Shown one piece after another: positions 1 to 64,000 of a stretch of 64,000 bases of DNA. Position 1 is the first letter of the stretch; each line of letters starts with the position of its first letter. The DNA is from Syntrophobacterales bacterium (GTDB lineage Bacteria; Desulfobacterota; Syntrophia; Syntrophales; UBA5619), in NCBI GenBank assembly GCA_019429105.1, contig JAHYJE010000018.1, forward strand, positions 1-64,000, written 5' to 3'. Made by a program: the position numbers and the translations under genes. The notes under the pieces are model-generated. The model ran no database searches and was not told where the DNA came from. It worked only from the letters and a program-made list of their open reading frames with translations.

Positions 1-269
1 GGCGGGGGATGAATCTCGCCGCCAATATTTGCAACGACATCCTCAATGGTCATTTCGTTGCGGATATTAATGGATATTTCCCTCAGACGCTTGACTGAAA
101 CCTTTTCGTGGTGCTGATTTTGACAATGAATGGCCAGGAGAATATATGTGATCAAACCGGCCAGCATCTGTACCATAAGTCCATATTGGCTCCTTGAAAT
201 AAGGTGATAAACCTTCAGATGGCGTTTCCACCAGCCGAAGAAAATCTCTATGTTCGACCCATTCCTGAA
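1..269 (-). pseudogene. IS4-family transposase C-terminal fragment (runs off the left edge)
   Basis: Translation on the minus strand gives FRNGSNIEIFFGWWKRHLK followed by a segment rich in hydrophobics around HLISRSQYGLM. The E-(6)-K spacing (Glu of IEIFFGWWK to Lys) with a preceding Asn-Ile matches the end of the DDE catalytic domain of IS4-type transposases. The frame opens directly after a TGA at about 270-272, so everything upstream of this motif is missing. It abuts the tail of the specificity-subunit gene and an HNH-like remnant, so this is a recombination scar and not an intact element. The downstream end lies outside the window. Confidence 0.7.
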
Positions 270-270
270 T

Positions 271-441
271 CATCTTTACGGCTTCAGAACAAGTAGTCAT
301 TTCGAGGTCAATGTGAATCCAAGGTTTCTTGTGTTTCTCGGCGTAGCCCTGCTGTCTCTCATGGGCTTCACGCTTCTGGTTATTGCTGAAGGCGCGAATG
401 TTCAGGTGCTTTTCCTTTCGTCCAAGGACATACGGGTAACA
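271..441 (-). pseudogene. Remnant resembling the C-terminal part of an HNH endonuclease
   Basis: In the frame that is out of phase with the specificity-subunit tail, the minus strand reads YVLGRKEKHLNIRAFSN, then QKREAHERQQG. The order [GR]KEKHLNIRAFS-x-KR-x-ERQ-x-G is what I associate with the stretch just before the CxxC of HNH endonucleases found with DUF262 and similar restriction genes. The cysteine/HNH core that should follow is not recognisable, and there is no start codon. It is probably a fragment left when the adjacent elements recombined. The identification rests on a short motif and is uncertain. Confidence 0.35.
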
Positions 442-1520
442 TTTTTTGTTGCTTCGATTTTCCTGTCCAAATACAAAACAACGTCTTTGAGGACTAATTT
501 GTGGATTGCGGAAATGAAAGTTTCCATAAGTTTGTAGTCCGGTTGTTTTCCGTCTGTCGGCAACAAAATGTTCAACTCGTCAGCATCTTTTGCATAGAAG
601 TTTCTACCGTAGTCAAACTTTCCAGTATGCGATGATTTGTGAATTGCGGTAGTTATGAAAATAGAAGCGTATTTTGCTAAATTTTCTGTGTGAACAATTG
701 CAACGTGGTCGTCTCCACCATATTTGTAGTTTCTAAATTTCGCAGAGCCGAACATATCTATTGTTGTTGTGTTTGCTTCAAAAACATCAACAATATTGCC
801 GATAAAGTCTGAAACACCTTCGTTTGTTTCGCCTGCTGTTACAAATGGCAAAACACCAGATATTCTGTCTTCACTTTTCAAGCGTTTGCCACGGGTCGAT
901 TTTCCGAACAAACTTTCAAGTTTGAAAGTGTCCCACGTCACATTTTGAATTTCATCCAACGCTTTTACTTCGTCTTTTCTTAGCGTGTAATCTTTGAGGC
1001 CCGCCACCGAAAGATACGCTTCCAACTCTGCTATTCGCTCCGCTTCCAACTCTGCTATAAAGCGTTCCATAAAGTCGTGGTCAACTTTACCGTTTTTAGT
1101 AGGAAGATTAATAAGAAAATTAAAGCTTTGCGAACTTCTTAGTTTTTCACCATATGAAAATTTCCCCGAAAGTGATTTTTGCATTGCGATTGAAAAAAAC
1201 AACATCACTGCTCTTGAATACTGAACCTCATCATTCCAATAAACTCCCGTATCATCACCTGCACCGAATGTATAATCGCGATAAAAAACATTCCCAAAAA
1301 TATCTACGGTAATCGAATTTTTGGGAAAGCAAGCCACAGGATTTGAGACATAATTTACGATGCCTGTATTGGTAACCCCCGCCATTACAAAGGGAATTTT
1401 ACCTGGGACTTGATCGTCTTTTTTAAGCCTTCTACCTTGTGCAATTTTGTTGAAAATCTGTTTGAAAGTAAACTCGCCCCACTGAACACCTGCCAGTTGT
1501 TTATTCAGTGGGGCATCTAT
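402..1520 (-). CDS. BcgI/HsdS-like DNA specificity subunit (start not clear; possibly read by -1 frameshift from the upstream subunit)
   Basis: Target-recognition subunit for the restriction-modification enzyme encoded just upstream. Two homologous half-domains are visible: the first begins around VQWGEFTFKQIF and contains GRRLKKDD and ITVDIFGNVFYRDY, and the second contains GKRLKSEDRISG and TTIDMFGSAKFRNY. Each is followed by a helical linker (AELEAERIAELEAYL; LDRKIEATKNV), the layout of HsdS and BcgI-B proteins. The first in-frame ATG is at 1385 and would cut TRD1, so the coding sequence must begin further upstream. The frame opens through CCT-GGG-AAA-ATA-GAT and has only weak candidate starts (ATA 1520, CTG 1508). 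The last codons after EATKNV run into the HNH-like scar. Family assignment is firm; the start is not. Confidence 0.8.
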   Translation of the reverse strand: MDAPLNKQLAGVQWGEFTFKQIFNKIAQGRRLKKDDQVPGKIPFVMAGVTNTGIVNYVSNPVACFPKNSITVDIFGNVFYRDYTFGAGDDTGVYWNDEVQYSRAVMLFFSIAMQKSLSGKFSYGEKLRSSQSFNFLINLPTKNGKVDHDFMERFIAELEAERIAELEAYLSVAGLKDYTLRKDEVKALDEIQNVTWDTFKLESLFGKSTRGKRLKSEDRISGVLPFVTAGETNEGVSDFIGNIVDVFEANTTTIDMFGSAKFRNYKYGGDDHVAIVHTENLAKYASIFITTAIHKSSHTGKFDYGRNFYAKDADELNILLPTDGKQPDYKLMETFISAIHKLVLKDVVLYLDRKIEATKNVTRMSLDERKST

Positions 1521-3553
1521 TTTCCCAGGCTACTTTCCTCCGCTGTCTGCTGTTTAAGGATGTTCTTCACTTCCCATGCCAGATAATCGCTGATCGTTTT
1601 CTTAAAATCCTGTAGTGTCGGCCTTGTATCGACCGGAGCACTCTGGTTCCAATCTGCGCCATCCAGAGGATTAATAGTCCCTTCGTAATACTCTTTATCG
1701 GTGAAGTATTTGAGCTTGCCTTTTCCAAAACGAACAAGGTTTACCACCTCTTCGTACCGCTCTTTCGCATGGTCGGTATCTTTGAGATTATTGCTCGCTT
1801 TTTTGCGGTTTGTACGGGTGTAGCCGTCATTTGAAAAATCAATGAACTTAACCACTTCATCTTTGTGGTGCTTTTCGTTGACCCGGAAAACATAGATATT
1901 GGTCTGCACACTGGATTTGCCTAAAAAGAGGTCAATCGGCATCTTGATACTGGCGATAAGCGTATGTTTTAGAAGAATCTTTTTGTTGTACTCTCTTGCC
2001 TTGCCAGAACCGGCAGAATTTTGGATGATGATTGCCGCATATCCTTTATCCATCATGTCCAGAGCTTTTTCCACAAAGTTCATTCCATTGCCGTTCGCCG
2101 AATAGGGCGGATTGAGGATAAAGGCATCGGCAGGGAATTTGTCTTTCGTGTTCCCAAAGCCATAATCACCGTCGAAGTCGTTTAGAGAGTCTTTGTTCAG
2201 AATATTTGAACTACCGTCCCCCATGAGAATCATATTCAAGGTTGCCAACATGTAAACACTGGGAAGCAGCTCCAACCCAAGCAGTTGTTTCGCTTTAATT
2301 ATCACCTCTTTATTCAACAAGCCTTCTGGTGATTTAATACTATTTCTTGCATCGGTTAGCATCTCATTCATCGCTGCAACCAGCAAACCCGCAGAACCGG
2401 TAGCAAAGTCCCACACATAGGAGTCTTTGTTTACCCTCGCCAGTTTGACTAAAAGAGTTGCGACATAAGACGGTGTTAAAACGACATCGTTAAGCTTGTC
2501 CTGTGAAAAACCGAGCCACCCGTACATCTCATTGAACAGTTTCCCAGTGAAATCGGTAGTGAGCCCGATCTTGTAATAGATGCCTAAGTCATCGACAATC
2601 TTTGTGAATACTCGCTTTAACTGGCTGCTCCCATCTTTTACCTTGTTGATGTTTTCAGTGGTCAGCGTGTTTTGCAGGGTTCGTACAATGAACTCTTTCT
2701 TTTCCTGCGGAAGCTGTTTCTCTTTTAAAAAGGCTTTGATCTTTCGTATGATTATATCCCCATCGGTATTGTCTGTTTCTGTGGAAGATTTCAGATTAGA
2801 TTTTTCGAGTGGGCCGACCTTTCCCGGAATACCAATGGTCGCAATAATTGATGCAGCCACAAGATACACACGGTCATTTTCACCGAGACCTTTTTCGTTT
2901 TGGTAAATATCATTGTTGAGTTTCACCAAACTGACATCAATCTCTTTTTCCCTCTGCTCCTTGAGGGTGTCGATATCTTCCTGGGAAAGATGAAGATTGT
3001 TAATCTTCTCAATGAAAGCATCAAAATTTGCCGGTGATAAAAACGAAAAGTCGGTATATTCATCAACTTTTTGCCCCGCTCCAAGATTGCTTTTAGAAAC
3101 ATAGTACACACCAATTTCGTGCTGGATTTGACCTGATTCGTCTTTGTATCCAGTCATACCGATGGCGATAACATCCGTGTAAGCGGTATGATGCAGCAGA
3201 GCATTTGCATAATGCACCGCACCATTGACAGCGTATGAGTTGATATTTCGAAAATGGGGTTCATTCTTCGCTTTGCGATTTTCAACCTGTCCCTTGGAAT
3301 CGAGTTTTACCAATTTGTTTTGATACCCTTTGTATTCAATCAAGATGGGGTAATAGTTCAGCTTTTTATCTTGAAGTAAGAGTTTTACATCTGGTCGATT
3401 GCCACCGGCTCCGCCATTTTTGGAGAAATAATCATTCAGGGCTTTATCAATTTCACAATTGAGTGACTCTTGTTCTAACTTGTAATTAAGTTTGTAGGAT
3501 TTCAGCCAGCCGTTAGCTAAATCGGCAATATTTGGTTCAATTGATGCGGCCAT
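1517..3553 (-). CDS. BcgI-A-like restriction-modification subunit (nuclease + N6-adenine methylase)
   Basis: Predicted bifunctional restriction and N6-adenine methylation subunit of about 678 aa. The N-terminal third carries a PD-(D/E)xK-like arrangement (RPDV, then ILIEYKGY). The methylase half shows SAM motif I (VWDFATGSAGLLVAAM) and catalytic motif IV (NPPYSANGNGMNF). There is no DEAD/ATP-motor gene nearby, so this fits Type IIB/IIG-like (BcgI) systems better than classical Type I. I chose the ATG at 3553 because AGGAG lies just before it; an upstream in-frame ATG at 3637 lacks a ribosome site. The stop (1517-1519) overlaps the start of the specificity frame. Confidence 0.85.
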   Translation of the reverse strand: MAASIEPNIADLANGWLKSYKLNYKLEQESLNCEIDKALNDYFSKNGGAGGNRPDVKLLLQDKKLNYYPILIEYKGYQNKLVKLDSKGQVENRKAKNEPHFRNINSYAVNGAVHYANALLHHTAYTDVIAIGMTGYKDESGQIQHEIGVYYVSKSNLGAGQKVDEYTDFSFLSPANFDAFIEKINNLHLSQEDIDTLKEQREKEIDVSLVKLNNDIYQNEKGLGENDRVYLVAASIIATIGIPGKVGPLEKSNLKSSTETDNTDGDIIIRKIKAFLKEKQLPQEKKEFIVRTLQNTLTTENINKVKDGSSQLKRVFTKIVDDLGIYYKIGLTTDFTGKLFNEMYGWLGFSQDKLNDVVLTPSYVATLLVKLARVNKDSYVWDFATGSAGLLVAAMNEMLTDARNSIKSPEGLLNKEVIIKAKQLLGLELLPSVYMLATLNMILMGDGSSNILNKDSLNDFDGDYGFGNTKDKFPADAFILNPPYSANGNGMNFVEKALDMMDKGYAAIIIQNSAGSGKAREYNKKILLKHTLIASIKMPIDLFLGKSSVQTNIYVFRVNEKHHKDEVVKFIDFSNDGYTRTNRKKASNNLKDTDHAKERYEEVVNLVRFGKGKLKYFTDKEYYEGTINPLDGADWNQSAPVDTRPTLQDFKKTISDYLAWEVKNILKQQTAEESSLGK

Positions 3554-3572
3554 TACTTCTCCTCTTTTATTA

Positions 3573-3598
3573 GCCCGGCATTGATGCCGGGCATTTTT
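3573..3598 (+). terminator. Rho-independent terminator-like hairpin upstream of the methylase gene
   Basis: A perfect 8-bp stem GCCCGGCA / TGCCGGGC with a TTGA loop is followed on the plus strand by ATTTTT. On the minus strand it lies in the 5' leader of the restriction-modification operon, without a T tract in that direction. It would stop plus-strand read-through, or act as a leader hairpin. Confidence 0.6.
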
Positions 3599-3709
3599 AG
3601 GCGCGAACTCATTGACCTTTCTTCGGATTCTTCGCATGATTCAGGTTGCTACTTGGAACATCCGTAGAACTCTGAACCCGCATTTTAAAAACAAAGGCTT
3701 TTCTTTTCT

Positions 3710-3877
3710 TTAACTCCTGGCTAACCAATGATGATGATGGCTCCCTGCACACACCCGGTATCCTGGTACATAACCGGCCTCGTACCATACCAGAGGGGCT
3801 CCACATTTGAGACAGGAAGTGAAGTCCAACTCTCTCCAAAAATCGGCGTTACATTCCCCCGGGTATGGCGGCTCCAC
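3710..3877 (-). CDS. Small CxxC zinc-ribbon-like protein
   Basis: The frame encodes a compact Cys-rich peptide with GECNADFWRELDFTSC, LKCGAPLVW and GYRVCAGSHHHHWL, that is Cys, CxxC and Cys plus a His run, suggestive of metal binding. The only plausible in-frame start is a GTG at 3875-3877 with no clear ribosome site. It overlaps the end of the gene at 3849-4076 by 29 nt in another frame, which could mean translational coupling. I do not recognise a named family. Confidence 0.45.
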   Translation of the reverse strand: MEPPYPGECNADFWRELDFTSCLKCGAPLVWYEAGYVPGYRVCAGSHHHHWLARS

Positions 3878-4076
3878 CGGGAATGGTCTTCGCCAACTGC
3901 ACGGAATAAGTGGGCATCCCTATGTCTGCGTCCATAGGTTCCGGAGTAATCACTGCCCCACATGTCTCCAACGCTTCGCGTGCCGGGATGGTCAACCGAA
4001 CGCACGATTGCATTGCCGACTGCACGTCGGCATGTTCCGGATACAGACCCTCTCGTTTCTGATCTTGCAATTTCAT
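3849..4076 (-). CDS. Hypothetical protein (75 aa)
   Basis: It begins MKLQDQKREGLYPEHADVQ with a good GGGAGGG ribosome site about 9 nt ahead, and a consensus sigma70-type promoter lies upstream. It ends in a Gly/Pro-rich tail (TIPGGAAIPGGM). No family recognised. It is the first gene of a short leftward pair with the zinc-ribbon peptide. Confidence 0.5.
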   Translation of the reverse strand: MKLQDQKREGLYPEHADVQSAMQSCVRLTIPAREALETCGAVITPEPMDADIGMPTYSVQLAKTIPGGAAIPGGM

Positions 4077-4119
4077 GATTTTAGTCCCTCCCAATAATTA
4101 TTTGATTGACTTTTTCAAT

Positions 4120-4146
4120 ATTATACATTAACTTAATGAAAGTCAA
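4120..4146 (-). promoter_or_regulatory. Sigma70-type promoter
   Basis: On the minus strand TTGACT (4146-4141) and TATAAT (4125-4120) are separated by 15 nt (16 if the -35 is read as CTTGAC). They lie about 45 bp upstream of the start codon at 4076. Confidence 0.6.
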
Positions 4147-4174
4147 GAAAAGAATTTAGGAGCTTTGTTGCAAC

Positions 4175-4711
4175 ATGACCCAGTTAGAAATCATCGCTTG
4201 CGAATACGCCACCCACCACCATGCGGCGATAGGCCAGGTACGCAAATACACCGGTGAACCGTACATCAAGCATCCAGCGGCAGTAGTTAAGATCGTGCAG
4301 AGTGTGCCGCATACGCCGGAAATGCTTGCCGCTGCATGGCTGCACGATACCGTGGAAGATACCGCCGCGACATTGGAAGAGATTGACCAGCTCTTCGGAC
4401 AAGAAGTTGCTTGCATGGTCGAGATGCTGACGGACGTGAGCAGACCGAGCAACGGCAACAGGAAGGTACGGAAAGCGATTGATCTGGCTCATACGGCCAA
4501 TGCCTCTCCGGAGGCCAAGACCATCAAACTGGCAGACATGATCGACAATAAGCACAACATTGTTGAACGCAATCCCAAGTTTGCCAAGGTGTATCTTGTG
4601 GAAAAGACGGCCCTGCTTGAGGTGCTTACCGAGGGCGACGCGACCTTGTACGCCCAAGCCGTCGAACTCACACATACGCATACACACATGCACATACACA
4701 TTTGCGACTGA
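4175..4711 (+). CDS. HD-domain phosphohydrolase (MESH1/SpoT-hydrolase-like)
   Basis: A 178-aa protein with the HD superfamily pattern: an early His pair (THHHAA), HP in YIKHPAAVV, AAWLHDTVEDT carrying the HD dyad, and a distal Asp in IKLADMIDN. This order is that of small ppGpp-hydrolase-like HD_4 proteins, so it may hydrolyse (p)ppGpp or a related nucleotide. The extreme C-terminus (THTHTHMHIH) comes from a short ACACAT-type repeat and is probably not structural. It lies 16 nt before the recombinase gene. Confidence 0.75.
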   Translation: MTQLEIIACEYATHHHAAIGQVRKYTGEPYIKHPAAVVKIVQSVPHTPEMLAAAWLHDTVEDTAATLEEIDQLFGQEVACMVEMLTDVSRPSNGNRKVRKAIDLAHTANASPEAKTIKLADMIDNKHNIVERNPKFAKVYLVEKTALLEVLTEGDATLYAQAVELTHTHTHMHIHICD

Positions 4712-4727
4712 CACAAAGGAGTACACC

Positions 4728-5324
4728 GTGAAAAAAGGCGAAAACACCAACCGCCCCCAAAAAGGTTCCATCATTAAAGTTGAACCGATCCGGGAACTCA
4801 AGGACATAAAGGCAATAAAAAAGATGCTTGCCGGGAATCCTTTATATTCTGCCATATTCACTGTCGGAATCAACACCAACCTCCGGGCAAGCGACCTCTT
4901 GAGTATTACCGTCGGTATGGTACGCGGCGTCAAGCCAATGGGGGAAATCGAACTCAAGGAGAAAAAGACCGGGAATGTCCGTAGAATAACCCTCAACAAA
5001 AGCTGCGTCGATGCCATTGCTGAACTCTTAAAAACGCGCCCCAACGCAACCGACAAAGATTATTTGTTCATTGGGAAAAGAGGAGTACTGACAGTCGGGA
5101 CGGTCAACAACCTCGTCAAAGCCTGGTGCGCGGCAATCAACCTCAAGGGGAATTACGGCAGCCATTCCCTCCGGAAGACCTGGGGATACCATCAGCGTGT
5201 TTCATTTGGCGTCGGCCTCCCGGAGTTGATGACGGTATTCGGACACGCATCCCAGAAACAGACACTTGCCTATTTGTGCGTGCAGCCGGAAGAGATCAAA
5301 AATGTATATGCGAACGAGTTGTGA
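4728..5324 (+). CDS. Compact tyrosine recombinase
   Basis: A 198-aa site-specific recombinase that is little more than the catalytic domain. The tyrosine-recombinase set is visible: Arg in TNLRASDLL, Lys in KEKKTGNVRR, HSLRKTWGY (H-x-x-R), the second His in GHASQKQ, and nucleophile Tyr in TLAYLCV. It starts at GTG 4728 with AAAGGAG upstream; longer readings into the HD gene are not needed. The core-binding N-terminal domain of typical integrases is missing, so it resembles small stand-alone recombinases of integrative elements. It is separate from the P4-type integrase at the tRNA end. Confidence 0.8.
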   Translation: MKKGENTNRPQKGSIIKVEPIRELKDIKAIKKMLAGNPLYSAIFTVGINTNLRASDLLSITVGMVRGVKPMGEIELKEKKTGNVRRITLNKSCVDAIAELLKTRPNATDKDYLFIGKRGVLTVGTVNNLVKAWCAAINLKGNYGSHSLRKTWGYHQRVSFGVGLPELMTVFGHASQKQTLAYLCVQPEEIKNVYANEL

Positions 5325-5348
5325 GCAAGGAAGGAGCAGAGAAAAAAC

Positions 5349-6452
5349 ATGTTTAAGGCATTGGCAGTAAGTGTGGCAATCATTTTGGCAGCAGGTCTTT
5401 TTAGTCCGCATCGCATTGAGGCTGACGATGATAGAAAAGTCTTAATACGGAATATGCTAAACGACCTCGGCGGCCTTGCTTCCCAGCGGAAAAACAACTG
5501 GAAAGTTCTGAAATGCACTCAAGGTGGATTGAAACGAGTATTCGTTAGCGATAGTCTTGACGAATACGTTGCGGAATATAGAGGTTGCCGCGAGTATGGT
5601 TATATAAGAGACAGTGTGTCTGTAGGGGGCTGGTGTGACGATCAGAACATCGACAGGACCACGATTGACACGACAACATTACGCTTGATAAAAGCAGCAG
5701 AAAAGGGCCATCTTACCGAGGTGAAATCCTTGCTTGACGCCGGGGCAAATGTAAATGCTGTTGATGAGGACGGACGTACTGCGTTGATGCTGGCAGCCTT
5801 ATTTGACCATCTGGATGTTGTGCAAGTCTTGCTCAAGGCCGGTGCGAATGTGAATGCAACCAACAATAGAGGCATTACAGCACTGATGTGGGGGTTTCAC
5901 GGCGGCGGTGGTGATAAGACTGATATGATGGTGCAGACCCTGCTTGATGCCGGAGCAAAGGTCAATGTTGTTAATAAGGAGGGCAACACAGCTTTGATGT
6001 ATGCAACCCAAGCACCCCCAGTTGTAATAAAGACGTTACTCAAGGCCGGGGCGAATGTGAATGCAACCAACAATGACGGCGACACAGTTCTGAAAAAGGC
6101 AGTTTTATATGATGGACAAGCAGCAAACGTGAAACAGTTGCTCAATGCCAGAGCGAAGGTCAATGTGGCGGACAAGCATGGTGCTACAGCATTGATGTGG
6201 TCTGCTTGGAAAAACCTCTCTGATGTCACGCAAATACTGCTTGACGCCGGAGCAAATGTAAATGCTGTTGATGAGGACGGACGTACTGCGTTGATGTATG
6301 GTGCCTGGCCTGACCATCTGGATGTTGTGCAAGTCTTGCTCAAGGCCGGGGCGAAGATAGACGCAACAGATAAGGACGGTGACACAGCCCTGTCATGGTC
6401 CCTCGCAAGCGGTCATGATGATGTTGTGTTGATGTTGCGTCGCTGGAAGTGA
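5349..6452 (+). CDS. Exported ankyrin-repeat protein
   Basis: It has a 25-residue signal peptide (hydrophobic ALAVSVAIILAAGLF), a roughly 85-residue N-terminal region with several Cys, then about seven ankyrin repeats of the LLDAGANVNAVDEDGRTALM type from about residue 112 to the end. It is likely a periplasmic protein-binding scaffold. GGAAGGAG precedes the ATG. Two repeats around 5731-5843 and 6240-6351 are almost identical at the DNA level, which suggests recent repeat duplication or conversion. Confidence 0.85.
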   Translation: MFKALAVSVAIILAAGLFSPHRIEADDDRKVLIRNMLNDLGGLASQRKNNWKVLKCTQGGLKRVFVSDSLDEYVAEYRGCREYGYIRDSVSVGGWCDDQNIDRTTIDTTTLRLIKAAEKGHLTEVKSLLDAGANVNAVDEDGRTALMLAALFDHLDVVQVLLKAGANVNATNNRGITALMWGFHGGGGDKTDMMVQTLLDAGAKVNVVNKEGNTALMYATQAPPVVIKTLLKAGANVNATNNDGDTVLKKAVLYDGQAANVKQLLNARAKVNVADKHGATALMWSAWKNLSDVTQILLDAGANVNAVDEDGRTALMYGAWPDHLDVVQVLLKAGAKIDATDKDGDTALSWSLASGHDDVVLMLRRWK

Positions 6453-6585
6453 CTGAAGCGCATTCAGGAGAAGACTGATATCATCCAAAGACGGATTTTT
6501 GCGTCGCACGCAAAGCAGAATGTTCAAGGCTAACAGCCTGCTTTCGTACTGAACTTGGTCACTGACCAAGTGGATACAATGTTCG

Positions 6586-7317
6586 ATGCGAACATCCTAT
6601 CATGCAGCAGGAGAACGGTGTAAAAAAAACAAACGCAAAGTCCTGAAACTGATTCAGGAAAAGAAGGCAGCTCTTACCTAGGCTGTAACAACAGAGGAAA
6701 TTGCAGATTTAGACACTCTCTACATCACGTCGCTACCGGGGCAGCGTCGTCACCTCATCCAGGTGCCACCTGTTTCGGATCAATGGCGCGAGATCGAATT
6801 TTTGCATGAATTGGCACATGCGACTTTGGCTGAACGAAATATTCTTCTTGCGACAGCGTATTTCGAGCATGGCACTCCGCAGTCGTACCTGGACATTCTG
6901 ACACCAGTTTTCCGCTGCGCGTCGGACTGGCTGGCCGATGATCTTTTGTGGAAGTGGTATCCTGAAGGTGCAGGCCACGAAATCGAGGAACACGTTCAAC
7001 TGATACAGGGACACCCGGCGTCAGTTCATGCCTTTGAGAACCTGGAAATGCTTTGCGGTGGAACATTGATTTTTTCGCAAGCTGTCTGCTATCTGGGACA
7101 TAAGCCTTCCCGAACTCCCGATCCGCTGAAAAAGGCAGTCACTGTACTTACCGGATTCTTTCCGGTGAAGTACGATGTTGCGACAAAACAAAAAATTCTC
7201 AATGCTCTGATGGCAGCGTTCAACCTGCGTTACAGAGTTACGGCGGTCAAGGATATCAGGACGACGGAAGTTGATTTGGGTAGCAGGATGGATGTCTGGA
7301 AACTCACATTGTGCTGA
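6586..7317 (+). pseudogene. Hypothetical protein gene interrupted by an in-frame TAG
   Basis: From ATG 6586 the frame reads a basic N-terminus (CKKNKRKVLKLIQEKKAALT), meets TAG at 6679-6681, then continues without a stop to 7317 through AVTTEEIADLDTLYITSLPG and a 200-residue body with a Cys/Trp-rich centre. The compositional continuity on both sides suggests one gene with a nonsense mutation. A shorter product from GTG 6763 is possible but has no ribosome site. No family recognised. The element's neighbours at 5349 and 7527 read the same way. Confidence 0.45.
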
Positions 7318-7352
7318 GTTTTGTGTTGGCCGTCGAAAAATTTTTGACGTGG

Positions 7353-7367
7353 GAGCCAATTGCAAAA
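7353..7367 (+). repeat. Solo end of the MITE-like repeat
   Basis: GAGCCAATTGCAAAA here is identical to the first 15 bases of the MITE-like elements at 38371, 58666 and 63378, with no second end nearby. It lies in a 210-bp gap (7318-7526) that also contains the inverted repeat GCTTACG (7417-7423) / CGTAAGC (7438-7444) and no gene I can support. Confidence 0.4.
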
Positions 7368-7526
7368 GTAACAATCAGGCCGGATTTACGGTCGTCGGCA
7401 CATAATCATCGTTGACGCTTACGATTCCCACCGATTGCGTAAGCCAGCTATTGGTGAAAAAAGAAAACTATGAATTTAATGACAAAATACATGCAAGCAA
7501 TAATGTGCGAGTAGAACACGGAGCAA

Positions 7527-8318
7527 ATGATGATTGAAAGGTCTGACAATATCTACCTGGAAGAGGAAACCCATCGGTACGTCCTGCTGGATGATCCCGA
7601 TTTCACCTTTACGAGCTGCACCACCTTTGTCGGCCAGTTCTTTGAAAAGTTCGACAAGGAAGCCATCGCTCTGCATCTCGTCAACAATCATCCTAATTAT
7701 GCTGGACTCTCCGTGGAAAACTTGGTTGCTACCTGGAACAACCTCACCCGTGAAGGAACGCGGGTCCATGCCGAAATCGAGCATTTCCTCACCGAAGGAA
7801 AACCTGTCACCCACCCGAAGGCCATGCACGCTCTTGAATGGCTCAGAGTCAAAAACATTATCCCGAAGAAAATGCTGCCGGAGTTCATTCTTTACTCGAA
7901 AGAACTTGGCATCGCCGGAACCATTGACCTGTTAGTAATGAACATTGACGGTTCGTATGACATCTACGACTGGAAGACATCGAAGAAGATTGAAATGAAT
8001 CCCTATCGCGGCAAGCGTGGCATCCTCGGCCCTGCTCTTGACGTGGGCGACTGCAACTTCAACCATTACTCCCTTCAGTTGTCACTCTACCAATATATCC
8101 TTGAGACATACTACGGTCTCAAAATCAGGTACACCGTACTATATCATCTCAACGGTGTTCAGGTCGTTCCCTATCGGTCTGATTACTGGAAGGATGTGAT
8201 CGAAGATATGCTGGCCTATTCCCTGGAATCGTCTCCTTGGACAGTTACAGAAGCAGCGGAGGTTGAATCAACATCAACACCGTTGCTCGTATCCGATTTC
8301 GCTATTGCTACGAGATAA
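7527..8318 (+). CDS. PD-(D/E)xK (RecB/Cas4-like) nuclease
   Basis: A 263-aa protein with GIAGTIDLLVMN, then DIYDWKTSKKIE (D-x(n)-D-x-K), and a C-terminal HYSLQLSLYQYILE. These are motifs II, III and the QxxxY element of the RecB-family exonuclease fold used by phage recombination exonucleases and Cas4. It is probably a DNA-processing nuclease of the mobile element. An ATG at 7527 (or 7530) follows GGAG closely. Its 3' end overlaps the convergent TumA gene by 45 bp. Confidence 0.75.
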   Translation: MMIERSDNIYLEEETHRYVLLDDPDFTFTSCTTFVGQFFEKFDKEAIALHLVNNHPNYAGLSVENLVATWNNLTREGTRVHAEIEHFLTEGKPVTHPKAMHALEWLRVKNIIPKKMLPEFILYSKELGIAGTIDLLVMNIDGSYDIYDWKTSKKIEMNPYRGKRGILGPALDVGDCNFNHYSLQLSLYQYILETYYGLKIRYTVLYHLNGVQVVPYRSDYWKDVIEDMLAYSLESSPWTVTEAAEVESTSTPLLVSDFAIATR

Positions 8319-8681
8319 ACCATACAAGCCGAACTGAACCGTGAAGTCGGTCGCTTCGACCACCGGCCGGATGTTTCGGCGCACTTTTTCCATCCTCACG
8401 ATGCCGTACCGGGCCATCGTCCTGAGCGTCCGGGAGAGGTTGCTGCTACTCCTGCCTGTCGCCTCTTCCAGCTCCTTGAGCGATTCTGGCTTCCGTTCCA
8501 GGATGGTCTTAAGCAGTAACTGGTTTTCGTTGCTAAGTATCTGCGCCATGGATCGTACCGATTCAAACCACACCTTGGGTTCGTCGGGCCGTGGAAGGTA
8601 TTCGCCACGGGCAATAGCGATGGTGCGCTTTTTGTAGTTCTGATAGGACATGATGCCAATATGGAGTACTGTTCGATTCAT
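8274..8681 (-). CDS. tumA: TumA-like antitoxin (winged-helix DNA-binding protein)
   Basis: A 135-aa protein whose centre (LLLKTILERKPESLKELEE-x-GRSSSNLSRTLRTM) is a winged HTH with the SSSNLSRTL recognition helix, typical of the HVO_A0114/TumA family. It is encoded directly after a TumE-type toxin, the reverse of the usual antitoxin-first order but normal for this family. The ATG at 8681 has AAAGGAAG upstream. It should neutralise the toxin and probably represses the pair by binding the palindrome at 9069-9087. Confidence 0.75.
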   Translation of the reverse strand: MNRTVLHIGIMSYQNYKKRTIAIARGEYLPRPDEPKVWFESVRSMAQILSNENQLLLKTILERKPESLKELEEATGRSSSNLSRTLRTMARYGIVRMEKVRRNIRPVVEATDFTVQFGLYGLSRSNSEIGYEQRC

Positions 8682-8692
8682 GTTGCTTCCTT

Positions 8693-9076
8693 TCATTGCT
8701 CCCACATGATTTTCTCGACCTCAAGCCAGAAATCCTCAAGCAGTTGGCCGGCCGATTCGTATTCATAGGGTAATACTTTCTCCCGGTTGTGACGATGATC
8801 CCAGGTGATTTTACGGGCGGCGTAACCTTTCTTTGCTGGTCGTATGGCGTGGGCGTTGTCAAATCCCAGGATTCTCCGGTTGTAGCGATCATGAAGACTC
8901 AGGGAATACCGGACGCGGTGTGGAATGTGCGGTTCTGGCTCCACCCGCCATGCCTCAAACTTGGTCCAATAGCCGTTTTCCATGGGAAAGACCTCACCAT
9001 TCAGATTCAGCAGAGTGGCAAGGGTTTCGTCTTCCCTGGAGCGGTGTCTATCTTTCATGGCTTTTTTGATTATCAT
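8693..9076 (-). CDS. tumE: TumE-like toxin (DUF6516)
   Basis: A 127-aa protein with RVRYSLSLHDRYNRRILGFDNAH, a His/Arg motif ITWDHRHNREKV and C-terminal QLLEDFWLEVEKIM, the signature order of the TumE/DUF6516 toxin family. It lies 11 nt ahead of tumA in one operon. The ATG at 9076 falls inside the palindromic operator and has no ribosome site. Met 7 (9058) is an alternative start that would leave the operator wholly upstream of the coding region. Confidence 0.75.
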   Translation of the reverse strand: MIIKKAMKDRHRSREDETLATLLNLNGEVFPMENGYWTKFEAWRVEPEPHIPHRVRYSLSLHDRYNRRILGFDNAHAIRPAKKGYAARKITWDHRHNREKVLPYEYESAGQLLEDFWLEVEKIMWEQ

Positions 9077-9087
9077 CAGATGATAAT
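9069..9087. promoter_or_regulatory. Palindromic operator of the tumE-tumA operon
   Basis: ATTATCATC-A-GATGATAAT is a perfect 9-bp inverted repeat around one base, overlapping the annotated start of tumE. Its position and symmetry fit autoregulation by a dimeric antitoxin. This is inferred, not shown. Confidence 0.55.
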
Positions 9088-9536
9088 TATTGCAAGGAGT
9101 TTTTATCCACCGGACAGTACCTCGCTTTCGATACGCTTATTGCTATCCTGACAATTTTGGTTTTCCTAAAATTTGTCGGGACTTATCTTTGGTCGTGGTT
9201 TTAACATCACTACATATAGCGTTTTTCCGCTTAATTATAGCTACATCTTGTGGTATAGTCAGAACACTAAAAAACCTTGATCTCGCCAAAGACCAAGGTT
9301 TTCGGTAAAACTGCCCACTGGGGGCGTTGTTTTGAAGTGTTGGAACGTGTAGCATGGTCGAGTTTACTTGTCAACAGAAATCGGCTTAGCTCTTCCCCTA
9401 GGCGGTGGTTTAATCTGACCGGGGGAAGGCTTGGTGGTGTCCTATGATATAATTTAAAAGCTCCAAGAAGCGCATCGGTTGGATTTTTTAGTTTAACCAT
9501 TCGAGCGTCAGCTCTTTACTTCGAAGGAGATTGAGA
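9088..9536. other. 449-bp stretch without a recognisable gene
   Basis: It contains a 9-bp stem AAAACCTTG (9271-9279) / CAAGGTTTT (9294-9302), terminator-like on the minus strand, and an inverted repeat CTTCCCC ... GGGGGAAG around 9392-9429. A TATAAT box lies near 9449-9454, ahead of the small gene at 9537. A small RNA is possible, but I see no specific family. Confidence 0.4.
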
Positions 9537-9665
9537 ATGCCTATAAAAAGAAAAACTGTTACACATGTAAGAGATACGCGGACAGGCCAGTATGTCAAAC
9601 CGGAAGAAGCTAAAAAGCGACCGGCGACAACCGTAACGGAAAGAGATAAAATCAAAAAGAAGTAA
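9537..9665 (+). CDS. Small basic protein (42 aa)
   Basis: MPIKRKTVTHVRDTRTGQYV followed by a Lys/Arg-rich tail. The ATG has GAAGGAG upstream and a strong terminator follows 10 nt after the stop, so it is a complete monocistronic unit. Proteins with this THVRDTRTGQYV core are small and highly charged; I know no function for them. Confidence 0.65.
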   Translation: MPIKRKTVTHVRDTRTGQYVKPEEAKKRPATTVTERDKIKKK

Positions 9666-9675
9666 CTTCACAAAA

Positions 9676-9708
9676 GGGCTCTGTCCATTGCGGGCAGAGC
9701 CCTTTTTT
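9676..9708 (+). terminator. Rho-independent terminator
   Basis: GGGCTCTG ... CAGAGCCC stem with a roughly 11-nt loop followed by TTTTTT, immediately after the small gene at 9537-9665. Confidence 0.9.
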
Positions 9709-9753
9709 AAAAAGGAGACAAAAAATGGCTACTCGACATCAAGTTTTGTGTTT

Positions 9754-9786
9754 GACATCCTCCCCGTCCTAAAGGGCGGGGATTCC
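9754..9786 (-). repeat. IS200/IS605-type terminal hairpin (left of the replication module)
   Basis: GACATCCTCCCCGTCC-TAAA-GGGCGGGGATTCC is the foldback typical of IS200/IS605 right ends. It is oriented oppositely to the related hairpin at 16493-16512, so the two bracket the leftward gene block. No tnpA or tnpB is present. Confidence 0.6.
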
Positions 9787-9808
9787 AAAAGCGGCATTTA
9801 AGCTGCTT

Positions 9809-10234
9809 TCAGGGTTGTGATTGTAGTTTTTCCAATACTTTTGAGGCATACTTTTTGCGTTCCCTGTCACGCGTTGCGTTGTAACACCCAACTGCTTTCC
9901 AGGAATAACCGTACCTCCTGATGCAGTCTGACAATATCCAGGCTCCTACCTTGACATTGTAACAGGCATTCCCCAAATTCGCCCATTGCTCGGCACCGAG
10001 TTTTGATGCCCAAGAAGAATTGATCTGCATCAATCCGTAGTCATAGGAACCATTTTTATTCCGGTTGATGGCAGTAGCGTTCATATCCGACTCAACAACA
10101 GCTATGGCCCGCAGCAGTTCCGGCGATATTCCGTACATCTCGCCTGCTTCTTCAAAACAAAACGCACTAACCGCAGGTGCCGTCAATAAAACAAAGGCAA
10201 CCGCGATTAGTGCGTGGAGGGTTCGCATTGCCAT
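9809..10234 (-). CDS. Lytic transglycosylase (SLT/VirB1/IagB-like)
   Basis: A 141-aa exported muramidase-like protein. A signal peptide (MRTLHALIAVAFVLLTAPAVSA) precedes EEAGEMYGISPELLRAIAVVES with the catalytic Glu, then YDYGLMQINSSW and GAWILSDC. This is the SLT fold used to open peptidoglycan for secretion, conjugation or phage entry. The start overlaps the upstream stop (TGAAATG), so it is translationally coupled. It is the last gene of the leftward module. Confidence 0.85.
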   Translation of the reverse strand: MAMRTLHALIAVAFVLLTAPAVSAFCFEEAGEMYGISPELLRAIAVVESDMNATAINRNKNGSYDYGLMQINSSWASKLGAEQWANLGNACYNVKVGAWILSDCIRRYGYSWKAVGCYNATRDRERKKYASKVLEKLQSQP

Positions 10235-10235
10235 T

Positions 10236-10907
10236 TCAAACCGCTACTGCCGCTGTTTTTACTGGTTGTTCCAAGAGACCAGAGGGGGCGTAGTAATCGT
10301 CATTGATCTGTTTGGCAATCCTCTCCGTAACTTCATGCAAAGAACGAATGGCTGCCGTTACATGGGCAATGGTATCCCCGACTTTTTCGAAATCGGTGCA
10401 TGTCATCCTCAACTGCACAAGCTGAGGATCAAGCCTCTTTAGAATGCTGGCGACACGCTGGCCCTCCGTGGTACGCGGAACAAAAACATAACTTGTACGT
10501 TGGGCAGCCAGAAGACGCTTTGTGTCCGGAGATTCGTACATCAGTGATGTGTTCCCCCCAAGAGCCATATCAACCTTTTCCAAATCGTTGATAACACCAC
10601 TGACTGCTTCCATCATCCTCACAACATCGCTGATCTGAACGCGGACACCTCCCGCTGACATGCGTAGTCGATTGACTACTCTGTCAAACCCAAATAGAAT
10701 ATGCGACATCAAATGCCCTTCCGCCGTTCTCGGTGCCAACACCATCGAGTTAGGCTGCTCCAATAACCTGAGCTTCCTTGTGATAATGTCTTCTTTGACC
10801 TTCGACGAGGCTTCTTTTTTCTGCGCTCTCCAAGCCTCTGTCCACTCTGACTTCTCTTCCGGGTTCATCGCAGCCCACTCTTCCGAACTCTTTTTTTGCA
10901 GTACCAT
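10236..10907 (-). CDS. Hypothetical protein with an internal duplication
   Basis: A 223-aa helical protein; the start is at ATG 10907, after GAGGAGGATAAAA. Two related segments are visible: PRTAEGHLMSHILFGFDRVV with LRM downstream, and PRTTEGQRVASILKRLDPQL with LRM downstream, each followed by a predicted helix. The N-terminus contains EEWAAMNPEEKSEWTEAW. No family recognised. It is coupled to the transglycosylase gene. Confidence 0.65.
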   Translation of the reverse strand: MVLQKKSSEEWAAMNPEEKSEWTEAWRAQKKEASSKVKEDIITRKLRLLEQPNSMVLAPRTAEGHLMSHILFGFDRVVNRLRMSAGGVRVQISDVVRMMEAVSGVINDLEKVDMALGGNTSLMYESPDTKRLLAAQRTSYVFVPRTTEGQRVASILKRLDPQLVQLRMTCTDFEKVGDTIAHVTAAIRSLHEVTERIAKQINDDYYAPSGLLEQPVKTAAVAV

Positions 10908-10980
10908 TTTTATCCTCCTCATCAAATCGTGCAAGAGACCCCGTCCTTGATGGCAGGGCATATGTTGTGCTTCTCAATAC

Positions 10981-11619
10981 TCAATATGCTCTAAGATTTA
11001 TCCTTACCCCCGTCAACTTTGCTGCCAGTGCTACATTCATCCCTCCTTTGCCAAGAAATTTACCGAAATAGTTCTCGGTAACATACACAGTTGCTTCATT
11101 CATGTTCTGGCTGTATATTACTTCGCAGATTTCCTTCGCCGGAGCCGGAGCTAATGCTGCCCGGATGTATTCTTTCATATCGTGCGAGAATGATACCAAC
11201 GTAATTGTCCGAGTAGTGTATTGTGTCGAATGCTTCAGGTATTTCAATGCAATCGGCATGGGATTTACTCCTTCGAATTCAGACGCAATAGCTACTTTTA
11301 CAAAATTAGCATTAGTTGAAGTCGCGGCTCGTTTCACGAATATCCCTTCTTTTGCTGCTGGTGATAAAAGCATTTCCATAAGTTTTCGGTAATATAAGGC
11401 TGTTGACTGGGACAACACGATGTGTTTATCGCTCATCATGTGAACACAGCCTACTGTAGCATCACCTATCCGCCAGTTCGATGCTGCAAACTTCTTCGGC
11501 AGGATAGCCATAAATTCAGTCTCCGGAATCATCGTCAAATATGAATCGTAATCAGGAAGGGCTTTGATGATAACTATAGGAACCATATAGCCTACTTTCA
11601 TCGAAATCAAATGTACCAC
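10981..11619 (-). CDS. NusA-KH-like RNA-binding-domain protein
   Basis: The C-terminus reads VTENYFGKFLGKGGMNVALA then AKLTGVRINLRAY, which is the GxxG loop and following helix of a NusA-type KH domain (compare GKKGQNVRLAAKLTGW). The N-terminal 140 residues are not recognised. It starts at GTG 11619 with GGAAGG upstream. It lies between the helicase loader and a structural-type gene in the mobile module, so it may bind its own transcript or act in anti-termination; both are inference. Confidence 0.6.
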   Translation of the reverse strand: MVHLISMKVGYMVPIVIIKALPDYDSYLTMIPETEFMAILPKKFAASNWRIGDATVGCVHMMSDKHIVLSQSTALYYRKLMEMLLSPAAKEGIFVKRAATSTNANFVKVAIASEFEGVNPMPIALKYLKHSTQYTTRTITLVSFSHDMKEYIRAALAPAPAKEICEVIYSQNMNEATVYVTENYFGKFLGKGGMNVALAAKLTGVRINLRAY

Positions 11620-11660
11620 CGTGTTCCTTCCGTTTTATCGACTGCTCAGTGACAGTCTTC

Positions 11661-11873
11661 TTAAATATTACTTTTTGGATATCGCAAATCTTTCCAGACA
11701 CGACAGGTTGTTAGCTTCGGACAATGCTCACAAAATAGATGTGTGACATAGCCGCCTTCCGGACATAGCCGCCGTTGAAACAATGGGTCAAACTGTATCG
11801 CCGGTTCAGCCAAAGTTTTAGATTCTACCGCTTCCACCGCAGGCGGTGTTTTCTCTGCGCGTACATTTTTCAA
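11661..11873 (-). CDS. Small Cys-containing hypothetical protein (70 aa)
   Basis: It starts at TTG 11873 with a strong AGGAGG 7-12 nt upstream. The C-terminus holds LCPEGGYVTHLFCEHCPKL then TTCRVW, a possible four-cysteine zinc site (C, CxxC, C). It lies between the DnaC-like gene and the KH-domain gene. No family recognised. Confidence 0.55.
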   Translation of the reverse strand: MKNVRAEKTPPAVEAVESKTLAEPAIQFDPLFQRRLCPEGGYVTHLFCEHCPKLTTCRVWKDLRYPKSNI

Positions 11874-11923
11874 CTTTTACCTCCTCAGAATTTGTCCGTG
11901 TCCATCAGAAAAGTATCCCGCAA

Positions 11924-12634
11924 TCAATTTGCGATGCCGCGCACTGATCGTTTCTTCCGCCAGTCCGGCATTGATGTGATTTTTATTATTTTGGAATCGG
12001 ACAGTCTGGACGCGATTCTTGCGCCCAGGGTTTGTTCGACGGTTTCCAAATCCATGAAGTTTGTAGTCACGATGGTTTTCCGTCCATACCGATAACGGCG
12101 GTCGATGATGAGATGCAGAGTCGTGATGGAGTAGTCGGTTGTTTTCTCGGCCCCCAAATCATCCAACACAAGCAGCGCATAAGCGGTATATTGTTCAATC
12201 AGCTCCTCTTCTGTCTGCGTAGATCTTTCTCCGAAGGAAGACCTTATCCGCAGCAATAATTCTGGAACGGGGATGAACATGGCTTCAGTATTTTGCTTGA
12301 GGAACTCAGCCAACATGCCTATAGCAAGGTGAGTTTTTCCACAGCCAGTATTACCGCACATGGTGATGCTATCCTTTGAATAGATATGGTTTTTTAGCAT
12401 GTCAACCAGTTTCGGATTCCCTTGATAGGTATCCAGCCTGAATGCCTCATACCTTGTCGGCACACCGCATTTTCTCATCCAGTTGATCTTTGGCGGTGCT
12501 GCATATTCAACCTCCCGCATGATCTGTACATCAGAACGTATAGTCGACTGGATAGGGCGATGAATCACTTGTTGCCGGCACAAGCGTTCCTGCACCTGCT
12601 GTATAACTGCACTTGCTGATTGCATGTCGATCAT
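11924..12634 (-). CDS. DnaC-like helicase loader ATPase
   Basis: A 236-aa AAA+ ATPase with Walker A GNTGCGKTH (about residue 90), Walker B LLVLDDLGAE, sensor 1 IVTTNF and an Arg finger region IASRLSD, which is the DnaC/IstB pattern. It should load the replicative helicase at the element's origin. The ATG at 12634 has GGAGGAAA upstream and overlaps the end of the initiator gene by 104 nt. The overlap implies tight coupling of initiator and loader, as in lambda O-P. Confidence 0.85.
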   Translation of the reverse strand: MIDMQSASAVIQQVQERLCRQQVIHRPIQSTIRSDVQIMREVEYAAPPKINWMRKCGVPTRYEAFRLDTYQGNPKLVDMLKNHIYSKDSITMCGNTGCGKTHLAIGMLAEFLKQNTEAMFIPVPELLLRIRSSFGERSTQTEEELIEQYTAYALLVLDDLGAEKTTDYSITTLHLIIDRRYRYGRKTIVTTNFMDLETVEQTLGARIASRLSDSKIIKITSMPDWRKKRSVRGIAN

Positions 12635-13880
12635 ACTTTTCCTCCATGACTTTGATTAGGTTGCTTTCTTTAGTCAACCATTCAAGATCAGACTTCCAGC
12701 CGCGATCATTTTCACCGGTCAGAAAAGGCGATCCCCGAACCTTGATGAAATATGACTTCCACCAATCCACCGATTGACGTGATTTGTCTTTTAGACAGAC
12801 AGCAAGATGGGTTCTTCTGCTATGCGTCCATTTTGTGACCTTGGGCAACATTGGAAGGATTTCATGGTAAGCAGAGACGATTTCTTTCTGCAGAAGAGCG
12901 AGGGGGTCGGAATGCGCGAGCGTTCCGACTATCTCTTCTTTAGAAGAGATAATGTTTTCTTTTCTTTTCTTTTCTTTGTGTATTTCCGGGGCCGGAAATA
13001 CACTTGCATCTGTATTTCCGGCCCCGGAAATTGGTTTTATGTCAACTTTCGTGTTTTTTTGAACATCGGAAATGGTTTTTAATGAGGGAAAAATGGTTTT
13101 TTCTGGCTCCAAAATGAGGTTTTTCTGCCCTAAAAAGGTGTCATTTACCCTTCCCGGCCCGGCAAGTACCCCGCCATGCTCGTCTGGTTGTATTTCCGGC
13201 CCCGGAAATACACTTGCATCTGTATTTCCGGCCCCGGAAATAGGTTTTATGTCAACTTTCGTGTTTTTTTGAACATCGGAAATGGTTTTTAGTGAGGAAT
13301 AAATGGTTTTTTCTGGCTCCAAAATGAGGTTTTCCTGCGCTGAAGGGGTGCCATTTACCCTTCCCGGCCCGGCAAGTACCCCGCCATGCCCGTCAGGTTG
13401 TATTTCCGGGGCCGGAAATACACTTGCATCTGTATTTCCGGCCCCGGAAATAGGTTTTATGTCAACTGTCGCTTTTTTTTGAACATAGTGGGAGATGATT
13501 TCTTCGAGAGTGATTATGGCGTTTTTCCGTTTTGTATAGGCTTCTTTGAGGCTACCCAAAAGGTCAGGTGAGACGATTACTCTATAAGAAACCCACAAGG
13601 GAGCGTATATCTTTCCCGTTTTTGCCATTAGATCAAGCATTGCTGCCCCGGCATCCTCATCATCGCACTTTGTCTTCGAAAAAAAGTAAATCCTGTCCGC
13701 GTCATCGGCAAGGCTGAAATGGTGATCCGGAGTCTGGCAAAGAAACCGCATCATGTTTGTGAAAAAGCCGGTCCCCTTGCACCCGTACTTGCTCTCAAGG
13801 ATAAATAAAGTCCGACCGTCCTTCACATAGAAAGGAAAATAATCAACCGTATGTTTTTCTCCACGTCCTGGGCTTGCCAT
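12531..13880 (-). CDS. Replication initiator-like protein with internal tandem repeats (DUF4373-like N-terminus)
   Basis: The N-terminal 150 residues (VDYFPFYVKDGRTLFILESK, then GFFTNMMRFLCQTP) resemble the Lin1244/DUF4373 winged-helix domain of phage/plasmid initiators. The middle, about residues 143-310, is two full copies plus a partial third of a 70-residue repeat containing KPISGAGNTDASVFPAPEI. At DNA level it is a 210-bp tandem array with palindromes. An acidic-basic linker (HKEKKRKENIISSKEE) and a C-terminal region with WTHSRRTHLAVCLKDKSRQS follow. The ATG at 13880 has no good ribosome site, and the frame is open upstream to the TGA ending the 13989-14162 gene. Confidence 0.7.
   Translation of the reverse strand: MASPGRGEKHTVDYFPFYVKDGRTLFILESKYGCKGTGFFTNMMRFLCQTPDHHFSLADDADRIYFFSKTKCDDEDAGAAMLDLMAKTGKIYAPLWVSYRVIVSPDLLGSLKEAYTKRKNAIITLEEIISHYVQKKATVDIKPISGAGNTDASVFPAPEIQPDGHGGVLAGPGRVNGTPSAQENLILEPEKTIYSSLKTISDVQKNTKVDIKPISGAGNTDASVFPGPEIQPDEHGGVLAGPGRVNDTFLGQKNLILEPEKTIFPSLKTISDVQKNTKVDIKPISGAGNTDASVFPAPEIHKEKKRKENIISSKEEIVGTLAHSDPLALLQKEIVSAYHEILPMLPKVTKWTHSRRTHLAVCLKDKSRQSVDWWKSYFIKVRGSPFLTGENDRGWKSDLEWLTKESNLIKVMEEKYDRHAISKCSYTAGAGTLVPATSDSSPYPVDYTF
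12935..13452. other. Candidate replication origin: palindromic iterons plus AT-rich tract inside the initiator gene
   Basis: Six near-identical palindromes TATTTCCGG-NN-CCGGAAATA lie at 12981, 13013, 13191, 13223, 13401 and 13433. They form pairs 32 bp apart repeated every 210 bp (the copy at 13013 ends in TT). Immediately left is an A/G-rich strand (12935-12980; CTTTTCTTTT-type on plus), a possible unwinding element. Iterons inside the initiator gene beside an AT-rich tract, with the loader gene following, is the lambda ori arrangement. Function is inferred. Confidence 0.55.
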
Positions 13881-13988
13881 TTTTTCTCGCGAGCAACCAC
13901 ATTCCTTTAGAGCAGCGGCCTTTCTCGCTTCCTCCCTTATTGATGTGACCTCTGTGTTGTCCTTGCAGTTCTTGGATAGGCAGAAGAT

Positions 13989-14162
13989 TCAGGCAACACC
14001 GGCACTGGCCGATGTCTCCCGAAAATTATCCTTCAGGATTATCGTGAACGGATGCTTTGCGAATACTGCCGCCTTGCCTTCGTTCAGCATCGTTCTTGCT
14101 TTTCCTGGGTGAACATACTCGATCGGTTCTTTGTGTGTGTTGATAATCAATACCTTTTCCAT
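13989..14162 (-). CDS. Stand-alone PLMP/RRXRR-domain peptide (57 aa)
   Basis: MEKVLIINTHKEPIEYVHPG then KARTMLNEGKAAVF and HPFTIILKD match the N-terminal PLMP-type module of IscB/RRXRR nucleases (pattern VLD-x(4)-P-x-HP-x-A-R-x-LL-x-x-GKA-x-V-x-x-x-PFTI-x-L). No RuvC, bridge helix or HNH follows. The ATG at 14162 has GGAGG upstream, so the peptide is probably expressed. The frame continues after its TGA into the initiator gene. Confidence 0.65.
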   Translation of the reverse strand: MEKVLIINTHKEPIEYVHPGKARTMLNEGKAAVFAKHPFTIILKDNFRETSASAGVA

Positions 14163-14206
14163 GAATAGCCTCCTTTGAATTTGTATTTTGTCGCTTTGTC
14201 CGTGTC

Positions 14207-15478
14207 CTACTGCAAGAGTTGCGTCTCGTTTTGTATTGGGGGCAGCATCTTGGATTGCTCGAACATTGCTGACGTAATCGCAGGAATTTTTGGTCCTTGG
14301 ATTTGCGGCAAATTCCTCACAAGTTCATTTACTTTTTTTTGAATGTTCCCCAGTGCCTCAAGGACTTCGTTGCGCACTTTTTCGTCAATGTCGTAACTGT
14401 TCCAAACCGTATCCAGCATTTCCAGTTCGGATTTTACGTTTGTGATTCTCTTGCGCAGCATATCGGGGCGGAAGATGATATTCATTGCATCTTTGCAAGA
14501 GTCATAGTACATCCTGGCCGCCAGCCATACGGTATTGATCTTAGCTTCGTTGTCCCGCAAGTCCCGCTTGGCTTTATCGCGTTCCTCCTTGAGCCGATCA
14601 ATCTCCTGATCCTTCTCCTTGATGGCTGTCGCACTGCGTGTGACTTGCGTTTGGATGGAAATGATCTGTTGCGACACCTCTTCTTTGAGCGTTTCGGCTG
14701 CTCGCGCCGTTGATTGATCCCGGAGTTCCTCAAGTTCTTCTATCTTGTCTTTGAGCAGTCTTTTGGCATCCTTGTTCCGTCGCTCCAAATCGTCCCGTTC
14801 TCTCTCCGCTTCCCGTTTTTCTGCATCCAGGGCCTTCATCCTCGCTTCGAGTTGAGCCTGTTTCTGTTTGGCCTTTTCAATTTCCTCCTGATGTGCTTTC
14901 TCCTGTTCTTGCGCTTTTTGCTGCGTCTGAACATCCTGTTCCGTCATGGATGTCACAACCGGTTCAGGCTTTGTCGCAAACCTTGTCTGCATTGTCTCAT
15001 ACAATTTCTGCTGGTCTTCCTTTGGCAGACCGCAAAATAACCGGACTTCTACGGAACTAATTTCTCCCTGGGCATAAAGCTGATACAGCTCTTCAATGAG
15101 GGAGTCTTTTATTTTTTCTTCATGTTTTTGTTTCGTGATTTCGCGTATTTTCTTGGCGTAGAATTTCCGTTCTTCACTTGTCAATGCTCTACGATACAAC
15201 TCTGTGTCGTAGGCTGCTTCCAGCTCGTCTGCTTCAATCACCATACATTGTAATTCTGGGATTCCGAGTTCCTCTGCTATTTTTAGGCGATGATTGCCGG
15301 CTACTGCAACATAAGTTGGTTCATTATCATGGTCTTTGGCAACTATCAGTGGTTCAATGATTCCGTGTTCTTTGATGCTTGAATACAATTCATTGTATTG
15401 CTGCTCTGACAATGGGGGAAATGGGTTTGCGGGATCAGTATGAATCTTATCACGGGAAATTAGTATGGGGATGTTCAT
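14207..15478 (-). CDS. ParB/Srx-domain protein with long coiled coil
   Basis: 423 aa. The N-terminal ParB-like domain (ISRDKI, SIKEHGIIEPLIV, YVAVAGNHRLKIAEELG) carries the GNHRxxIA box of ParB CTPases and nucleases. Residues ~190-310 form a highly charged Gln/Glu/Lys coiled coil (repeated EKxxAERERDDLE types), followed by a helical C-terminus. No ParA ATPase is encoded beside it, so it may be a regulator or adaptor and not a complete partition protein. The ATG has AAAGGAG and overlaps the upstream stop (ATGA). Confidence 0.8.
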   Translation of the reverse strand: MNIPILISRDKIHTDPANPFPPLSEQQYNELYSSIKEHGIIEPLIVAKDHDNEPTYVAVAGNHRLKIAEELGIPELQCMVIEADELEAAYDTELYRRALTSEERKFYAKKIREITKQKHEEKIKDSLIEELYQLYAQGEISSVEVRLFCGLPKEDQQKLYETMQTRFATKPEPVVTSMTEQDVQTQQKAQEQEKAHQEEIEKAKQKQAQLEARMKALDAEKREAERERDDLERRNKDAKRLLKDKIEELEELRDQSTARAAETLKEEVSQQIISIQTQVTRSATAIKEKDQEIDRLKEERDKAKRDLRDNEAKINTVWLAARMYYDSCKDAMNIIFRPDMLRKRITNVKSELEMLDTVWNSYDIDEKVRNEVLEALGNIQKKVNELVRNLPQIQGPKIPAITSAMFEQSKMLPPIQNETQLLQ

Positions 15479-16038
15479 GGCTCGCTCCTTTCGATTGTAG
15501 AGGTATTCTTTGGGTTTTGTCCGTTGGTTAAGACGTTATCAAAAATGATTTGGGCTGCTTTAGCCACTGGCAGGCCATTGCTTTTTGCAAATTTCCGAAT
15601 AAGCTGGAATGTATGAGCAGACATATCCAGCCGAATATTCTGATATGATGTTTCTTGTTTTTGATTTTCGCAGTGGATGTATTCCCTAATTTTTTCTGCA
15701 ATGACAGCATGATAACCAGGAATTCTTATCAGTGATGCCATTTCTTTAGGGAGTGTTACAAATACCCGATTTCGAGGCTCGTTCTGGGAGATGGATTCTG
15801 GTGCTTCTTTCTTAGTATCTTGTATTGCATGGTGTTCCTTCTTTCGGAGATGCAGCAGCAGTGCTATTTCGGATGGTTTCTTGACGAAAACTTCGTACCT
15901 CCGCGTGTTCTTGGGGGAAATATTGCTGCGAGATTGGAAAGGCAATCTTTCTTGGGCAATGAGTTTGCGAAGATATCGCGGGGTATATCCCTGCGCCCAA
16001 CTATTGATTCTCAAAAACTCTTTCAGTGTACACCACAT
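15475..16038 (-). CDS. Hypothetical protein coupled to the ParB-like gene
   Basis: A 187-aa basic protein: YTPRYLRKLIAQERLPFQSR near the N-terminus and MSAHTFQLIRKFAKSNGLPV near the C-terminus look like short helix-turn-helix or ribbon-helix-helix elements, but I cannot name a family. The stop overlaps the next start by 4 nt. The ribosome site at ATG 16038 is weak. A pair of palindromic direct repeats lies just upstream. Confidence 0.55.
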   Translation of the reverse strand: MWCTLKEFLRINSWAQGYTPRYLRKLIAQERLPFQSRSNISPKNTRRYEVFVKKPSEIALLLHLRKKEHHAIQDTKKEAPESISQNEPRNRVFVTLPKEMASLIRIPGYHAVIAEKIREYIHCENQKQETSYQNIRLDMSAHTFQLIRKFAKSNGLPVAKAAQIIFDNVLTNGQNPKNTSTIERSEP

Positions 16039-16059
16039 ATTTTAACGTCCACTTTATTT

Positions 16060-16136
16060 CTGTTCCGGCTTCCCGTTGACCATTTTTTGGTCACGGAACT
16101 GTTCCGGCTTCCCGTTGACCATTTTTTGGTCACGGG
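16060..16136. repeat. Two 39-bp direct repeats with internal palindromes
   Basis: The unit beginning CTGTTCCGGCTTCCCGTTGA occurs at 16060 and 16099. Each copy contains TGACCA-TTTTT-TGGTCA, an inverted repeat. The pair lies immediately upstream of the 187-aa/ParB-like operon, in the position of an operator or a centromere-like site. Confidence 0.6.
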
Positions 16137-16171
16137 GATGCCGGAACTGTTCCCCCTTCGCCTTGGCCATT

Positions 16172-16411
16172 CTAAGCATGGGGCAGGTTGCTGTTCCTGC
16201 CTCTCTTCGAACAAAGTGCGGTGTCGTTTGCTTCGACTGAATTTTTCTGCAACCATTCCTCAATTTTTTGAGGGTCGAACCTGATGCCGCCTCTCAAAAT
16301 CCGAGTATGCGGAATGTCCGCAAACTCAACAGCCCGATAGATATACGATCTGGATACGTTTAGCCTTTCCGCTACTTGCCCTACTGTAAGCATCTTGTTC
16401 TTGTCTTCCAT
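16172..16411 (-). CDS. AlpA/excisionase-like helix-turn-helix protein
   Basis: 79 aa from ATG 16411 (AAAGGAG upstream). LTVGQVAERLNVSRSYIYRA and RGGIRFDPQKIEEWL are the HTH_17 pattern of MerR-like excisionases and small regulators. It is first in the leftward module after the IS200/IS605-like end, so it is a likely regulator of the replication genes. Confidence 0.8.
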   Translation of the reverse strand: MEDKNKMLTVGQVAERLNVSRSYIYRAVEFADIPHTRILRGGIRFDPQKIEEWLQKNSVEANDTALCSKRGRNSNLPHA

Positions 16412-16446
16412 TTTTTTCTCCTTTATCAAAAAAGCGCCGTAAAACA

Positions 16447-16520
16447 CCTGCCTTCAGGCATGGGGAATATAAGGCGTATGTTGCCTGAGAATCCCCCGGC
16501 TTTAGCCGGGGGGAGTGTCA
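16447..16520 (+). repeat. IS200/IS605-type terminal foldbacks (right of the replication module)
   Basis: CCTGCCTTCAGGCATGGGG is followed by a perfect hairpin CCCCCGGC-TTTA-GCCGGGGG (16493-16512) and GTGTCAAAG. This is the usual arrangement at IS200/IS605 (tnpB-type) ends. It is the mirror of the hairpin at 9754-9786 and directly abuts the last codons of the sigma-like gene. Confidence 0.65.
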
Positions 16521-17021
16521 AAGTGATACATTACTTTTCTTTTCGCCGTCATCTTCCATAAGTTGGTCCAAAGAAATGTATCTGTTGACGACCCTTGTAG
16601 CAGTCGCCCTTGATAGACTACGTTTTATTTTTAAGAATTTTTTGTACGATACGATCTCTCCACCACCATCTGGATATATGATCTCGACTTGTTTTTCGTT
16701 CATGGGGCATAATTTTTCGAATGACTTCTGTAAGTACCAGACAAAAACCGTCGAGAATTTTGTTCCATTTTCGTCACGGCGATACGCTATCACCGCATCG
16801 TAAAGGGCAAGATACGCCTGCTGAAGGAAATCACTCTGTTCGGTTGTGACATCGAGAGTGATGTATTGTTTGATTATTTTCCGAATCATGGGAAGTGTGG
16901 ACGTGTATATTTCGTTGAGAATGGTTGGGATATCTAACTGTTGCATGGTGGTATGCAGGAAGATATCATCTATCTCTGGGATGATTACCCTCTCATTGTT
17001 TTTGTTAATTTTTTGCGTCAT
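16518..17021 (-). CDS. Sigma-factor region-2-like protein, truncated
   Basis: The 167-aa product contains QSDFLQQAYLALYDAVIAYR then GTKFSTVFVWYLQKSF, corresponding to the region 2 helices (core binding and -10 recognition) of sigma70-type factors. It then has ISLDQLMEDDGEKK, the acidic linker that normally leads to region 4. It stops 10 codons later, where an IS200/IS605-like end begins, so region 4 (-35 recognition) is missing. Either insertion truncated it or it is a naturally short phage/plasmid regulator. GAGG lies upstream of ATG 17021. Confidence 0.6.
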   Translation of the reverse strand: MTQKINKNNERVIIPEIDDIFLHTTMQQLDIPTILNEIYTSTLPMIRKIIKQYITLDVTTEQSDFLQQAYLALYDAVIAYRRDENGTKFSTVFVWYLQKSFEKLCPMNEKQVEIIYPDGGGEIVSYKKFLKIKRSLSRATATRVVNRYISLDQLMEDDGEKKSNVSL

Positions 17022-17177
17022 CTTAACAAAATCCTCTTTGAGACCAGATGTAGTTGACGTTCTTCTCGTGTATTACTCTCTTGACTGGTAAGATACGCGA
17101 ATATGTATCTTATGAAGTATTTTACACCTGATTTTCTATTGTCAAGTATTAAATTTACATTTATATGTGTTTTGGAA

Positions 17178-17208
17178 GTCATAATATTCGATATCAATAT
17201 ATTATGAC
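17178..17208. promoter_or_regulatory. Operator-like inverted repeat between divergent genes
   Basis: GTCATAATAT (17178-17187) and ATATTATGAC (17199-17208) form a perfect 10-bp inverted repeat with an 11-nt spacer. It lies between the leftward sigma-like gene and the rightward XRE repressor. A second inverted repeat, TAATAACAAT (17251-17260) / ATTGTTATTA (17295-17304), lies closer to the repressor. Both are plausible repressor-binding sites in the 341-bp divergent region. Confidence 0.55.
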
Positions 17209-17362
17209 GTATATTACAGTATAAATTGTCTATATCATACTAACATTGTATAATAACAATGCAGTGGTATTTTCCGCTTTTGTTTTCCCCGTGATATTGT
17301 TATTATAGCTTCTAATATTTCCTTTTTTGTAAATTGAAGCGACTTGAGAAAGGAGAAAGAAA

Positions 17363-17815
17363 ATGAAGATGGACTTAGATTTAAGCGGTCGTTTAAAGTT
17401 TTTGCGGACACGGAAAAAACTATCCCAGAAACAGTTGGCCGCCTTAATTGGAGTCACTACCCAAACAGTTTTGAAATATGAAAAGGGATACAGGGTGCCG
17501 ACTGCCGACATACTCAACAAGATTATCGAGTATTTGGGTTGCGAAGACCCCGCATGGTTCCTGACGGGGCAGGGCGGCAAACTTTCAGTAGGAAGTAATC
17601 ATGCTTCGACGTTCAACCTCAATAGTCGCATGACAGAGGATAGCAAGGAAATGAAGGAACTCTCGTCGCGTATAATGGCCGTGGCCGAAGCTGACGAAGC
17701 AGTGTTTGAAATGCTGATGAAGATGCTGGATGCGAATTTAATGTTGGCTGAGGAAATGCTCTCCATGAGAAGAGTCCTCTCCATGAGACGTGAATTTGCA
17801 GACAGGTCCGGGTAG
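17363..17815 (+). CDS. XRE-family phage-type repressor
   Basis: 150 aa. LKFLRTRKKLSQKQLAALIG then TTQTVLKYEKGYRVPTADIL is a clear HTH_3 domain at residues 10-65. The helical C-terminus (ADEAVFEMLMKMLDANLMLA) is likely a dimerisation region, and there is no peptidase domain. AAAGGAG precedes ATG 17363. Its position, divergent from the replication module, suggests it is the element's master repressor. Confidence 0.85.
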   Translation: MKMDLDLSGRLKFLRTRKKLSQKQLAALIGVTTQTVLKYEKGYRVPTADILNKIIEYLGCEDPAWFLTGQGGKLSVGSNHASTFNLNSRMTEDSKEMKELSSRIMAVAEADEAVFEMLMKMLDANLMLAEEMLSMRRVLSMRREFADRSG

Positions 17816-17905
17816 CTGATCCGAAGTTCGCGGCGGAGTCAATCTCCCTATTCCCGAAGAAGTAATACCCTGTCAGGGTAATTACTACAGGAACAAGGAG
17901 GTTTT

Positions 17906-18160
17906 ATGAGAGACAGTAATAATCAAGGAAATGTAGAGGCAACGTCGTTCGACGGTTTTATCCGTCTCAGTCAGATTATTGGAACAAAAGGCAATCCTGC
18001 AAGGAATATCCCGGCTATTCAGCCGATTATTCCGATATCGAAAACGAGTTTTTTGAACGGCGTCAAAGCGGGAATATTCCCAAAACCCGTCCGACTTGGC
18101 GAAAGAACGGTTGCGTGGAGGGTGTCGGATATAAAGAGACTGATCGAACAGCAATCCTAA
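17906..18160 (+). CDS. AlpA-family transcriptional regulator/excisionase
   Basis: 84 aa; IPISKTSFLNGVKAGIFPKP then VRLGERTVAWRVSDIKRLIE is the AlpA/Prophage_AlpA HTH pattern. AAGGAGG precedes the ATG. It sits next to the integrase and converges on it with a 4-bp overlap, so it is the likely directionality factor. Confidence 0.85.
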   Translation: MRDSNNQGNVEATSFDGFIRLSQIIGTKGNPARNIPAIQPIIPISKTSFLNGVKAGIFPKPVRLGERTVAWRVSDIKRLIEQQS

Positions 18161-19374
18161 TACGTCCGGTCGCCGCCGCCCTTTAGCTCTTCCAGGTAAT
18201 CGGCCCATTGCTGCATCATCGCCCGTCGTTCCGGAAGAAACTTCGTCCGGTTATAGGCCCGGCCCAATGGGTCTTTTACCTGATGGGCTAATTGATGTTC
18301 AATGATATCCGGCCTGACCTGTAAGACTTCATCCAGAATTGTCCTCGCCATAGCTCGGAAGCCATGACCCGACATCTCATCCTTTTCAAAATCCATGCGC
18401 CGCAAAGCAGACAGGATAGCATTATCCGACATGGGACGTTGAAACGATCTCGCAGATGGAAAGCAGTATTTACTTTCTCCCGTATATTTGTAAAGCTCCT
18501 TGAGTATATTAACCGCTTGCCTCGGAAGAGGAACGAGGTGAGAAACCCTCATTTTCATTTTATCTGCCGGAATGTTCCAGACAGCTTCATTAAGGCTGAT
18601 TTCTGCCCACTCCGCCTTTCGTAGCTCTCCCGGTCGGACAAAAAGCATCGGCGCAAGTTTCAGGGCGCATAGTACAGGATAACTTCCTGTGTAATCGTCT
18701 ATTGCTCGCAATAATTCCCCTACCCGCTCCGGATCGGTGATGGCCGCCATGTGTCCAGATGTAGGGGGTGGTATTGCCCCTCTGAGATCGCCCGACGGAT
18801 CACGATGCGCTCGACCCGTGGCGATTGCATACCGGAATATCCTACCGCAAAATGCCCTGATCCGATGTGCAGTATCAATAGCCCCGCGTTCCTCGATCTT
18901 CTGAAGGACAGACAACAATTCAGGAGCCATTATCTCATTGATGGGTTTCTCCCCTATGTACGGGAAAACATCACGTTCCAATGCGGATATAATCCTCATG
19001 TAGTATCCCGGAATCCATGTGTTAAGGAATTTATTATACCATTCGCGTGCTATTGCCTCGAACGAATCAGTATCAACTTTTGCGGCCTTCTCTTTCTGCG
19101 CCCTCCTTGTAACAACCGGGTCGATATTGTCGGCAAGTAACTTTCTGGCCTCATCTCTTTTTCTCCGGGCATCTGCAAGACCAACATCCGGATACTTGCC
19201 GATAGCCATTAACCTGCCTTTCCCGCCAATCCGATATTTTAGCCGCCATAGCTTTACACCCGTCGGTAAAATATGAATATACAATCCCCCTCCATCAAAT
19301 AGACTGTAAGGTTTATCTTTTGCCTTTGATTTCAGAACTTTCAAATCGGTCAACGGTACAGTTAATCTCGGCAT
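18157..19374 (-). CDS. P4-type tyrosine integrase
   Basis: 405 aa with an N-terminal DUF4102 arm-binding domain (LTDLKVLKSKAKDKPYSLFD; LYIHILPTGVKLWRLKYR), a SAM-like core-binding domain, and a catalytic domain showing LFVRPGELRKAEW (Arg), MKMRVSHLVPLP, GHGFRAMARTIL (H-x-x-R), EHQLAHQ and YNRTKFLPERRAMM (Tyr). It lies next to tRNA-Val, the normal target class for this family. The repeats at 19394-19533 are just upstream of its start. Confidence 0.95.
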   Translation of the reverse strand: MPRLTVPLTDLKVLKSKAKDKPYSLFDGGGLYIHILPTGVKLWRLKYRIGGKGRLMAIGKYPDVGLADARRKRDEARKLLADNIDPVVTRRAQKEKAAKVDTDSFEAIAREWYNKFLNTWIPGYYMRIISALERDVFPYIGEKPINEIMAPELLSVLQKIEERGAIDTAHRIRAFCGRIFRYAIATGRAHRDPSGDLRGAIPPPTSGHMAAITDPERVGELLRAIDDYTGSYPVLCALKLAPMLFVRPGELRKAEWAEISLNEAVWNIPADKMKMRVSHLVPLPRQAVNILKELYKYTGESKYCFPSARSFQRPMSDNAILSALRRMDFEKDEMSGHGFRAMARTILDEVLQVRPDIIEHQLAHQVKDPLGRAYNRTKFLPERRAMMQQWADYLEELKGGGDRTY

Positions 19375-19393
19375 AACAGTCTTCCTCTCCGTT

Positions 19394-19533
19394 TAGGTAT
19401 ATAAAAACGATGTATCTGTTTACTAAAAATGACTTAGAAATTAATACCTTCCGAAACTATAGGTATATATTTGATAACACCGTAGGTATATATTCAGTCT
19501 CGTAGGTATATATTTCGGAAATTTATATACCTA
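19394..19533. repeat. Cluster of five TAGGTATATA decamers (candidate integrase arm sites)
   Basis: Direct copies begin at 19394, 19460, 19483 and 19503, and one inverted copy (TATATACCTA) lies at 19524-19533. They are all between the integrase start and the tRNA 3' end. Spacing and number fit arm-type sites or the integrase promoter's operators. Confidence 0.6.
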
Positions 19534-19583
19534 AAAAACTTGGCTTTAGTCAATTCTTATTGTACTTCGTTTAACAACGAACA

Positions 19584-19612
19584 ACAAAAAACCCGCTATT
19601 TCTAACGGGTTT
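19584..19612 (-). terminator. Terminator downstream of tRNA-Val
   Basis: On the minus strand a 7-bp stem AAACCCG ... CGGGTTT is followed by TTTTGTTG. It lies 44 nt beyond the tRNA 3' end. Confidence 0.75.
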
Positions 19613-19655
19613 TATGTCTTCTTTGGACTTTGCTGATACTGGTTGAATTGTCGAA

Positions 19656-19730
19656 TGGTAGGCGGTACTGGGATTGAACCAGTGACTTCTACCGTGTGAA
19701 GGTAGCACTCTCCCGCTGAGTTAACCGCCC
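19656..19730 (-). tRNA. tRNA-Val(CAC), integration target
   Basis: The minus strand folds as acceptor GGGCGGT/ACCGCCT (one G-U), a D arm with AGCGGGA, anticodon stem CTACC/GGTAG with loop TTCACAC (anticodon CAC), T arm ACTGG-TTCAATC-CCAGT, and an encoded CCA. The integrative element lies on its 3' side. Confidence 0.95.
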
Positions 19731-19743
19731 AAAATGCAGCCGT

Positions 19744-19772
19744 CGTATATCCCAAAGAGACTCGCTTTTCAA
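19744..19772 (-). promoter_or_regulatory. Promoter of tRNA-Val
   Basis: TTGAAA (19772-19767), 17-nt spacer, TATACG (19749-19744), about 14 bp upstream of the tRNA 5' end on the minus strand. Confidence 0.65.
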
Positions 19773-19811
19773 GTAAAAATTGGAAAATTTTGCAATTGCA
19801 TCGAGGTCCAT

Positions 19812-19852
19812 AAATAAAGAGGAGTCCGCGTTCCTGTGAAGGCGGCCTCCTC
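19812..19852 (-). terminator. Terminator of the beta-oxidation operon
   Basis: The minus strand forms GAGGAG-GCCGC ... GCGG-A-CTCCTC followed by TTTATTT, 58 nt after the thiolase stop. Confidence 0.75.
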
Positions 19853-19909
19853 TCATGCACCATTCTTTGATAATGCGTTTCGGTTTAACCGGCACGCCCC
19901 TGCAGGCGC

Positions 19910-21106
19910 CTACAACATCTCATAGATGCCCGCCGCTCCCATGCCGCCGCCGATGCACATGGAAACGATGCCCCGTTTTGCCTTGCGCCGCTTCAATTCG
20001 TGCAACAGTTGGGCAGTAAGCTTCGCGCCGGTGCAACCCAGCGGATGGCCAAGGGCGATCGCCCCGCCGTTCGGATTGACATCGCCCGCCTTATAGCGAT
20101 CCTCGATCCCGACTACGCGGGCCGAATAGAGACACTGTGAAGCAAATGCCTCATTGATCTCGAAGACATCGATATCTTTCGCGGTCAATCCCGCCATCTT
20201 CAGAACCTTGGGAATCGCGTACGCGGGGCCGACGCCCATCTCCTCCGGACGGCATCCGGCTACCGCGTAATAGGCCAGCCGGGCCAGCGGCTTCACACCG
20301 ATCGCCTTGGCCTTTTCCGGGGTCATCAAAAGCGCAAAGGCCGCCCCATCCGTCATCTGGGAAGAGTTGGCCGCGGTTACAGTGCCGCCCTGTTTAAACG
20401 GCGATTTCAGTTTCGCCATATCCTCAAGTTTCGAGGGCCAGCGAACCCCGTCATCGGTATCGAATACAAACTTCTCCTTGACGCGTTTGCCGCTCTTGGA
20501 AATCTTGTAGCGGTTGGCAACAATCGGGATGATCTCCTCCTTGAACTTGCCCGCCTTGATCGCCTCGTAGGCGCGACGGTTGCTCTCCACACCAAACTTG
20601 TCCATCTCTTCGCGGGAAATATTGTAGGACGCGGCAACATTTTCCGCGGTAATTCCCATAGAAACATAGACATTAGGCATTCCCCCGTCGAAATCCCACT
20701 CGGGATCGGGACGAAGAATCGAACCGCCCATCGGAATATGGGACATCGTCTCACAGCCGCCGGCAATAATAACCTCGGACCAGCCCGCCCTGATCTTGGC
20801 GGTTGCATCCGCGATGGACTGAAGACCGGAGGAACAGAAACGGTTGACCGTCATCCCCGACGTCGTAATGGGCAGGCCCGCGCCTATTGACAGAACACGA
20901 CCGAAATTCATCCCCTGCTCCGCCTCGGGAAAGGAACAACCGACAATTACATCATCTACATCTTCCGGTTTTAATTGAGGAACGCGCACTAAAAGTCCCT
21001 TTAAAACCTGTATTCCATAATCATCCGATCTTGTCAGCGCAAGACCGCCCTTCTTATAACGCCCACCGGCGCTTCTTACTGCTTCAACAATGACCGCATC
21101 GCTCAT
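19910..21106 (-). CDS. Acetyl-CoA acyltransferase (thiolase)
   Basis: A 398-aa thiolase that cleaves 3-ketoacyl-CoA with CoA in the last step of beta-oxidation. The nucleophile Cys is residue 91 in NRFCSSGLQS, His 354 is in GHPLGCTG, and the second active-site Cys 384 is in SMCIGGGMG. AAAGGAGG precedes ATG 21106. It is the last gene of a leftward operon TetR - acyl-CoA dehydrogenase - hydroxyacyl-CoA dehydrogenase/hydratase - thiolase, which makes long-chain fatty acid oxidation the likely role. In syntrophs the same set may work in either direction. Confidence 0.95.
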   Translation of the reverse strand: MSDAVIVEAVRSAGGRYKKGGLALTRSDDYGIQVLKGLLVRVPQLKPEDVDDVIVGCSFPEAEQGMNFGRVLSIGAGLPITTSGMTVNRFCSSGLQSIADATAKIRAGWSEVIIAGGCETMSHIPMGGSILRPDPEWDFDGGMPNVYVSMGITAENVAASYNISREEMDKFGVESNRRAYEAIKAGKFKEEIIPIVANRYKISKSGKRVKEKFVFDTDDGVRWPSKLEDMAKLKSPFKQGGTVTAANSSQMTDGAAFALLMTPEKAKAIGVKPLARLAYYAVAGCRPEEMGVGPAYAIPKVLKMAGLTAKDIDVFEINEAFASQCLYSARVVGIEDRYKAGDVNPNGGAIALGHPLGCTGAKLTAQLLHELKRRKAKRGIVSMCIGGGMGAAGIYEML

Positions 21107-21202
21107 CGTATTCCTCCTTTGTATAAAAATGCCCTTGTTTTGGCTCAGTCTGCAAGCTTGAACCAGCCTGAGGACGCGACGAAGCGCGCCCCTTCAGCGA
21201 TT

Positions 21203-23623
21203 TTAATTCCGCAACGGCTTGCCGGTATTGAGAATGTGCATGATCCTGTCCTGCGTCTTCTTTTCACCGCACAGGCTGAGGAAGGATTCCCTTTCCAAAG
21301 CCAGAATCTCCTCCTCGGTCACCAGCGTTCCTTCGGGACAATCGCCGCCGGAAAGGATGTAAGCCACCTTGCGGGCGACATGAACGTCGTATTCGGAGAT
21401 GTAATTGCCGACCCGCATGTTGTAGAACATCGCCTCGGCCAATCCGCGCAGGTTCTCGCCCATAACCGGGATCAAAACCGGACGCGGCTTTTTGTAGAAT
21501 TTCGCCAGCCCCAGAACCACCTGCTTCGCATCCCAGAGTTGATGATCGCGGGAAAGCTCAATATTCTCGGTTTTGCGGATGTAGCCGAGCTCCATTCCTT
21601 CCGCGGCGCTGGTCGCAACCTTGGCCATCGCAATATTTTCCAGTGCCTTGGCGTATATCTGCTGCATATTCTGGCCGGCTTCGATAACCCCGTCGGGGAG
21701 GCCTTCCGTCACGCGCACCATCAGCTCCTTGCAGCCGCCTCCGGCAGGAATTACGCCGACTCCCACCTCCACCAGACCAATATATGTTTCACCATAAGGA
21801 AGACATTTGGTTGCGTGCATGGCCATCTCGCAGCCCCCGCCCAGGGCCAGACCCGCCGGGGCGGATACCACCGGCTTGGAGAGGTATTTCATCCGCATGT
21901 TGGCAGACTGTAATCCGTAAATTTGCTGATCGAGCAAATCCCAGTCGCCCTTTTGGGCCGCCATCAACACCTTGAAGACGTTCGCCCCCGCGGAAAAGTT
22001 CGTTCCATGGTTGCCCAAGACCATTCCGCTGAAATCCTTCTCGACGATATCGCAACTTTTCTGGAGCATCTCGATCATCCCGTCGTCGATGGCATTCATC
22101 TTCGTGTGGAACTCCAGGCAGGCAACGCCGTCGCCCATATCTACCAGGGAGGCGCTGGCGTTTTCTGCTATCACCTTGTTTTGCGCCTTCAGGTCGGGAA
22201 GAAGAATAATCCGCGGATTGGACTCCAGTTTAACATAATCCTTCTTATTGAAATCATAGTAGTAGCGACCGTCATCCTTTTGCAGGTAGAAAGTTTCGCA
22301 CTTTTTCTTTAACATCTCCGTGATCTTTTCGGGGACCTTCTTTTTGAGCTTTTTCATCACCTCTACGGCTTCGCGCACCCCTACCGCGTCCCAGGTTTCG
22401 AACGGACCAAGCTGGTGGTTGTATCCCCACTTCATCGCGTTATCGATGCCGATAATGCTCTCCGAGATTTCGGGAATGCGGTTGGCTGCGTAGATAAAGT
22501 TATTGCAGAGGTATTCCCGGGTAAGTTCGGCGGCGACGTCAGAGCCGTTGAACATCGCCTTGATCATGCCGGCGGCGCCTTCGTCGCTCTTTTTGAGCGC
22601 GGCGGCAACGGAGGCAAACCTCGGGCGGGAGGCCGAAACATATTCCATCGTATTGTAGTCAATGACAAATTTTAAGCTTTTCCCCTTGGCGTCTCTTGAT
22701 TTTTTGTAGAACCCCTGTTTGGTCTTGTTGCCCAGCCACTTGCGCTCGACCATCTTGCTCATGAATTCCGACTGCACAAACATCTCACGCATCTCGTCCT
22801 CAGGAACGGCGGCATAGAGGTTGTTCATCACATTTTGCCCGGTATCGAGCCCGACCAGATCCAGAGTGCCGAAGATTCCCGAATTCGGACGTCCGAGCGC
22901 CTTACTGATAATGGCGTCAATCTCGTCAATCTTCAGGTTCTTTTCGAGCATCAGATGGACAGCGTTGGAAATATCGTAGGTGCCGATGCGGTTTCCGATA
23001 AAATTGGGCACGTCCTTACTGATTACCGTGCCCTTTCCCAGCACGGTTCCGCAGAATTCCGTCATGAATTTAACGATCTCCGGTTTTGTCTCGGCGCCGG
23101 GAATGACCTCCAGAAGCTTCATATAGCGGGGCGGGTTGAAAAAATGCGTCCCCAGAAACTGTCCTTTCAGTTTTTTGCCGAAACCGGCTGAAATATCCTT
23201 GATGGGAATGCCCGAGGTATTGGTAGTGACGATGCAATCGGGGCGGACAATCTTTTCCACCCGGGCAAAAAGTTCCTGTTTGATTTTCAGGTTTTCAACT
23301 ACGACCTCGATCACCCAGTCCACATCGGCCAGCCAACCCAGATTGTCCTCGAAATTGCCGGTTTTGATCAGGGAAGCATTCTTTTTTGTGAAGAAAGACG
23401 CCGGTTTTGATTTAAGCGCATTGTCAAGGCCGCCTTGCGCAAACCGGTTCCGCCAGGCCGGGCTCTTCTCCGTCAGGCCCTTGGCCTTATCGGCATCGGT
23501 CAATTCAAACGGGACAATGTCGAGCAGGGCGCATTCAATGCCCGCATTGGTCAGATGCGCCGCGATCCCTGCGCCCATGACCCCGGCGCCGAGCACAGCA
23601 ACCTTTTTGATTTCGTATGTCAT
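21203..23623 (-). CDS. FadN-type 3-hydroxyacyl-CoA dehydrogenase / enoyl-CoA hydratase
   Basis: An 806-aa bifunctional beta-oxidation enzyme with the dehydrogenase first, as in Bacillus FadN and opposite to E. coli FadB. The NAD fold is KVAVLGAGVMGAGIAAHL, the dehydrogenase catalytic region is FLGTHFFNPPRYMKLLEVI, and the C-terminal dehydrogenase domain has IGNRIGTYD and GTLDLVGLD. The crotonase part from about residue 480 has NFSAGANVF and APAGLALGGGCEMAMHA. AGGAGG precedes the ATG. The two domains carry out hydration of enoyl-CoA and oxidation of 3-hydroxyacyl-CoA. Confidence 0.95.
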   Translation of the reverse strand: MTYEIKKVAVLGAGVMGAGIAAHLTNAGIECALLDIVPFELTDADKAKGLTEKSPAWRNRFAQGGLDNALKSKPASFFTKKNASLIKTGNFEDNLGWLADVDWVIEVVVENLKIKQELFARVEKIVRPDCIVTTNTSGIPIKDISAGFGKKLKGQFLGTHFFNPPRYMKLLEVIPGAETKPEIVKFMTEFCGTVLGKGTVISKDVPNFIGNRIGTYDISNAVHLMLEKNLKIDEIDAIISKALGRPNSGIFGTLDLVGLDTGQNVMNNLYAAVPEDEMREMFVQSEFMSKMVERKWLGNKTKQGFYKKSRDAKGKSLKFVIDYNTMEYVSASRPRFASVAAALKKSDEGAAGMIKAMFNGSDVAAELTREYLCNNFIYAANRIPEISESIIGIDNAMKWGYNHQLGPFETWDAVGVREAVEVMKKLKKKVPEKITEMLKKKCETFYLQKDDGRYYYDFNKKDYVKLESNPRIILLPDLKAQNKVIAENASASLVDMGDGVACLEFHTKMNAIDDGMIEMLQKSCDIVEKDFSGMVLGNHGTNFSAGANVFKVLMAAQKGDWDLLDQQIYGLQSANMRMKYLSKPVVSAPAGLALGGGCEMAMHATKCLPYGETYIGLVEVGVGVIPAGGGCKELMVRVTEGLPDGVIEAGQNMQQIYAKALENIAMAKVATSAAEGMELGYIRKTENIELSRDHQLWDAKQVVLGLAKFYKKPRPVLIPVMGENLRGLAEAMFYNMRVGNYISEYDVHVARKVAYILSGGDCPEGTLVTEEEILALERESFLSLCGEKKTQDRIMHILNTGKPLRN

Positions 23624-23659
23624 ATATTCCTCCTATTTTTATACGTTTGTATCTTTGTG

Positions 23660-25519
23660 TTAGCAGGTAAACGATTCGTCCGCCATCTCAAAGGCAACCT
23701 TTTCTTCCGACTTTACGGCCTCACAACGGGCCTTTATCGTACAGAGCACTTCGATTGCAAAGAAGCGCGATGACGCAAGCTTGCCATTGTAGAAGGCAAC
23801 ATCCTCATTGGAACGAATCAGCGCGCGCTTTTTAGCCTTTGATTCCTCGGCGCCTTTTTCCTGATAGATTGCCGTCAATTTTTCCGAGGAAACCGCTGCG
23901 GCCTGAAGGAGGAAATGACCGACCAGAACATCGCCGAAAATGTCGAGGTATGAAGAAGCATTCAAAAGCGGGATTATAAAACTGGAAGATTTGCCGAACT
24001 GGGCGAGCGCCATTGTCATATCAACGAGGGCGTTGTAAGCCTCCTCGAGTTTTGCGGCATCGATTTTGAGCTCGGCGATGTTTTTAGCCCGAGCGATCGT
24101 CGCGCCGATCTCGCCGAACATGTTCATGACATTCATACCCTTGTTCATGGCCAGTTTGCGGCCCACCAGGTCAAGCGCCTGAATGCCGTTTGTGCCCTCA
24201 TAAACAGTCGCTATCTTGCAATCCCGGAGGTACTGTTCCACCGGATATTCCTGGCAGTATCCATAACCGCCGTAAACGTCAATCGCCTTGGAGCAGATTT
24301 CCATCCCCTTGTCTGACGAATAGGCCTTGCAGACCGGCGTAAGCAACTCAACAAAACCCTGCCATTTGTCCCTTTCGGCGGGGTTGGCCTTGGCCATGTC
24401 CATGCAGTAAGCGGTAAAATAATTTAACGCCCGCACCCCCTCCACATGGGCCTTCATCCAGAGCAGATCCCGGCGCACATCCGGATGCTGGATAATCGGA
24501 ACCGGTTTGGCGTCGGGCACCTTCTTCTCCCAAACCAGGGCGCTCTGAATCCGTTCCTTTGCGTAAGCGATGGCATGCTCCAAGGCAGCCGAAGAGAGAC
24601 ATAAGCCCTGCAGGCCGACACTGAGACGGGCCTCGTTCATCATCAAAAACATTACCTTCATCCCTTCGCACTCTTTCCCGAGCAGCTCTCCGATGCATTG
24701 GTTGTCGTCGCCGAAGTTAAGGGTGCAGGTAGATGAACCGTGAATGCCCATTTTGTGTTCGATGTTGCCGGTATGGACATCGTTTAGCGCGCCAACGCTT
24801 CCGTCATCGTTCACCTTGTATTTGGGAACGATGAAAATGGAGATGCCGGCTGTTCCCGGGGGATCGCCTTCTATTCTTGCCAGTACCGGATGGATGATGT
24901 TTTCGGTCACATCCTGATCACCGAACGAGATGAAGCATTTGGTCCCTGTTATGCTGAAGGTGCCGTCCGGGAGCCTTTTTGCGGTTGTTTTCAGAGCCCC
25001 GACATCGCTGCCGGCGCCGGGTTCCGTGAGACACATCGTTCCCCCCCAGACGCCCCCGTACATCTTTTCCATGTATTTTTTCTTCTGCTCTTCCGAACCA
25101 TATTCCTCAATCAATTTACCAGCGCCGTGGGTGAGCCCGGGAAGCATCGAGAAAGAGACATTCGCCGCACTCATTGTCTCCTGGCAGGCCTCATACAAGG
25201 CTATAGGCATCCCCTGACCGCCCACGTCCGTGGATTCGTTGGCAATCATCCACCCCCCTTCGTTGAACTTCTTGTAGGCATCGTGATAGCTTTTGGGAGC
25301 ATAAACAATGCCGTCATTAAAGGTGCATCCCTCCCTGTCGCCTTCAACGTAGGTAGGCAAAATCACGTTGAGCGCCATCTTTTCCGCTTCCGAAAGAATC
25401 ATCAGCGCATCTTCTTTGGAAAAGTCCTTGAAAGCCTCCGTTTGAAACAACTTTTCTATTCCTAATTGTTCAAAAAGTATGAAATTCTGATCCCTGCCAT
25501 TTACCAGTAAATTACTCAT
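23660..25519 (-). CDS. Acyl-CoA dehydrogenase (long, DmdC-like subfamily)
   Basis: 619 aa, longer than the roughly 380-aa core enzymes, with the extra C-terminal domain seen in DmdC-type dehydrogenases. Visible motifs are GGVWGGTMCLTEPGAGSDVG (substrate/FAD binding), GTKCFISFGDQD, and IATVYEGTNGIQALDL, in which the Glu is the expected catalytic base. It catalyses alpha,beta-dehydrogenation of acyl-CoA with electrons passing to ETF. AAAGGAGGG precedes the ATG. It is second in the TetR-led operon. Confidence 0.93.
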   Translation of the reverse strand: MSNLLVNGRDQNFILFEQLGIEKLFQTEAFKDFSKEDALMILSEAEKMALNVILPTYVEGDREGCTFNDGIVYAPKSYHDAYKKFNEGGWMIANESTDVGGQGMPIALYEACQETMSAANVSFSMLPGLTHGAGKLIEEYGSEEQKKKYMEKMYGGVWGGTMCLTEPGAGSDVGALKTTAKRLPDGTFSITGTKCFISFGDQDVTENIIHPVLARIEGDPPGTAGISIFIVPKYKVNDDGSVGALNDVHTGNIEHKMGIHGSSTCTLNFGDDNQCIGELLGKECEGMKVMFLMMNEARLSVGLQGLCLSSAALEHAIAYAKERIQSALVWEKKVPDAKPVPIIQHPDVRRDLLWMKAHVEGVRALNYFTAYCMDMAKANPAERDKWQGFVELLTPVCKAYSSDKGMEICSKAIDVYGGYGYCQEYPVEQYLRDCKIATVYEGTNGIQALDLVGRKLAMNKGMNVMNMFGEIGATIARAKNIAELKIDAAKLEEAYNALVDMTMALAQFGKSSSFIIPLLNASSYLDIFGDVLVGHFLLQAAAVSSEKLTAIYQEKGAEESKAKKRALIRSNEDVAFYNGKLASSRFFAIEVLCTIKARCEAVKSEEKVAFEMADESFTC

Positions 25520-25600
25520 AAGCTGACCCTCCTTTAATTTTTCAATAGAATCTGAGCCGTTAGATTACTTGATACTGTTTCCCCGGCAATAACCGCCTGC

Positions 25601-26245
25601 TTAAACCGACTCCTCCGCACTTTTAAGACCACTAACAAATGTTTCCATGCCCATTTTTACGGTGCTCCGGATCACATCGTCCCGCTTCTCCTCATTGCCT
25701 GTAAAAATGTACAGCGAGATTATGCCGTTCAGCATTCCCCAAAGGGCATTCCTGTTCTGGCGAAGATTCATCGTCCCGGGAAATTCACCCTGCGCGATGC
25801 CGTATGCAAATATTTCTTCTACTATATCGATAGTTTTGTTCATGGTTTTTATGGATTCTTCATACAGCTCATCCGGAAAATTCATGCCGGTAGCGCGGAT
25901 CATGAAGTTCATCAGGTTACGGAAGAATTCCCGTTCATTGAGGAAAAAATCGACGTAAATGTCCGCAAATTTGAAAAGCGCCTGGGATGCGTTTGGCGGT
26001 TTTTGCACCAGGCCTGAAAACCGGTCGTTAAATTTTCCCAGATCGCTCAGCACGATATGGGCATAAATCTCTTCCTTGCTGCTGTAATGCAGGTAAATGG
26101 CGCCCTTGCTGAGTTCAGCCTTGCGGGCAATGCTCTCAACGGTAACGGATTTGAACCCTTTTTCCAAAAATAGTTTACGAGCTACCTTTATAATCGAACC
26201 CTTGCGGTTCTCCCGTTCCCTTTTTCTGCGGTCTTCGAGTCCCAC
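25601..26245 (-). CDS. TetR/AcrR-family regulator of the fatty-acid operon
   Basis: 214 aa. The N-terminal HTH (IIKVARKLFLEKGFKSVTVE then ISKGAIYLHY-type, here LSKGAIYLHYSSKEEIY) is classic TetR; the C-terminal half is a ligand-binding domain with DUF1956/TetR_C-like helices. First gene of the operon that ends in thiolase, so it is probably an acyl-CoA-responsive FadR-type repressor. The operator candidate lies at 26438-26452. Confidence 0.9.
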   Translation of the reverse strand: MGLEDRRKRERENRKGSIIKVARKLFLEKGFKSVTVESIARKAELSKGAIYLHYSSKEEIYAHIVLSDLGKFNDRFSGLVQKPPNASQALFKFADIYVDFFLNEREFFRNLMNFMIRATGMNFPDELYEESIKTMNKTIDIVEEIFAYGIAQGEFPGTMNLRQNRNALWGMLNGIISLYIFTGNEEKRDDVIRSTVKMGMETFVSGLKSAEESV

Positions 26246-26563
26246 GATTCACACCTTCAGGCAAAGACGGTTTAAGTAAATTTCAAGCCCCTGCGAATAA
26301 CTGCCGACATGACTCTTACAATCCCTCTGTTATCCATTCCGTTTAGAACATGAGCACTTTAAATAAATAGCAAGTAATTATTTTTAATGCGATTTAGTCA
26401 TAAGACCCGGGCCAATCGTCTGAACTGCGGTCAATATATGACTGACGGTCATTTATGGAAGCCATACTCCATTATATTTCTGCTGTCAAGAAAAAAAATT
26501 TGAATTGGATAATAGGCAGGAATAGATTGATATTCGTTTGCAAACAGCCTCAACTGAGACGGT
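26246..26563. other. Intergenic region upstream of the TetR operon
   Basis: 318 bp without a gene. It includes the inverted repeat ATGAC-TGACG-GTCAT (26438-26452), a possible TetR-family operator 190 bp upstream of the regulator. AT-rich sequence around 26360-26390 probably contains the operon promoter. Confidence 0.4.
26438..26452. promoter_or_regulatory. Candidate TetR-family operator
   Basis: A perfect 5-bp inverted repeat ATGAC-N5-GTCAT, extended by further partial symmetry, in the promoter region of the TetR-led operon. Short and unverified. Confidence 0.35.
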
Positions 26564-27559
26564 TCATTTGCAGGACAATACCCGGTAAACAGCCGGAGAA
26601 AGGGAAAGCCCGCGTATCAAGGCGGAGGGAATATTTTCAACAACGATGCGATCCTCAACGCAGTGCATGGTGTTTTCGCAAATCAGTATTTCGCCCGCCG
26701 CGGCCATGTTTTCCAGCCGTGAGGCAAGATTTACCGCTGCCCCGAAGACGGTGTACTCTTTCTTCCGCGGTGATCCGAAAATTCCCGCCATTGCCTCCCC
26801 GGTGGCTATGCCGATTCCGACATCCAGATGTTGTTTCACTTCATTGATTTCCTGGTTTATCGCCACAATCTTCTCCTGAATCTCCAGAGCGGCTGAAACG
26901 GCGCCCAAAGGATCGTTGTCGCCCCTGAGAGGCGCCCCGAATATTCCCATGACGCTGTCCCCGATATGTTTATCAACTGTTCCTTGATGACGGAAAATAA
27001 TGTTGTCGATCGGGGTGAAATAGTGATGATTGAGAAGAACTGAAAGTTCCGCGGGATCAAATTTTTCCGAAAGCGCCGTAAAACCGCGAATGTCGGTAAA
27101 AAGCACACTGACGTCCAGACGCCTTGGCAAAAGAGCGCCACCATCTCTCTGCAATTCATTCATAACCTGCTCGGAAACGAACTGCTTGAGCCTCTTTTTA
27201 ATTGTGTATTCCCTTACTTTTGCCTTCAAATCATCGTTTTCAAACGGCTTGGTCAGAAAACCGTCAATTCCCTCGTTGACCGCCTCAATGGCGCTCGCCA
27301 TAGTCGCGTAGCCGGTGAGCATGATTCTCGTAATATCCATATTGATGCGGCCTATTTCGATCAGGGTTTCCAGTCCGTCAATGCCGGGCATCCGGTAATC
27401 GGAAATGACCGTTTCGATGTTTTTGCCGTTATTGCGAATAATGGAAATTGCCTCATCGCCGTTTTGGGCCAGGACTACCTCATAACCGTCACGTTCCAGA
27501 ACCCTCTTCAGGGAGCGGCGCACCCCCTCCTCATCGTCAACAACCATCAAACCACTCAT
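26564..27559 (-). CDS. Response regulator with class III adenylate/guanylate cyclase output
   Basis: 331 aa. Receiver domain residues 1-120: acidic DDEE, phosphoacceptor Asp in VISDYRMPGIDG, Thr in IMLTGYAT and Lys in FLTKPFEND. A linker leads to a class III cyclase domain with SVLFTDIRGFT and HIGDSVMGIFG (the two metal Asp), KKEYTVFGAAVNLASRLE (base-recognising Lys, then Asn/Arg). It should make a cyclic nucleotide when phosphorylated by the adjacent kinase. The start overlaps the kinase stop (ATGA). Confidence 0.92.
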   Translation of the reverse strand: MSGLMVVDDEEGVRRSLKRVLERDGYEVVLAQNGDEAISIIRNNGKNIETVISDYRMPGIDGLETLIEIGRINMDITRIMLTGYATMASAIEAVNEGIDGFLTKPFENDDLKAKVREYTIKKRLKQFVSEQVMNELQRDGGALLPRRLDVSVLFTDIRGFTALSEKFDPAELSVLLNHHYFTPIDNIIFRHQGTVDKHIGDSVMGIFGAPLRGDNDPLGAVSAALEIQEKIVAINQEINEVKQHLDVGIGIATGEAMAGIFGSPRKKEYTVFGAAVNLASRLENMAAAGEILICENTMHCVEDRIVVENIPSALIRGLSLSPAVYRVLSCK

Positions 27560-29763
27560 GCTGCCCTCCTGCGACAGGGGATTTCAATTTTTATTACGGT
27601 TCCCTTCCCTGCTTCACTTTCTACATCAATCCGACCGTCATGCCGCCTGATTATCTCATGGGAGATATAAAGCCCGAGACCGGTGCCCCGACCCACCGCC
27701 TTGGTCGTGAAAAACGGTTTGAAAATATCGTTGAGAACAGCCGCCGGAATGCCGGCGCCATTGTCGGCGCATTCAATAAAAACTTTGTCGGTCCGCTTTT
27801 GGCAGCTTGTAGTCAGGATGATCTGTCCTTTGCCTTCCGGTAAAGACTGCAGCGCATTCTGGATGACATTGATCATGACCTGGCCAAGATTAGCGAAATT
27901 TCCCTCAACGGGGGGCAACTCTTCCTCATATCTCTTTTCAATTGTTACCGGAGTGTTTTTATACTGGTTATAGAGAACCCGGAGCGCGTCGTCAATCACC
28001 CTGTTCATCTCCACAGGTTCCACGTATGTCTGGGTCTGTCTCGACAGATCAAGGAGACTGCAAATAATTCCTGCCGAACGCCGCAGCTCCGCAATAGCAA
28101 AACGCAGATCATCGATGATCCCCTGCCTGTCGTCCGCGGTAAGTTCCCCCTCAGCAATGGTCGCAACGCTCGATTGCACGAGACTCATAGCCCCGGCAAG
28201 CGGATTGTTAAGTTCGTGCGCCGCGCCGGCCACAAGCTGCCCGATCGCGGCAAGACTCTCCGACCGGATCAACTGCTGTTCCGCCTTTTCCATGTCGGAG
28301 AGAGCCGTCTGCAGAGCGGCGGTTCTTTCCTGCACCTTTTTTTCAAGATCGCGATTGAACGACTGGAGCGCCTCATAACTGCTTGCATTTTCAATGGCAG
28401 TTGCCGCCTGATTCGCTATCGTCGTCAGAATTTCCAGATCTTCATCGACAAAAAGTTCGCCGGATTTTTTCTGGCCAAGAAAGATCATCCCGGCCGCTCC
28501 TTCCCGTGCCGGCAAAGGAATTGCCAGCGTCACTCCGAGGCAATCAAAAAGGTGAATCAACGTATTCCTGGTGTTTTTATCGGCAATTTTCCCTGCCGTT
28601 GCTCCTTTTGTAATTGGCAATTTACTTTTCTGCAAAATACCATCCAGCAATTCAAGCTCCCGAAAATTTTCCTCCGTTGTTTTTTGAGCCTCCAATGAAC
28701 CAAATATTTTATAGGAGCTGCCCTCCTTAATGATCAACAAAACCCTTTCTACCCGCATTGCCTCCCTGATTTCATTGATGAGCAGCTCCTTTATCTGCTC
28801 TTGAGTGAGTAGTGACGCCAATTGACCGCTGATCTTTTTGAGAAGCCCATGATAATCGTAACTTCCTCGAAAGAAGATGCGGTCAATCCACTTTTGCACC
28901 AGTTCCCGAAGGGGGCTGAATAAAAGGACGATGACCAGCGCCAGCAGCAGGGAAAGAACAAAGGAGTTCCCCCCGAACGTGGCGATAAAAAATGAGTTGA
29001 AAAGAAAGATGAGAATTACGTAAAGGGCGGTAAGAATTCCGGTTAATGCGAAATAGGCGACGCCCTTGCGAATCAGGACGCCAATGTCCAGCAGGTCGTA
29101 CTTCAAAACCCCAAATGCCAAAAACAGCGCCGGTATGAAACTGAAATTTCCGAGCGGATAAACGGGGAGACCCATTACCGGAAGAATTGTAAAAAAGAGC
29201 AGGAAAGACGAAAACCCAAGGCCTCCCAAAATATACTTGATCCGGTTTTTATGCGCATTGTCGGCAGTGCGCTTCAAAGCGCCGTACAGCACGGTGAGAC
29301 AGTACAAAACCGTGAACGCTGTTACCGCGGAAAAACAGTAAAACAGAGGGCCGCCGCGGGCAATCCTGCCGAAAAAATAGTAATTGAAACCGTTTATATA
29401 AAGACTGGTTGGAACAATCGTCAAAAACGCAGCGCTCAACAGCCAGGCCGTCTTCTCCAGCCAGCGGCGCGAGGTAATGTTCAAAAACGCATGGACAAAA
29501 CTGATATATACAGGAACGCTAAAAACGAAGAGAAGATGAACAGCTCTGTCTAGATAAAGGGCAAGTTGTTCGTCGGGCAAAATCGAAACGAGGGCAACGT
29601 CGGCATTAAGCAGGGCGCCCAGCAGGCAGATTCCGGAAAACAGGATATTAGGCCGTCCCCCCCCGCCCCGCAAAACAGAAACCACGGCTATGCCCGACAA
29701 AACAAGAAAGCCCAGCAGGGAGGAAACGATATAAAAAAGAGAGTCAAAGGAGGCATTTGGCAT
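27556..29763 (-). CDS. Membrane-bound sensor histidine kinase
   Basis: 735 aa. About seven to nine hydrophobic segments occupy residues 1-270 (7TM-type sensor), then a GAF domain (residues ~310-450), a short coiled coil ([20 protein letters not shown]), HisKA with phosphoacceptor [15 protein letters not shown], and HATPase with [13 protein letters not shown] (N box), [11 protein letters not shown] (G1), [15 protein letters not shown] (F/G2). It is cotranscribed with the cyclase-type regulator that follows. Confidence 0.93.
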
Positions 29764-29828
29764 TATCGCAACTACCGAAAATTATAAGCTTAACCTTTAT
29801 AATCATCTATTTTTTCGTTAGCGTGCTT

Positions 29829-30167
29829 TCAGGGAGTCTTTACGTTGTCCGTCAATTCCGGTTTCTCTGGCATCTCCGCATAGGGCGGGGAAGAGGTGCT
29901 GTCCTTAACCTTTATTTCCCGATGCAGATCCCGGATCGTCTTGTTGAGACGGTTTATCGTGCGCGTCATGCGGAATCTCTCCACGATTCCGAGAATCCCG
30001 GTAAAGATAACGCCTATCAGAAAAGAGAGAAAAATTAAGAGATACGTAGGCAACCAGCGTTCGAAGTACCCGTAGTAACTCAATCTTATCGAAACCATGT
30101 TGTCCAGCGCAAAGGTAACGAGAAACAAGACAATAATCGCCCCGATGACGGTATAGATAACATTCAT
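29829..30167 (-). CDS. lapA: LapA-domain membrane protein
   Basis: 112 aa with two transmembrane helices (VIYTVIGAIIVLFLVTFAL; YLLIFLSFLIGVIFTGILG) and a C-terminal coiled coil (RTINRLNKTIRDLHREIKV), the LapA/DUF1049 layout. In E. coli LapA links lipopolysaccharide assembly to the LapB/YciM-FtsH axis; no lapB is nearby. The start overlaps the HIT gene's stop. Confidence 0.85.
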   Translation of the reverse strand: MNVIYTVIGAIIVLFLVTFALDNMVSIRLSYYGYFERWLPTYLLIFLSFLIGVIFTGILGIVERFRMTRTINRLNKTIRDLHREIKVKDSTSSPPYAEMPEKPELTDNVKTP

Positions 30168-30655
30168 CTGTTGTCCCCCAGTTTAAATTGATTAAAATAT
30201 GGCCTAAGTTCCCGGGCAGTTGCAAAAACGTCCGCAGGGATCACGCGGATATCGCCGATTACGGTCGTGAAATTTGTATCCCCGGCCCAGCGCGGAACGA
30301 TGTGGCAATGGAGATGATCGTCAATACCGGCACCGGCGGCCTTTCCCAGATTCATCCCGATATTGAATCCCTCCGGTTTCATCGCCTCCTTCAATACCTG
30401 GACGGAAATATCAACAAGCGAAAATATCTCCGACCGTTCTTCTTGCCGGATATCCGTCAAGCTCCTCAAATGGCGAAACGGCACAACCATCAGATGACCG
30501 CCTGTGTAAGGATACCTGTTAACCATTACGTACACGGTCCTGCCCTCATAAACGACAAGTTCTTCGTCGCGCGAGGAATCGCGGCACAAAACGCAACCGG
30601 TGGGCTTGGGGCCTTTTATATAGGCCTCTCGCCACGGAGCGAAAATTACCTCCAT
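30164..30655 (-). CDS. HIT-family nucleotide hydrolase (Ap4A phosphorylase-like)
   Basis: 163 aa. A CxxC (GCVLCRDS) near the N-terminus, the NRYPYTGGHLMVVPFRH core and the catalytic histidine triad DDHLHCHIVPRW (H-x-H-x-H) identify the HIT family; the length and RYPYTGGH are typical of the Ap4A phosphorylase-like branch. It overlaps lapA by 4 nt. Confidence 0.92.
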   Translation of the reverse strand: MEVIFAPWREAYIKGPKPTGCVLCRDSSRDEELVVYEGRTVYVMVNRYPYTGGHLMVVPFRHLRSLTDIRQEERSEIFSLVDISVQVLKEAMKPEGFNIGMNLGKAAGAGIDDHLHCHIVPRWAGDTNFTTVIGDIRVIPADVFATARELRPYFNQFKLGDNR

Positions 30656-30815
30656 TCAACACCTCCGGCAAGTAAAACGATGATTCCAATAGTTAACCCT
30701 GTCGCTCCTTGCAGCGGCAACTTCGTTGGTCCGCAAGAAAAGCGCGTTGATGAATATAATGACCTGATTAAAAAGACAAGTATTATTTAGCTTCCCGGAT
30801 CGCCATTTTTACTAT

Positions 30816-30844
30816 TTGACTTTAAAGTCCACTCCAATTAGTAT
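30816..30844 (+). promoter_or_regulatory. Sigma70-type promoter upstream of the small gene and ligA
   Basis: TTGACT (30816-30821), 17-nt spacer, TAGTAT (30839-30844), 31 bp before the ATG at 30875. Confidence 0.5.
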
Positions 30845-30874
30845 AACACGCGAACGAGGCAGGAGGCATAATAA

Positions 30875-33258
<2,384 letters not shown>

Positions 33259-33269
33259 ATCAATAATAT

Positions 33270-33572
33270 ATGCACGCATTTTTAGATAAAAAGAGATTCC
33301 ACGTCAAGATTGCCGGACGCGTCCAAGGGGTCTTCTTTCGGGCAAACACCGTCAAACAGGCCCTCTGCCTCGGACTTTCCGGGTGGGTGAAAAATCTCCC
33401 GGACGGCCGAGTGGAGACTGTTTTCGAGGGGAAAAGCGACAAAGCTGAAGCGATGCTTTTGTGGTGTAAAACAGGAACACCGCCCGCCCGCGTCGCTTAC
33501 ATCGAATACACTGAAGAAACTGTGGATGACAGCTTCAGTGGTTTTAAGATTGTCGCTGATTGGCAGCGTTAA
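33270..33572 (+). CDS. acyP: Acylphosphatase
   Basis: 100 aa. VKIAGRVQGVFFRANTVKQA carries the catalytic Arg of the GxVQGVxFR motif, and LSGWVKNLPDGRVETVFEG carries the catalytic Asn. It follows ligA by 11 nt with no strong ribosome site, so it may be translated by coupling. Confidence 0.92.
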   Translation: MHAFLDKKRFHVKIAGRVQGVFFRANTVKQALCLGLSGWVKNLPDGRVETVFEGKSDKAEAMLLWCKTGTPPARVAYIEYTEETVDDSFSGFKIVADWQR

Positions 33573-33596
33573 GCGCTCAATTTCGAAAATCGCCAA

Positions 33597-34778
33597 TCAG
33601 CGACTCTCTGCCAAAGCTTCCCGGAATCCTTCCATAGCTCCCGTAATTGTCGAGTCTTCGACACAATAGGCGATCCGGATATGTCCGGGGCCGTAGAAAC
33701 CGCTTCCGGGAACAACAAGGATTCTTTTTTCACGCAGGAGATCGGCGAAACGGACATCATCGGCAATCGGCGTTTTGAGAAAAAGGTAGAACGTCCCTTC
33801 CGGTTTGCGCAAGGCATATCCGGCAGCGGAAAGGCCGTCGCAGAGCAGATCCCGCTTGCGCCTGTATGACTCCACATCAATCTTCACCCCTTCCAGCCCG
33901 GCGATAATGCGCTGCATAAGGGCGGGGGCATTGACAAAACCGAGAATCCGGTTGCAAAGAACAAGCCCTCCGATAACCTCCTTAAGATCATCTATTGCCG
34001 GATTCACCGCGATATAGCCGATCCGCTCCCCCGGGATGGAAAGGCTCTTGGAATAAGAGGTGGCGATAAAGCTGGAGTTGTAAGCGGCAAGGATGCTGGG
34101 CACCCTGTTTCCGTCATAGACGATTTCCCGGTATGGTTCATCGGAAATGAGAAATATTTCCTGATTGTACTTAGCCCGGCTTTGCCTCAGAATCTCCGCC
34201 AGCGCCCGGATAGACGCTTCATCGTAAATCTTTCCGGTGGGATTGTTGGGCGAATTGAGTAAAACGGCTCGGGTTTTTTCGTTTATCGCCTCCCGGATCG
34301 CGTCGAGATCCAGAGAAAAATCATCCCGTGTCGGTACGATGCGCAGGGCGCCGCCGGCGTTGTCAACATAAAAGCGGTACTCCATAAAAAACGGCGCGGG
34401 GCTGATAACCTCCTCGCCCGGATTGAGGATTGTCTTCAGAATAACGTTCAAGGCCCCGCCGGCGCCGCAGGTCATGATAATTTCCTCGGCTGAAAGACTT
34501 GTCCCCTGTGTTGCATTAAGTTCCTTCGCAACGGCCGCGCGTGTCCCGGGATAACCGGCATTCTGCATGTACATGTGCATTCCCAAGCCTTCGGATGAGG
34601 CAATATCAAGAAGTCTTTTTTTGAAAGCTTTCGGCGCCTCCAGATTCGGATTGCCCAGACTGAAATCGAAGACATTTTCCTCCCCATATTGCTGCTTCAG
34701 CCGGGCTCCCTCCTCAAACATCTTGCGAATAAAGGAGCCCGCTGTCATAAATCCCTGTATTTTTTTTGCTACGGTCAT
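33597..34778 (-). CDS. PLP-dependent class I/II aminotransferase
   Basis: 393 aa. NSPNNPTGKIYDE (N/P loop), LISDEPYREIVYDG (Asp that binds pyridine N), SYSKSLSIPGERIGYIA (Schiff-base Lys) and the substrate-binding Arg in GHIRIAYCV show a fold-type I aminotransferase related to AspC/ArAT. ATG 34778 is preferred over GTG 34787 because AAAGGTG fits its spacing. The substrate cannot be told from sequence alone. Confidence 0.9.
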   Translation of the reverse strand: MTVAKKIQGFMTAGSFIRKMFEEGARLKQQYGEENVFDFSLGNPNLEAPKAFKKRLLDIASSEGLGMHMYMQNAGYPGTRAAVAKELNATQGTSLSAEEIIMTCGAGGALNVILKTILNPGEEVISPAPFFMEYRFYVDNAGGALRIVPTRDDFSLDLDAIREAINEKTRAVLLNSPNNPTGKIYDEASIRALAEILRQSRAKYNQEIFLISDEPYREIVYDGNRVPSILAAYNSSFIATSYSKSLSIPGERIGYIAVNPAIDDLKEVIGGLVLCNRILGFVNAPALMQRIIAGLEGVKIDVESYRRKRDLLCDGLSAAGYALRKPEGTFYLFLKTPIADDVRFADLLREKRILVVPGSGFYGPGHIRIAYCVEDSTITGAMEGFREALAESR

Positions 34779-34799
34779 TTTTTTCACCTTTCATTTGAA

Positions 34800-36548
34800 C
34801 TACTTTTTGTGCATCATTTCGTTTTTACCTGAATAACGACGACTTGAGTTCCCGCCGTCCTCCTTTGCCTTGTACAGGGCAATATCCACATTGCGGAGCA
34901 TCATGTCCAGATCGTCCGCGTCCTCCGGATAAACGGCAACGCCGACGCTTGCCGTAATCCTTACAGGAATGTCGCCCAACAAAAAAGGCTTGCTGAAAAC
35001 ATTCAAAAGCTTTGCGGCCAGCAGATCGGCTTGTCTGCACTCACTGACGCCGGCGTAGATGACCATGAACTCGTCTCCCCCCAGACGGGCTATTGTATCG
35101 CTCTTGCGCAGACGGCGCAAAAGACGTTCGGCCACTGCCTTCAGCAGTTTGTCGCCCGCCGGATGCCCCATGGTGTCGTTTACGTCCTTGAAGAGATCCA
35201 GATCAAACATCATCAGAACGACCATGTTCTTCTCCCGGGCGGAGCGGGCTATGGCCATCTTAAGACGATCCAGAAAAAGGGAACGATTGGGAAGTCCGGT
35301 CAATCCGTCGTAATAGGCAAGTTGCAGGATCTCCGCCTCGGTCTTTTTACGAGCGGTTATATCTTCGATTATGCAGTCAAAAAAGAGCGCCTTGCCGCTC
35401 TCTTTGTCATATACTGCCTTCGCGGTCATCGCCCCCCACAAGGGAGTGCCGTCTCTTTTACGGAACCGCATCTCATAATCTTTCAAACCGCCCCATTCAA
35501 AAATCCGTTGGGCAAAAGTTTCCCTTTCCGCGGGATCAAAATATATTTCCGCCGGGTCGGTCATCAGCGCCTCAGCCTCGCTGGAAAAACCAAACATCCG
35601 TAAAATTGCGGGATTGACCATAAGAAAACGGCCGTGCGGCGGCGGCGTAGTCCGGTTTACCGCTACGGGTATATTCTCGATCAACGTCCGGTATCGCTCT
35701 TCACTGATCCGGAGCGCTTCCTCTATCTTCTTGCGCTGTGTGATATTGCGCATGGAGCCTATATTGCGGGGGGGTTCGCGATCGTTGCCGGGAAAGTATC
35801 GCGCATTCATTGAAATATTGAGCAATGAACCATCCTGGTGCTTGAACAGAATCTCATAATCATAGACCCCGCCTGCGCTGGTTATTCTCTGCAGAAAAAC
35901 ATCCCGATCGGCAGGATTGGCGTAAAGATGAGCAATCGATGTTCCAATCAGTTCCTCTCTTTGCCATCCCAGGACATTTTTTACGGAAGGGGAAATCTCC
36001 ATGAATGTACCGTCAAGGCTGACTTCGTAATAAACATCCTGAATATTCTCAAATGCCTGGTGGCATTTCTCGGTCTCTAAGAGTAAACGGTCAAGCGAAA
36101 ATTTGACATCCGTGATATCCCGTAGTGTCTCCACGGCGCCAATAATCTCCCCGCGGCTGTCTTTCGACAGCATCGCCCTTCCCCAGAGATGGCGCTTCAT
36201 CCCCCGGAGATTCGGCACAACAGCTTCACCGGAGAGCATGACGTCATTTTTCGTGAACAAATAATATTGATTGGAAAAATTGAGTTCAGGATGCAAAACC
36301 ATATCAATGAGCATCGGTCGTCTTGAGGCATAAAAAGGAAGGGCATACTCGTAATTCCCGCGACCCAGCATCTCCGTGGCCGCAACACCGGTCATCTCTT
36401 CCATCGCATGGTTCCAGAGAATTACCCTGCTGTCGCAGTCGATCATAAATGAGGCATCGGGAAGAAAATCAACAAAATCAGGCACGGTCGAACCAATAGG
36501 TTCAAGCCATGCATTAACTTGTAAATCCTTGCCTTTTTTCCTGTTCAT
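34800..36548 (-). CDS. PAS-domain diguanylate cyclase
   Basis: 582 aa with three PAS/PAC units (about residues 20-145, 165-275 and 290-410; for example DASFMIDCDSRVILWN, DVYYEVSLDGTFMEIS) and a GGDEF domain (GLPNRSLFLDRL ... IARLGGDEFMVIYAG). An inhibitory RxxD (RKSD) precedes GGDEF at the usual spacing. It should make c-di-GMP under PAS control. No EAL domain. Confidence 0.95.
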   Translation of the reverse strand: MNRKKGKDLQVNAWLEPIGSTVPDFVDFLPDASFMIDCDSRVILWNHAMEEMTGVAATEMLGRGNYEYALPFYASRRPMLIDMVLHPELNFSNQYYLFTKNDVMLSGEAVVPNLRGMKRHLWGRAMLSKDSRGEIIGAVETLRDITDVKFSLDRLLLETEKCHQAFENIQDVYYEVSLDGTFMEISPSVKNVLGWQREELIGTSIAHLYANPADRDVFLQRITSAGGVYDYEILFKHQDGSLLNISMNARYFPGNDREPPRNIGSMRNITQRKKIEEALRISEERYRTLIENIPVAVNRTTPPPHGRFLMVNPAILRMFGFSSEAEALMTDPAEIYFDPAERETFAQRIFEWGGLKDYEMRFRKRDGTPLWGAMTAKAVYDKESGKALFFDCIIEDITARKKTEAEILQLAYYDGLTGLPNRSLFLDRLKMAIARSAREKNMVVLMMFDLDLFKDVNDTMGHPAGDKLLKAVAERLLRRLRKSDTIARLGGDEFMVIYAGVSECRQADLLAAKLLNVFSKPFLLGDIPVRITASVGVAVYPEDADDLDMMLRNVDIALYKAKEDGGNSSRRYSGKNEMMHKK

Positions 36549-36688
36549 TGAACGATAGTATCCCTAAAAAACTTTGCGGCAGAGCGATAACCAACAAGGC
36601 GAGACTGCCCGCAATCCTGCCGCTTTTTTTCTCATTTCACCAAGTCTTTTTACTGTCAAGTGAAAAGTATCGAAATGCAAGCATGATA

Positions 36689-36716
36689 TTTACAAAATCT
36701 GAAATTGTGTTATGAT
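36689..36716 (+). promoter_or_regulatory. Promoter of the universal stress protein gene
   Basis: TTTACA (36689-36694), 16-nt spacer, TATGAT (36711-36716), about 35 bp upstream of the ATG at 36752. Confidence 0.55.
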
Positions 36717-36751
36717 GGAAAAAATCGAAGTTTACCCCAAAGGAGGCCGCT

Positions 36752-37594
36752 ATGATTATCCAGGATATACTGATACCGCTTGACGGTTCCGGACACGCCA
36801 GGGTTGCCGTTTCGTATGGCATCTATCTTGCCGAAAAGCTAAAAGCCAACCTGACGGGCCTGCATGTCATAGACCTGAGACTTCTTCATGGGCCTGTTTT
36901 TACGGATGTATCCGGTTCCGGGATACCATCCTACGAAGAGTTTATCCCGGCCATTGAAAACAGCCTTAATGCCAGTGCCGAAACAATTATCGAGGAGTTC
37001 CGGAAACAGTGCGCAGCGAGGGGAATCAGTCCCCAGACAAAAAAAATAACCGGGATAATCGACGACGTCATCATTGCGGAAGGTCAGGGCCGTTGCGACT
37101 GGATACTTCTCGCCCAGCGCGGGGAGCATTTTCATATTGACGACGGGGCGCTCCTCGGCTCCACCACTCAATCCGTAGTCCGCCGTTCCGGAAAACCGGT
37201 TTTTGTAACGCCTGGAAAATACCGTGAAATACACAGCATGGCCATAGCCTATGACGGCAGCGCCCCTGCCCGGAAGGCCCTGAATCTGGCGGCGGAATTG
37301 GCAAAATTGACCGAATGGCCTCTGACGGTAATCATCATCGCCAATGATCACAAATGGGGAGAGGAAACCGCCCACAAAGCAGCGGATTATCTGTCGCCTT
37401 TCGCAATTCAGAAAAAAATCACGCTCCTTAAGGGAAACGAGGAGCTGGAACTACTCAAATTCACTGGCGAAGGAACAGCGGATTTGCTGGTCATGGGCGC
37501 ATACGGACACAACATGCTAAGGGAACTGGTGCTGGGGTCAATAACCTCTTTGATTATCCGGAAAAGCGAGATCCCCGTCCTTCTGACCCGCTGA
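36752..37594 (+). CDS. Tandem-domain universal stress protein
   Basis: 280 aa with two UspA domains: residues 1-150 (QDILIPLDGSGHARVAVSYG) and 155-280 (SMAIAYDGSAPARKALNLA). The second ends with DLLVMGAYGHNMLRELVLGS, the ATP-binding GxxGH-x(n)-G-S pattern. AAAGGAGG precedes the ATG. It is a monocistronic gene with its own promoter. Confidence 0.92.
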   Translation: MIIQDILIPLDGSGHARVAVSYGIYLAEKLKANLTGLHVIDLRLLHGPVFTDVSGSGIPSYEEFIPAIENSLNASAETIIEEFRKQCAARGISPQTKKITGIIDDVIIAEGQGRCDWILLAQRGEHFHIDDGALLGSTTQSVVRRSGKPVFVTPGKYREIHSMAIAYDGSAPARKALNLAAELAKLTEWPLTVIIIANDHKWGEETAHKAADYLSPFAIQKKITLLKGNEELELLKFTGEGTADLLVMGAYGHNMLRELVLGSITSLIIRKSEIPVLLTR

Positions 37595-37708
37595 TAATAT
37601 GGCAGGGGACGGACTAACCCTGCCTGCCAATGGGAAATATCAAGCAACTGCTGCTCAGGTAAATAGTGTGTCGGTGTTTGGGTGGGTTGGGGTCATTATC
37701 AACGGATT

Positions 37709-38311
37709 TCATTGTTTGGCTTTACGAAAGCCTTTGCGCACGGAAAAGCCAAAGCCGCCCAGACGCCGCCCCAGCGCGAAATACTGGCCATGAACAAAGG
37801 ACAACAGGCCGCTTTTCTCTATATGAAACTTGCCCTTTCCATCAATCAGCCCGGTCGAGACCTGGACGGCGACCACCTCTGCCATAAACAGCGTATGCGA
37901 ACCAAGCTCCAGCGATTTATTTACGATACATTCGATGTTGATCGGACATTCGCTGACGATCGGCGCCCTTACCCTCAGCGCCCTTTGGGACGTTAACCCG
38001 GCGCCGGCAAACTTGTCCTCGTCCCGCCCGGAAACAACGCCGCACCAGTCCACCGCCCGGGCAAGTTTCAATGAGGGCACATTGACCACAAATTCGCCGG
38101 TAGTGCGGATAATCTCATAGGAGTATCTTTCGGGACGAACGGAAATCGACAGCATGGGCGGATCGCTGCAGATATTGCCTGCCCAGGCGATGGTTATCAG
38201 GTTCTCTTTCCAGTCCCGAAACCCTCCGCAACTTACCAGAACCGGCGGCGCCGGGTAAAGGACGTTGCCCGGTTTCCAACTGGTCTTTTCCTCCTTTTGT
38301 GATTTCCCCAT
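37709..38311 (-). CDS. Flavin reductase-family protein (FMN-binding split barrel)
   Basis: 200 aa. YPAPPVLVSCGGFRDWKENL, ITIAWAGNICSDPPMLSISV and TGEFVVNVPS match the flavoredoxin/flavin-reductase fold found in many anaerobes, where it binds FMN as an electron carrier. ATG 38311 is chosen because GGAGAAAGGTG precedes it; upstream ATGs lack a site. Confidence 0.88.
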   Translation of the reverse strand: MGKSQKEEKTSWKPGNVLYPAPPVLVSCGGFRDWKENLITIAWAGNICSDPPMLSISVRPERYSYEIIRTTGEFVVNVPSLKLARAVDWCGVVSGRDEDKFAGAGLTSQRALRVRAPIVSECPINIECIVNKSLELGSHTLFMAEVVAVQVSTGLIDGKGKFHIEKSGLLSFVHGQYFALGRRLGGFGFSVRKGFRKAKQ

Positions 38312-38370
38312 CACCTTTCTCCCCGCTTGATTGCCCCTGTTATTCTTGTCAGCCATTAACATTTTAAGGC

Positions 38371-38544
38371 GAGCCAATTGCAAAACTATTTGTCATTCCC
38401 GAAAGCGGAGCTTAATGTACACAATGCTTCTATCGAAAATACGGTTTTTCAAGCAGTTAGAACCAGATTATGAACATTAAACTTCGTTTTCCCGCTTAAA
38501 ATCATTGCGGGAATGACAGAATGTGAGAGTTTTGCAATTGCCTC
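38371..38544. mobile_element. MITE-like element, copy A (174 bp)
   Basis: It begins GAGCCAATTGCAAAACTATT and ends with the inverted GAGTTTTGCAATTGCCTC, with TGTCATTCCCG / CGGGAATGACA as inner arms. It is flanked by AGGC on both sides (4-bp target duplication). No coding capacity. Confidence 0.85.
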
Positions 38545-38746
38545 AGGCGATTAAAACATAAATGACCGCTGCCCGCAAGAGGGTGCTGTTAGCGAACGGT
38601 TTTTTTGTTTGACATGCGGCAAAGCCACTACTATAGTAAACGTCGTTTTACAAGCTCGGGATTTATATTCGTCCCTTTCGTAAAACTTGGACGGTGATGT
38701 CATTTGCCTTGCGGCGTCAATGTTAAAAATTGAGGAGGATTCTGCT

Positions 38747-38935
38747 ATGACAAAACTAATTTTGGCCATGGATAATATGGGCTTTGAACAGGCAAGGAAT
38801 AAGGGCATCCTCTCGCTTTTGGCTGAAGCGCGTGAAGCTGGAATGATCTGGGGAGTCAAAATAAACGACATGCTCTACAGCGGTGATGCTGCGAAGATCA
38901 TCGCCTCGCTCAACGGGAGTTTTCTTGATTCTTAA
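38747..38935 (+). pseudogene. Truncated orotidine-5'-phosphate decarboxylase-like fragment
   Basis: 62 residues: MTKLILAMDNMGFEQARNKG, MIWGVKINDMLYSGDAAKII and GSFLDS, matching the beginning of PyrF (LALD, GxKVND, FLDxK). It stops exactly where FLD-x-KLHDIP should continue, at about a quarter of normal length. GAGGAGG precedes the ATG, so it may still be translated. Threonine synthase follows after 20 nt. Confidence 0.55.
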
Positions 38936-38955
38936 CGTTTATCTTGAGGTTTTTT

Positions 38956-40347
38956 ATGCCGGAGGCATTGAGTTACTACAGCACCAACCGCAATCTCGAA
39001 AATCAACCGGGCATTGTCCCGTTCAGGGGGATAGTTTCCTTTAGGGAGGCGCTTCTGATGGGACAGGCCCCCGATCAGGGGCTCTTTATGCCGGAACTTA
39101 TTCCCTCAATTCCGCTTGAGCAGTTCAGGAATCTGAAAGGAAAGCCCTATCCGGAGGCGGCCATGTTGGTCGCGCTGGCCTTCCTTTCCCGCGAAATCAG
39201 TGAAGAAAGGCTGCGCCGGATAATCGATGAATCCTATAACTACCCGCTTCCCCTGGAAAACGTCTTCGCCCGTAAATACGTTATGCGCCTCGATCAGGGG
39301 CCGACTGCCTCCTTCAAGGACTTTGCCGCCCGGATGATGGCCCGCCTGATGAGTATCATGCGCGATCCCGGCAAAATACTGAACGTTCTGGTCGCCACGT
39401 CCGGCGATACGGGAAGCGCCGTAGGCGAGGCTTTTAAGGGAGTTGCGGGGATAGATGTCACTATTCTCTATCCGCGCAATGAGGTCAGCGGTCGACAAAA
39501 AAGGCAGTTGGACACGATCGGCGACAATGTCAAGGCGCTTTCGATGGATGGGAAATTCGACGACTGCCAGAATCTTGTTAAACAGGCCTTTTCCGATCCC
39601 GATTTGGAACCATTCCATCTTACCTCGGCTAACTCCATAAACTTCGGCAGAATCCTGCCCCAGATCGTCTATTACGTCTGGGCGTGGGCGCAGCTTTCCC
39701 GCGAGGGGGAACCGGCCGTTTTTTCCGTGCCTTCCGGCAACTTCGGCAACGCCCTGGGCTGTGAGTTTGCACGGCGGATGGGTCTTCCGGTCGAGAAGCT
39801 GGTTATGCCAACCAATGAAAATGACGAATTTCCCCGTTTTTTAGACACGGGCATTTATGAAAAGGTGTCACCTTCACTTGCCTGCATCTCAAACGCAATG
39901 AATGTTGGCCATCCCAGCAATCTTGCCCGTTTTTTTGAGTTGTACGGAGGAACCGTGGATCGAAACGGCATTGTGCATCGCCTTCCGAACGTGGAGGAAA
40001 TGAGAAAAAACATCTATTCGGTCAGCATCTCCGATCGGGAAACCAGAAAGACCATCAAAAGGGTTTACGACCAGTACAAAGTGGTTCTCGAACCGCACGG
40101 CGCCGTAGGCTGGCGCGGCTTGGAGATATATCTCGAAATGTACGGCGACAAATCCCTGTGCGTAAGCCTGGAGACTGCCCATCCGGCGAAATTCCCCGAT
40201 GAAATAGAAAAACTGCTGGGCGTTGTTCCCGAGCTTCCCCAGAGCATGAAGGACGTTGACAAAAGAACCGGCGAGCCGACGCCTTTATCCGCAGCCTACG
40301 ATGATTTCAAAAAATATTTGACAAGACACCTGAAAAGCGGCGTTTGA
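38956..40347 (+). CDS. thrC: Threonine synthase
   Basis: 463 aa. YYSTNR at the start and GPTASFKDFAARMMARLMS with PLP Lys 121 are diagnostic of the longer (E. coli-type) ThrC; VATSGDTGSAVGEAF and SVPSGNFGNALG are phosphate/PLP loops. It converts O-phosphohomoserine to threonine. ATG 38956 follows TTGAGG. No hom or thrB is in the window. Confidence 0.95.
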   Translation: MPEALSYYSTNRNLENQPGIVPFRGIVSFREALLMGQAPDQGLFMPELIPSIPLEQFRNLKGKPYPEAAMLVALAFLSREISEERLRRIIDESYNYPLPLENVFARKYVMRLDQGPTASFKDFAARMMARLMSIMRDPGKILNVLVATSGDTGSAVGEAFKGVAGIDVTILYPRNEVSGRQKRQLDTIGDNVKALSMDGKFDDCQNLVKQAFSDPDLEPFHLTSANSINFGRILPQIVYYVWAWAQLSREGEPAVFSVPSGNFGNALGCEFARRMGLPVEKLVMPTNENDEFPRFLDTGIYEKVSPSLACISNAMNVGHPSNLARFFELYGGTVDRNGIVHRLPNVEEMRKNIYSVSISDRETRKTIKRVYDQYKVVLEPHGAVGWRGLEIYLEMYGDKSLCVSLETAHPAKFPDEIEKLLGVVPELPQSMKDVDKRTGEPTPLSAAYDDFKKYLTRHLKSGV

Positions 40348-40418
40348 TCTTCCGCGCGGCAGTTACGATCCATTGAGCCTGCAACGCGGCAATGAGTCTC
40401 GAACACTGCTGATTTACT

Positions 40419-40958
40419 TTAGACGATTTTCAAAAGGATCAGCAACTTTTTACGGTTTTCGTCGGATAATTGCGTGCATTTCGACACATCCTCGTTGCCT
40501 TCCCTGAGTTGATTGGCAAACGCCATACACGTCAAATAACCGCATTCTTTGCAATTTGTCCGCGGCAGAAGTTTCAGGATATCCATCGCGCGGGGCGGCT
40601 CTCTCTTATCATAGCTTGGTTCGATCTGGCTTCTGTTTTGCCAAAGCTCGTTCATCATTTTTATCAGTTCTTCTATGAATTCAATTGCTTCTGCTCTGTC
40701 GGCAAAAGGGACCGCCAAAATTTGTCTTGCCCCTAAAGAGCATTTCCTGGTTTCATAATCGAAAACAATCGCCTCTGGATCGGGATAATAACGGGCCTTG
40801 GTGAATTTGGCATTAAGATAGGGAAATAAAGCCGCGATATCGTCGTCGAGATGCACCTTGGCGGTCCACTCATCCGCGCCTGGATTGCACCCGGGCTCCA
40901 GCAATTCCAAAGTGAAGTTGTTGATTAAATTTCTTGTCTCCGCTGTCTGATTTTCCAT
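40419..40958 (-). CDS. 4Fe-4S domain protein
   Basis: 179 aa. The C-terminal CKECGYLTCMAFANQLREG then DVSKC is the four-Cys FeS (PF04060-type) cluster motif found in corrinoid Fe-S proteins and RnfB. The N-terminal 110 residues have two beta-strand-rich stretches and no motif I know. It shares the strand with, and lies 24 nt after, the CYTH gene. A redox role in anaerobic metabolism is likely but not specified. Confidence 0.75.
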   Translation of the reverse strand: MENQTAETRNLINNFTLELLEPGCNPGADEWTAKVHLDDDIAALFPYLNAKFTKARYYPDPEAIVFDYETRKCSLGARQILAVPFADRAEAIEFIEELIKMMNELWQNRSQIEPSYDKREPPRAMDILKLLPRTNCKECGYLTCMAFANQLREGNEDVSKCTQLSDENRKKLLILLKIV

Positions 40959-40982
40959 CTTCTCCTCCTGAATTGCAAACGT

Positions 40983-41453
40983 TTATTTCTGCCATTTGCT
41001 GAATGGATATCGGCCCAGGCTGGCGTTATAATAGCGATGATCGCCGGTAACCTCCTGCCCGATCCAGTTTGGTTTCAAAAACGCCTCGTCCTCTCTTTTC
41101 AGTTCGATTTCTGCCAAAATCAGCCCTTCATTTTCCCCTAAAAATTCATCCACCTCCCAAAGGTGGTTTTCAAACGAAATCTTATAGCGCCGCTTCTCGA
41201 TGAGGGGCTTGTCGCAGAGGTTTTCCAGCATTTCCTCGGCATCGGCAAGCGCGATCTCGTATTCATATTCAGCCCGGGCCGTTCCGACTGTTTTTCCCTT
41301 CACCGTCAGATATCCCCGGCCACCGGCGGTTCTTACCCGTACCGTCCGTTTGTTGTCGCTGCAAAGGTAGCCTTGACGGTAACTCGTTCCCGCAGCGAGC
41401 TTTTTCCATTCATCGTTTATCAATAAAAATTTTCGCTCTATTTCCACCGCCAT
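40983..41453 (-). CDS. CYTH-domain protein (inorganic triphosphatase-like)
   Basis: 156 aa; it begins MAVEIERKFLL, the ExExK signature of CYTH tunnel enzymes, with RVRTAGGRGYLTVKG, YEYEIALADAEEML, EKRRYKI, WEVDEF and LAEIELKREDE contributing the charged strands. Bacterial members usually hydrolyse tripolyphosphate. Confidence 0.92.
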   Translation of the reverse strand: MAVEIERKFLLINDEWKKLAAGTSYRQGYLCSDNKRTVRVRTAGGRGYLTVKGKTVGTARAEYEYEIALADAEEMLENLCDKPLIEKRRYKISFENHLWEVDEFLGENEGLILAEIELKREDEAFLKPNWIGQEVTGDHRYYNASLGRYPFSKWQK

Positions 41454-41600
41454 AAAATACCCTCACCCGCAATATTTATACGCTAATCTGTTTCCCCTTT
41501 TTCTTGACACGGAAACTGTCAAACCTTATACTCCGCCGCCGTGAAAAACAAGCCCGTTTTTAATGCGCATAACAATGCTGTCTTGAGGAAAGGAACGATA

Positions 41601-43940
41601 ATGGTTGAGTTAATGCAGAATCAGGGGGTGCTTCTGATCAACGGCACTCATGTGATACCTTATAAAGATTGGTTAACTGCTGAAGATATAAAAATAATGG
41701 GGCATCAAATTCACGATGGTGCATCATCGCTCACCCGGGAAGAAGCCCTGAAAAAAACGATATCCTATGGCATACTCCTTAGTCATAATCAGGCGAAGGA
41801 GCAAAATAATCTAAAAATCCGTTTTGACGCGCTGGCCTCCCATGACATCACCTATGTGGGCATAATCCAGACCGCCCGGGCCAGCGGGCTGACAAGCTTT
41901 CCAGTTCCCTATGCGCTTACGAACTGTCACAACAGCCTCTGCGCCGTCGGCGGAACGATCAATGAAGACGACCACATCTTCGGCCTTTCCGCCGCCAGGA
42001 GATACGGCGGTTCTTTCATCCCTCCCCATCAGGCGGTCATTCACCAGTACGTTAGGGAGCAACTGGCCGGCTGCGGCAAAATGATCCTCTGCTCGGACAG
42101 TCACACCCGATACGGGGCGCTCGGAACAATGGGAATTGGCGAAGGCGGCCCGGAACTGGTGAAGCAGCTTCTGAATCAGACCTATGACATCGCCATGCCG
42201 AAGGTGGTTGCCGTACTGCTCAAGGGAAAGGTTCGGCCGGGGGTAGGGCCGCAGGACTTGGCGCTGGCGATTATCCGGGCCGTCTTCAAAAATGGTTTTG
42301 TCAATAACCGGATCATGGAATTCGTCGGCCCCGGCATCAAGAATCTTTCCATTGATTTCCGCAACGGCATAGACGTCATGACCACGGAAACAACCTGTCT
42401 TTCCTCCATCTGGAGTACCGACGAAAAGGTGGCGGATTACTACCGAATACACGGAAGATCCGAAGAATATAAGAGGCTTGCGCCAGGAGATGTGGCTTAT
42501 TACGATGCATTGATCAACGTTGATCTCTCCGCCATCGAACCGATGATCGCCCTCCCCTTTCATCCGAGTAACGCCTTTACTATCCGGGAATTAAAGGATA
42601 ATCTCTCCGACATCCTGCGGGAAACGGAAAAAACCGCACAACAACAGTTGGAAAATCCCGCCCTGTCGTACCGCCTGCTGGACAAGATAGTTGACGGCAA
42701 GCTTAAGGTTGAACAAGGGGTTATCGGCGGATGCGCGGGCGGAACCTTCGAGAACATCGCCTGGGCTGCCGATCTGCTGAAAAATCGCTCAATTGGCAAT
42801 GGCGAGTTTTCATTGAGTTTCTACCCGGCCAGTCAGCCAATTCTGCTGGAACTGACCAGAAAGGGGCTTCTGGATAATATACTGAAAAGCGGCGCCACAA
42901 TGCGCACGGCCTTTTGCGGCCCCTGCTTCGGCGCCGGGGATGTTCCGGCCAACGGGGGCCTAAGCATCCGCCACGTGACGCGAAACTTCCCCTATCGCGA
43001 GGGTTCCCACCCGCAGGACGGCCAGGTGGCCTCCGTTGCCCTGATGGACGCCCGTTCGATTACGGCGACCGCGCTGAGCGGCGGCGTCCTTACCGGCGCC
43101 GATGAATTGGACTTCGATATTCACAGGCGCAAATACAATTTCGTCGCGGATGTTTATAAAAACAGGGTTTACCGGGGTTTCGGGGCGCCAATGTCTGATT
43201 CCGAGCTCCGCTTTGGCCCCAATATCATCGATTGGCCAAAGATGTCCGCCCTTCCCGAAAATCTCCTCCTGCTTGTCGCCGCGGCAATAAATGATCCGGT
43301 AACGACAACGGATGAACTGATCCCCTCCGGGGAAACATCCTCCTATCGCTCCAACCCGCTAAAGCTTGCCTTTTTTACCTTGTCGAGAAAGGACCCCGGC
43401 TACGTAAAGCGCGCCCTTGAGCTAAAGTCGCTTGAAGACAAAAGACTGGTCTTTCTGGAAAACTGTGTAATGCCGGAAGAGCTGGCGGAAGCGGTAAAGC
43501 CGTGGCTCAAGGCTTTAATCCCCGGCGCAAAGATGGATGACTTTCTCCGGACTACCGGCTTGGGAAGCCTTGTTTTTGCCCGCAAACCCGGCGACGGCTC
43601 GGCAAGAGAACAGGCCGCCTCCTCCCAGAGGGTTCTGGGCGGCTGGGCAAACGTGGCCGACGAATACGCCACCAAAAGGTACAGAAGCAACCTCATCAAC
43701 TGGGGGATGCTGCCGTTGCAGACCAAGTACGGAAACAGCATAGAAACGACTGTCGGGGATATGATTTTTCTCCCTGCCGTACGCAAGACGATTCAAAAGG
43801 GCTCCGAAACCGTAGAGGCTTTGCTCCTGAAAAACGATGGCCGGACAACGCCGATAACGCTGACGCTGGGAAGTCTGAACAACGAGGAGCGGGAGATACT
43901 GCTTACCGGCTGCCTGATTAACTACTACGCTCGAAAATGA
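41601..43940 (+). CDS. Aconitase-family hydratase (YbhJ-like)
   Basis: 779 aa. [34 protein letters not shown] and [12 protein letters not shown] give the SDSHT motif and three possible 4Fe-4S ligands (GC, CxxC) of the aconitase superfamily. The C-terminal swivel domain follows (GTDEL-type [17 protein letters not shown]). I chose ATG 41601, preceded by AGGAAAGGA, over GTG 41541. The closest described relative I can name is E. coli YbhJ, a putative hydratase of unknown substrate. Confidence 0.85.
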
Positions 43941-44159
43941 GGATAGAAATCAATTAGCCTCGCGGCGCAGAGGAATGTTTCTAAAACAATTCTGAGATAT
44001 GAAAGCGGCTGACATAAGCCATTAGCCCGCCGTAAGGAATATCACTTTTCTTTCTTCCTTATTTGATGTAACTTGCAGCCGCATTTTTGAAGCACCCATG
44101 CAAGCGCAAACAAGCCATGCTTGAAAAAATACGAATAGAATATTCGGGGATACGAATAA

Positions 44160-44663
44160 ATGAAGGCAAAAAGAATTGCTGCTTTCGATAACAGTGCCAT
44201 TGAGCAATACACGGATGTTTCATATAAAAAGACAGTCGCGGAGTTTTTCGCGGGCATCGGGCTCATGCGGATGGGACTGGAGAGAAAAGGATGGACAATC
44301 GAGTATGCCAACGATATCTCCGCAGATAAATATAATATGTATTCCGAACACTTCCATGACGATAATTCCCATTTCGTTCTAGCCGACATACATAATTTGA
44401 AGGCTGAAGACATTCCATCAGTCGCTTTGGCCACAGCATCATTTCCCTGCAACGACCTTTCCTTAGCCGGCATGCGAAGGGGTTTGGATGGCAAAGAATC
44501 ATCGGCGTATTGGGGATTTGTCCGCATACTTGACGAAATGGGCAACCGGCGTCCGCCCCTTGTACTGCTTGAAAACGTTGCCGGATTCTTGACTTCTCAT
44601 GGCGGCCGTGATTTTCAAGCCATGAATGGCTTGGGCTACAACGTTGACCCCACTGATCATTGA
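44160..44663 (+). pseudogene. C5-cytosine DNA methyltransferase, 3'-truncated
   Basis: 167 residues with motif I (TVAEFFAGIGLMRMGLE), motif IV with the catalytic Cys (ASFPCNDLSLAG) and motif VI (LLENVAGFLTSHGGRDF). It then ends at LGYNVDPTDH, about half the normal length, before motif VIII, the recognition domain and motifs IX-X. It begins a rightward cluster with Mrr-like, DUF4928 and Vsr genes. The missing part is not elsewhere in the window. Confidence 0.8.
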
Positions 44664-44733
44664 TAATGAAATTAATAAATATACGTTTGCACAATATATC
44701 AATATCATAACTCATATTCATGAGAGAAAATTT

Positions 44734-45729
44734 ATGACCATAGAATTTAATGTTGGTGAAAAATATACAAACGACCAGATTCGCTTTGCCTTAAATGTAG
44801 AAAATTTGGGCGGGATTCGACCCTCTGTTGACGCAGGAAAGCATCTTAACCATTTGGTTATCTTAACCACAACCGAACAGTACCAGAAAAATCTGTCAGA
44901 AAATCCTTATCATGACAGAATTGAGAATAATGTTCTGATTTATACAGCCCAAGGAAGAATTGGGGACCAAGAAATCACTGGCCGGAATAGGAGGATTATT
45001 GAACAATACTCTGCAGCAATTCCCTTTTATGGTTTCTCAAATGAAGGGAAACAAACATATATTTTTCTTGGATTACTTGAGTTGCTTCGGCATTATCAGG
45101 AATATCAGATAGACAAGAAGAATATTTTGAGAAAAGTTTGGGTATTTGAATTTTATATTCATAATGAAATAAGCGTGGTGCCCATTCAACAGGCAAAAAC
45201 TCTGATAGCTGCAATATTTGAAGATTCAAGGCGAATACGTGATTTTGACAAGGAAGAGAGAGAAGTTGTCGTTTTTGAAACACCGGCCGAATTTTTCGAA
45301 AAGACTAGCTATAAGACAGAAGAAATTAGGTCTCAACTTCTGCAAATTAATCCATACCGGTTTGAATCGCTTGTAAGAGATGTTGTCGAATCCAATGGTT
45401 TTACAAACGTTACTGTAACTCCCCCATCGCAGGATGGAGGAATCGATGTTGATGCATATGTCTTAGATTCGAATTACTTCTTTTCGAAAACTCATGTTCA
45501 ATTTCAAGTAAAACGCTGGCGTCATTCTGTAGGCAGTGTTGAGATTAATAATTTTCGAGGTGCATTACAGACCACTGCAAAAGGCGTCTTCGTAACAACA
45601 AGCCACTTCACTAAAGCGGCGATTCAGGAATCGGAACATGTCGTCAAACCATGCATTTCGCTCATTGACGGGTTCAAGTTTTCAAAGCTCGTTATGGATA
45701 CAGGGATAAACCTGAACAAATATTTTTAA
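44734..45729 (+). CDS. Mrr-type restriction endonuclease with N-terminal SRA-like domain
   Basis: 331 aa. The C-terminal Mrr_cat domain reads INPYRFESLVRDVVESNGF, then SQDGGIDVDAYV and VQFQVKRW (D-x(n)-Q-x-K), followed by TAKGVFVTTSHFTKAA. The N-terminal 170 residues (GEKYTNDQIRFAL; ENLGGIRPS; GRNRRIIEQYSAAIPFYGFS) resemble the modified-base-binding SRA/SAD domains fused to restriction nucleases. ATG 44734 follows GAGAGAAAA. Expected to cut modified or non-self DNA. Confidence 0.75.
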   Translation: MTIEFNVGEKYTNDQIRFALNVENLGGIRPSVDAGKHLNHLVILTTTEQYQKNLSENPYHDRIENNVLIYTAQGRIGDQEITGRNRRIIEQYSAAIPFYGFSNEGKQTYIFLGLLELLRHYQEYQIDKKNILRKVWVFEFYIHNEISVVPIQQAKTLIAAIFEDSRRIRDFDKEEREVVVFETPAEFFEKTSYKTEEIRSQLLQINPYRFESLVRDVVESNGFTNVTVTPPSQDGGIDVDAYVLDSNYFFSKTHVQFQVKRWRHSVGSVEINNFRGALQTTAKGVFVTTSHFTKAAIQESEHVVKPCISLIDGFKFSKLVMDTGINLNKYF

Positions 45730-45797
45730 GATGTCGATCCTTGTAGAGAATAAAAAAGCTGAATGCCATTCCAGCAAGGGGATAAGGAGACTTTGTC

Positions 45798-46763
45798 ATG
45801 ACTCAATTAGAGTTGTCTCTCAAGGGGTTTTCAGCGCGATATATGATCAATAGCAAAGGGAAATTTGCCCTCGTCCTTTTTCTGACGCGCAACGCAAGTA
45901 ACAAAAAATTCCCTTTAACCGCAGAGCATTTTTTAACTCTACAGAAAGGTCAGGTTGCCGGTCTTGGTAAAAGCGCTGTTCAGGCGATTCTTGCAGATCA
46001 CGGCATTGCACACGTTCTTGCTGAGGAAGGTGGAAGAACAAGTCAAGGAAGTATTCAAAAAATGCGAGTTTACATAGATTTTTTAAATGAACTCGCACAA
46101 AAAAACATTCTCGATTTTAGCGCCATAGAAAATTGGTGGATCGACCGCGTAGGAGAATATTTTAGCTCGCATCCATTTGAACTTAAAAGAGAATTTTTCA
46201 GCTTCAGGCCGTTCAGTCTTAAGGTTGATTCTTCGAAATCGATCAGAAGCATCGTTTCCGATTTGCTTGAAGCAGCATTTGCAAGACAGCGGGCATGCCC
46301 GGGCACTATGGTCGCCGGCGCAGTCATGCAGCACCTGGTGGGGGCGAAAATCTCGACAGCTTTGCCGGATGTCGATGTCGCCCACGAAGGATTCTCTGTT
46401 GCCGATGCACCATCAGGAAGAAAAGGTGATTTTCTCATTGGCGACACGGCGATTCATGTAACGACAGCTCCGACCGAAGCGCTGATTCGTAAATGCCGGG
46501 ACAATCTGGGGCAAAGCCTCAGACCACTGATTATAACCACACAGAGCGGTGTCGGAGGCGCTGTCGCGCTGGCGAAAAATGCGAATATCGCCGATCGGAT
46601 TGACATTCTGGAAATAGAACAATTTGTCGCCACCAATGTATATGAATGGAGCGCCTTCCAACAGACAAAAAGGAGCATGACCGTCCGCGGGCTCGTTGAA
46701 TCCTACAACCGCATAATCGATCAGTGCGAAACCGACCCCAGTTTAAAGATCGCAATGGGGTAG
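45798..46763 (+). CDS. DUF4928 protein (restriction-associated)
   Basis: 321 aa. LVGAKISTALPDVDVAHEGF, then GRKGDFLIGDTAIHVTTAPT and IDILEIEQFVATNVYEW fit DUF4928, a family commonly encoded between cytosine methyltransferases and vsr and thought to be a restriction nuclease. The D-x(n)-GDFLIGDTAIHV stretch could be a PD-(D/E)xK-like core. AAGGAGA lies upstream. It precedes vsr by 4 nt. Confidence 0.7.
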   Translation: MTQLELSLKGFSARYMINSKGKFALVLFLTRNASNKKFPLTAEHFLTLQKGQVAGLGKSAVQAILADHGIAHVLAEEGGRTSQGSIQKMRVYIDFLNELAQKNILDFSAIENWWIDRVGEYFSSHPFELKREFFSFRPFSLKVDSSKSIRSIVSDLLEAAFARQRACPGTMVAGAVMQHLVGAKISTALPDVDVAHEGFSVADAPSGRKGDFLIGDTAIHVTTAPTEALIRKCRDNLGQSLRPLIITTQSGVGGAVALAKNANIADRIDILEIEQFVATNVYEWSAFQQTKRSMTVRGLVESYNRIIDQCETDPSLKIAMG

Positions 46764-46767
46764 CGCG

Positions 46768-47286
46768 GTGGACACGTTTTCCCCGGAAAAACGAAGCGAT
46801 ATAATGCGCCGTGTACGGTCAGCAGACACAACGCCTGAAAAGAGGGTGCGCGCGCTCCTCCAAAAACTTGGATTCCGGTTTCGCCTCCACCGTAGCGATC
46901 TGCCGGGCAAACCGGACATCGTCCTTCCCAAACATAATACCGTGATCTTTGTGCATGGGTGCTTCTGGCACCGACATCCGGGGTGCAATCGCGCAACAAC
47001 GCCGGCCACTCATCAGGAATATTGGCTTCCCAAGTTTGCACGCACCATTAAAAGCGACGGAGAAACTGTAAAAGAGTTGCGGCGACAAGGGTGGAACGTG
47101 GCGATTGTATGGGAATGCGAAACGAAAGACGCATCCAGACTAACTGCTGAACTAATAGGAATCATCGGCCATAACGAACCGCTGCCGCAATCTGCTTCAA
47201 TTGCCATGGTTGCGGAAGGACAAAAAGCTTACAATATCGGCAGATATTCAACCAAAACAGGCCTACATAAAATTACCCGTTTATGA
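46768..47286 (+). CDS. vsr: Very-short-patch mismatch repair endonuclease
   Basis: 172 aa. FSPEKRSDIMRRVRSADTTP then FRFRLHRSDLPGKPDIVLPK (catalytic Asp in KPDIV) and VIFVHGCFWHRHPGCNRATT (zinc His/Cys) are Vsr signatures. It starts at GTG 46768. Vsr corrects T:G mismatches arising from deamination of 5-methylcytosine, so its presence implies the truncated methyltransferase here was once active. Confidence 0.95.
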   Translation: MDTFSPEKRSDIMRRVRSADTTPEKRVRALLQKLGFRFRLHRSDLPGKPDIVLPKHNTVIFVHGCFWHRHPGCNRATTPATHQEYWLPKFARTIKSDGETVKELRRQGWNVAIVWECETKDASRLTAELIGIIGHNEPLPQSASIAMVAEGQKAYNIGRYSTKTGLHKITRL

Positions 47287-47404
47287 TAACCGGTAAGTTT
47301 TGACTAGGGGAGGATTTAGCGGCAACGACTTGTAATATTCCCGACAATATAACTATAATTTGGGTAAGCTGAAAGCATAAAAGGAAACGAAATCGAACAG
47401 AAAA

Positions 47405-49636
47405 TCAGGAGATGGTTTCTTCCGTCAACCGGATCAACGTACCGATCTGCTTGATGACGACGGCAACTTCCCAGCGCCATCGTCGGCTTCCCGCCTTTGG
47501 GTTGCCCTGTAAGGCATAGCGGACAAGGACGCCGCCAACATGCCCTTGGAGGGAAGCGGACTTGCGCAAGGCGCTTTCAACCCTGAAGCGGAGCTGATGC
47601 GGAGCCTGTTTTATGAACTGCGCTTTCATTGAGTGCCAGCCATTGCCCATGTCCGGTTTAATTCCTTGGCCGAAGAACCACGACTCCATGGCGTACATGA
47701 CTGCCGTGTGCAGACTGTCCGGTATCCGTTCATGTCCAATATCCTCTTCCAACCAGTGCTGGGCCTCGTCGAGACTGTGCTTGGCTTTGCTCAATGCCTT
47801 TTCTTGTTCGGTTTCCTTCCTGACAACAACTAATTCCGGTTTCTTCTGGGGACGTTTGCGATACTTTTTCGACCTGTCGGGAGGCTTCAACGGAGCCGCT
47901 GCCTGTTTCAGACGCAGGTACAGAGTCATATCATGGTCATAATAAGGATAATGCCGGGCAAAGAGCTCCGCCTCTATCTCCATCCCGTGATCCATCGCCG
48001 GTGCGAGTAAGGCGGCGAGGGAGCGCTTGATATATCCTGTTCTGCCGAATCCCTCCAAATATACCGTAATGGCCTTGGGGTCGGCTTGGTTGTCTGTCTC
48101 TCTGAGCAGATGGAACCCGCCCTTGCCGATATACCGGTCAAGATCGAGATAGGCGTCCCAGGGTATGTATTTCATGCCGACGACGTTGGTGACGACTTCT
48201 CCTCTCTTCAAGAGAGTGTTCACGTCGGGCGGGCCGCTTGCAGAAAGCAGCCATTTTCCGAGGTCCGCGTTCTTCTTAACACTGTTTTCGAAGCCCGAGT
48301 AATTTCCGGAAGCGTACCGGTCATATTCCCAGACGGCCCAAAGCATCCGATGTTCTACCAGATTTTGCCGGATTTCATCCCGTCGTTTTTCCACAACGGT
48401 GCGGTCTTTTTCCCATGCTTGAGTGATCATCTTGAGAAACAGACCCGTGTCGGCGTGCTGTACACCCTTCATCGCCCAATCTAAATCGCATTCAGCGCTG
48501 TATCCATCCAGTAGGGGGACCAGCCGCTCTTTCGCCATGCGCCGGGTGTCGCTCAGAATGGGCAGCGGGCCCTCCTCGACGAATTGCGCGAGAAGCGCCA
48601 GTTGAAAGGGATAGGGCAGTGCCGTCACCTTTTCGGGATGCCTTTCCAGGTCGTAGGACCGCCACATGACGGGATTCCCGTGGCTGGTAGGCAGATGCAG
48701 CGTATACGGCATATCGGCATAATCACGAAGAAACCCGCCGTCATCGACCAGATCGTCTTCCAGGGCGTAAAGGTTGTCGCCGATGTCATGAGGGCTAAAG
48801 CTGTTGCATAAGTGGGAATAGGCCTTCACGAAATCGATGAGTGTGCTTTTGATGGTCTCCTGCCTTCCGGCTTTGCGCAATATCCTCTTGATGCGCAAGG
48901 CGCGTTCAAGCACCTGTAGGATAACGCCGCTTTCATCTTGGGTAAGTATGGTGGACGCGAATTTCCACTGGCCCCCATTCCAGGAGCTCGCGCGGATGAT
49001 CTGATCCAGGGACTCGTAATCCGGTTGCTGCATGCCGCACTGCAACTCAATCTCTTCCTGAAGCAGTTCCCGCCACAAAAGCCGCTCGATGCGGTCTTTC
49101 CCGTGTTGATAGGCTGCCGCCAGCGATTCATCTCCTCGGCATCGGTAGCAGATGCCGGGTCGAACGAAGATTGGTCGGAAGAGTTCATTATTGGTCGCTT
49201 CACGTCTCGCCCAGTGATGGGAGGCGCCGGTGAGCGGTCGACCGTCCGGGTAACGGCAGGCGCAGGCCACCGTGGCGCCGCACCACCGGCAGTTGTAGAA
49301 GGGTTCGACAGCGTGGCTTTCCGGTTTCAGGTCCAGATGGAGGTGGGAACAAGCGTGGACCTTTTCCAGCCAATGCCAGAAGTCGGGCTTGGCCATGACG
49401 ATAAAATTGACATCATATACGGATGCCGCTCGCGAAAGCCACTCTCTTTTTCCCGGACTGCGGATACTGGAAGCCTTCGCCTGAGCATCGTGGACCGCCT
49501 GCTCCCGTTGTTTTTTTGCAAGGCGCAGGTCGCCTCTTTGCCTGCGGACGCTTTCTATTTTTACCTTGAACTGATCATAGGAAACGGCCCTAAAAACATC
49601 AAAGAAACTTTCGGGGGAATTACCGCTTTTGTCCAT
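47405..49636 (-). CDS. Large Zn-ribbon / HIRAN / HEPN-like protein
   Basis: 743 aa, start ATG 49636 (GGAAGACGGAG upstream). Visible segments: helical N-terminus; Cys clusters CRWC (~116), CACRYPDG (~125) and CYRC (~173), a probable zinc module; a large helical centre; a HIRAN-like domain at ~478-570 (VVGMKYIPWD ... LLRETDNQADPKAITVYLEG ... GYIKRSLAALLAP); a basic linker (KKYRKRPQKKPE); and a C-terminal helical region with RIPDSLH (R-x5-H, HEPN-like) and AMESWFFGQG. HIRAN domains bind DNA 3' ends and HEPN domains are usually RNases. The combination suggests a defence or DNA-damage effector. I know no named family with this architecture. Confidence 0.65.
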   Translation of the reverse strand: MDKSGNSPESFFDVFRAVSYDQFKVKIESVRRQRGDLRLAKKQREQAVHDAQAKASSIRSPGKREWLSRAASVYDVNFIVMAKPDFWHWLEKVHACSHLHLDLKPESHAVEPFYNCRWCGATVACACRYPDGRPLTGASHHWARREATNNELFRPIFVRPGICYRCRGDESLAAAYQHGKDRIERLLWRELLQEEIELQCGMQQPDYESLDQIIRASSWNGGQWKFASTILTQDESGVILQVLERALRIKRILRKAGRQETIKSTLIDFVKAYSHLCNSFSPHDIGDNLYALEDDLVDDGGFLRDYADMPYTLHLPTSHGNPVMWRSYDLERHPEKVTALPYPFQLALLAQFVEEGPLPILSDTRRMAKERLVPLLDGYSAECDLDWAMKGVQHADTGLFLKMITQAWEKDRTVVEKRRDEIRQNLVEHRMLWAVWEYDRYASGNYSGFENSVKKNADLGKWLLSASGPPDVNTLLKRGEVVTNVVGMKYIPWDAYLDLDRYIGKGGFHLLRETDNQADPKAITVYLEGFGRTGYIKRSLAALLAPAMDHGMEIEAELFARHYPYYDHDMTLYLRLKQAAAPLKPPDRSKKYRKRPQKKPELVVVRKETEQEKALSKAKHSLDEAQHWLEEDIGHERIPDSLHTAVMYAMESWFFGQGIKPDMGNGWHSMKAQFIKQAPHQLRFRVESALRKSASLQGHVGGVLVRYALQGNPKAGSRRWRWEVAVVIKQIGTLIRLTEETIS

Positions 49637-49814
49637 CTCCGTCTTCCTCGGTTGGCCGCTGCCGTCTTCTCTCCCAAGCATCACACAAGCCACGGTAGAT
49701 TTTCATAAATTCAATTCGCCCTTCCTGGTCGTATGCATAGCTCCTCGCATGCACAATCGAGTATTCGTTTGAACAAGGGTCAAGGGCAACGTGCCCTCCA
49801 AAAAAGTCACGCAC
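49620..49814 (-). pseudogene. Remnant resembling the N-terminus of a phage-type adenine methyltransferase
   Basis: From GTG 49814: MRDFFGGHVALDPCSNEYSI followed by VHARSYAYDQEG. LDPCSNxxSIVxA is the opening motif of phage DNA N6-adenine methyltransferases, but only about 35 residues match before the frame runs into an unrelated helical tail. It overlaps the start of the HIRAN gene, so any tail translation could couple to that gene. Confidence 0.4.
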
Positions 49815-49861
49815 TGCGTTGACGGATTATCAGTAGGCAGGGTTCAAAAAAGAATTGAATA

Positions 49862-50203
49862 TCAAGCTGCATAGAGAACCTTGCCAGTTCGTTTAATTTC
49901 ACCGATGAAGGTCTCAGGGGATGCAGACCGAAACTCGTCAGAAGAATATCCAACCATTTCTGCGGCCGATAGGTATTGAGCCAGCAAACGGGCAAGTGTA
50001 GCTTGTATCTCAAACATCTTCTTACCTTTAAAATCTGGGGATATGATGGCAAGATCAATGTCGGAATGAGCCCGCGGAGTTCCTTTCGCATATGAACCGT
50101 AAAGGATTATTTTCTCCACCGCTATGCGATTTGCGATTAATATTTCTGCAAGGCTATTTATGATTTTTTTGATTTCAGATACGGTGTATTTTTCTTTAAC
50201 CAT
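49862..50203 (-). CDS. MNT-type nucleotidyltransferase (antitoxin of a HEPN/MNT pair)
   Basis: 113 aa. KIILYGSYAKGTPRAHSDID then LAIIS carries the GSxxxG...DxD nucleotidyltransferase motif. In HEPN/MNT systems this protein AMPylates and neutralises the HEPN RNase. Its HEPN partner, encoded just upstream and overlapping by 46 nt, lacks its N-terminal half. Confidence 0.85.
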   Translation of the reverse strand: MVKEKYTVSEIKKIINSLAEILIANRIAVEKIILYGSYAKGTPRAHSDIDLAIISPDFKGKKMFEIQATLARLLAQYLSAAEMVGYSSDEFRSASPETFIGEIKRTGKVLYAA

Positions 50204-50400
50204 AGGATGATCCTCTTTGTCTGTCTTAAATATTCTGAGGCTATTTTACTGTTGAGCTCCTTTGAAAGTCGCGTGAAATCTTCGGGATAGCGTGTCGGAA
50301 CGCTTTGAAGGTTTATAGCATTTACAAAAGACTGCATAACCTCCGGTAGAGTAATGCTGCCAAGTTCCAGAAGTCGATTCAGGTTATGCCGGAGGATGCT
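50158..50400 (-). pseudogene. HEPN toxin, 5'-truncated fragment
   Basis: The frame opens after adjacent TGA-TAA (50406-50401) with ILRHNLNRLLELG and runs to VPTRYPEDFTRLSKELNSKI then EYLRQTKRIILWLKKN. This is the C-terminal half of the HEPN proteins paired with MNT (HxL motif and TRYPxD). The N-terminal helix pair is missing, and the 3' end of the peptide-binding lipoprotein gene lies directly upstream. Confidence 0.65.
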
Positions 50401-50433
50401 TTATCACAGACAGCAACTTATTCAAATATCTCA

Positions 50434-52059
50434 CTACTCCTTCATGACAAATTTCTGTTCCGTTTTCGGCGCGTACCATTTGATGAAATTGTGGCCGATC
50501 CCGAGCGGGGCGACTTCGATGCCGCGGAAGCGGGCGCTGACGATCGGCAGGGCGTCGGGCACATAGAGGAAAAGGTATGGCTGTTCGTCGGCGAGGAGCT
50601 CCTGGATTCTGTCATAATAGCGTTTTCGGAGGGGCTGGTCGAAGGTGCTCCTTGCCTTTTCGATTAGCGAATCAACCTCGGGATTTTTGTACGAGATAAA
50701 ATTCAGTTCCTCCGGCCCCGTCTTGCTGGAGTGCCAGACGTCGTAGATGTCCGGATCCAGGGGAATCGTCCAGCCGAGGAGTGTCGCGTCAAACTTCCTT
50801 TTGTTGATGAAATCATTCACAAAAGCGGCCCACTCGATAACCCTCAACTTGGCCTTGATGCCGACCTCGGCCAGACGCTGCTGAATAATTTCTGCGGTCT
50901 TGGCCCGCACCTCGTTTCCCTGGTTCGTAATTATTTCAAACTCGAAAGGACGTCCCTCTTTATCCAGGATGCCGTCGCCGTTACGATCCTGCCAACCGGC
51001 CTCGGCCAGAAGCGCCTTCGCCTTTTGCGGATCGTACGGATAATCGCGCACCTTCGGGTTATATACCCAGGTCCCCGGCTTAAACGGCCCGGTGGCAATT
51101 TTACCCAGTCCCAGCAGAATACCGTCGATTATCTCCTGCCGGTTTATCGCATAGGCAAGCGCCTGGCGAACCCGTTTGTCGGCAAAAAGGGGGTTTTTCA
51201 AGTTGTATCCCAGATAGGTGTATGAATTGGAAAGATACAGATATTTTTGATAGTTTTTTTTGAAAAGATTGTTTTCCGTCTGCCTTTTGTACTGAAGCGG
51301 GGTCAGCCCCATCCGGTCAATGCCGCCCGCCCGCAATTCCAGAAACATCGTTGCCGAATCCGGGATAATCCGCAGGATATAGCCGTCGATATAGGGCCGG
51401 CCTTCGAAATAGTCCCGATTGGCAACAAGCACGATTTTCTGGCCGCCGACCCACTCCTTGAATTTGTAACCCCCTGTGCCGACCGGGTGGCGGCCGAGCG
51501 AGGAACGGGTGATATCTTTTCCGTCCAGGAGATGCTGCGGCATGATGCCGATCGACCAACTCATCAAGGCGGGGGCAAACGGTTTGTCGTACGTCGCCCT
51601 GAATGTAAAATCATCAATAACTTCTGCCTTCTTCACCTTCAGAAAGTCGCCTGCATAAGCGGTTGGCGTACGGGGATCGATGGTAACCTGGTAGGTGTAA
51701 AGCACATCCGCTGCGGTGAAAGGGGCGCCGTCGTGCCAGCGAACCTTCCGGCGCAGGTGAAAGGTTATGACGAGCCCGTCGGGGGATATCTCCCATGATT
51801 CGGCCAAATCACCGACAACCCTTAAATCCTTGTCGTACTTGACAAGGCCGTTGTAGATGAGACCGGCAATTTCGTGGGAGGTTGAATCGGAAGCAAGCAA
51901 CGGGATGAGATTGGAGGCGTCGCCGATCGAACCTTCAACGATAATGTCGCCATAGGCCGGAGCTTGCGAAGCAGTTGGTCCCGCAAGAGGCGCCTTTTCC
52001 TGGCTGCCGCAGGACGACACCAGCAGGCAAAATATCAAAAGAATAATATTGCGTTTCAC
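50434..52059 (-). CDS. Peptide/oligopeptide ABC transporter substrate-binding lipoprotein
   Basis: 541 aa of the SBP_bac_5 (DppA/OppA) family. A lipoprotein signal (IILLIFCLLVSSC, lipobox VSSC) is followed by LIYNGLVKYDKDLRVVGDLA, WEISPDGLVITFHLRRKVRW and HDGAPFTAADVLYTY, and by VRQALAYAINRQEIIDGIL. GTG 52059 with GAGAGAA is chosen. No permease or ATPase genes are adjacent, so this receptor is orphaned. Confidence 0.92.
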   Translation of the reverse strand: MKRNIILLIFCLLVSSCGSQEKAPLAGPTASQAPAYGDIIVEGSIGDASNLIPLLASDSTSHEIAGLIYNGLVKYDKDLRVVGDLAESWEISPDGLVITFHLRRKVRWHDGAPFTAADVLYTYQVTIDPRTPTAYAGDFLKVKKAEVIDDFTFRATYDKPFAPALMSWSIGIMPQHLLDGKDITRSSLGRHPVGTGGYKFKEWVGGQKIVLVANRDYFEGRPYIDGYILRIIPDSATMFLELRAGGIDRMGLTPLQYKRQTENNLFKKNYQKYLYLSNSYTYLGYNLKNPLFADKRVRQALAYAINRQEIIDGILLGLGKIATGPFKPGTWVYNPKVRDYPYDPQKAKALLAEAGWQDRNGDGILDKEGRPFEFEIITNQGNEVRAKTAEIIQQRLAEVGIKAKLRVIEWAAFVNDFINKRKFDATLLGWTIPLDPDIYDVWHSSKTGPEELNFISYKNPEVDSLIEKARSTFDQPLRKRYYDRIQELLADEQPYLFLYVPDALPIVSARFRGIEVAPLGIGHNFIKWYAPKTEQKFVMKE

Positions 52060-52089
52060 TTCTCTCACTTGAAAATGAAGTTTGACGCC

Positions 52090-52230
52090 CTCGTAAAAAG
52101 TCCCAACTTTCCTCCCCCTTGATGGGGGAGGGTTAGGGTGGGGGTGATAAGCTACTGTATTGCCGTCTGTTCTTTCCCCCTCCCCTTCATCCCCTCCCGC
52201 CAGGGGAGGGGAAAATTGACTTTTTGCGAG
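52090..52230. repeat. Second dispersed repeat type with short terminal inverted repeats
   Basis: It starts CTCGTAAAAAGTC and ends GACTTTTTGCGAG (12 of 13 matching as inverted repeats). Inside are two G/C-rich foldbacks, CTCCCCC-TTGAT-GGGGGAG and CCCCTCCC-GCCA-GGGGAGGGG. The first also resembles the hairpin at 57961-58000. It sits in the 5' leader of the lipoprotein gene. Confidence 0.5.
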
Positions 52231-52390
52231 TTCATCAAGTTTAATGTTCATAAAATGCGTGCATAAGCAACCGATCCGGACGCGACGGAGCGCGTCCCTC
52301 CATTTTGATCCTGCTTTGTGACGGCTTGCCGCCATGAGAGTTTCATCTGATGAAAGATTCCCCCGCCGCCCCATTTGCCTTGTCCGGTTT

Positions 52391-53065
52391 TTACTTCAGC
52401 ACGAAGCGTGCATCCCCTACTACGCAGCGCTCCGGGGAACAAAAGAGCGGATTCAGGTCAATGGATTCAATAAATTCATGAATCTCCATAACCAGCCCGG
52501 AAAACGCGATTAGCGTCCGGGTCAATGCCTCCCGGTTGACCGGCGGGGCGCCCCGGTAACCTTCCAGCAAGGGATGAGCTTTAAGACATTTAATCATTGA
52601 ATTAACGTCGTTTTTTTGCAGGGGAGCCATCCGGATACCCGTATCCTTGTAGAGCTCCACTTCCGTACCCCCCATCCCGAAAAGAATGACCGGGCCGAAC
52701 TGGCTATCAACCTTGGCGCCGGCCATCATTTCCAGACCGGAGACCATTTCTTCAACCAGCATCCCGGTAAAGCCCTTCATCGTGCGGAACCGCTCGAAGG
52801 CCGCAAAAAGCGAATCGTCATTATTGATTCCGATCACAACCCCTCCCGCATCGGATTTATGCATGATGTCGGGCGAAACGACTTTTGCAGCAACCGGATA
52901 TCCCTTTCCCCGGCAAAAGCGGGTTGCTTCTGCGAAGCTTGCGGCCATCGTAAAACGGGGAACGTCGATCCCCGAAAGACGCAGGATATTCTTTGCATCC
53001 GGTTCCAACACCCACCCACTGCCCTTGGACTTCTCCAGTATCTCCCTGATTTCATTTTTCAGCAT
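52391..53065 (-). CDS. ADP-forming acyl-CoA ligase, beta (ATP-grasp) subunit
   Basis: 224 aa, an ATP-grasp_5 domain: GKGYPVAAKVVSPDIMHKSD with GGVVIGI, GMLVEEMVSGLEMMAG, FGPVILFGMGGTEVELYKD and SIDLNPLF. With the alpha subunit it converts acyl-CoA + ADP + Pi to acid + ATP, an energy-conserving step in anaerobes. It starts at ATG 53065, overlapping the alpha stop by 7 nt. Confidence 0.92.
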   Translation of the reverse strand: MLKNEIREILEKSKGSGWVLEPDAKNILRLSGIDVPRFTMAASFAEATRFCRGKGYPVAAKVVSPDIMHKSDAGGVVIGINNDDSLFAAFERFRTMKGFTGMLVEEMVSGLEMMAGAKVDSQFGPVILFGMGGTEVELYKDTGIRMAPLQKNDVNSMIKCLKAHPLLEGYRGAPPVNREALTRTLIAFSGLVMEIHEFIESIDLNPLFCSPERCVVGDARFVLK

Positions 53066-54426
53066 GGTTTGCACCTCTTCAACGCCGCGGCCATCAGCAC
53101 CGCCGCTTCAATCGAGTGAGCCACCGGAACTCCATTGAGCTCAAATCCCTCGATCATCATCTCATATTTTTCCACATGCGGCACATAGGCGATTAGCGCC
53201 TTCCCCGCCTTTTGAAAAATGGAACTCAGCCTCGCCCCCAGATCGGAGGTGATTCCGGGGGTGTAGGGAAGAAGCAGCATCAAGACGCAGTCAATTTCCG
53301 GCATGGCGCTTAGATGACTGGCCACGGCGATAAAGTCTTCGTCCACGCCGCTGCCCGTCAAATCAATGGGGTTGGAAAGCGAAGCGATGTTCTTGATGCT
53401 GTCGGAGATCCCTTCCTTGAGCAGTTCCTGCTCCCGGGGAGCGAGCTGCGGCACTTGCAGGCCCTGGGCCGCGCAGACATCGACGGTGATGGCGCCATGC
53501 CCGCCGCTGCAGGTAACAATCGCGACCTTGCCGTCAATGGGCGTTTGATAACAGCTTAGAGCTTCACAAAAGGAGATTAGCTCCAGTTCATTTTTCGCCT
53601 CCACTACGCCCATTTGCGCCATTACCTGAGAAAATACCTCATAATCGCCGGCAAGGGAGGCGGTATGGCTCGAAACCGCTCTGCTCCCGCCGGGGCTCTT
53701 TCCGGATTTGATCATAATAACCGGCTTCTCGCAGGCGGCCGCAGCAAGGACAAAGTCCCGCCCCTCTCCCTCGGCAAAGCCTTCGACATAAAAGGCGATA
53801 ACCTTCGTTGCCGGGTCATTTTCGAGATACCGCAGCAGATCGATTTCCCTGATCAGCGCCTTATTCCCGATACTTACCCCGAGGGAGAGTCCTATCCCCT
53901 CTTCCTTGAATTTGAGCATGACGTCCACCAGGATGCCCCCGCTCTGACTTACCACCGCCACATTCCCAGGCTCCGGCCTGATCATGCGCTCGATCGGCAA
54001 AAAGAAAGTATCCACGATGGCCGGGGCGTAAATGCCAAGGCAATTCGGGCCGACAAAGGGGAAATCGGCTTTTTTTGCCAGAACCGCGAGTTGTTCCTGG
54101 AGGTCATGGCGACCGATTTCGGAAAACCCTCCCGAGATGATCACGGCGCCACCCACCTTGGCCTCGATGCACCGAGAAAGAATCTCGGGCACCTGTTCGG
54201 CGCGGGCGGCAATTACAGCCAAATCAATTCTTTCAGGAATATCGGATATTTGTTTGAAAACCGCCTCCCCCTGCAGGACTCCCCCTCGGGGATTGACCGG
54301 ATAGACCTTTACCGGATAGCGCAGCAGGTTTTTTCGGAAAATCACGTTGGCCGGATTTTGGTCGTTCTGCAGTGAAACGCCGATTACCGCCATGGTTTTT
54401 GGTTGAAAAAGATAGCTAAAATCCAT
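53059..54426 (-). CDS. ADP-forming acyl-CoA ligase, alpha (CoA-binding) subunit
   Basis: 455 aa: CoA-binding Rossmann domain (TMAVIGVSLQNDQNPANVIF; KVYPVNPRGG), succinyl-CoA-ligase-like domain (FVGPNCLGIY; AVVSQSGGILVDVM) and the phosphorylated-His motif SSHTASLAG. A full-length alpha subunit encoded with a separate beta subunit indicates acetyl-/acyl-CoA synthetase (ADP-forming), consistent with fatty-acid oxidation to acetate. Confidence 0.92.
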   Translation of the reverse strand: MDFSYLFQPKTMAVIGVSLQNDQNPANVIFRKNLLRYPVKVYPVNPRGGVLQGEAVFKQISDIPERIDLAVIAARAEQVPEILSRCIEAKVGGAVIISGGFSEIGRHDLQEQLAVLAKKADFPFVGPNCLGIYAPAIVDTFFLPIERMIRPEPGNVAVVSQSGGILVDVMLKFKEEGIGLSLGVSIGNKALIREIDLLRYLENDPATKVIAFYVEGFAEGEGRDFVLAAAACEKPVIMIKSGKSPGGSRAVSSHTASLAGDYEVFSQVMAQMGVVEAKNELELISFCEALSCYQTPIDGKVAIVTCSGGHGAITVDVCAAQGLQVPQLAPREQELLKEGISDSIKNIASLSNPIDLTGSGVDEDFIAVASHLSAMPEIDCVLMLLLPYTPGITSDLGARLSSIFQKAGKALIAYVPHVEKYEMMIEGFELNGVPVAHSIEAAVLMAAALKRCKPC

Positions 54427-54563
54427 TGTTAATCCCTCTCACTGATCCTTGGACCTTCGAATGATAAAGCCTCTATGACTGGGGATCATACCTCAGGAGG
54501 CGTTGATTGTCCATTGAACATTGATCAAGTTGAGAGATATCGGTTGACAAGATTCATTCTTTT

Positions 54564-54737
54564 GAGGCAATTGCAAAACTCTCACATTCTGTCATTCCCG
54601 CAATGATTTTAAGCGGGAAAACGAAGTTTAATGTTCATAATCTGGTTCTAACTGCTTGAAAAACCGTATTCCCGATAGAAGTATTGTGTACATTAAGCTC
54701 CGCTTTCGGGAATGACAAATAGTTTTGCAATTGGCTC
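54564..54737. mobile_element. MITE-like element, copy B (174 bp, inverted relative to A)
   Basis: GAGGCAATTGCAAAACTCTC ... AGTTTTGCAATTGGCTC, the reverse complement of copy A with few differences, flanked by TTTT on both sides. It lies between the ligase operon and azlC. Confidence 0.85.
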
Positions 54738-54743
54738 TTTTAT

Positions 54744-54989
54744 ATGAAAAACTCCATGCGGCAGCAAGACCCTTCAACGTATGCAGGCGACGCAGTTGGC
54801 ATTCTTGCTTTTCTTCAGCCCCGGCGTACTTTATTTCAGTCAGTTATAGTGGACACCAAGGCCCACAGGCGAATCGTCGAAGCACAAAAGATCATCCTTC
54901 AGTATGGGATCGAACCGGTGAATTTACTTATAAAAAACCTCGATTACGTGGAGAGTGTCAGGGAATATGAATTCTGGTTCTTCAGATAA
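54744..54989 (+). CDS. Small hypothetical protein upstream of azlC
   Basis: 81 aa, MKNSMRQQDPSTYAGDAVGI ... VIVDTKAHRRIVEAQKIILQ ... EFWFFR. It begins 7 nt after the MITE copy and overlaps the azlC start by 23 nt. No ribosome site and no family recognised, but the length and composition look protein-like. Confidence 0.4.
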   Translation: MKNSMRQQDPSTYAGDAVGILAFLQPRRTLFQSVIVDTKAHRRIVEAQKIILQYGIEPVNLLIKNLDYVESVREYEFWFFR

Positions 54990-55686
54990 AAATTTTTCGC
55001 TCAGCACTTTCAGAAAAGGATTCGCCGCCGCCTGGCCCGTCTGCCTTGGCTATATTGCGGTCGGATTGGCCTTTGGCGTAATTGCCCGGAAGGCGGGCCT
55101 CCAGCCGCTGGAGGTCGGCTTGATGTCGCTTTTTGTTTACGCCGGCAGCTCCCAGTTTATCGCTGCCGCGATGATCGGCAGCGGCGCCGGATTATTGCCG
55201 ATCGTTCTCACCACATTTGTCGTCAATCTTCGCCATCTGCTGATGAGCTCGGCTTTATCGCTCCATCTGCGCGGATTGAGCGGCCCCCGGACGGCGCTTT
55301 TCGCCTATGGCGTTACCGACGAGAGCTTTGCAGTGAACTCCGCCCTTTTTCGTCAAGGCAACTGGAACTGGCAGACAGCGCTTGTTGTCAATCAGATAAG
55401 CAACCTGGCCTGGGTGGCAAGCACGATTGTCGGCAGCATGTTAGGCAGCTTTGTGCCGGATGGCGCGTTGGGGCTTGACTATGCGCTGACAGCCATGTTC
55501 ATCTGTCTTTTGGTATTTCAGGTCAGGGATTCGCTGCAAGCTCTAATAGCCCTGCTTTCAGGAATCCTTGCCGTCGCCATTGCGCTTTTCGTTCCGGGCA
55601 ATTACCATGTTATCCTTGCCTCATTTTTCGCGGCGACTATCGGCCTGATACTCCGGAGAAGAAAAAAGGCGCGTGAAAAGTCATGA
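54967..55686 (+). CDS. azlC: AzlC-family branched-chain amino acid exporter subunit
   Basis: 239 aa, highly hydrophobic. FAAAWPVCLGYIAVGLAFGV, VYAGSSQFIAAAMIGSGAGL and VNLRHLLMSSALS are AzlC signatures. The large subunit of a two-component exporter with AzlD, whose start overlaps its stop by 4 nt. ATG 54967 lacks a strong site; the overlapping small gene may couple translation. Confidence 0.93.
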   Translation: MNSGSSDKNFSLSTFRKGFAAAWPVCLGYIAVGLAFGVIARKAGLQPLEVGLMSLFVYAGSSQFIAAAMIGSGAGLLPIVLTTFVVNLRHLLMSSALSLHLRGLSGPRTALFAYGVTDESFAVNSALFRQGNWNWQTALVVNQISNLAWVASTIVGSMLGSFVPDGALGLDYALTAMFICLLVFQVRDSLQALIALLSGILAVAIALFVPGNYHVILASFFAATIGLILRRRKKAREKS

Positions 55687-56003
55687 ACATCGAGATATTG
55701 ATAATCATCCTCTGCATGGGCGCCGTCACGTATATCCCCCGCTGGGCGCCGCTTTATCTTTTGTCTCGCCGCAAGCTGCCGCCCTGGTTTATCGAGTGGC
55801 TCGATTTCATTCCCGCAGCAATCCTCAGCGCGCTTATCCTCCCGTCCATCCTGACGCTCGGCGAACCAAGGCATTTGGATGCCTTGACCCCGGAGTTTCT
55901 CCTGGCGCTTCCTACCCTTTTTGTCGCCGTCAAAACCAGATCGCTGGCAGCAACGGTTCTTGCCGGCATGGGCTTATTCTGGATAGTCCAGAGATTTTTA
56001 TGA
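55683..56003 (+). CDS. azlD: AzlD-family exporter subunit
   Basis: 106 aa with four hydrophobic segments; YIPRWAPLYLLSRRKLPPWF and VAVKTRSLAATVLAGMGLFW match AzlD. It is coupled to azlC through ATGA. Confidence 0.92.
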   Translation: MNIEILIIILCMGAVTYIPRWAPLYLLSRRKLPPWFIEWLDFIPAAILSALILPSILTLGEPRHLDALTPEFLLALPTLFVAVKTRSLAATVLAGMGLFWIVQRFL

Positions 56004-56111
56004 AGTTGATTATTGCTTAAAATGCACGTAAATGTTATGGCCAGCCCCATTGAACAGCATCTCAAAAAGCTCCGCCCGGATAGAGTTTTTATTAAACAAG
56101 AGGTCTTGATT

Positions 56112-57155
56112 ATGAATTATGTTGATTTAAGGAGCGATACGGTAACGCTGCCGACAACGGAAATGCGCAAGGCGATCTTTGATGCCGATCTGGGCGACGA
56201 TGTTTTCACCGAGGATCGAACGGTGAACAAACTTCAGGATCTGGCGGCCAAACGTCTCGGGATGGAAGACGCCCTTTTGGTCGCCAGCGGTACAATGGGA
56301 AACCTGGTCTCCGTACTTGCCCACTGCGCCCGCGGCGAGGAGATCATCCTCGGCGACATCTCTCATATTTTTCTGAACGAGGCGGGCGGCATATCCGCGC
56401 TCGGCGGCGTTTTTCCCCATACCCTGCCCAATCAGCCCGACGGAACACTCAGGCTCGAGGATATCGAAAAAGCCATCCGCGCCGAGAACATCCATTTTCC
56501 CCATACCCGCCTGATCTGCTTGGAAAACACCCACAACCGCTGCTACGGTGCCGCCTTGACGCCGCAATACACGGCCTCCGTTGTCGCCCTGGCCCGCAGC
56601 CGCGGCCTTCATGTTCACCTTGATGGCTCGCGCATCTTCAATGCGGCCTGCGCCCTCGACATAGATGTCCGGGAACTGACGAAAGGGGTTGACTCGGTCA
56701 ATGTCTGCCTTTCCAAGGGATTATCCGCACCGGTAGGCTCGCTTATCTGCGGCGGCAAGGATTTTATCGCACGGGCAAGGCGGATCAGAAAAATGGTGGG
56801 CGGCGGGATGCGCCAGGCGGGGATTATCGCCGCGGCCGGAATTGTCGCCCTGGAAACAATGGTCGCTCGTCTGTCCGAAGACCATGAAAATGCACGCATT
56901 CTTGCAGAGGGAATCGTGAACATTCCGGGGCTGGCCGCGGAACCGGCGCGGGTACAGACCAACATTGTCTATCTCGACCTTCTTGCTCAAAATTTCACCG
57001 ATGAGGAATTAATGGCTCAACTGGCGGCAAACGGCGTCAGGCTGCTGCACACCGGCCCCTCTCGCTTCCGGATGGTCACCCACTACGGCATCGACCGGGA
57101 TGCAATCGACAGGGCTTTGACTGCGCTTGGCAATGTAATGAGAAAAAAGGGCTGA
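56112..57155 (+). CDS. ltaE: Low-specificity L-threonine aldolase
   Basis: 347 aa. It begins MNYVDLRSDTVTLPTTEM, typical of the family; LENTHNRCYGA, LHVHLDGSRIFNA and the PLP Lys in NVCLSKGLSAPVGS follow. It cleaves L-threonine/allo-threonine to glycine and acetaldehyde. ATG 56112 has AAGAGGT upstream; upstream Met codons lack one. Confidence 0.94.
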   Translation: MNYVDLRSDTVTLPTTEMRKAIFDADLGDDVFTEDRTVNKLQDLAAKRLGMEDALLVASGTMGNLVSVLAHCARGEEIILGDISHIFLNEAGGISALGGVFPHTLPNQPDGTLRLEDIEKAIRAENIHFPHTRLICLENTHNRCYGAALTPQYTASVVALARSRGLHVHLDGSRIFNAACALDIDVRELTKGVDSVNVCLSKGLSAPVGSLICGGKDFIARARRIRKMVGGGMRQAGIIAAAGIVALETMVARLSEDHENARILAEGIVNIPGLAAEPARVQTNIVYLDLLAQNFTDEELMAQLAANGVRLLHTGPSRFRMVTHYGIDRDAIDRALTALGNVMRKKG

Positions 57156-57156
57156 A

Positions 57157-57807
57157 ATGGCGAAGAAGATCGACATCATTCTGACTTCACAGCCTTTTAT
57201 CGGTTTTTTATACCATTTTATCCGCCTCTATTCGGGCACGCTGCGGCTGAAGGTTGAAAACGAATCCCCGTGGCAGAAACACCTCGAACAGGGCGGGCGC
57301 GTTCTTTTGTGCGCCTGGCATCAACAGTTTTTCGGGGCCATCCGTCATTTTCAGAACTATCGCACCCTGCAACCGAGCTTGATGATCTCCAAAAGCAAGG
57401 ACGGGGAAATCATCGCCGGGGTGGCCCTCCGCAGCGGCTGGACGCCCGTCCGCGGCTCCTCTTCCCGGGGCGGACGGGAGGCGATGAAGGAAATTGTCAA
57501 TAAGCTTAAAGAAACGGGCCTGGCCGCCCACATCGTTGACGGACCGCAGGGGCCGGCCGGAGTCGTCAAAAACGGATTGATCGCCATCGCCCAATACGCC
57601 GACGCGGTGATTGTCCCCTTTTACGTCTTTGCCGACCGGGCCTGGCATTTCAACAGTTGGGACCGCTTTTTTCTCCCGAAGCCCTTCTCCCGGGTGACGA
57701 TCCGGTTCGATGAGATGATTCATCTGGCGCCGGCGGAAAATGAAGCGGAATTCGAGGCGCAGCGGAAGTCTGTCGAAAAAACAATGCTCCCGCATCTGCA
57801 CCGCTGA
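57157..57807 (+). CDS. DUF374 lysophospholipid acyltransferase-like protein
   Basis: 216 aa. RVLLCAWHQQFFGAIRHF (catalytic His in WHQQ), KSKDGEIIAGVALRSGW with RGSSSRGG, and HIVDGPQGPAGVVKNGLIAI are the DUF374 pattern, a branch of LpxL-like acyltransferases. One nt after the aldolase stop, so cotranscribed. Likely transfers an acyl chain to lipid A or phospholipid. Confidence 0.88.
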   Translation: MAKKIDIILTSQPFIGFLYHFIRLYSGTLRLKVENESPWQKHLEQGGRVLLCAWHQQFFGAIRHFQNYRTLQPSLMISKSKDGEIIAGVALRSGWTPVRGSSSRGGREAMKEIVNKLKETGLAAHIVDGPQGPAGVVKNGLIAIAQYADAVIVPFYVFADRAWHFNSWDRFFLPKPFSRVTIRFDEMIHLAPAENEAEFEAQRKSVEKTMLPHLHR

Positions 57808-57960
57808 TCTCGAACCGCCCCCGTAAGCGGAATCAATAATGTTTATGGTTTCAAGTTGTTTGTAGTGGGTAGTCGAAAAGTGTTTGACGCACTCTCCCAC
57901 CCCGAAAGGCGGAAACATCGGCAGCATTTGCGCTCCCTCCCCCCTGCGGTCACAACGCAC

Positions 57961-58000
57961 TCCCTCACCTTCAAGGGGAGGGCCGGGGTGGGGATGGGTT
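57961..58000. repeat. G/C-rich foldback repeat
   Basis: CCCTCACCTTCAAGGGGAGG with a following GGGGTGGGGATGGG tail, similar to the 52112-52145 foldback. It lies between two convergent genes (57807 and 58006) and could act as a bidirectional transcription block. Confidence 0.45.
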
Positions 58001-58005
58001 AAAGA

Positions 58006-58566
58006 TTAAGCAGAAATTAATCGAGCTGTTACCGAACGGCATATCCCGTAAGACGTTGCGAAATAACATGACCGGGCCAGAATCCTCCAGGCTTCCAGCT
58101 TGCGCTCGTACGAAATTGCCGCATAGGCCGGGCTGGTCGAAGGCAGCAGATGGCAGGCCAACGCCCGGGACTTCAACAGTGGTTTGACCCGCTTTAAAAA
58201 GGTCAGCTCGGCCTTCCTGCCGTTAAAGAAAACCGCAGTTATCTGAGGATATTGAGCAAAAAATAATTCAAAATCATTAACAATTTCTGAATCTTTGGCG
58301 ATGCCTGCGTCAAGGCTGCTTTCCCGCGTGCAGGACGCAAGCACATCCCACAGGGCGATTCCGTTGAATTTCAGAATGCTCAACCGCTCTTGATAGGAAA
58401 GATCCGGAATAGCGCCGAAGAGTTCCCCCATGATCGGCCAGAAATGGTTGCGGGGGTGGGCGTAGTACTGGCCGGCGGCAAGGGACGCCCGGCCCGGCAT
58501 GCTTCCCAGCACAAGCGCCTGGGCAGCGCCGTCGGCAACCGGCAAAAAAGAGTGAAGCATTATCAT
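58006..58566 (-). CDS. UDG-superfamily DNA-deoxyinosine/uracil glycosylase
   Basis: 186 aa. LVLGSMPGRASLAAGQYYAH then PRNHFWPIM (motif A region with GSMPG and the NHFW-type substrate pocket) and HLLPSTSPAYA (motif B) match family 6 hypoxanthine-DNA glycosylases. It removes deaminated purines or uracil. The ATG at 58566 is chosen from three close Met codons; longer starts lack a site. Confidence 0.85.
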   Translation of the reverse strand: MIMLHSFLPVADGAAQALVLGSMPGRASLAAGQYYAHPRNHFWPIMGELFGAIPDLSYQERLSILKFNGIALWDVLASCTRESSLDAGIAKDSEIVNDFELFFAQYPQITAVFFNGRKAELTFLKRVKPLLKSRALACHLLPSTSPAYAAISYERKLEAWRILARSCYFATSYGICRSVTARLISA

Positions 58567-58665
58567 CTCAGACCCAACCAAATAAAAATGCGTTTTTAGA
58601 CTGATACATCCATCGATAATGAAAAACAAGCCCTATCGGCTAACTCACTTTGAATCTTTCAGTTT

Positions 58666-58818
58666 GAGCCAATTGCAAAACTATTTGTCATTCCCGAAAG
58701 CGGAGCTTAATGTACACAATGCTTCTATCGGGAATACGGTTTTTCAAGCAGTTAGAACCAGATTCCCGCTTAAAATCATTGCGGGAATGACAGAATGTGA
58801 GAGTTTTGCAATTGCCTC
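58666..58818. mobile_element. MITE-like element, copy C (153 bp)
   Basis: Same ends and orientation as copy A, with a 21-bp internal deletion (the ATGAACATTAAACTTCGTTT stretch is absent). AGTTT occurs on both sides, a 5-bp target duplication. Confidence 0.85.
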
Positions 58819-58886
58819 AGTTTGTTATTAATTTGCAAAATAACCGTTGCCTTAAGGCCAGCTTTGTTGTATGAGGTCCTCGACCT

Positions 58887-58919
58887 TAAAACCACGGGGC
58901 TCGACCCTGTGGTTTTTTA
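58887..58919 (+). terminator. Terminator/attenuator in the ABC-F gene leader
   Basis: ACCACGGGG-CTCGA-CCCTGTGGT (9 bp with one G-U) followed by TTTTTTA, ending 43 nt before the ABC-F start. Just upstream AGGTC-CTC-GACCT can form a competing small stem. No plus-strand gene ends here, so leader attenuation is plausible. Confidence 0.65.
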
Positions 58920-58961
58920 TTTAGGGCAATTGAGCAGGAGCAACCAAAGAGGAATGAAAAA

Positions 58962-60542
58962 ATGATAAACGTATCCAATGTCACCCTTGCCTACGGCAAA
59001 AAGACGCTGTTCAAAGAGGTAAATATCAAGTTCACGCCGGGCAACTGCTACGGCGTCATCGGCGCCAACGGCTCGGGGAAATCCACCTTTCTGAAGATTC
59101 TCGCCGGCGACGTGGAGCAGGACACGGGCGAGATATCCGTCGGTTCCCGGGAAAGGATCTCGGTGCTCAGCCAGGACCAGTTTGCCTTTGATGAAGAAAC
59201 GGTCATCGACGTAGTCATCATGGGGCATAAAAGGCTCTACGAAGTGATGGCCGCGCGCGAGGCGATCTACGCCAAGCCCGATTTTTCAGAGGCGGACGGG
59301 GTTGTCGCCGCGGAATTGGAGGCGGAATTCGCCGAAATGAACGGTTACGAAGCTGAAACCGATGCGGCGGTGCTGCTAAACGGGCTGGGCATCCCCGAAG
59401 CGCTCTGTTCCCGGAAAATGACGGAACTCGACGGAGGCAACAAGGTGCGCGTGCTGCTCGCCCGGGCCCTCTACGGCAATCCGGACGTCCTTTTGCTCGA
59501 CGAACCGACAAACCACCTGGACCTTAGTTCCATCGCCTGGTTGGAGGATTTTCTCTCCCGCTTCCGCAACACCGTCATTGTTGTCTCCCACGACCGCCAT
59601 TTTCTGAACCAGATCTGCACGCACATTGCCGATATCGATTTCGGGAAAATCCGCGTGTATGCGGGCAATTACGACTTCTGGTACCAGGCAAGCCAGATGA
59701 TCGTCCAACAGAAGCAAAACGAAAACCGCAAGGCCACGGAAAAGGCGGATGAATTGAAGGCCTTTATCCAGCGCTTCAGCGCCAACGCCTCCAAATCGAA
59801 GCAGGCCACCTCCCGGAAAAAACTCCTTGAAAAACTGACCATCGAAGATCTGCCGGTTTCCTCGCGCAAGTATCCGTTTATCCAGTTTAAACCGGAGCGC
59901 CCCTGCGGAAACACCATCCTCGAGATCACCGGGCTCGGCAAGGATGTTCAGGGGGTTTCCGTGTTAAACAACCTGAACCTCACCCTGCGCAAAGGGGACA
60001 AGATCGCCTTTGTCGGGGGCGATGGCCTGGCCAAGACTACCCTCTTCCAGATACTCGCCGGGGAGATAACCCCGGACAGGGGAAGTTTCCGCTGGGGAAC
60101 AACGATTACCCCAGCCTATTTTCCGAAGGAAAACAGCGCCTATTTCCGGGGCAATCTGACTCTGGTGGACTGGCTCTGTCAGTTTCCCCCTTGCGATGGA
60201 GAGAGCTTCGCCCGGGGTTTCCTCGGGAGGATGCTCTTTTCCGGCGAAGAGGCGCTAAAGAAAACCAGCGTGCTTTCCGGCGGGGAACAGGTGCGCTGCA
60301 TGCTCTCCCGGATGATGCTGACCGGCGCCAATGCCCTGATTCTTGACGAGCCCACCAATCACCTCGATCTGGAATCGCTCACGGCCCTGAACAACAGTCT
60401 CGTTGCCTTTCCGGAGGTAATCCTAATGGCTTCCCGCGACTACGAGCTGGTCTCCACCGTCGCCAACCGCATCGTCGAGATTACCCCCGACGGGTTAATT
60501 GACCGGGCGATGGGCTTCGAGGAATATCTGCAGGCCAGTTGA
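58962..60542 (+). CDS. ABC-F ATPase (YbiT-like) with degenerate second ATPase site
   Basis: 526 aa, two ABC domains and an ABC-F linker (SANASKSKQATSRKK). NBD1: Walker A GANGSGKST, signature region MTELDGGNKVRVLLARAL (LDGG instead of LSGG), Walker B VLLLDEPTNHLD, H-loop VVSHDRHF. NBD2: Walker A is GGDGLAKTT (a key Gly replaced by Ala), signature LSGGEQVR intact, Walker B LILDEPTNHLD, and the H-loop is MASRDYEL with the His lost. Translation-factor role on the ribosome is known for the family; the odd NBD2 suggests one site is catalytically weak. Confidence 0.9.
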   Translation: MINVSNVTLAYGKKTLFKEVNIKFTPGNCYGVIGANGSGKSTFLKILAGDVEQDTGEISVGSRERISVLSQDQFAFDEETVIDVVIMGHKRLYEVMAAREAIYAKPDFSEADGVVAAELEAEFAEMNGYEAETDAAVLLNGLGIPEALCSRKMTELDGGNKVRVLLARALYGNPDVLLLDEPTNHLDLSSIAWLEDFLSRFRNTVIVVSHDRHFLNQICTHIADIDFGKIRVYAGNYDFWYQASQMIVQQKQNENRKATEKADELKAFIQRFSANASKSKQATSRKKLLEKLTIEDLPVSSRKYPFIQFKPERPCGNTILEITGLGKDVQGVSVLNNLNLTLRKGDKIAFVGGDGLAKTTLFQILAGEITPDRGSFRWGTTITPAYFPKENSAYFRGNLTLVDWLCQFPPCDGESFARGFLGRMLFSGEEALKKTSVLSGGEQVRCMLSRMMLTGANALILDEPTNHLDLESLTALNNSLVAFPEVILMASRDYELVSTVANRIVEITPDGLIDRAMGFEEYLQAS

Positions 60543-60561
60543 GCTGAATTGAAAAATACCA

Positions 60562-60614
60562 TTGACAAGCATTTTTGAACGGGGTATCAGCACATCTTAA
60601 TAAATGAACGTTCA
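60562..60614 (+). promoter_or_regulatory. Promoter and palindromic operator of the truncated TetR gene
   Basis: TTGACA (60562-60567), 17-nt spacer, TATCAG (60585-60590), then TGAACGTTCA (60605-60614), a perfect 10-bp palindrome typical of TetR sites. Confidence 0.6.
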
Positions 60615-60629
60615 CTCATACGTGAGGAG

Positions 60630-60821
60630 ATGAATCTGAAAACTTCCGACAAACGCAGGGAAATTATTAACGCGGCGCTGAAGTTGATGGCAGAACAGGG
60701 CTTTCATGGCGCGCCAATGGCGATGATCGATGCAAACCAGTCCAGCTCCGATCTGTTGAGGATGAAACAGGAGCTCGTCGGCGGACAAATGAAAAAAAAC
60801 AACATTCGGGGGCAAAGGTAA
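60630..60821 (+). pseudogene. TetR-family regulator, 3'-truncated
   Basis: KRREIINAALKLMAEQGFHG then APMAMIDAN is the first HTH helix set of a TetR regulator. After ~30 residues the sequence becomes unrelated (SSSDLLRMKQELVGG), and it stops at 63 aa. The promoter-operator in front remains intact. The break is close to IS fragments. Confidence 0.65.
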
Positions 60822-60830
60822 AGTATAACA

Positions 60831-60941
60831 CTCCCCGAAAACTGGACAGGGTAATAAGGTGCATGTTAGGTTGCCACAGACCGAATGAGGAGGGTAAAGA
60901 TGGCAGAGAACATGCGAAAGAATCACGATGCGGCTTTTAAG
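60831..60941 (+). pseudogene. IS3-family orfA fragment (left, plus strand)
   Basis: CCCCGAAAACTGGACAGGG resembles IS3-family terminal repeats. GAGGAGGG and ATG 60900 begin MAENMRKNHDAAFK, the orfA N-terminus, which is cut after AAG 60941. Confidence 0.6.
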
Positions 60942-60942
60942 T

Positions 60943-61135
60943 GGGAATGTCAACCGAAAATTGACCAACCTGGTAGCGCTGCGAAAGTTCAACGAGCGTC
61001 TGCTCGCCTTTTAGTGCCTCCAGCGCCACTTCTGCCTTAAATGCCGGTGCGTGATTCCTTCTTGGTCTCTTGCTCATTTGCTGCTCCTCCTTGCCTCCAT
61101 TATGGAGCAGCTTTACCACTTATGTCACTGTCCTT
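60943..61135 (-). pseudogene. IS3-family orfA fragment (right, minus strand)
   Basis: From ATG 61077 the minus strand reads MSKRPRRNHAPAFKAEVALE then ALKGEQTLVELSQRYQV, an IS3 orfA N-terminus. It breaks into a short palindromic stretch GTCAACCGAAAATTGAC (60947-60963), which looks like the end of a third IS. The outer end carries TGTCACTGTCC (61121-61131) as the likely terminal repeat. Confidence 0.65.
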
Positions 61136-61140
61136 TTTTG

Positions 61141-61543
61141 CCAGACCAGCTCACCCACAGCTCTTTGACGGATAGAAGCCCTTGATCCTTGAAGGGAGAA
61201 AAGGGGATTTATTTTCTTCTAAGAATAACGACAAAACCCGCCGAACCGGACGCTTGAGAGGACGGCGGGAAGCGGGCGGTGGCGCTTCGCGGCAAAATCC
61301 TTGGCCGCCGCCACTCATTTTTTTCGTTAGGCGGACCTTGAGATCAGATTTCTTTGTTCCATTAACCGCCCGTTGGAAAAAGTTGGACGGCGATCAGGAA
61401 GTCGGCCAGGACGGAAAGTCCATCAATTCAATCTATCCTCGTTCAAATGCAGGCCAATCAAAAAATAATTGTCCAAATAACGTGCAACGCTGCACCCCTC
61501 TTCCTTTACATTTTGTTCCGCATTTTAAAAATGACGACACCCC
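61141..61543. other. 403-bp stretch without a recognisable gene
   Basis: An open frame covers part of it, but its translation is rich in Arg/Pro/Asn with no motif and no ribosome site. I see no RNA gene or repeat family. It is probably scar sequence between the IS remnants and the SOS-type promoter. Confidence 0.4.
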
Positions 61544-61572
61544 TTGACAATAGAACGACTGTTCTATATATA
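61544..61572 (+). promoter_or_regulatory. SOS-type promoter with LexA-like box in the spacer
   Basis: TTGACA (61544-61549), 17-nt spacer holding TAGAAC-GACT-GTTCTA (61551-61566), and TATATA (61567-61572). GAAC-N4-GTTC is the Gram-positive-type LexA box. It overlaps the promoter and directly precedes the umuD-like gene. Confidence 0.75.
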
Positions 61573-61578
61573 TCAGCC

Positions 61579-61824
61579 ATGCAAGAGAATCATTCAATTG
61601 AAAGAGCGCAAAGCCGCATCGCATTTTCCGGGAATTGCCGAAGGCTTCCCCGGGTGGGCGGGGTGCAGGATGGGTTCCCCTCGCCTGAGGATGAGGCCCT
61701 CTGCGATGTCCTGTCCATTGAGGGATATCTGATCGCACGGTCGGAATCATTTTTTTTGCTGAAGGTCAGCGGCGATTCTATGAACGGCATCGTCACCGCC
61801 GTGATCCGCAAATATAAAAGGTAG
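61579..61824 (+). pseudogene. UmuD-like S24 peptidase with internal deletion
   Basis: DGFPSPEDEALCDVLSIEGY, then FFLLKVSGDSMNG (catalytic Ser in SGDSM) match UmuD. The sequence then jumps directly to IVTAVIRKYKR, dropping the roughly 40 residues that hold the hydrolytic core and the catalytic Lys. The ATG at 61579 is only 7 nt after the -10 box, so the transcript would be leaderless. Probably inactive for self-cleavage. Confidence 0.7.
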
Positions 61825-61834
61825 CCTTCTTGTC

Positions 61835-63142
61835 ATGAACGAAACCCTGTTTTGCCTCCATTCCTGGCCCCGGGCCATTGTCCACATCGATGGCGACGCC
61901 TTCTTTACGTCCTGCGAGGAGGCGATCCATCCGGAGCTCAAGGGGAAGCCGCTGATCACGGGCGGCGAACGGGGCATCGTGGCCTGCGCCAGCTATGCCG
62001 CCAAAAAGATCGGCGTCAAACGGGGCGTGCCGCTGCACGAGGCGAGGAATATCTGCCCCGGCCTGATCGTGCTGCCTTCCGATTACGAGACCTACAGCCT
62101 GTTCTCGCGGCGGATGTTCAGCATCATGCGGCGCTTTACCGATCAGGTGGAAGAGTACTCCATTGACGAGGCTTTTGCCGATATTACGGGAATGCGGCGG
62201 GCACTGCACTCTTCTTACGAAGTGATTGCGGCCAACATGAAGAAGGAGATCGATCGGGAACTGGGGCTGACCGTCACGGTGGGGTTGAGCATCACCAAGG
62301 TACTGGCCAAGGTGGCCTCCAAACACCGGAAGCCGAACGGCCTGACCCTTATCCCGGGCCGGGAGATTGCCGCTTATCTGCTAGACCTGCCGGTGGAGAA
62401 GGTCTGGGGAATCGGGCCTGCGACCACAAGTTACCTGAGCAAGCTGGGGGTCAAAACGGCCCTGGAATTTGTCCGGTTGCCCGAGGCCGTGGTGAGGAAG
62501 AAATTCACGAAGCCGGGCGTCGAGACCTGGCAGGAGCTTCGGGGAGAGTCGGTCTATCCCGTCACGACGGAGGAAAAGAGCGCCTATGCCTCGATCAGCA
62601 AGATGAAGACCTTTGCCCCCGCGACCAGCGACCCGGACTACCTCTTTGCCCATCTGCTGCGAAATCTGGAATCGGCCTGCATCAAGGCCCGCCGCTACCA
62701 ACTGGCGCCGCAAAAGATCGTTTCCATACTGAAAAAGCAGAACTTCGAGAGCGCTGCCTGCGAAATCAAGCTCACCCGCCCGTCCAGCCGGCCACTGGAT
62801 CTATCCGCTCTTCTGCACGAGGCGTTTCTGGATTCATTCAGGAAAGGTGAGCTTTACCGGGCCACAGGGATTGTGCTTCTGAATCTCGTTCCCGACACGG
62901 TCAGGCAGTATGACCTCTTTGAAGATCCCGTCCAGGCGGAGAAGATCAGGGCCGTTTATGCCGCCATCGATGAACTCGGCAGTAAATACGGGAAACATAC
63001 GCTGCATTTGGGCGGCACCCATGCCATCGAGACCCGGGGCGCTGGAAAAAGGGGGGCGCCGACAGTCAGGGAGCAAACGCGGTTTTACGGCGAAACCAGG
63101 CGCCAGCATTTGGGCCTGCCGATTCTGCACGTCAAGGTTTGA
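61835..63142 (+). CDS. Y-family DNA polymerase (UmuC/DinB-like)
   Basis: 435 aa. VHIDGDAFFTSCEEAIHPEL (metal Asp), ACASYAAKKIGVKRGVPLHE, VEEYSIDEAFADITG (SIDE catalytic pair), SITKVLAKVASKHRKPNGLT and a HhH (VWGIGPATTSYLSKLG) define a translesion polymerase. No clear beta-clamp motif except QYDLFEDP (QxxLF-like). Located after the umuD remnant under an SOS-type promoter. Confidence 0.93.
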   Translation: MNETLFCLHSWPRAIVHIDGDAFFTSCEEAIHPELKGKPLITGGERGIVACASYAAKKIGVKRGVPLHEARNICPGLIVLPSDYETYSLFSRRMFSIMRRFTDQVEEYSIDEAFADITGMRRALHSSYEVIAANMKKEIDRELGLTVTVGLSITKVLAKVASKHRKPNGLTLIPGREIAAYLLDLPVEKVWGIGPATTSYLSKLGVKTALEFVRLPEAVVRKKFTKPGVETWQELRGESVYPVTTEEKSAYASISKMKTFAPATSDPDYLFAHLLRNLESACIKARRYQLAPQKIVSILKKQNFESAACEIKLTRPSSRPLDLSALLHEAFLDSFRKGELYRATGIVLLNLVPDTVRQYDLFEDPVQAEKIRAVYAAIDELGSKYGKHTLHLGGTHAIETRGAGKRGAPTVREQTRFYGETRRQHLGLPILHVKV

Positions 63143-63361
63143 GCGACGACGGGCGTTGCCGGAGGGGGCGGGCGTTTTTGCCCTGCCTTTCTGCAGGCAG
63201 GAGCCCTTCAACAAATCAGGCCAGGATAAGCGAGGGGCTCAAATCGTCGCCGTCCGGGGAAGAAGGCTATTCGTAGATTTTTTCGTCCGCGGCGAACGCC
63301 TCGGCGGCATCCGCCTCATAATCGCGCCTGTTAGGGGTTTTCCCGGTTTTTTCCCGCTTCC

Positions 63362-63702
63362 TTAGTACCATTCGTGGGAGCCAATTGCAAAACCATTTGT
63401 CATTCCCGAATGTCTCTATCGGGAATATGGTTTTTTCAAGCAGTTAGAACCAGATTCCCGCTCAGAATCGTTGCGGGAATGACAAGAATGGGGAGTTTTG
63501 CAATTGCCTCGTGGGCGACAATCATCGACATGGCCTCGCTTGTGCCGGTCCAGATCGTCGCCAGCCGGATATCGCGAAAAATCCGCTCCACCGGAAAGAC
63601 ATTCATATAGCCAATCCCCCCGAGAACCTGCAGCGAGTTATGAGCCGCCTTCTGACACGATTCGGTAATGAATCGCCTGGATTCGGAGATCAGGCGCCTC
63701 GC
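63362..63702 (-). pseudogene. Acyl-CoA dehydrogenase 3' fragment interrupted by a MITE
   Basis: The minus strand 63702-63511 reads AARRLISES-type helix then NSLQVLGGIGYMNVFPVERI, FRDIRLATIWTGTSEAMSMI and VAH, the C-terminal end of an acyl-CoA dehydrogenase. MITE copy D (63378-63510) inserts there; beyond it HEWY and a TAA (63364-63362) complete the frame. Everything upstream of residue ~-65 is missing and joins the DUF4143 gene's tail. Confidence 0.75.
63378..63510. mobile_element. MITE-like element, copy D (133 bp)
   Basis: Same ends as copy A with internal deletions, flanked by GTGG on both sides (4-bp target duplication). Its insertion site lies four codons before the stop of an acyl-CoA dehydrogenase gene fragment. 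Confidence 0.85.
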
Positions 63703-63735
63703 CTAATAGTGTGGCTGTCCCCGATTATTATGAGA

Positions 63736-64000
63736 TTAAAAACCTATCAGGAAAAGAGGTCGCTTGATTCCTGCGATTTCGTTGCCTTGAGCAAGAATCA
63801 GATTTTTCTTGCCCTCGAATCCCTTGAACTGCTCACGCCCCTTGCCCGGTCCGCCGATTTCGATGACATACGATTCAGTATCAACCTGCACCAGATAATC
63901 AGGGGTTTTGGCTCCCCTGGTCGATTTCAGATAGTTGAATGAAATGCCTTTGGCTATCATCATTTCAGCGAAAAATTCTTCCCTGAGAGCTCCGATTGCG
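63736..64000 (-). CDS. AAA ATPase/DUF4143-family protein, C-terminal part (runs off the right edge)
   Basis: AIGALREEFFAEMMIAKGIS, STRGAKTPDYLVQVD, then YVIEIGGPGKGREQFKG and LILAQG correspond to the C-terminal PD-(D/E)xK-like domain of AAA_14/DUF4143 ATPases (PDYLV ... FVIEIGGKGKG). The ATPase part lies beyond the window. These are abundant, often mobile genes of unknown role. Confidence 0.75.
   Translation of the reverse strand, partial: AIGALREEFFAEMMIAKGISFNYLKSTRGAKTPDYLVQVDTESYVIEIGGPGKGREQFKGFEGKKNLILAQGNEIAGIKRPLFLIGF

Follow-up and report, generated by a model that had tools for sequence, protein, structure and literature searches.

The initiator gene at 12531-13880 most probably carries a self-contained theta-type replication origin within its own coding sequence, similar to lambda ori/O/P in its working. 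We put the probability of this reading at roughly 85%, with binding, melting, helicase loading and replication as its inferred parts. The window, here and below, is the whole stretch of DNA that was analysed (64,000 nucleotides). A sequence-only reading of the window had described the layout of N-domain, iterons, AT-rich tract, C-domain and loader, and this layout recurs across the family. The elements themselves, the family-wide constraint on them as DNA, their usual order and the cassette swapping are established at the level of sequence. The features are listed by position.

11924-12634, minus strand: DnaC-like helicase loader (AAA+, IstB/DnaC type; phrog_50, E 4.8e-44)
12531-13880, minus strand: initiator gene, 449 aa, with a Lin1244_N-type N-domain, an origin-carrying repeat linker and a shared phage-initiator C-domain
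12534-12920, minus strand: C-terminal domain, matching phrog_345 (O-like) positions 204-293 and other initiator C-domains
12955-12977, minus strand: (AAAGA)4.6 tract on the coding strand, putative DNA unwinding element
12979-13486, unstranded: 210-bp tandem unit, in frame, 2.4 copies (iteron pair and coding spacer)
12981-13000, unstranded: palindromic iteron 1
13013-13032, unstranded: palindromic iteron 2, one outermost-base mismatch (last base A>T)
13191-13210, unstranded: palindromic iteron 3
13223-13242, unstranded: palindromic iteron 4
13401-13420, unstranded: palindromic iteron 5
13433-13452, unstranded: palindromic iteron 6
13148-13170 and again near 13358-13380, unstranded: degenerate iteron-like palindrome CTTGCCGGGCCGGGAAG (coding strand) in the spacer
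13479-13880, minus strand: N-terminal domain, aa 1-134, predicted winged helix, phrog_2562; iteron binding inferred
14207-15478, minus strand: ParB-N domain protein with a long coiled coil, upstream of the initiator and part of the element
18157-19374, minus strand: tyrosine integrase adjoining tRNA-Val, which marks the element as integrative

Six palindromic iterons lie in a tandem unit of the initiator gene

Six 20-bp palindromes of the form TATTTCCGG-NN-CCGGAAATA are arranged inside the gene as three pairs, with a spacing of 32 bp within pairs and 210 bp between pairs. The sequence-only reading had reported these sites and spacings, all of which were confirmed; two details were corrected: the minus strand carries the gene, and one palindrome has a mismatch at the outermost base. 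A search of the 3.1-Mb genome allowing ≤2 mismatches detected only these six palindromes, each on both strands, and the reversed pattern, searched in the same way as a control, gave 0 matches. In viral contigs the exact palindrome matched 3 times, always in unrelated genes. These matches were dismissed as chance, indicating that the full 20-mer is element-specific. The generic palindrome statistic for the window gene alone was strong (66 vs 27).

The palindromes are embedded in the 210-bp unit. Across the full 210 bp, copies 1 and 2 are 93% alike; a third copy is limited to the 88-bp iteron-pair part (95-97% alike). The in-frame 70-residue repeat proposed earlier is therefore real as a tandem unit, with its third copy restricted to this part. 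A Pfam DUF5675 match in the repeat (E 4.6e-5, below the cut-off) was set aside.

Such a repeat might be no more than a protein feature or a slippage product, in which a disordered linker has been tandemly expanded and the DNA repeats are a by-product. The unit is recent, its copies being 93-97% alike, and the linkers of the family are low-complexity and K/E-rich, both of which are compatible with this explanation. However, copies 1 and 2 differ at 11 codons, 9 of which change the amino acid, and the palindrome arms are retained between them, unchanged except for one outermost base. In addition, each unit contains the palindrome in two reading frames, translated once as ISGAGN and once as VFPAPE, so the peptide cannot explain the palindromic form.

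The palindromic form persists across the homologues

Approximately 150 homologues were gathered from genomes and viral contigs, thinned at 85% identity and reduced to 71. The homologues are not independent events, and the family statistics ignore the tree. Seven relatives in genome contigs were found by an alignment scan; a single-protein scan of genome contigs found no relatives. In the encoded linkers between the N- and C-domains, short degenerate repeats (for example VSDTGNP) precede PQ(R/S)KxKExK, and the linkers are low-complexity and K/E-rich. As DNA, these repeats are imperfect palindromes, including GTTTCTGACGTTGGAAAC, TTTCCGACACCGGAAA and GTTTCCGGCACCGGAAAC among others. The exact pattern TTTC-N6..9-GAAA was observed 50 times in the linkers of 70 nonredundant relatives, compared to 12.1±2.8 expected from 200 shuffles in which synonymous codons were permuted within each gene (largest count, 23). 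Outside the linkers of the same genes it was observed 18 times vs 8.3 expected. The sites peaked at codons 120-150 and were distributed over the reading frames as 8/30/12. Conservation of the palindromes beyond the needs of the protein, which the sequence-only reading had proposed as a check, was thus found in the homologues.

Exact half-sites were present in only 32 of the 70 relatives because the iteron sequence drifts. When palindromes were counted without any motif in the 71 homologues, the linkers contained 901 vs 508±45 in synonymous shuffles, and the N-domain region 895 vs 847 expected. A second set of 60 genes had 532 palindromes vs 270 (z 7.8), with other half-sites, for example GTTAATGTAGACATTAAC and GTTCAACGACCGTTCAAC. 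Collectively, these counts and the differing half-sites show that iteron number and sequence vary and that the palindromic form persists. The weight rests on these pooled and half-site tests and not on the generic statistic for single genes, which was often weak (p≤0.05 in 20/71). In the homologues L031 and L036, one iteron is in an alternative frame (FPGTEK) similar to that of the window. Among the sequences compared, the long 210-bp unit is peculiar to the window element, in agreement with the unusually long, modular iteron unit inferred earlier; its relatives have short linkers and compact iterons.

The perfect palindromes of the window type can form mRNA hairpins, and the iterons and tract could in principle act as RNA structures, in translation or transcript stability, instead of as duplex DNA. 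This is scarcely credible, given that the iterons of the relatives are imperfect palindromes with short arms and 6-9-nt centres and that the purine-rich tract is unable to self-pair.

Under the preferred reading, an origin in duplex DNA, homologues with the protein repeats and without palindromes would be unexpected, and these were not seen as a rule. Roughly 8-10 of the 71 homologues, mostly G+C-rich, have neither iterons nor tract, and their origin may be located outside the gene. L053, L059, L068, L084, L088, L090 and L100 were noted to have the same N-domain, no clear iterons and no pentamer tract. The majority of 54 homologues are followed by a gene for a helicase loader (DnaC-like), a DnaB-like helicase or a primase/helicase.

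A 5-bp-periodic tract follows the iterons

The tract at 12955-12977, which reads (TTTTC)4.6 on the plus strand, is the sole (AAAGA)n array in the genome. It lies in A+T-rich surroundings (12934-12981, 75% A+T), and the least stable 60 bp of the window gene and its flanks are centred on it, at 12956. The A/T-rich, purine-biased tract noticed earlier beside the palindromes was thereby verified. The strongest feature, its 5-bp periodicity, had been overlooked, as had the swapping of C-domains behind a constant N-domain and origin.

In tract-bearing homologues the iterons are followed closely on their 3' side by the tract (median 38 bp), and 49 of 57 iteron sites are 5' of it. The coding-strand consensus is A-R-A-G-N. 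Period-5 self-match over the best 40 bp averaged 0.651 vs 0.498±0.005 in synonymous shuffles (z about 30), followed in strength by periods 10 and 15, which are multiples of 5; periods 3, 4, 6 and 7 gave z of 3.1, 2.9, 0.5 and 0.9. The best period-5 segments were at codons 130-175 in 86% of genes. Codon usage in the tracts is skewed because of the 5-bp repeat (AAAGT, AAAGG, AAACT, AAAGA): AGT accounts for 67/101 Ser codons in the tracts vs 207/1199 elsewhere, GTA for 51/61 Val codons vs 267/973, and CTA for 12/24 Leu codons vs 149/1531. One homologue, L036, builds its tract from ACACT/AGAGT pentamers, which encode HTTLHYTTEEYTTL and not SKVKESK.

These data also bear on the explanation of the repeat by protein expansion or slippage. 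Synonymous shuffles preserve the protein, yet both the iteron and the tract signals vanish in them; the palindrome occupies different reading frames; and L036 retains pentamers (ACACT) with a wholly different peptide. We therefore regard that explanation as very unlikely and retain the origin reading.

The commonest tract, the exact 25-mer CAAAGTAAAGTAAAGGAAAGTAAAG, was found in at least 120 stretches of viral contigs. Of the first 80 viral loci among the matches listed, 79 could be placed in an ORF; each of these had the same strand and frame within an initiator gene of this type, typically at codons 140-160. A few of the 79 ORFs have a truncated or wrongly placed start. Since the scan was conditioned on one exact 25-mer, it shows an association and not the full range of the tract. 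Roseburia phage Shimadzu (L230:1072-1923) has an N-domain unknown to Pfam and a pentamer tract of AGAGT/AGACT units (p 0.01). This initiator suggests that the pentamer tract extends beyond Lin1244_N.

It is possible, though we propose it only tentatively, that the 5-bp tract is a new sequence-specific origin opening element with a DnaA-trio-like role. Its A-R-A-G-N register would be engaged strand-specifically by the initiator, the loader or the helicase, and the tract would travel with Lin1244_N as a portable cassette across phages.

The initiator combines a Lin1244_N-type N-domain with a shared C-domain

The window N-domain matched phrog_2562 (E 2.8e-5), as did 63 of 65 aligned relatives. 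No PF14297 (Lin1244_N, formerly DUF4373) match was obtained for the window protein itself in a Pfam search at E≤1. PF14297 was matched by 6 of the 7 members of alignment A2 (best E 1.2e-11), and the relatives tested against it are 28-60% identical to the window N-domain. Membership of Lin1244_N is thus assigned through the relatives, which upholds the earlier description of a DUF4373-like protein. The AlphaFold model of the N-domain was confident (pLDDT 92.5). Structure comparison returned mostly winged-helix DNA-binding proteins at modest scores (best Z 6.8), and Foldseek found no confident relative of the model. The plasmid Rep-DNA complex 5kbj matched with Z 5.4 and rmsd 5.9 over 87 aligned residues, and many unrelated winged helices scored alike. 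Because these matches are weak, the winged-helix assignment goes no further than the general fold. In the absence of binding data, a role for the Lin1244_N N-domain as an iteron-binding initiator domain is inferred.

The fold matches included the regulators MarR, IclR and Fur, and repressors typically have palindromic sites near the gene of the probable binding protein. The palindromes could on these grounds be autoregulatory operators at which the N-domain represses transcription of its own gene or halts elongation through it, with replication starting elsewhere. This is very unlikely: the palindromes are deep in the coding region, away from the promoter, a conserved unstable tract comes after the sites, and helicase loaders or helicases come after the genes. 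An origin accordingly remains our preferred interpretation of the sites. The C-domain of the window protein also matched several 'DnaD-like' and 'replication initiation' families, and its contact with the helicase or loader is inferred.

The N-domain and proposed origin are combined with many C-domains

Clustering placed the 71 N-domains in one cluster and the parts 3' of the tract in 17 clusters. In pairs with N-domains ≥50% identical, the C-domains were unrelated in 388 of 587, at up to 83% N-domain identity. Matches of the homologues' C-domains were spread over many initiator families, among them the C-terminal family of lambda O itself. The C-domain type of the window also occurs behind DUF1376 N-domains (ctTUS972, phi297), and related C-domains occur behind Phage_rep_org_N (phiRg519T2); in initiators with these other N-domains, the C-domain is shared with the window protein or with homologue L098. 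No pentamer tract was detected in the controls ctTUS972, phi297, phiRg519T2 and BS-TP2. With N-domains up to 83% identical joined to unrelated C-termini, a portable origin cassette seems to be made up of the N-domain, iterons and tract, which, to judge from these comparisons, are inherited together and recombined onto many C-domains.

The loader gene and the surrounding element

The initiator ends at 12531 and the first ATG of the loader ORF is at 12634, giving a 104-bp overlap on paper. The overlap noted in the sequence-only reading exists to that degree, and its extent is uncertain because an internal loader ATG near 12520 would abolish it. The loader is adjoined by a hypothetical protein (10981-11619) with a weak NusA-like KH match (E 0.013). 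The integrative character suggested earlier is supported by the tyrosine integrase, which is beside tRNA-Val(CAC) at 19656-19730. The tRNA-Val 3' end was not found a second time in the window; the element therefore seems to continue past the contig start, which leaves its left end outside the contig. Other observations in the window are a second integrase-like ORF (4560-5324, phrog_216), which overlaps a phosphohydrolase-like ORF (4175-4711) and is near a type I restriction-modification-like cluster (402-3637); an ankyrin-repeat protein with a likely signal sequence within the element (5349-6452); and a short tandem duplication (16023-16263, KKWSTGSRN twice) near an excisionase-like HTH gene.

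Proposed mechanism and significance

We propose that the Lin1244_N N-domain would bind the palindromic iterons encoded by its own linker, and that the resulting nucleoprotein complex would open the adjacent A-rich, 5-bp-periodic tract. The C-domain and the DnaC-like product of the next gene would then load the DnaB helicase of the host onto the strand thus exposed. Iteron binding, melting at the tract and helicase loading are each inferred. The N-domain, iterons and tract have been recombined as a cassette onto different C-domains, and in the window element the iteron pair and coding spacer have been tandemly amplified to six iterons.

This proposal offers a testable function, that of an iteron-binding initiator domain, for a domain of unknown function present in hundreds of phage contigs, and places the replication origins of Lin1244_N phages to the base. 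It also implies that one module, made up of an origin and its recognition domain, can pass between initiators. As a simple and strong mark of the way in which these origins might open, the strict 5-bp repeat superimposed on the codons is open to synonymous recoding and can serve in the search for origins in metagenomic phages.

Comparison with known systems

No paper linking Lin1244/DUF4373 with replication, and none mentioning Lin1244 in any context, was found in a literature search that left most subscription journals outside, and nothing fitting a pentameric phage origin was found among titles and abstracts. Neither the pentameric tract nor the role of Lin1244_N appears to have been described so far. 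Intragenic origins as a kind are already known from lambda, SPP1 oriL (PMC6316719) and pSK41 rep (PMC5703833).

Lambda O/ori-lambda/P shares with the window an origin within the initiator gene, between the N- and C-domains, palindromic iterons (four in lambda, six in Stx phages; PMC7466680) followed by an AT-rich tract with its A-rich strand coding, and a loader gene directly downstream. Four homologue C-domains match the lambda O families phrog_277 and phrog_2357. In contrast, the window N-domain is not detectably related to lambda O (hhalign probability 0.1), and no PF04492 (Phage_rep_O) match was found in the window protein in the Pfam scan at E≤1. The iteron sequence differs, the 210-bp modular unit belongs to the window element, the lambda tract has no significant 5-bp periodicity (p 0.27), and the window loader is DnaC-like (phrog_50, E 4.8e-44) and not of the lambda P type. 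The lambda-type interpretation of the sequence-only reading is thus supported for the mechanism and not for kinship, and its suggestion of an independent initiator family is borne out by the Lin1244_N N-domain and the empty profile comparison with lambda O.

In SPP1, the oriL origin is within the gene of the initiator gp38, and the loader gp39 and helicase gp40 are involved (PMC6316719). SPP1 differs in having a second origin, oriR, and direct repeats instead of palindromes. RepA_N initiators belong to plasmids, whereas the genes described here belong to phages and integrative elements, and RepA_N PF06970 had no Pfam match in the window protein (E≤1) or its relatives (E≤0.1). In the RepA_N protein pSK41 Rep, the Rep boxes in the middle of rep are bound by a winged-helix N-domain, the origin encodes the linker, and a variable C-domain contacts the host machinery, which in pSK41 is DnaG (PMC5703833). 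As proposed here, the window initiator would follow this three-part logic.
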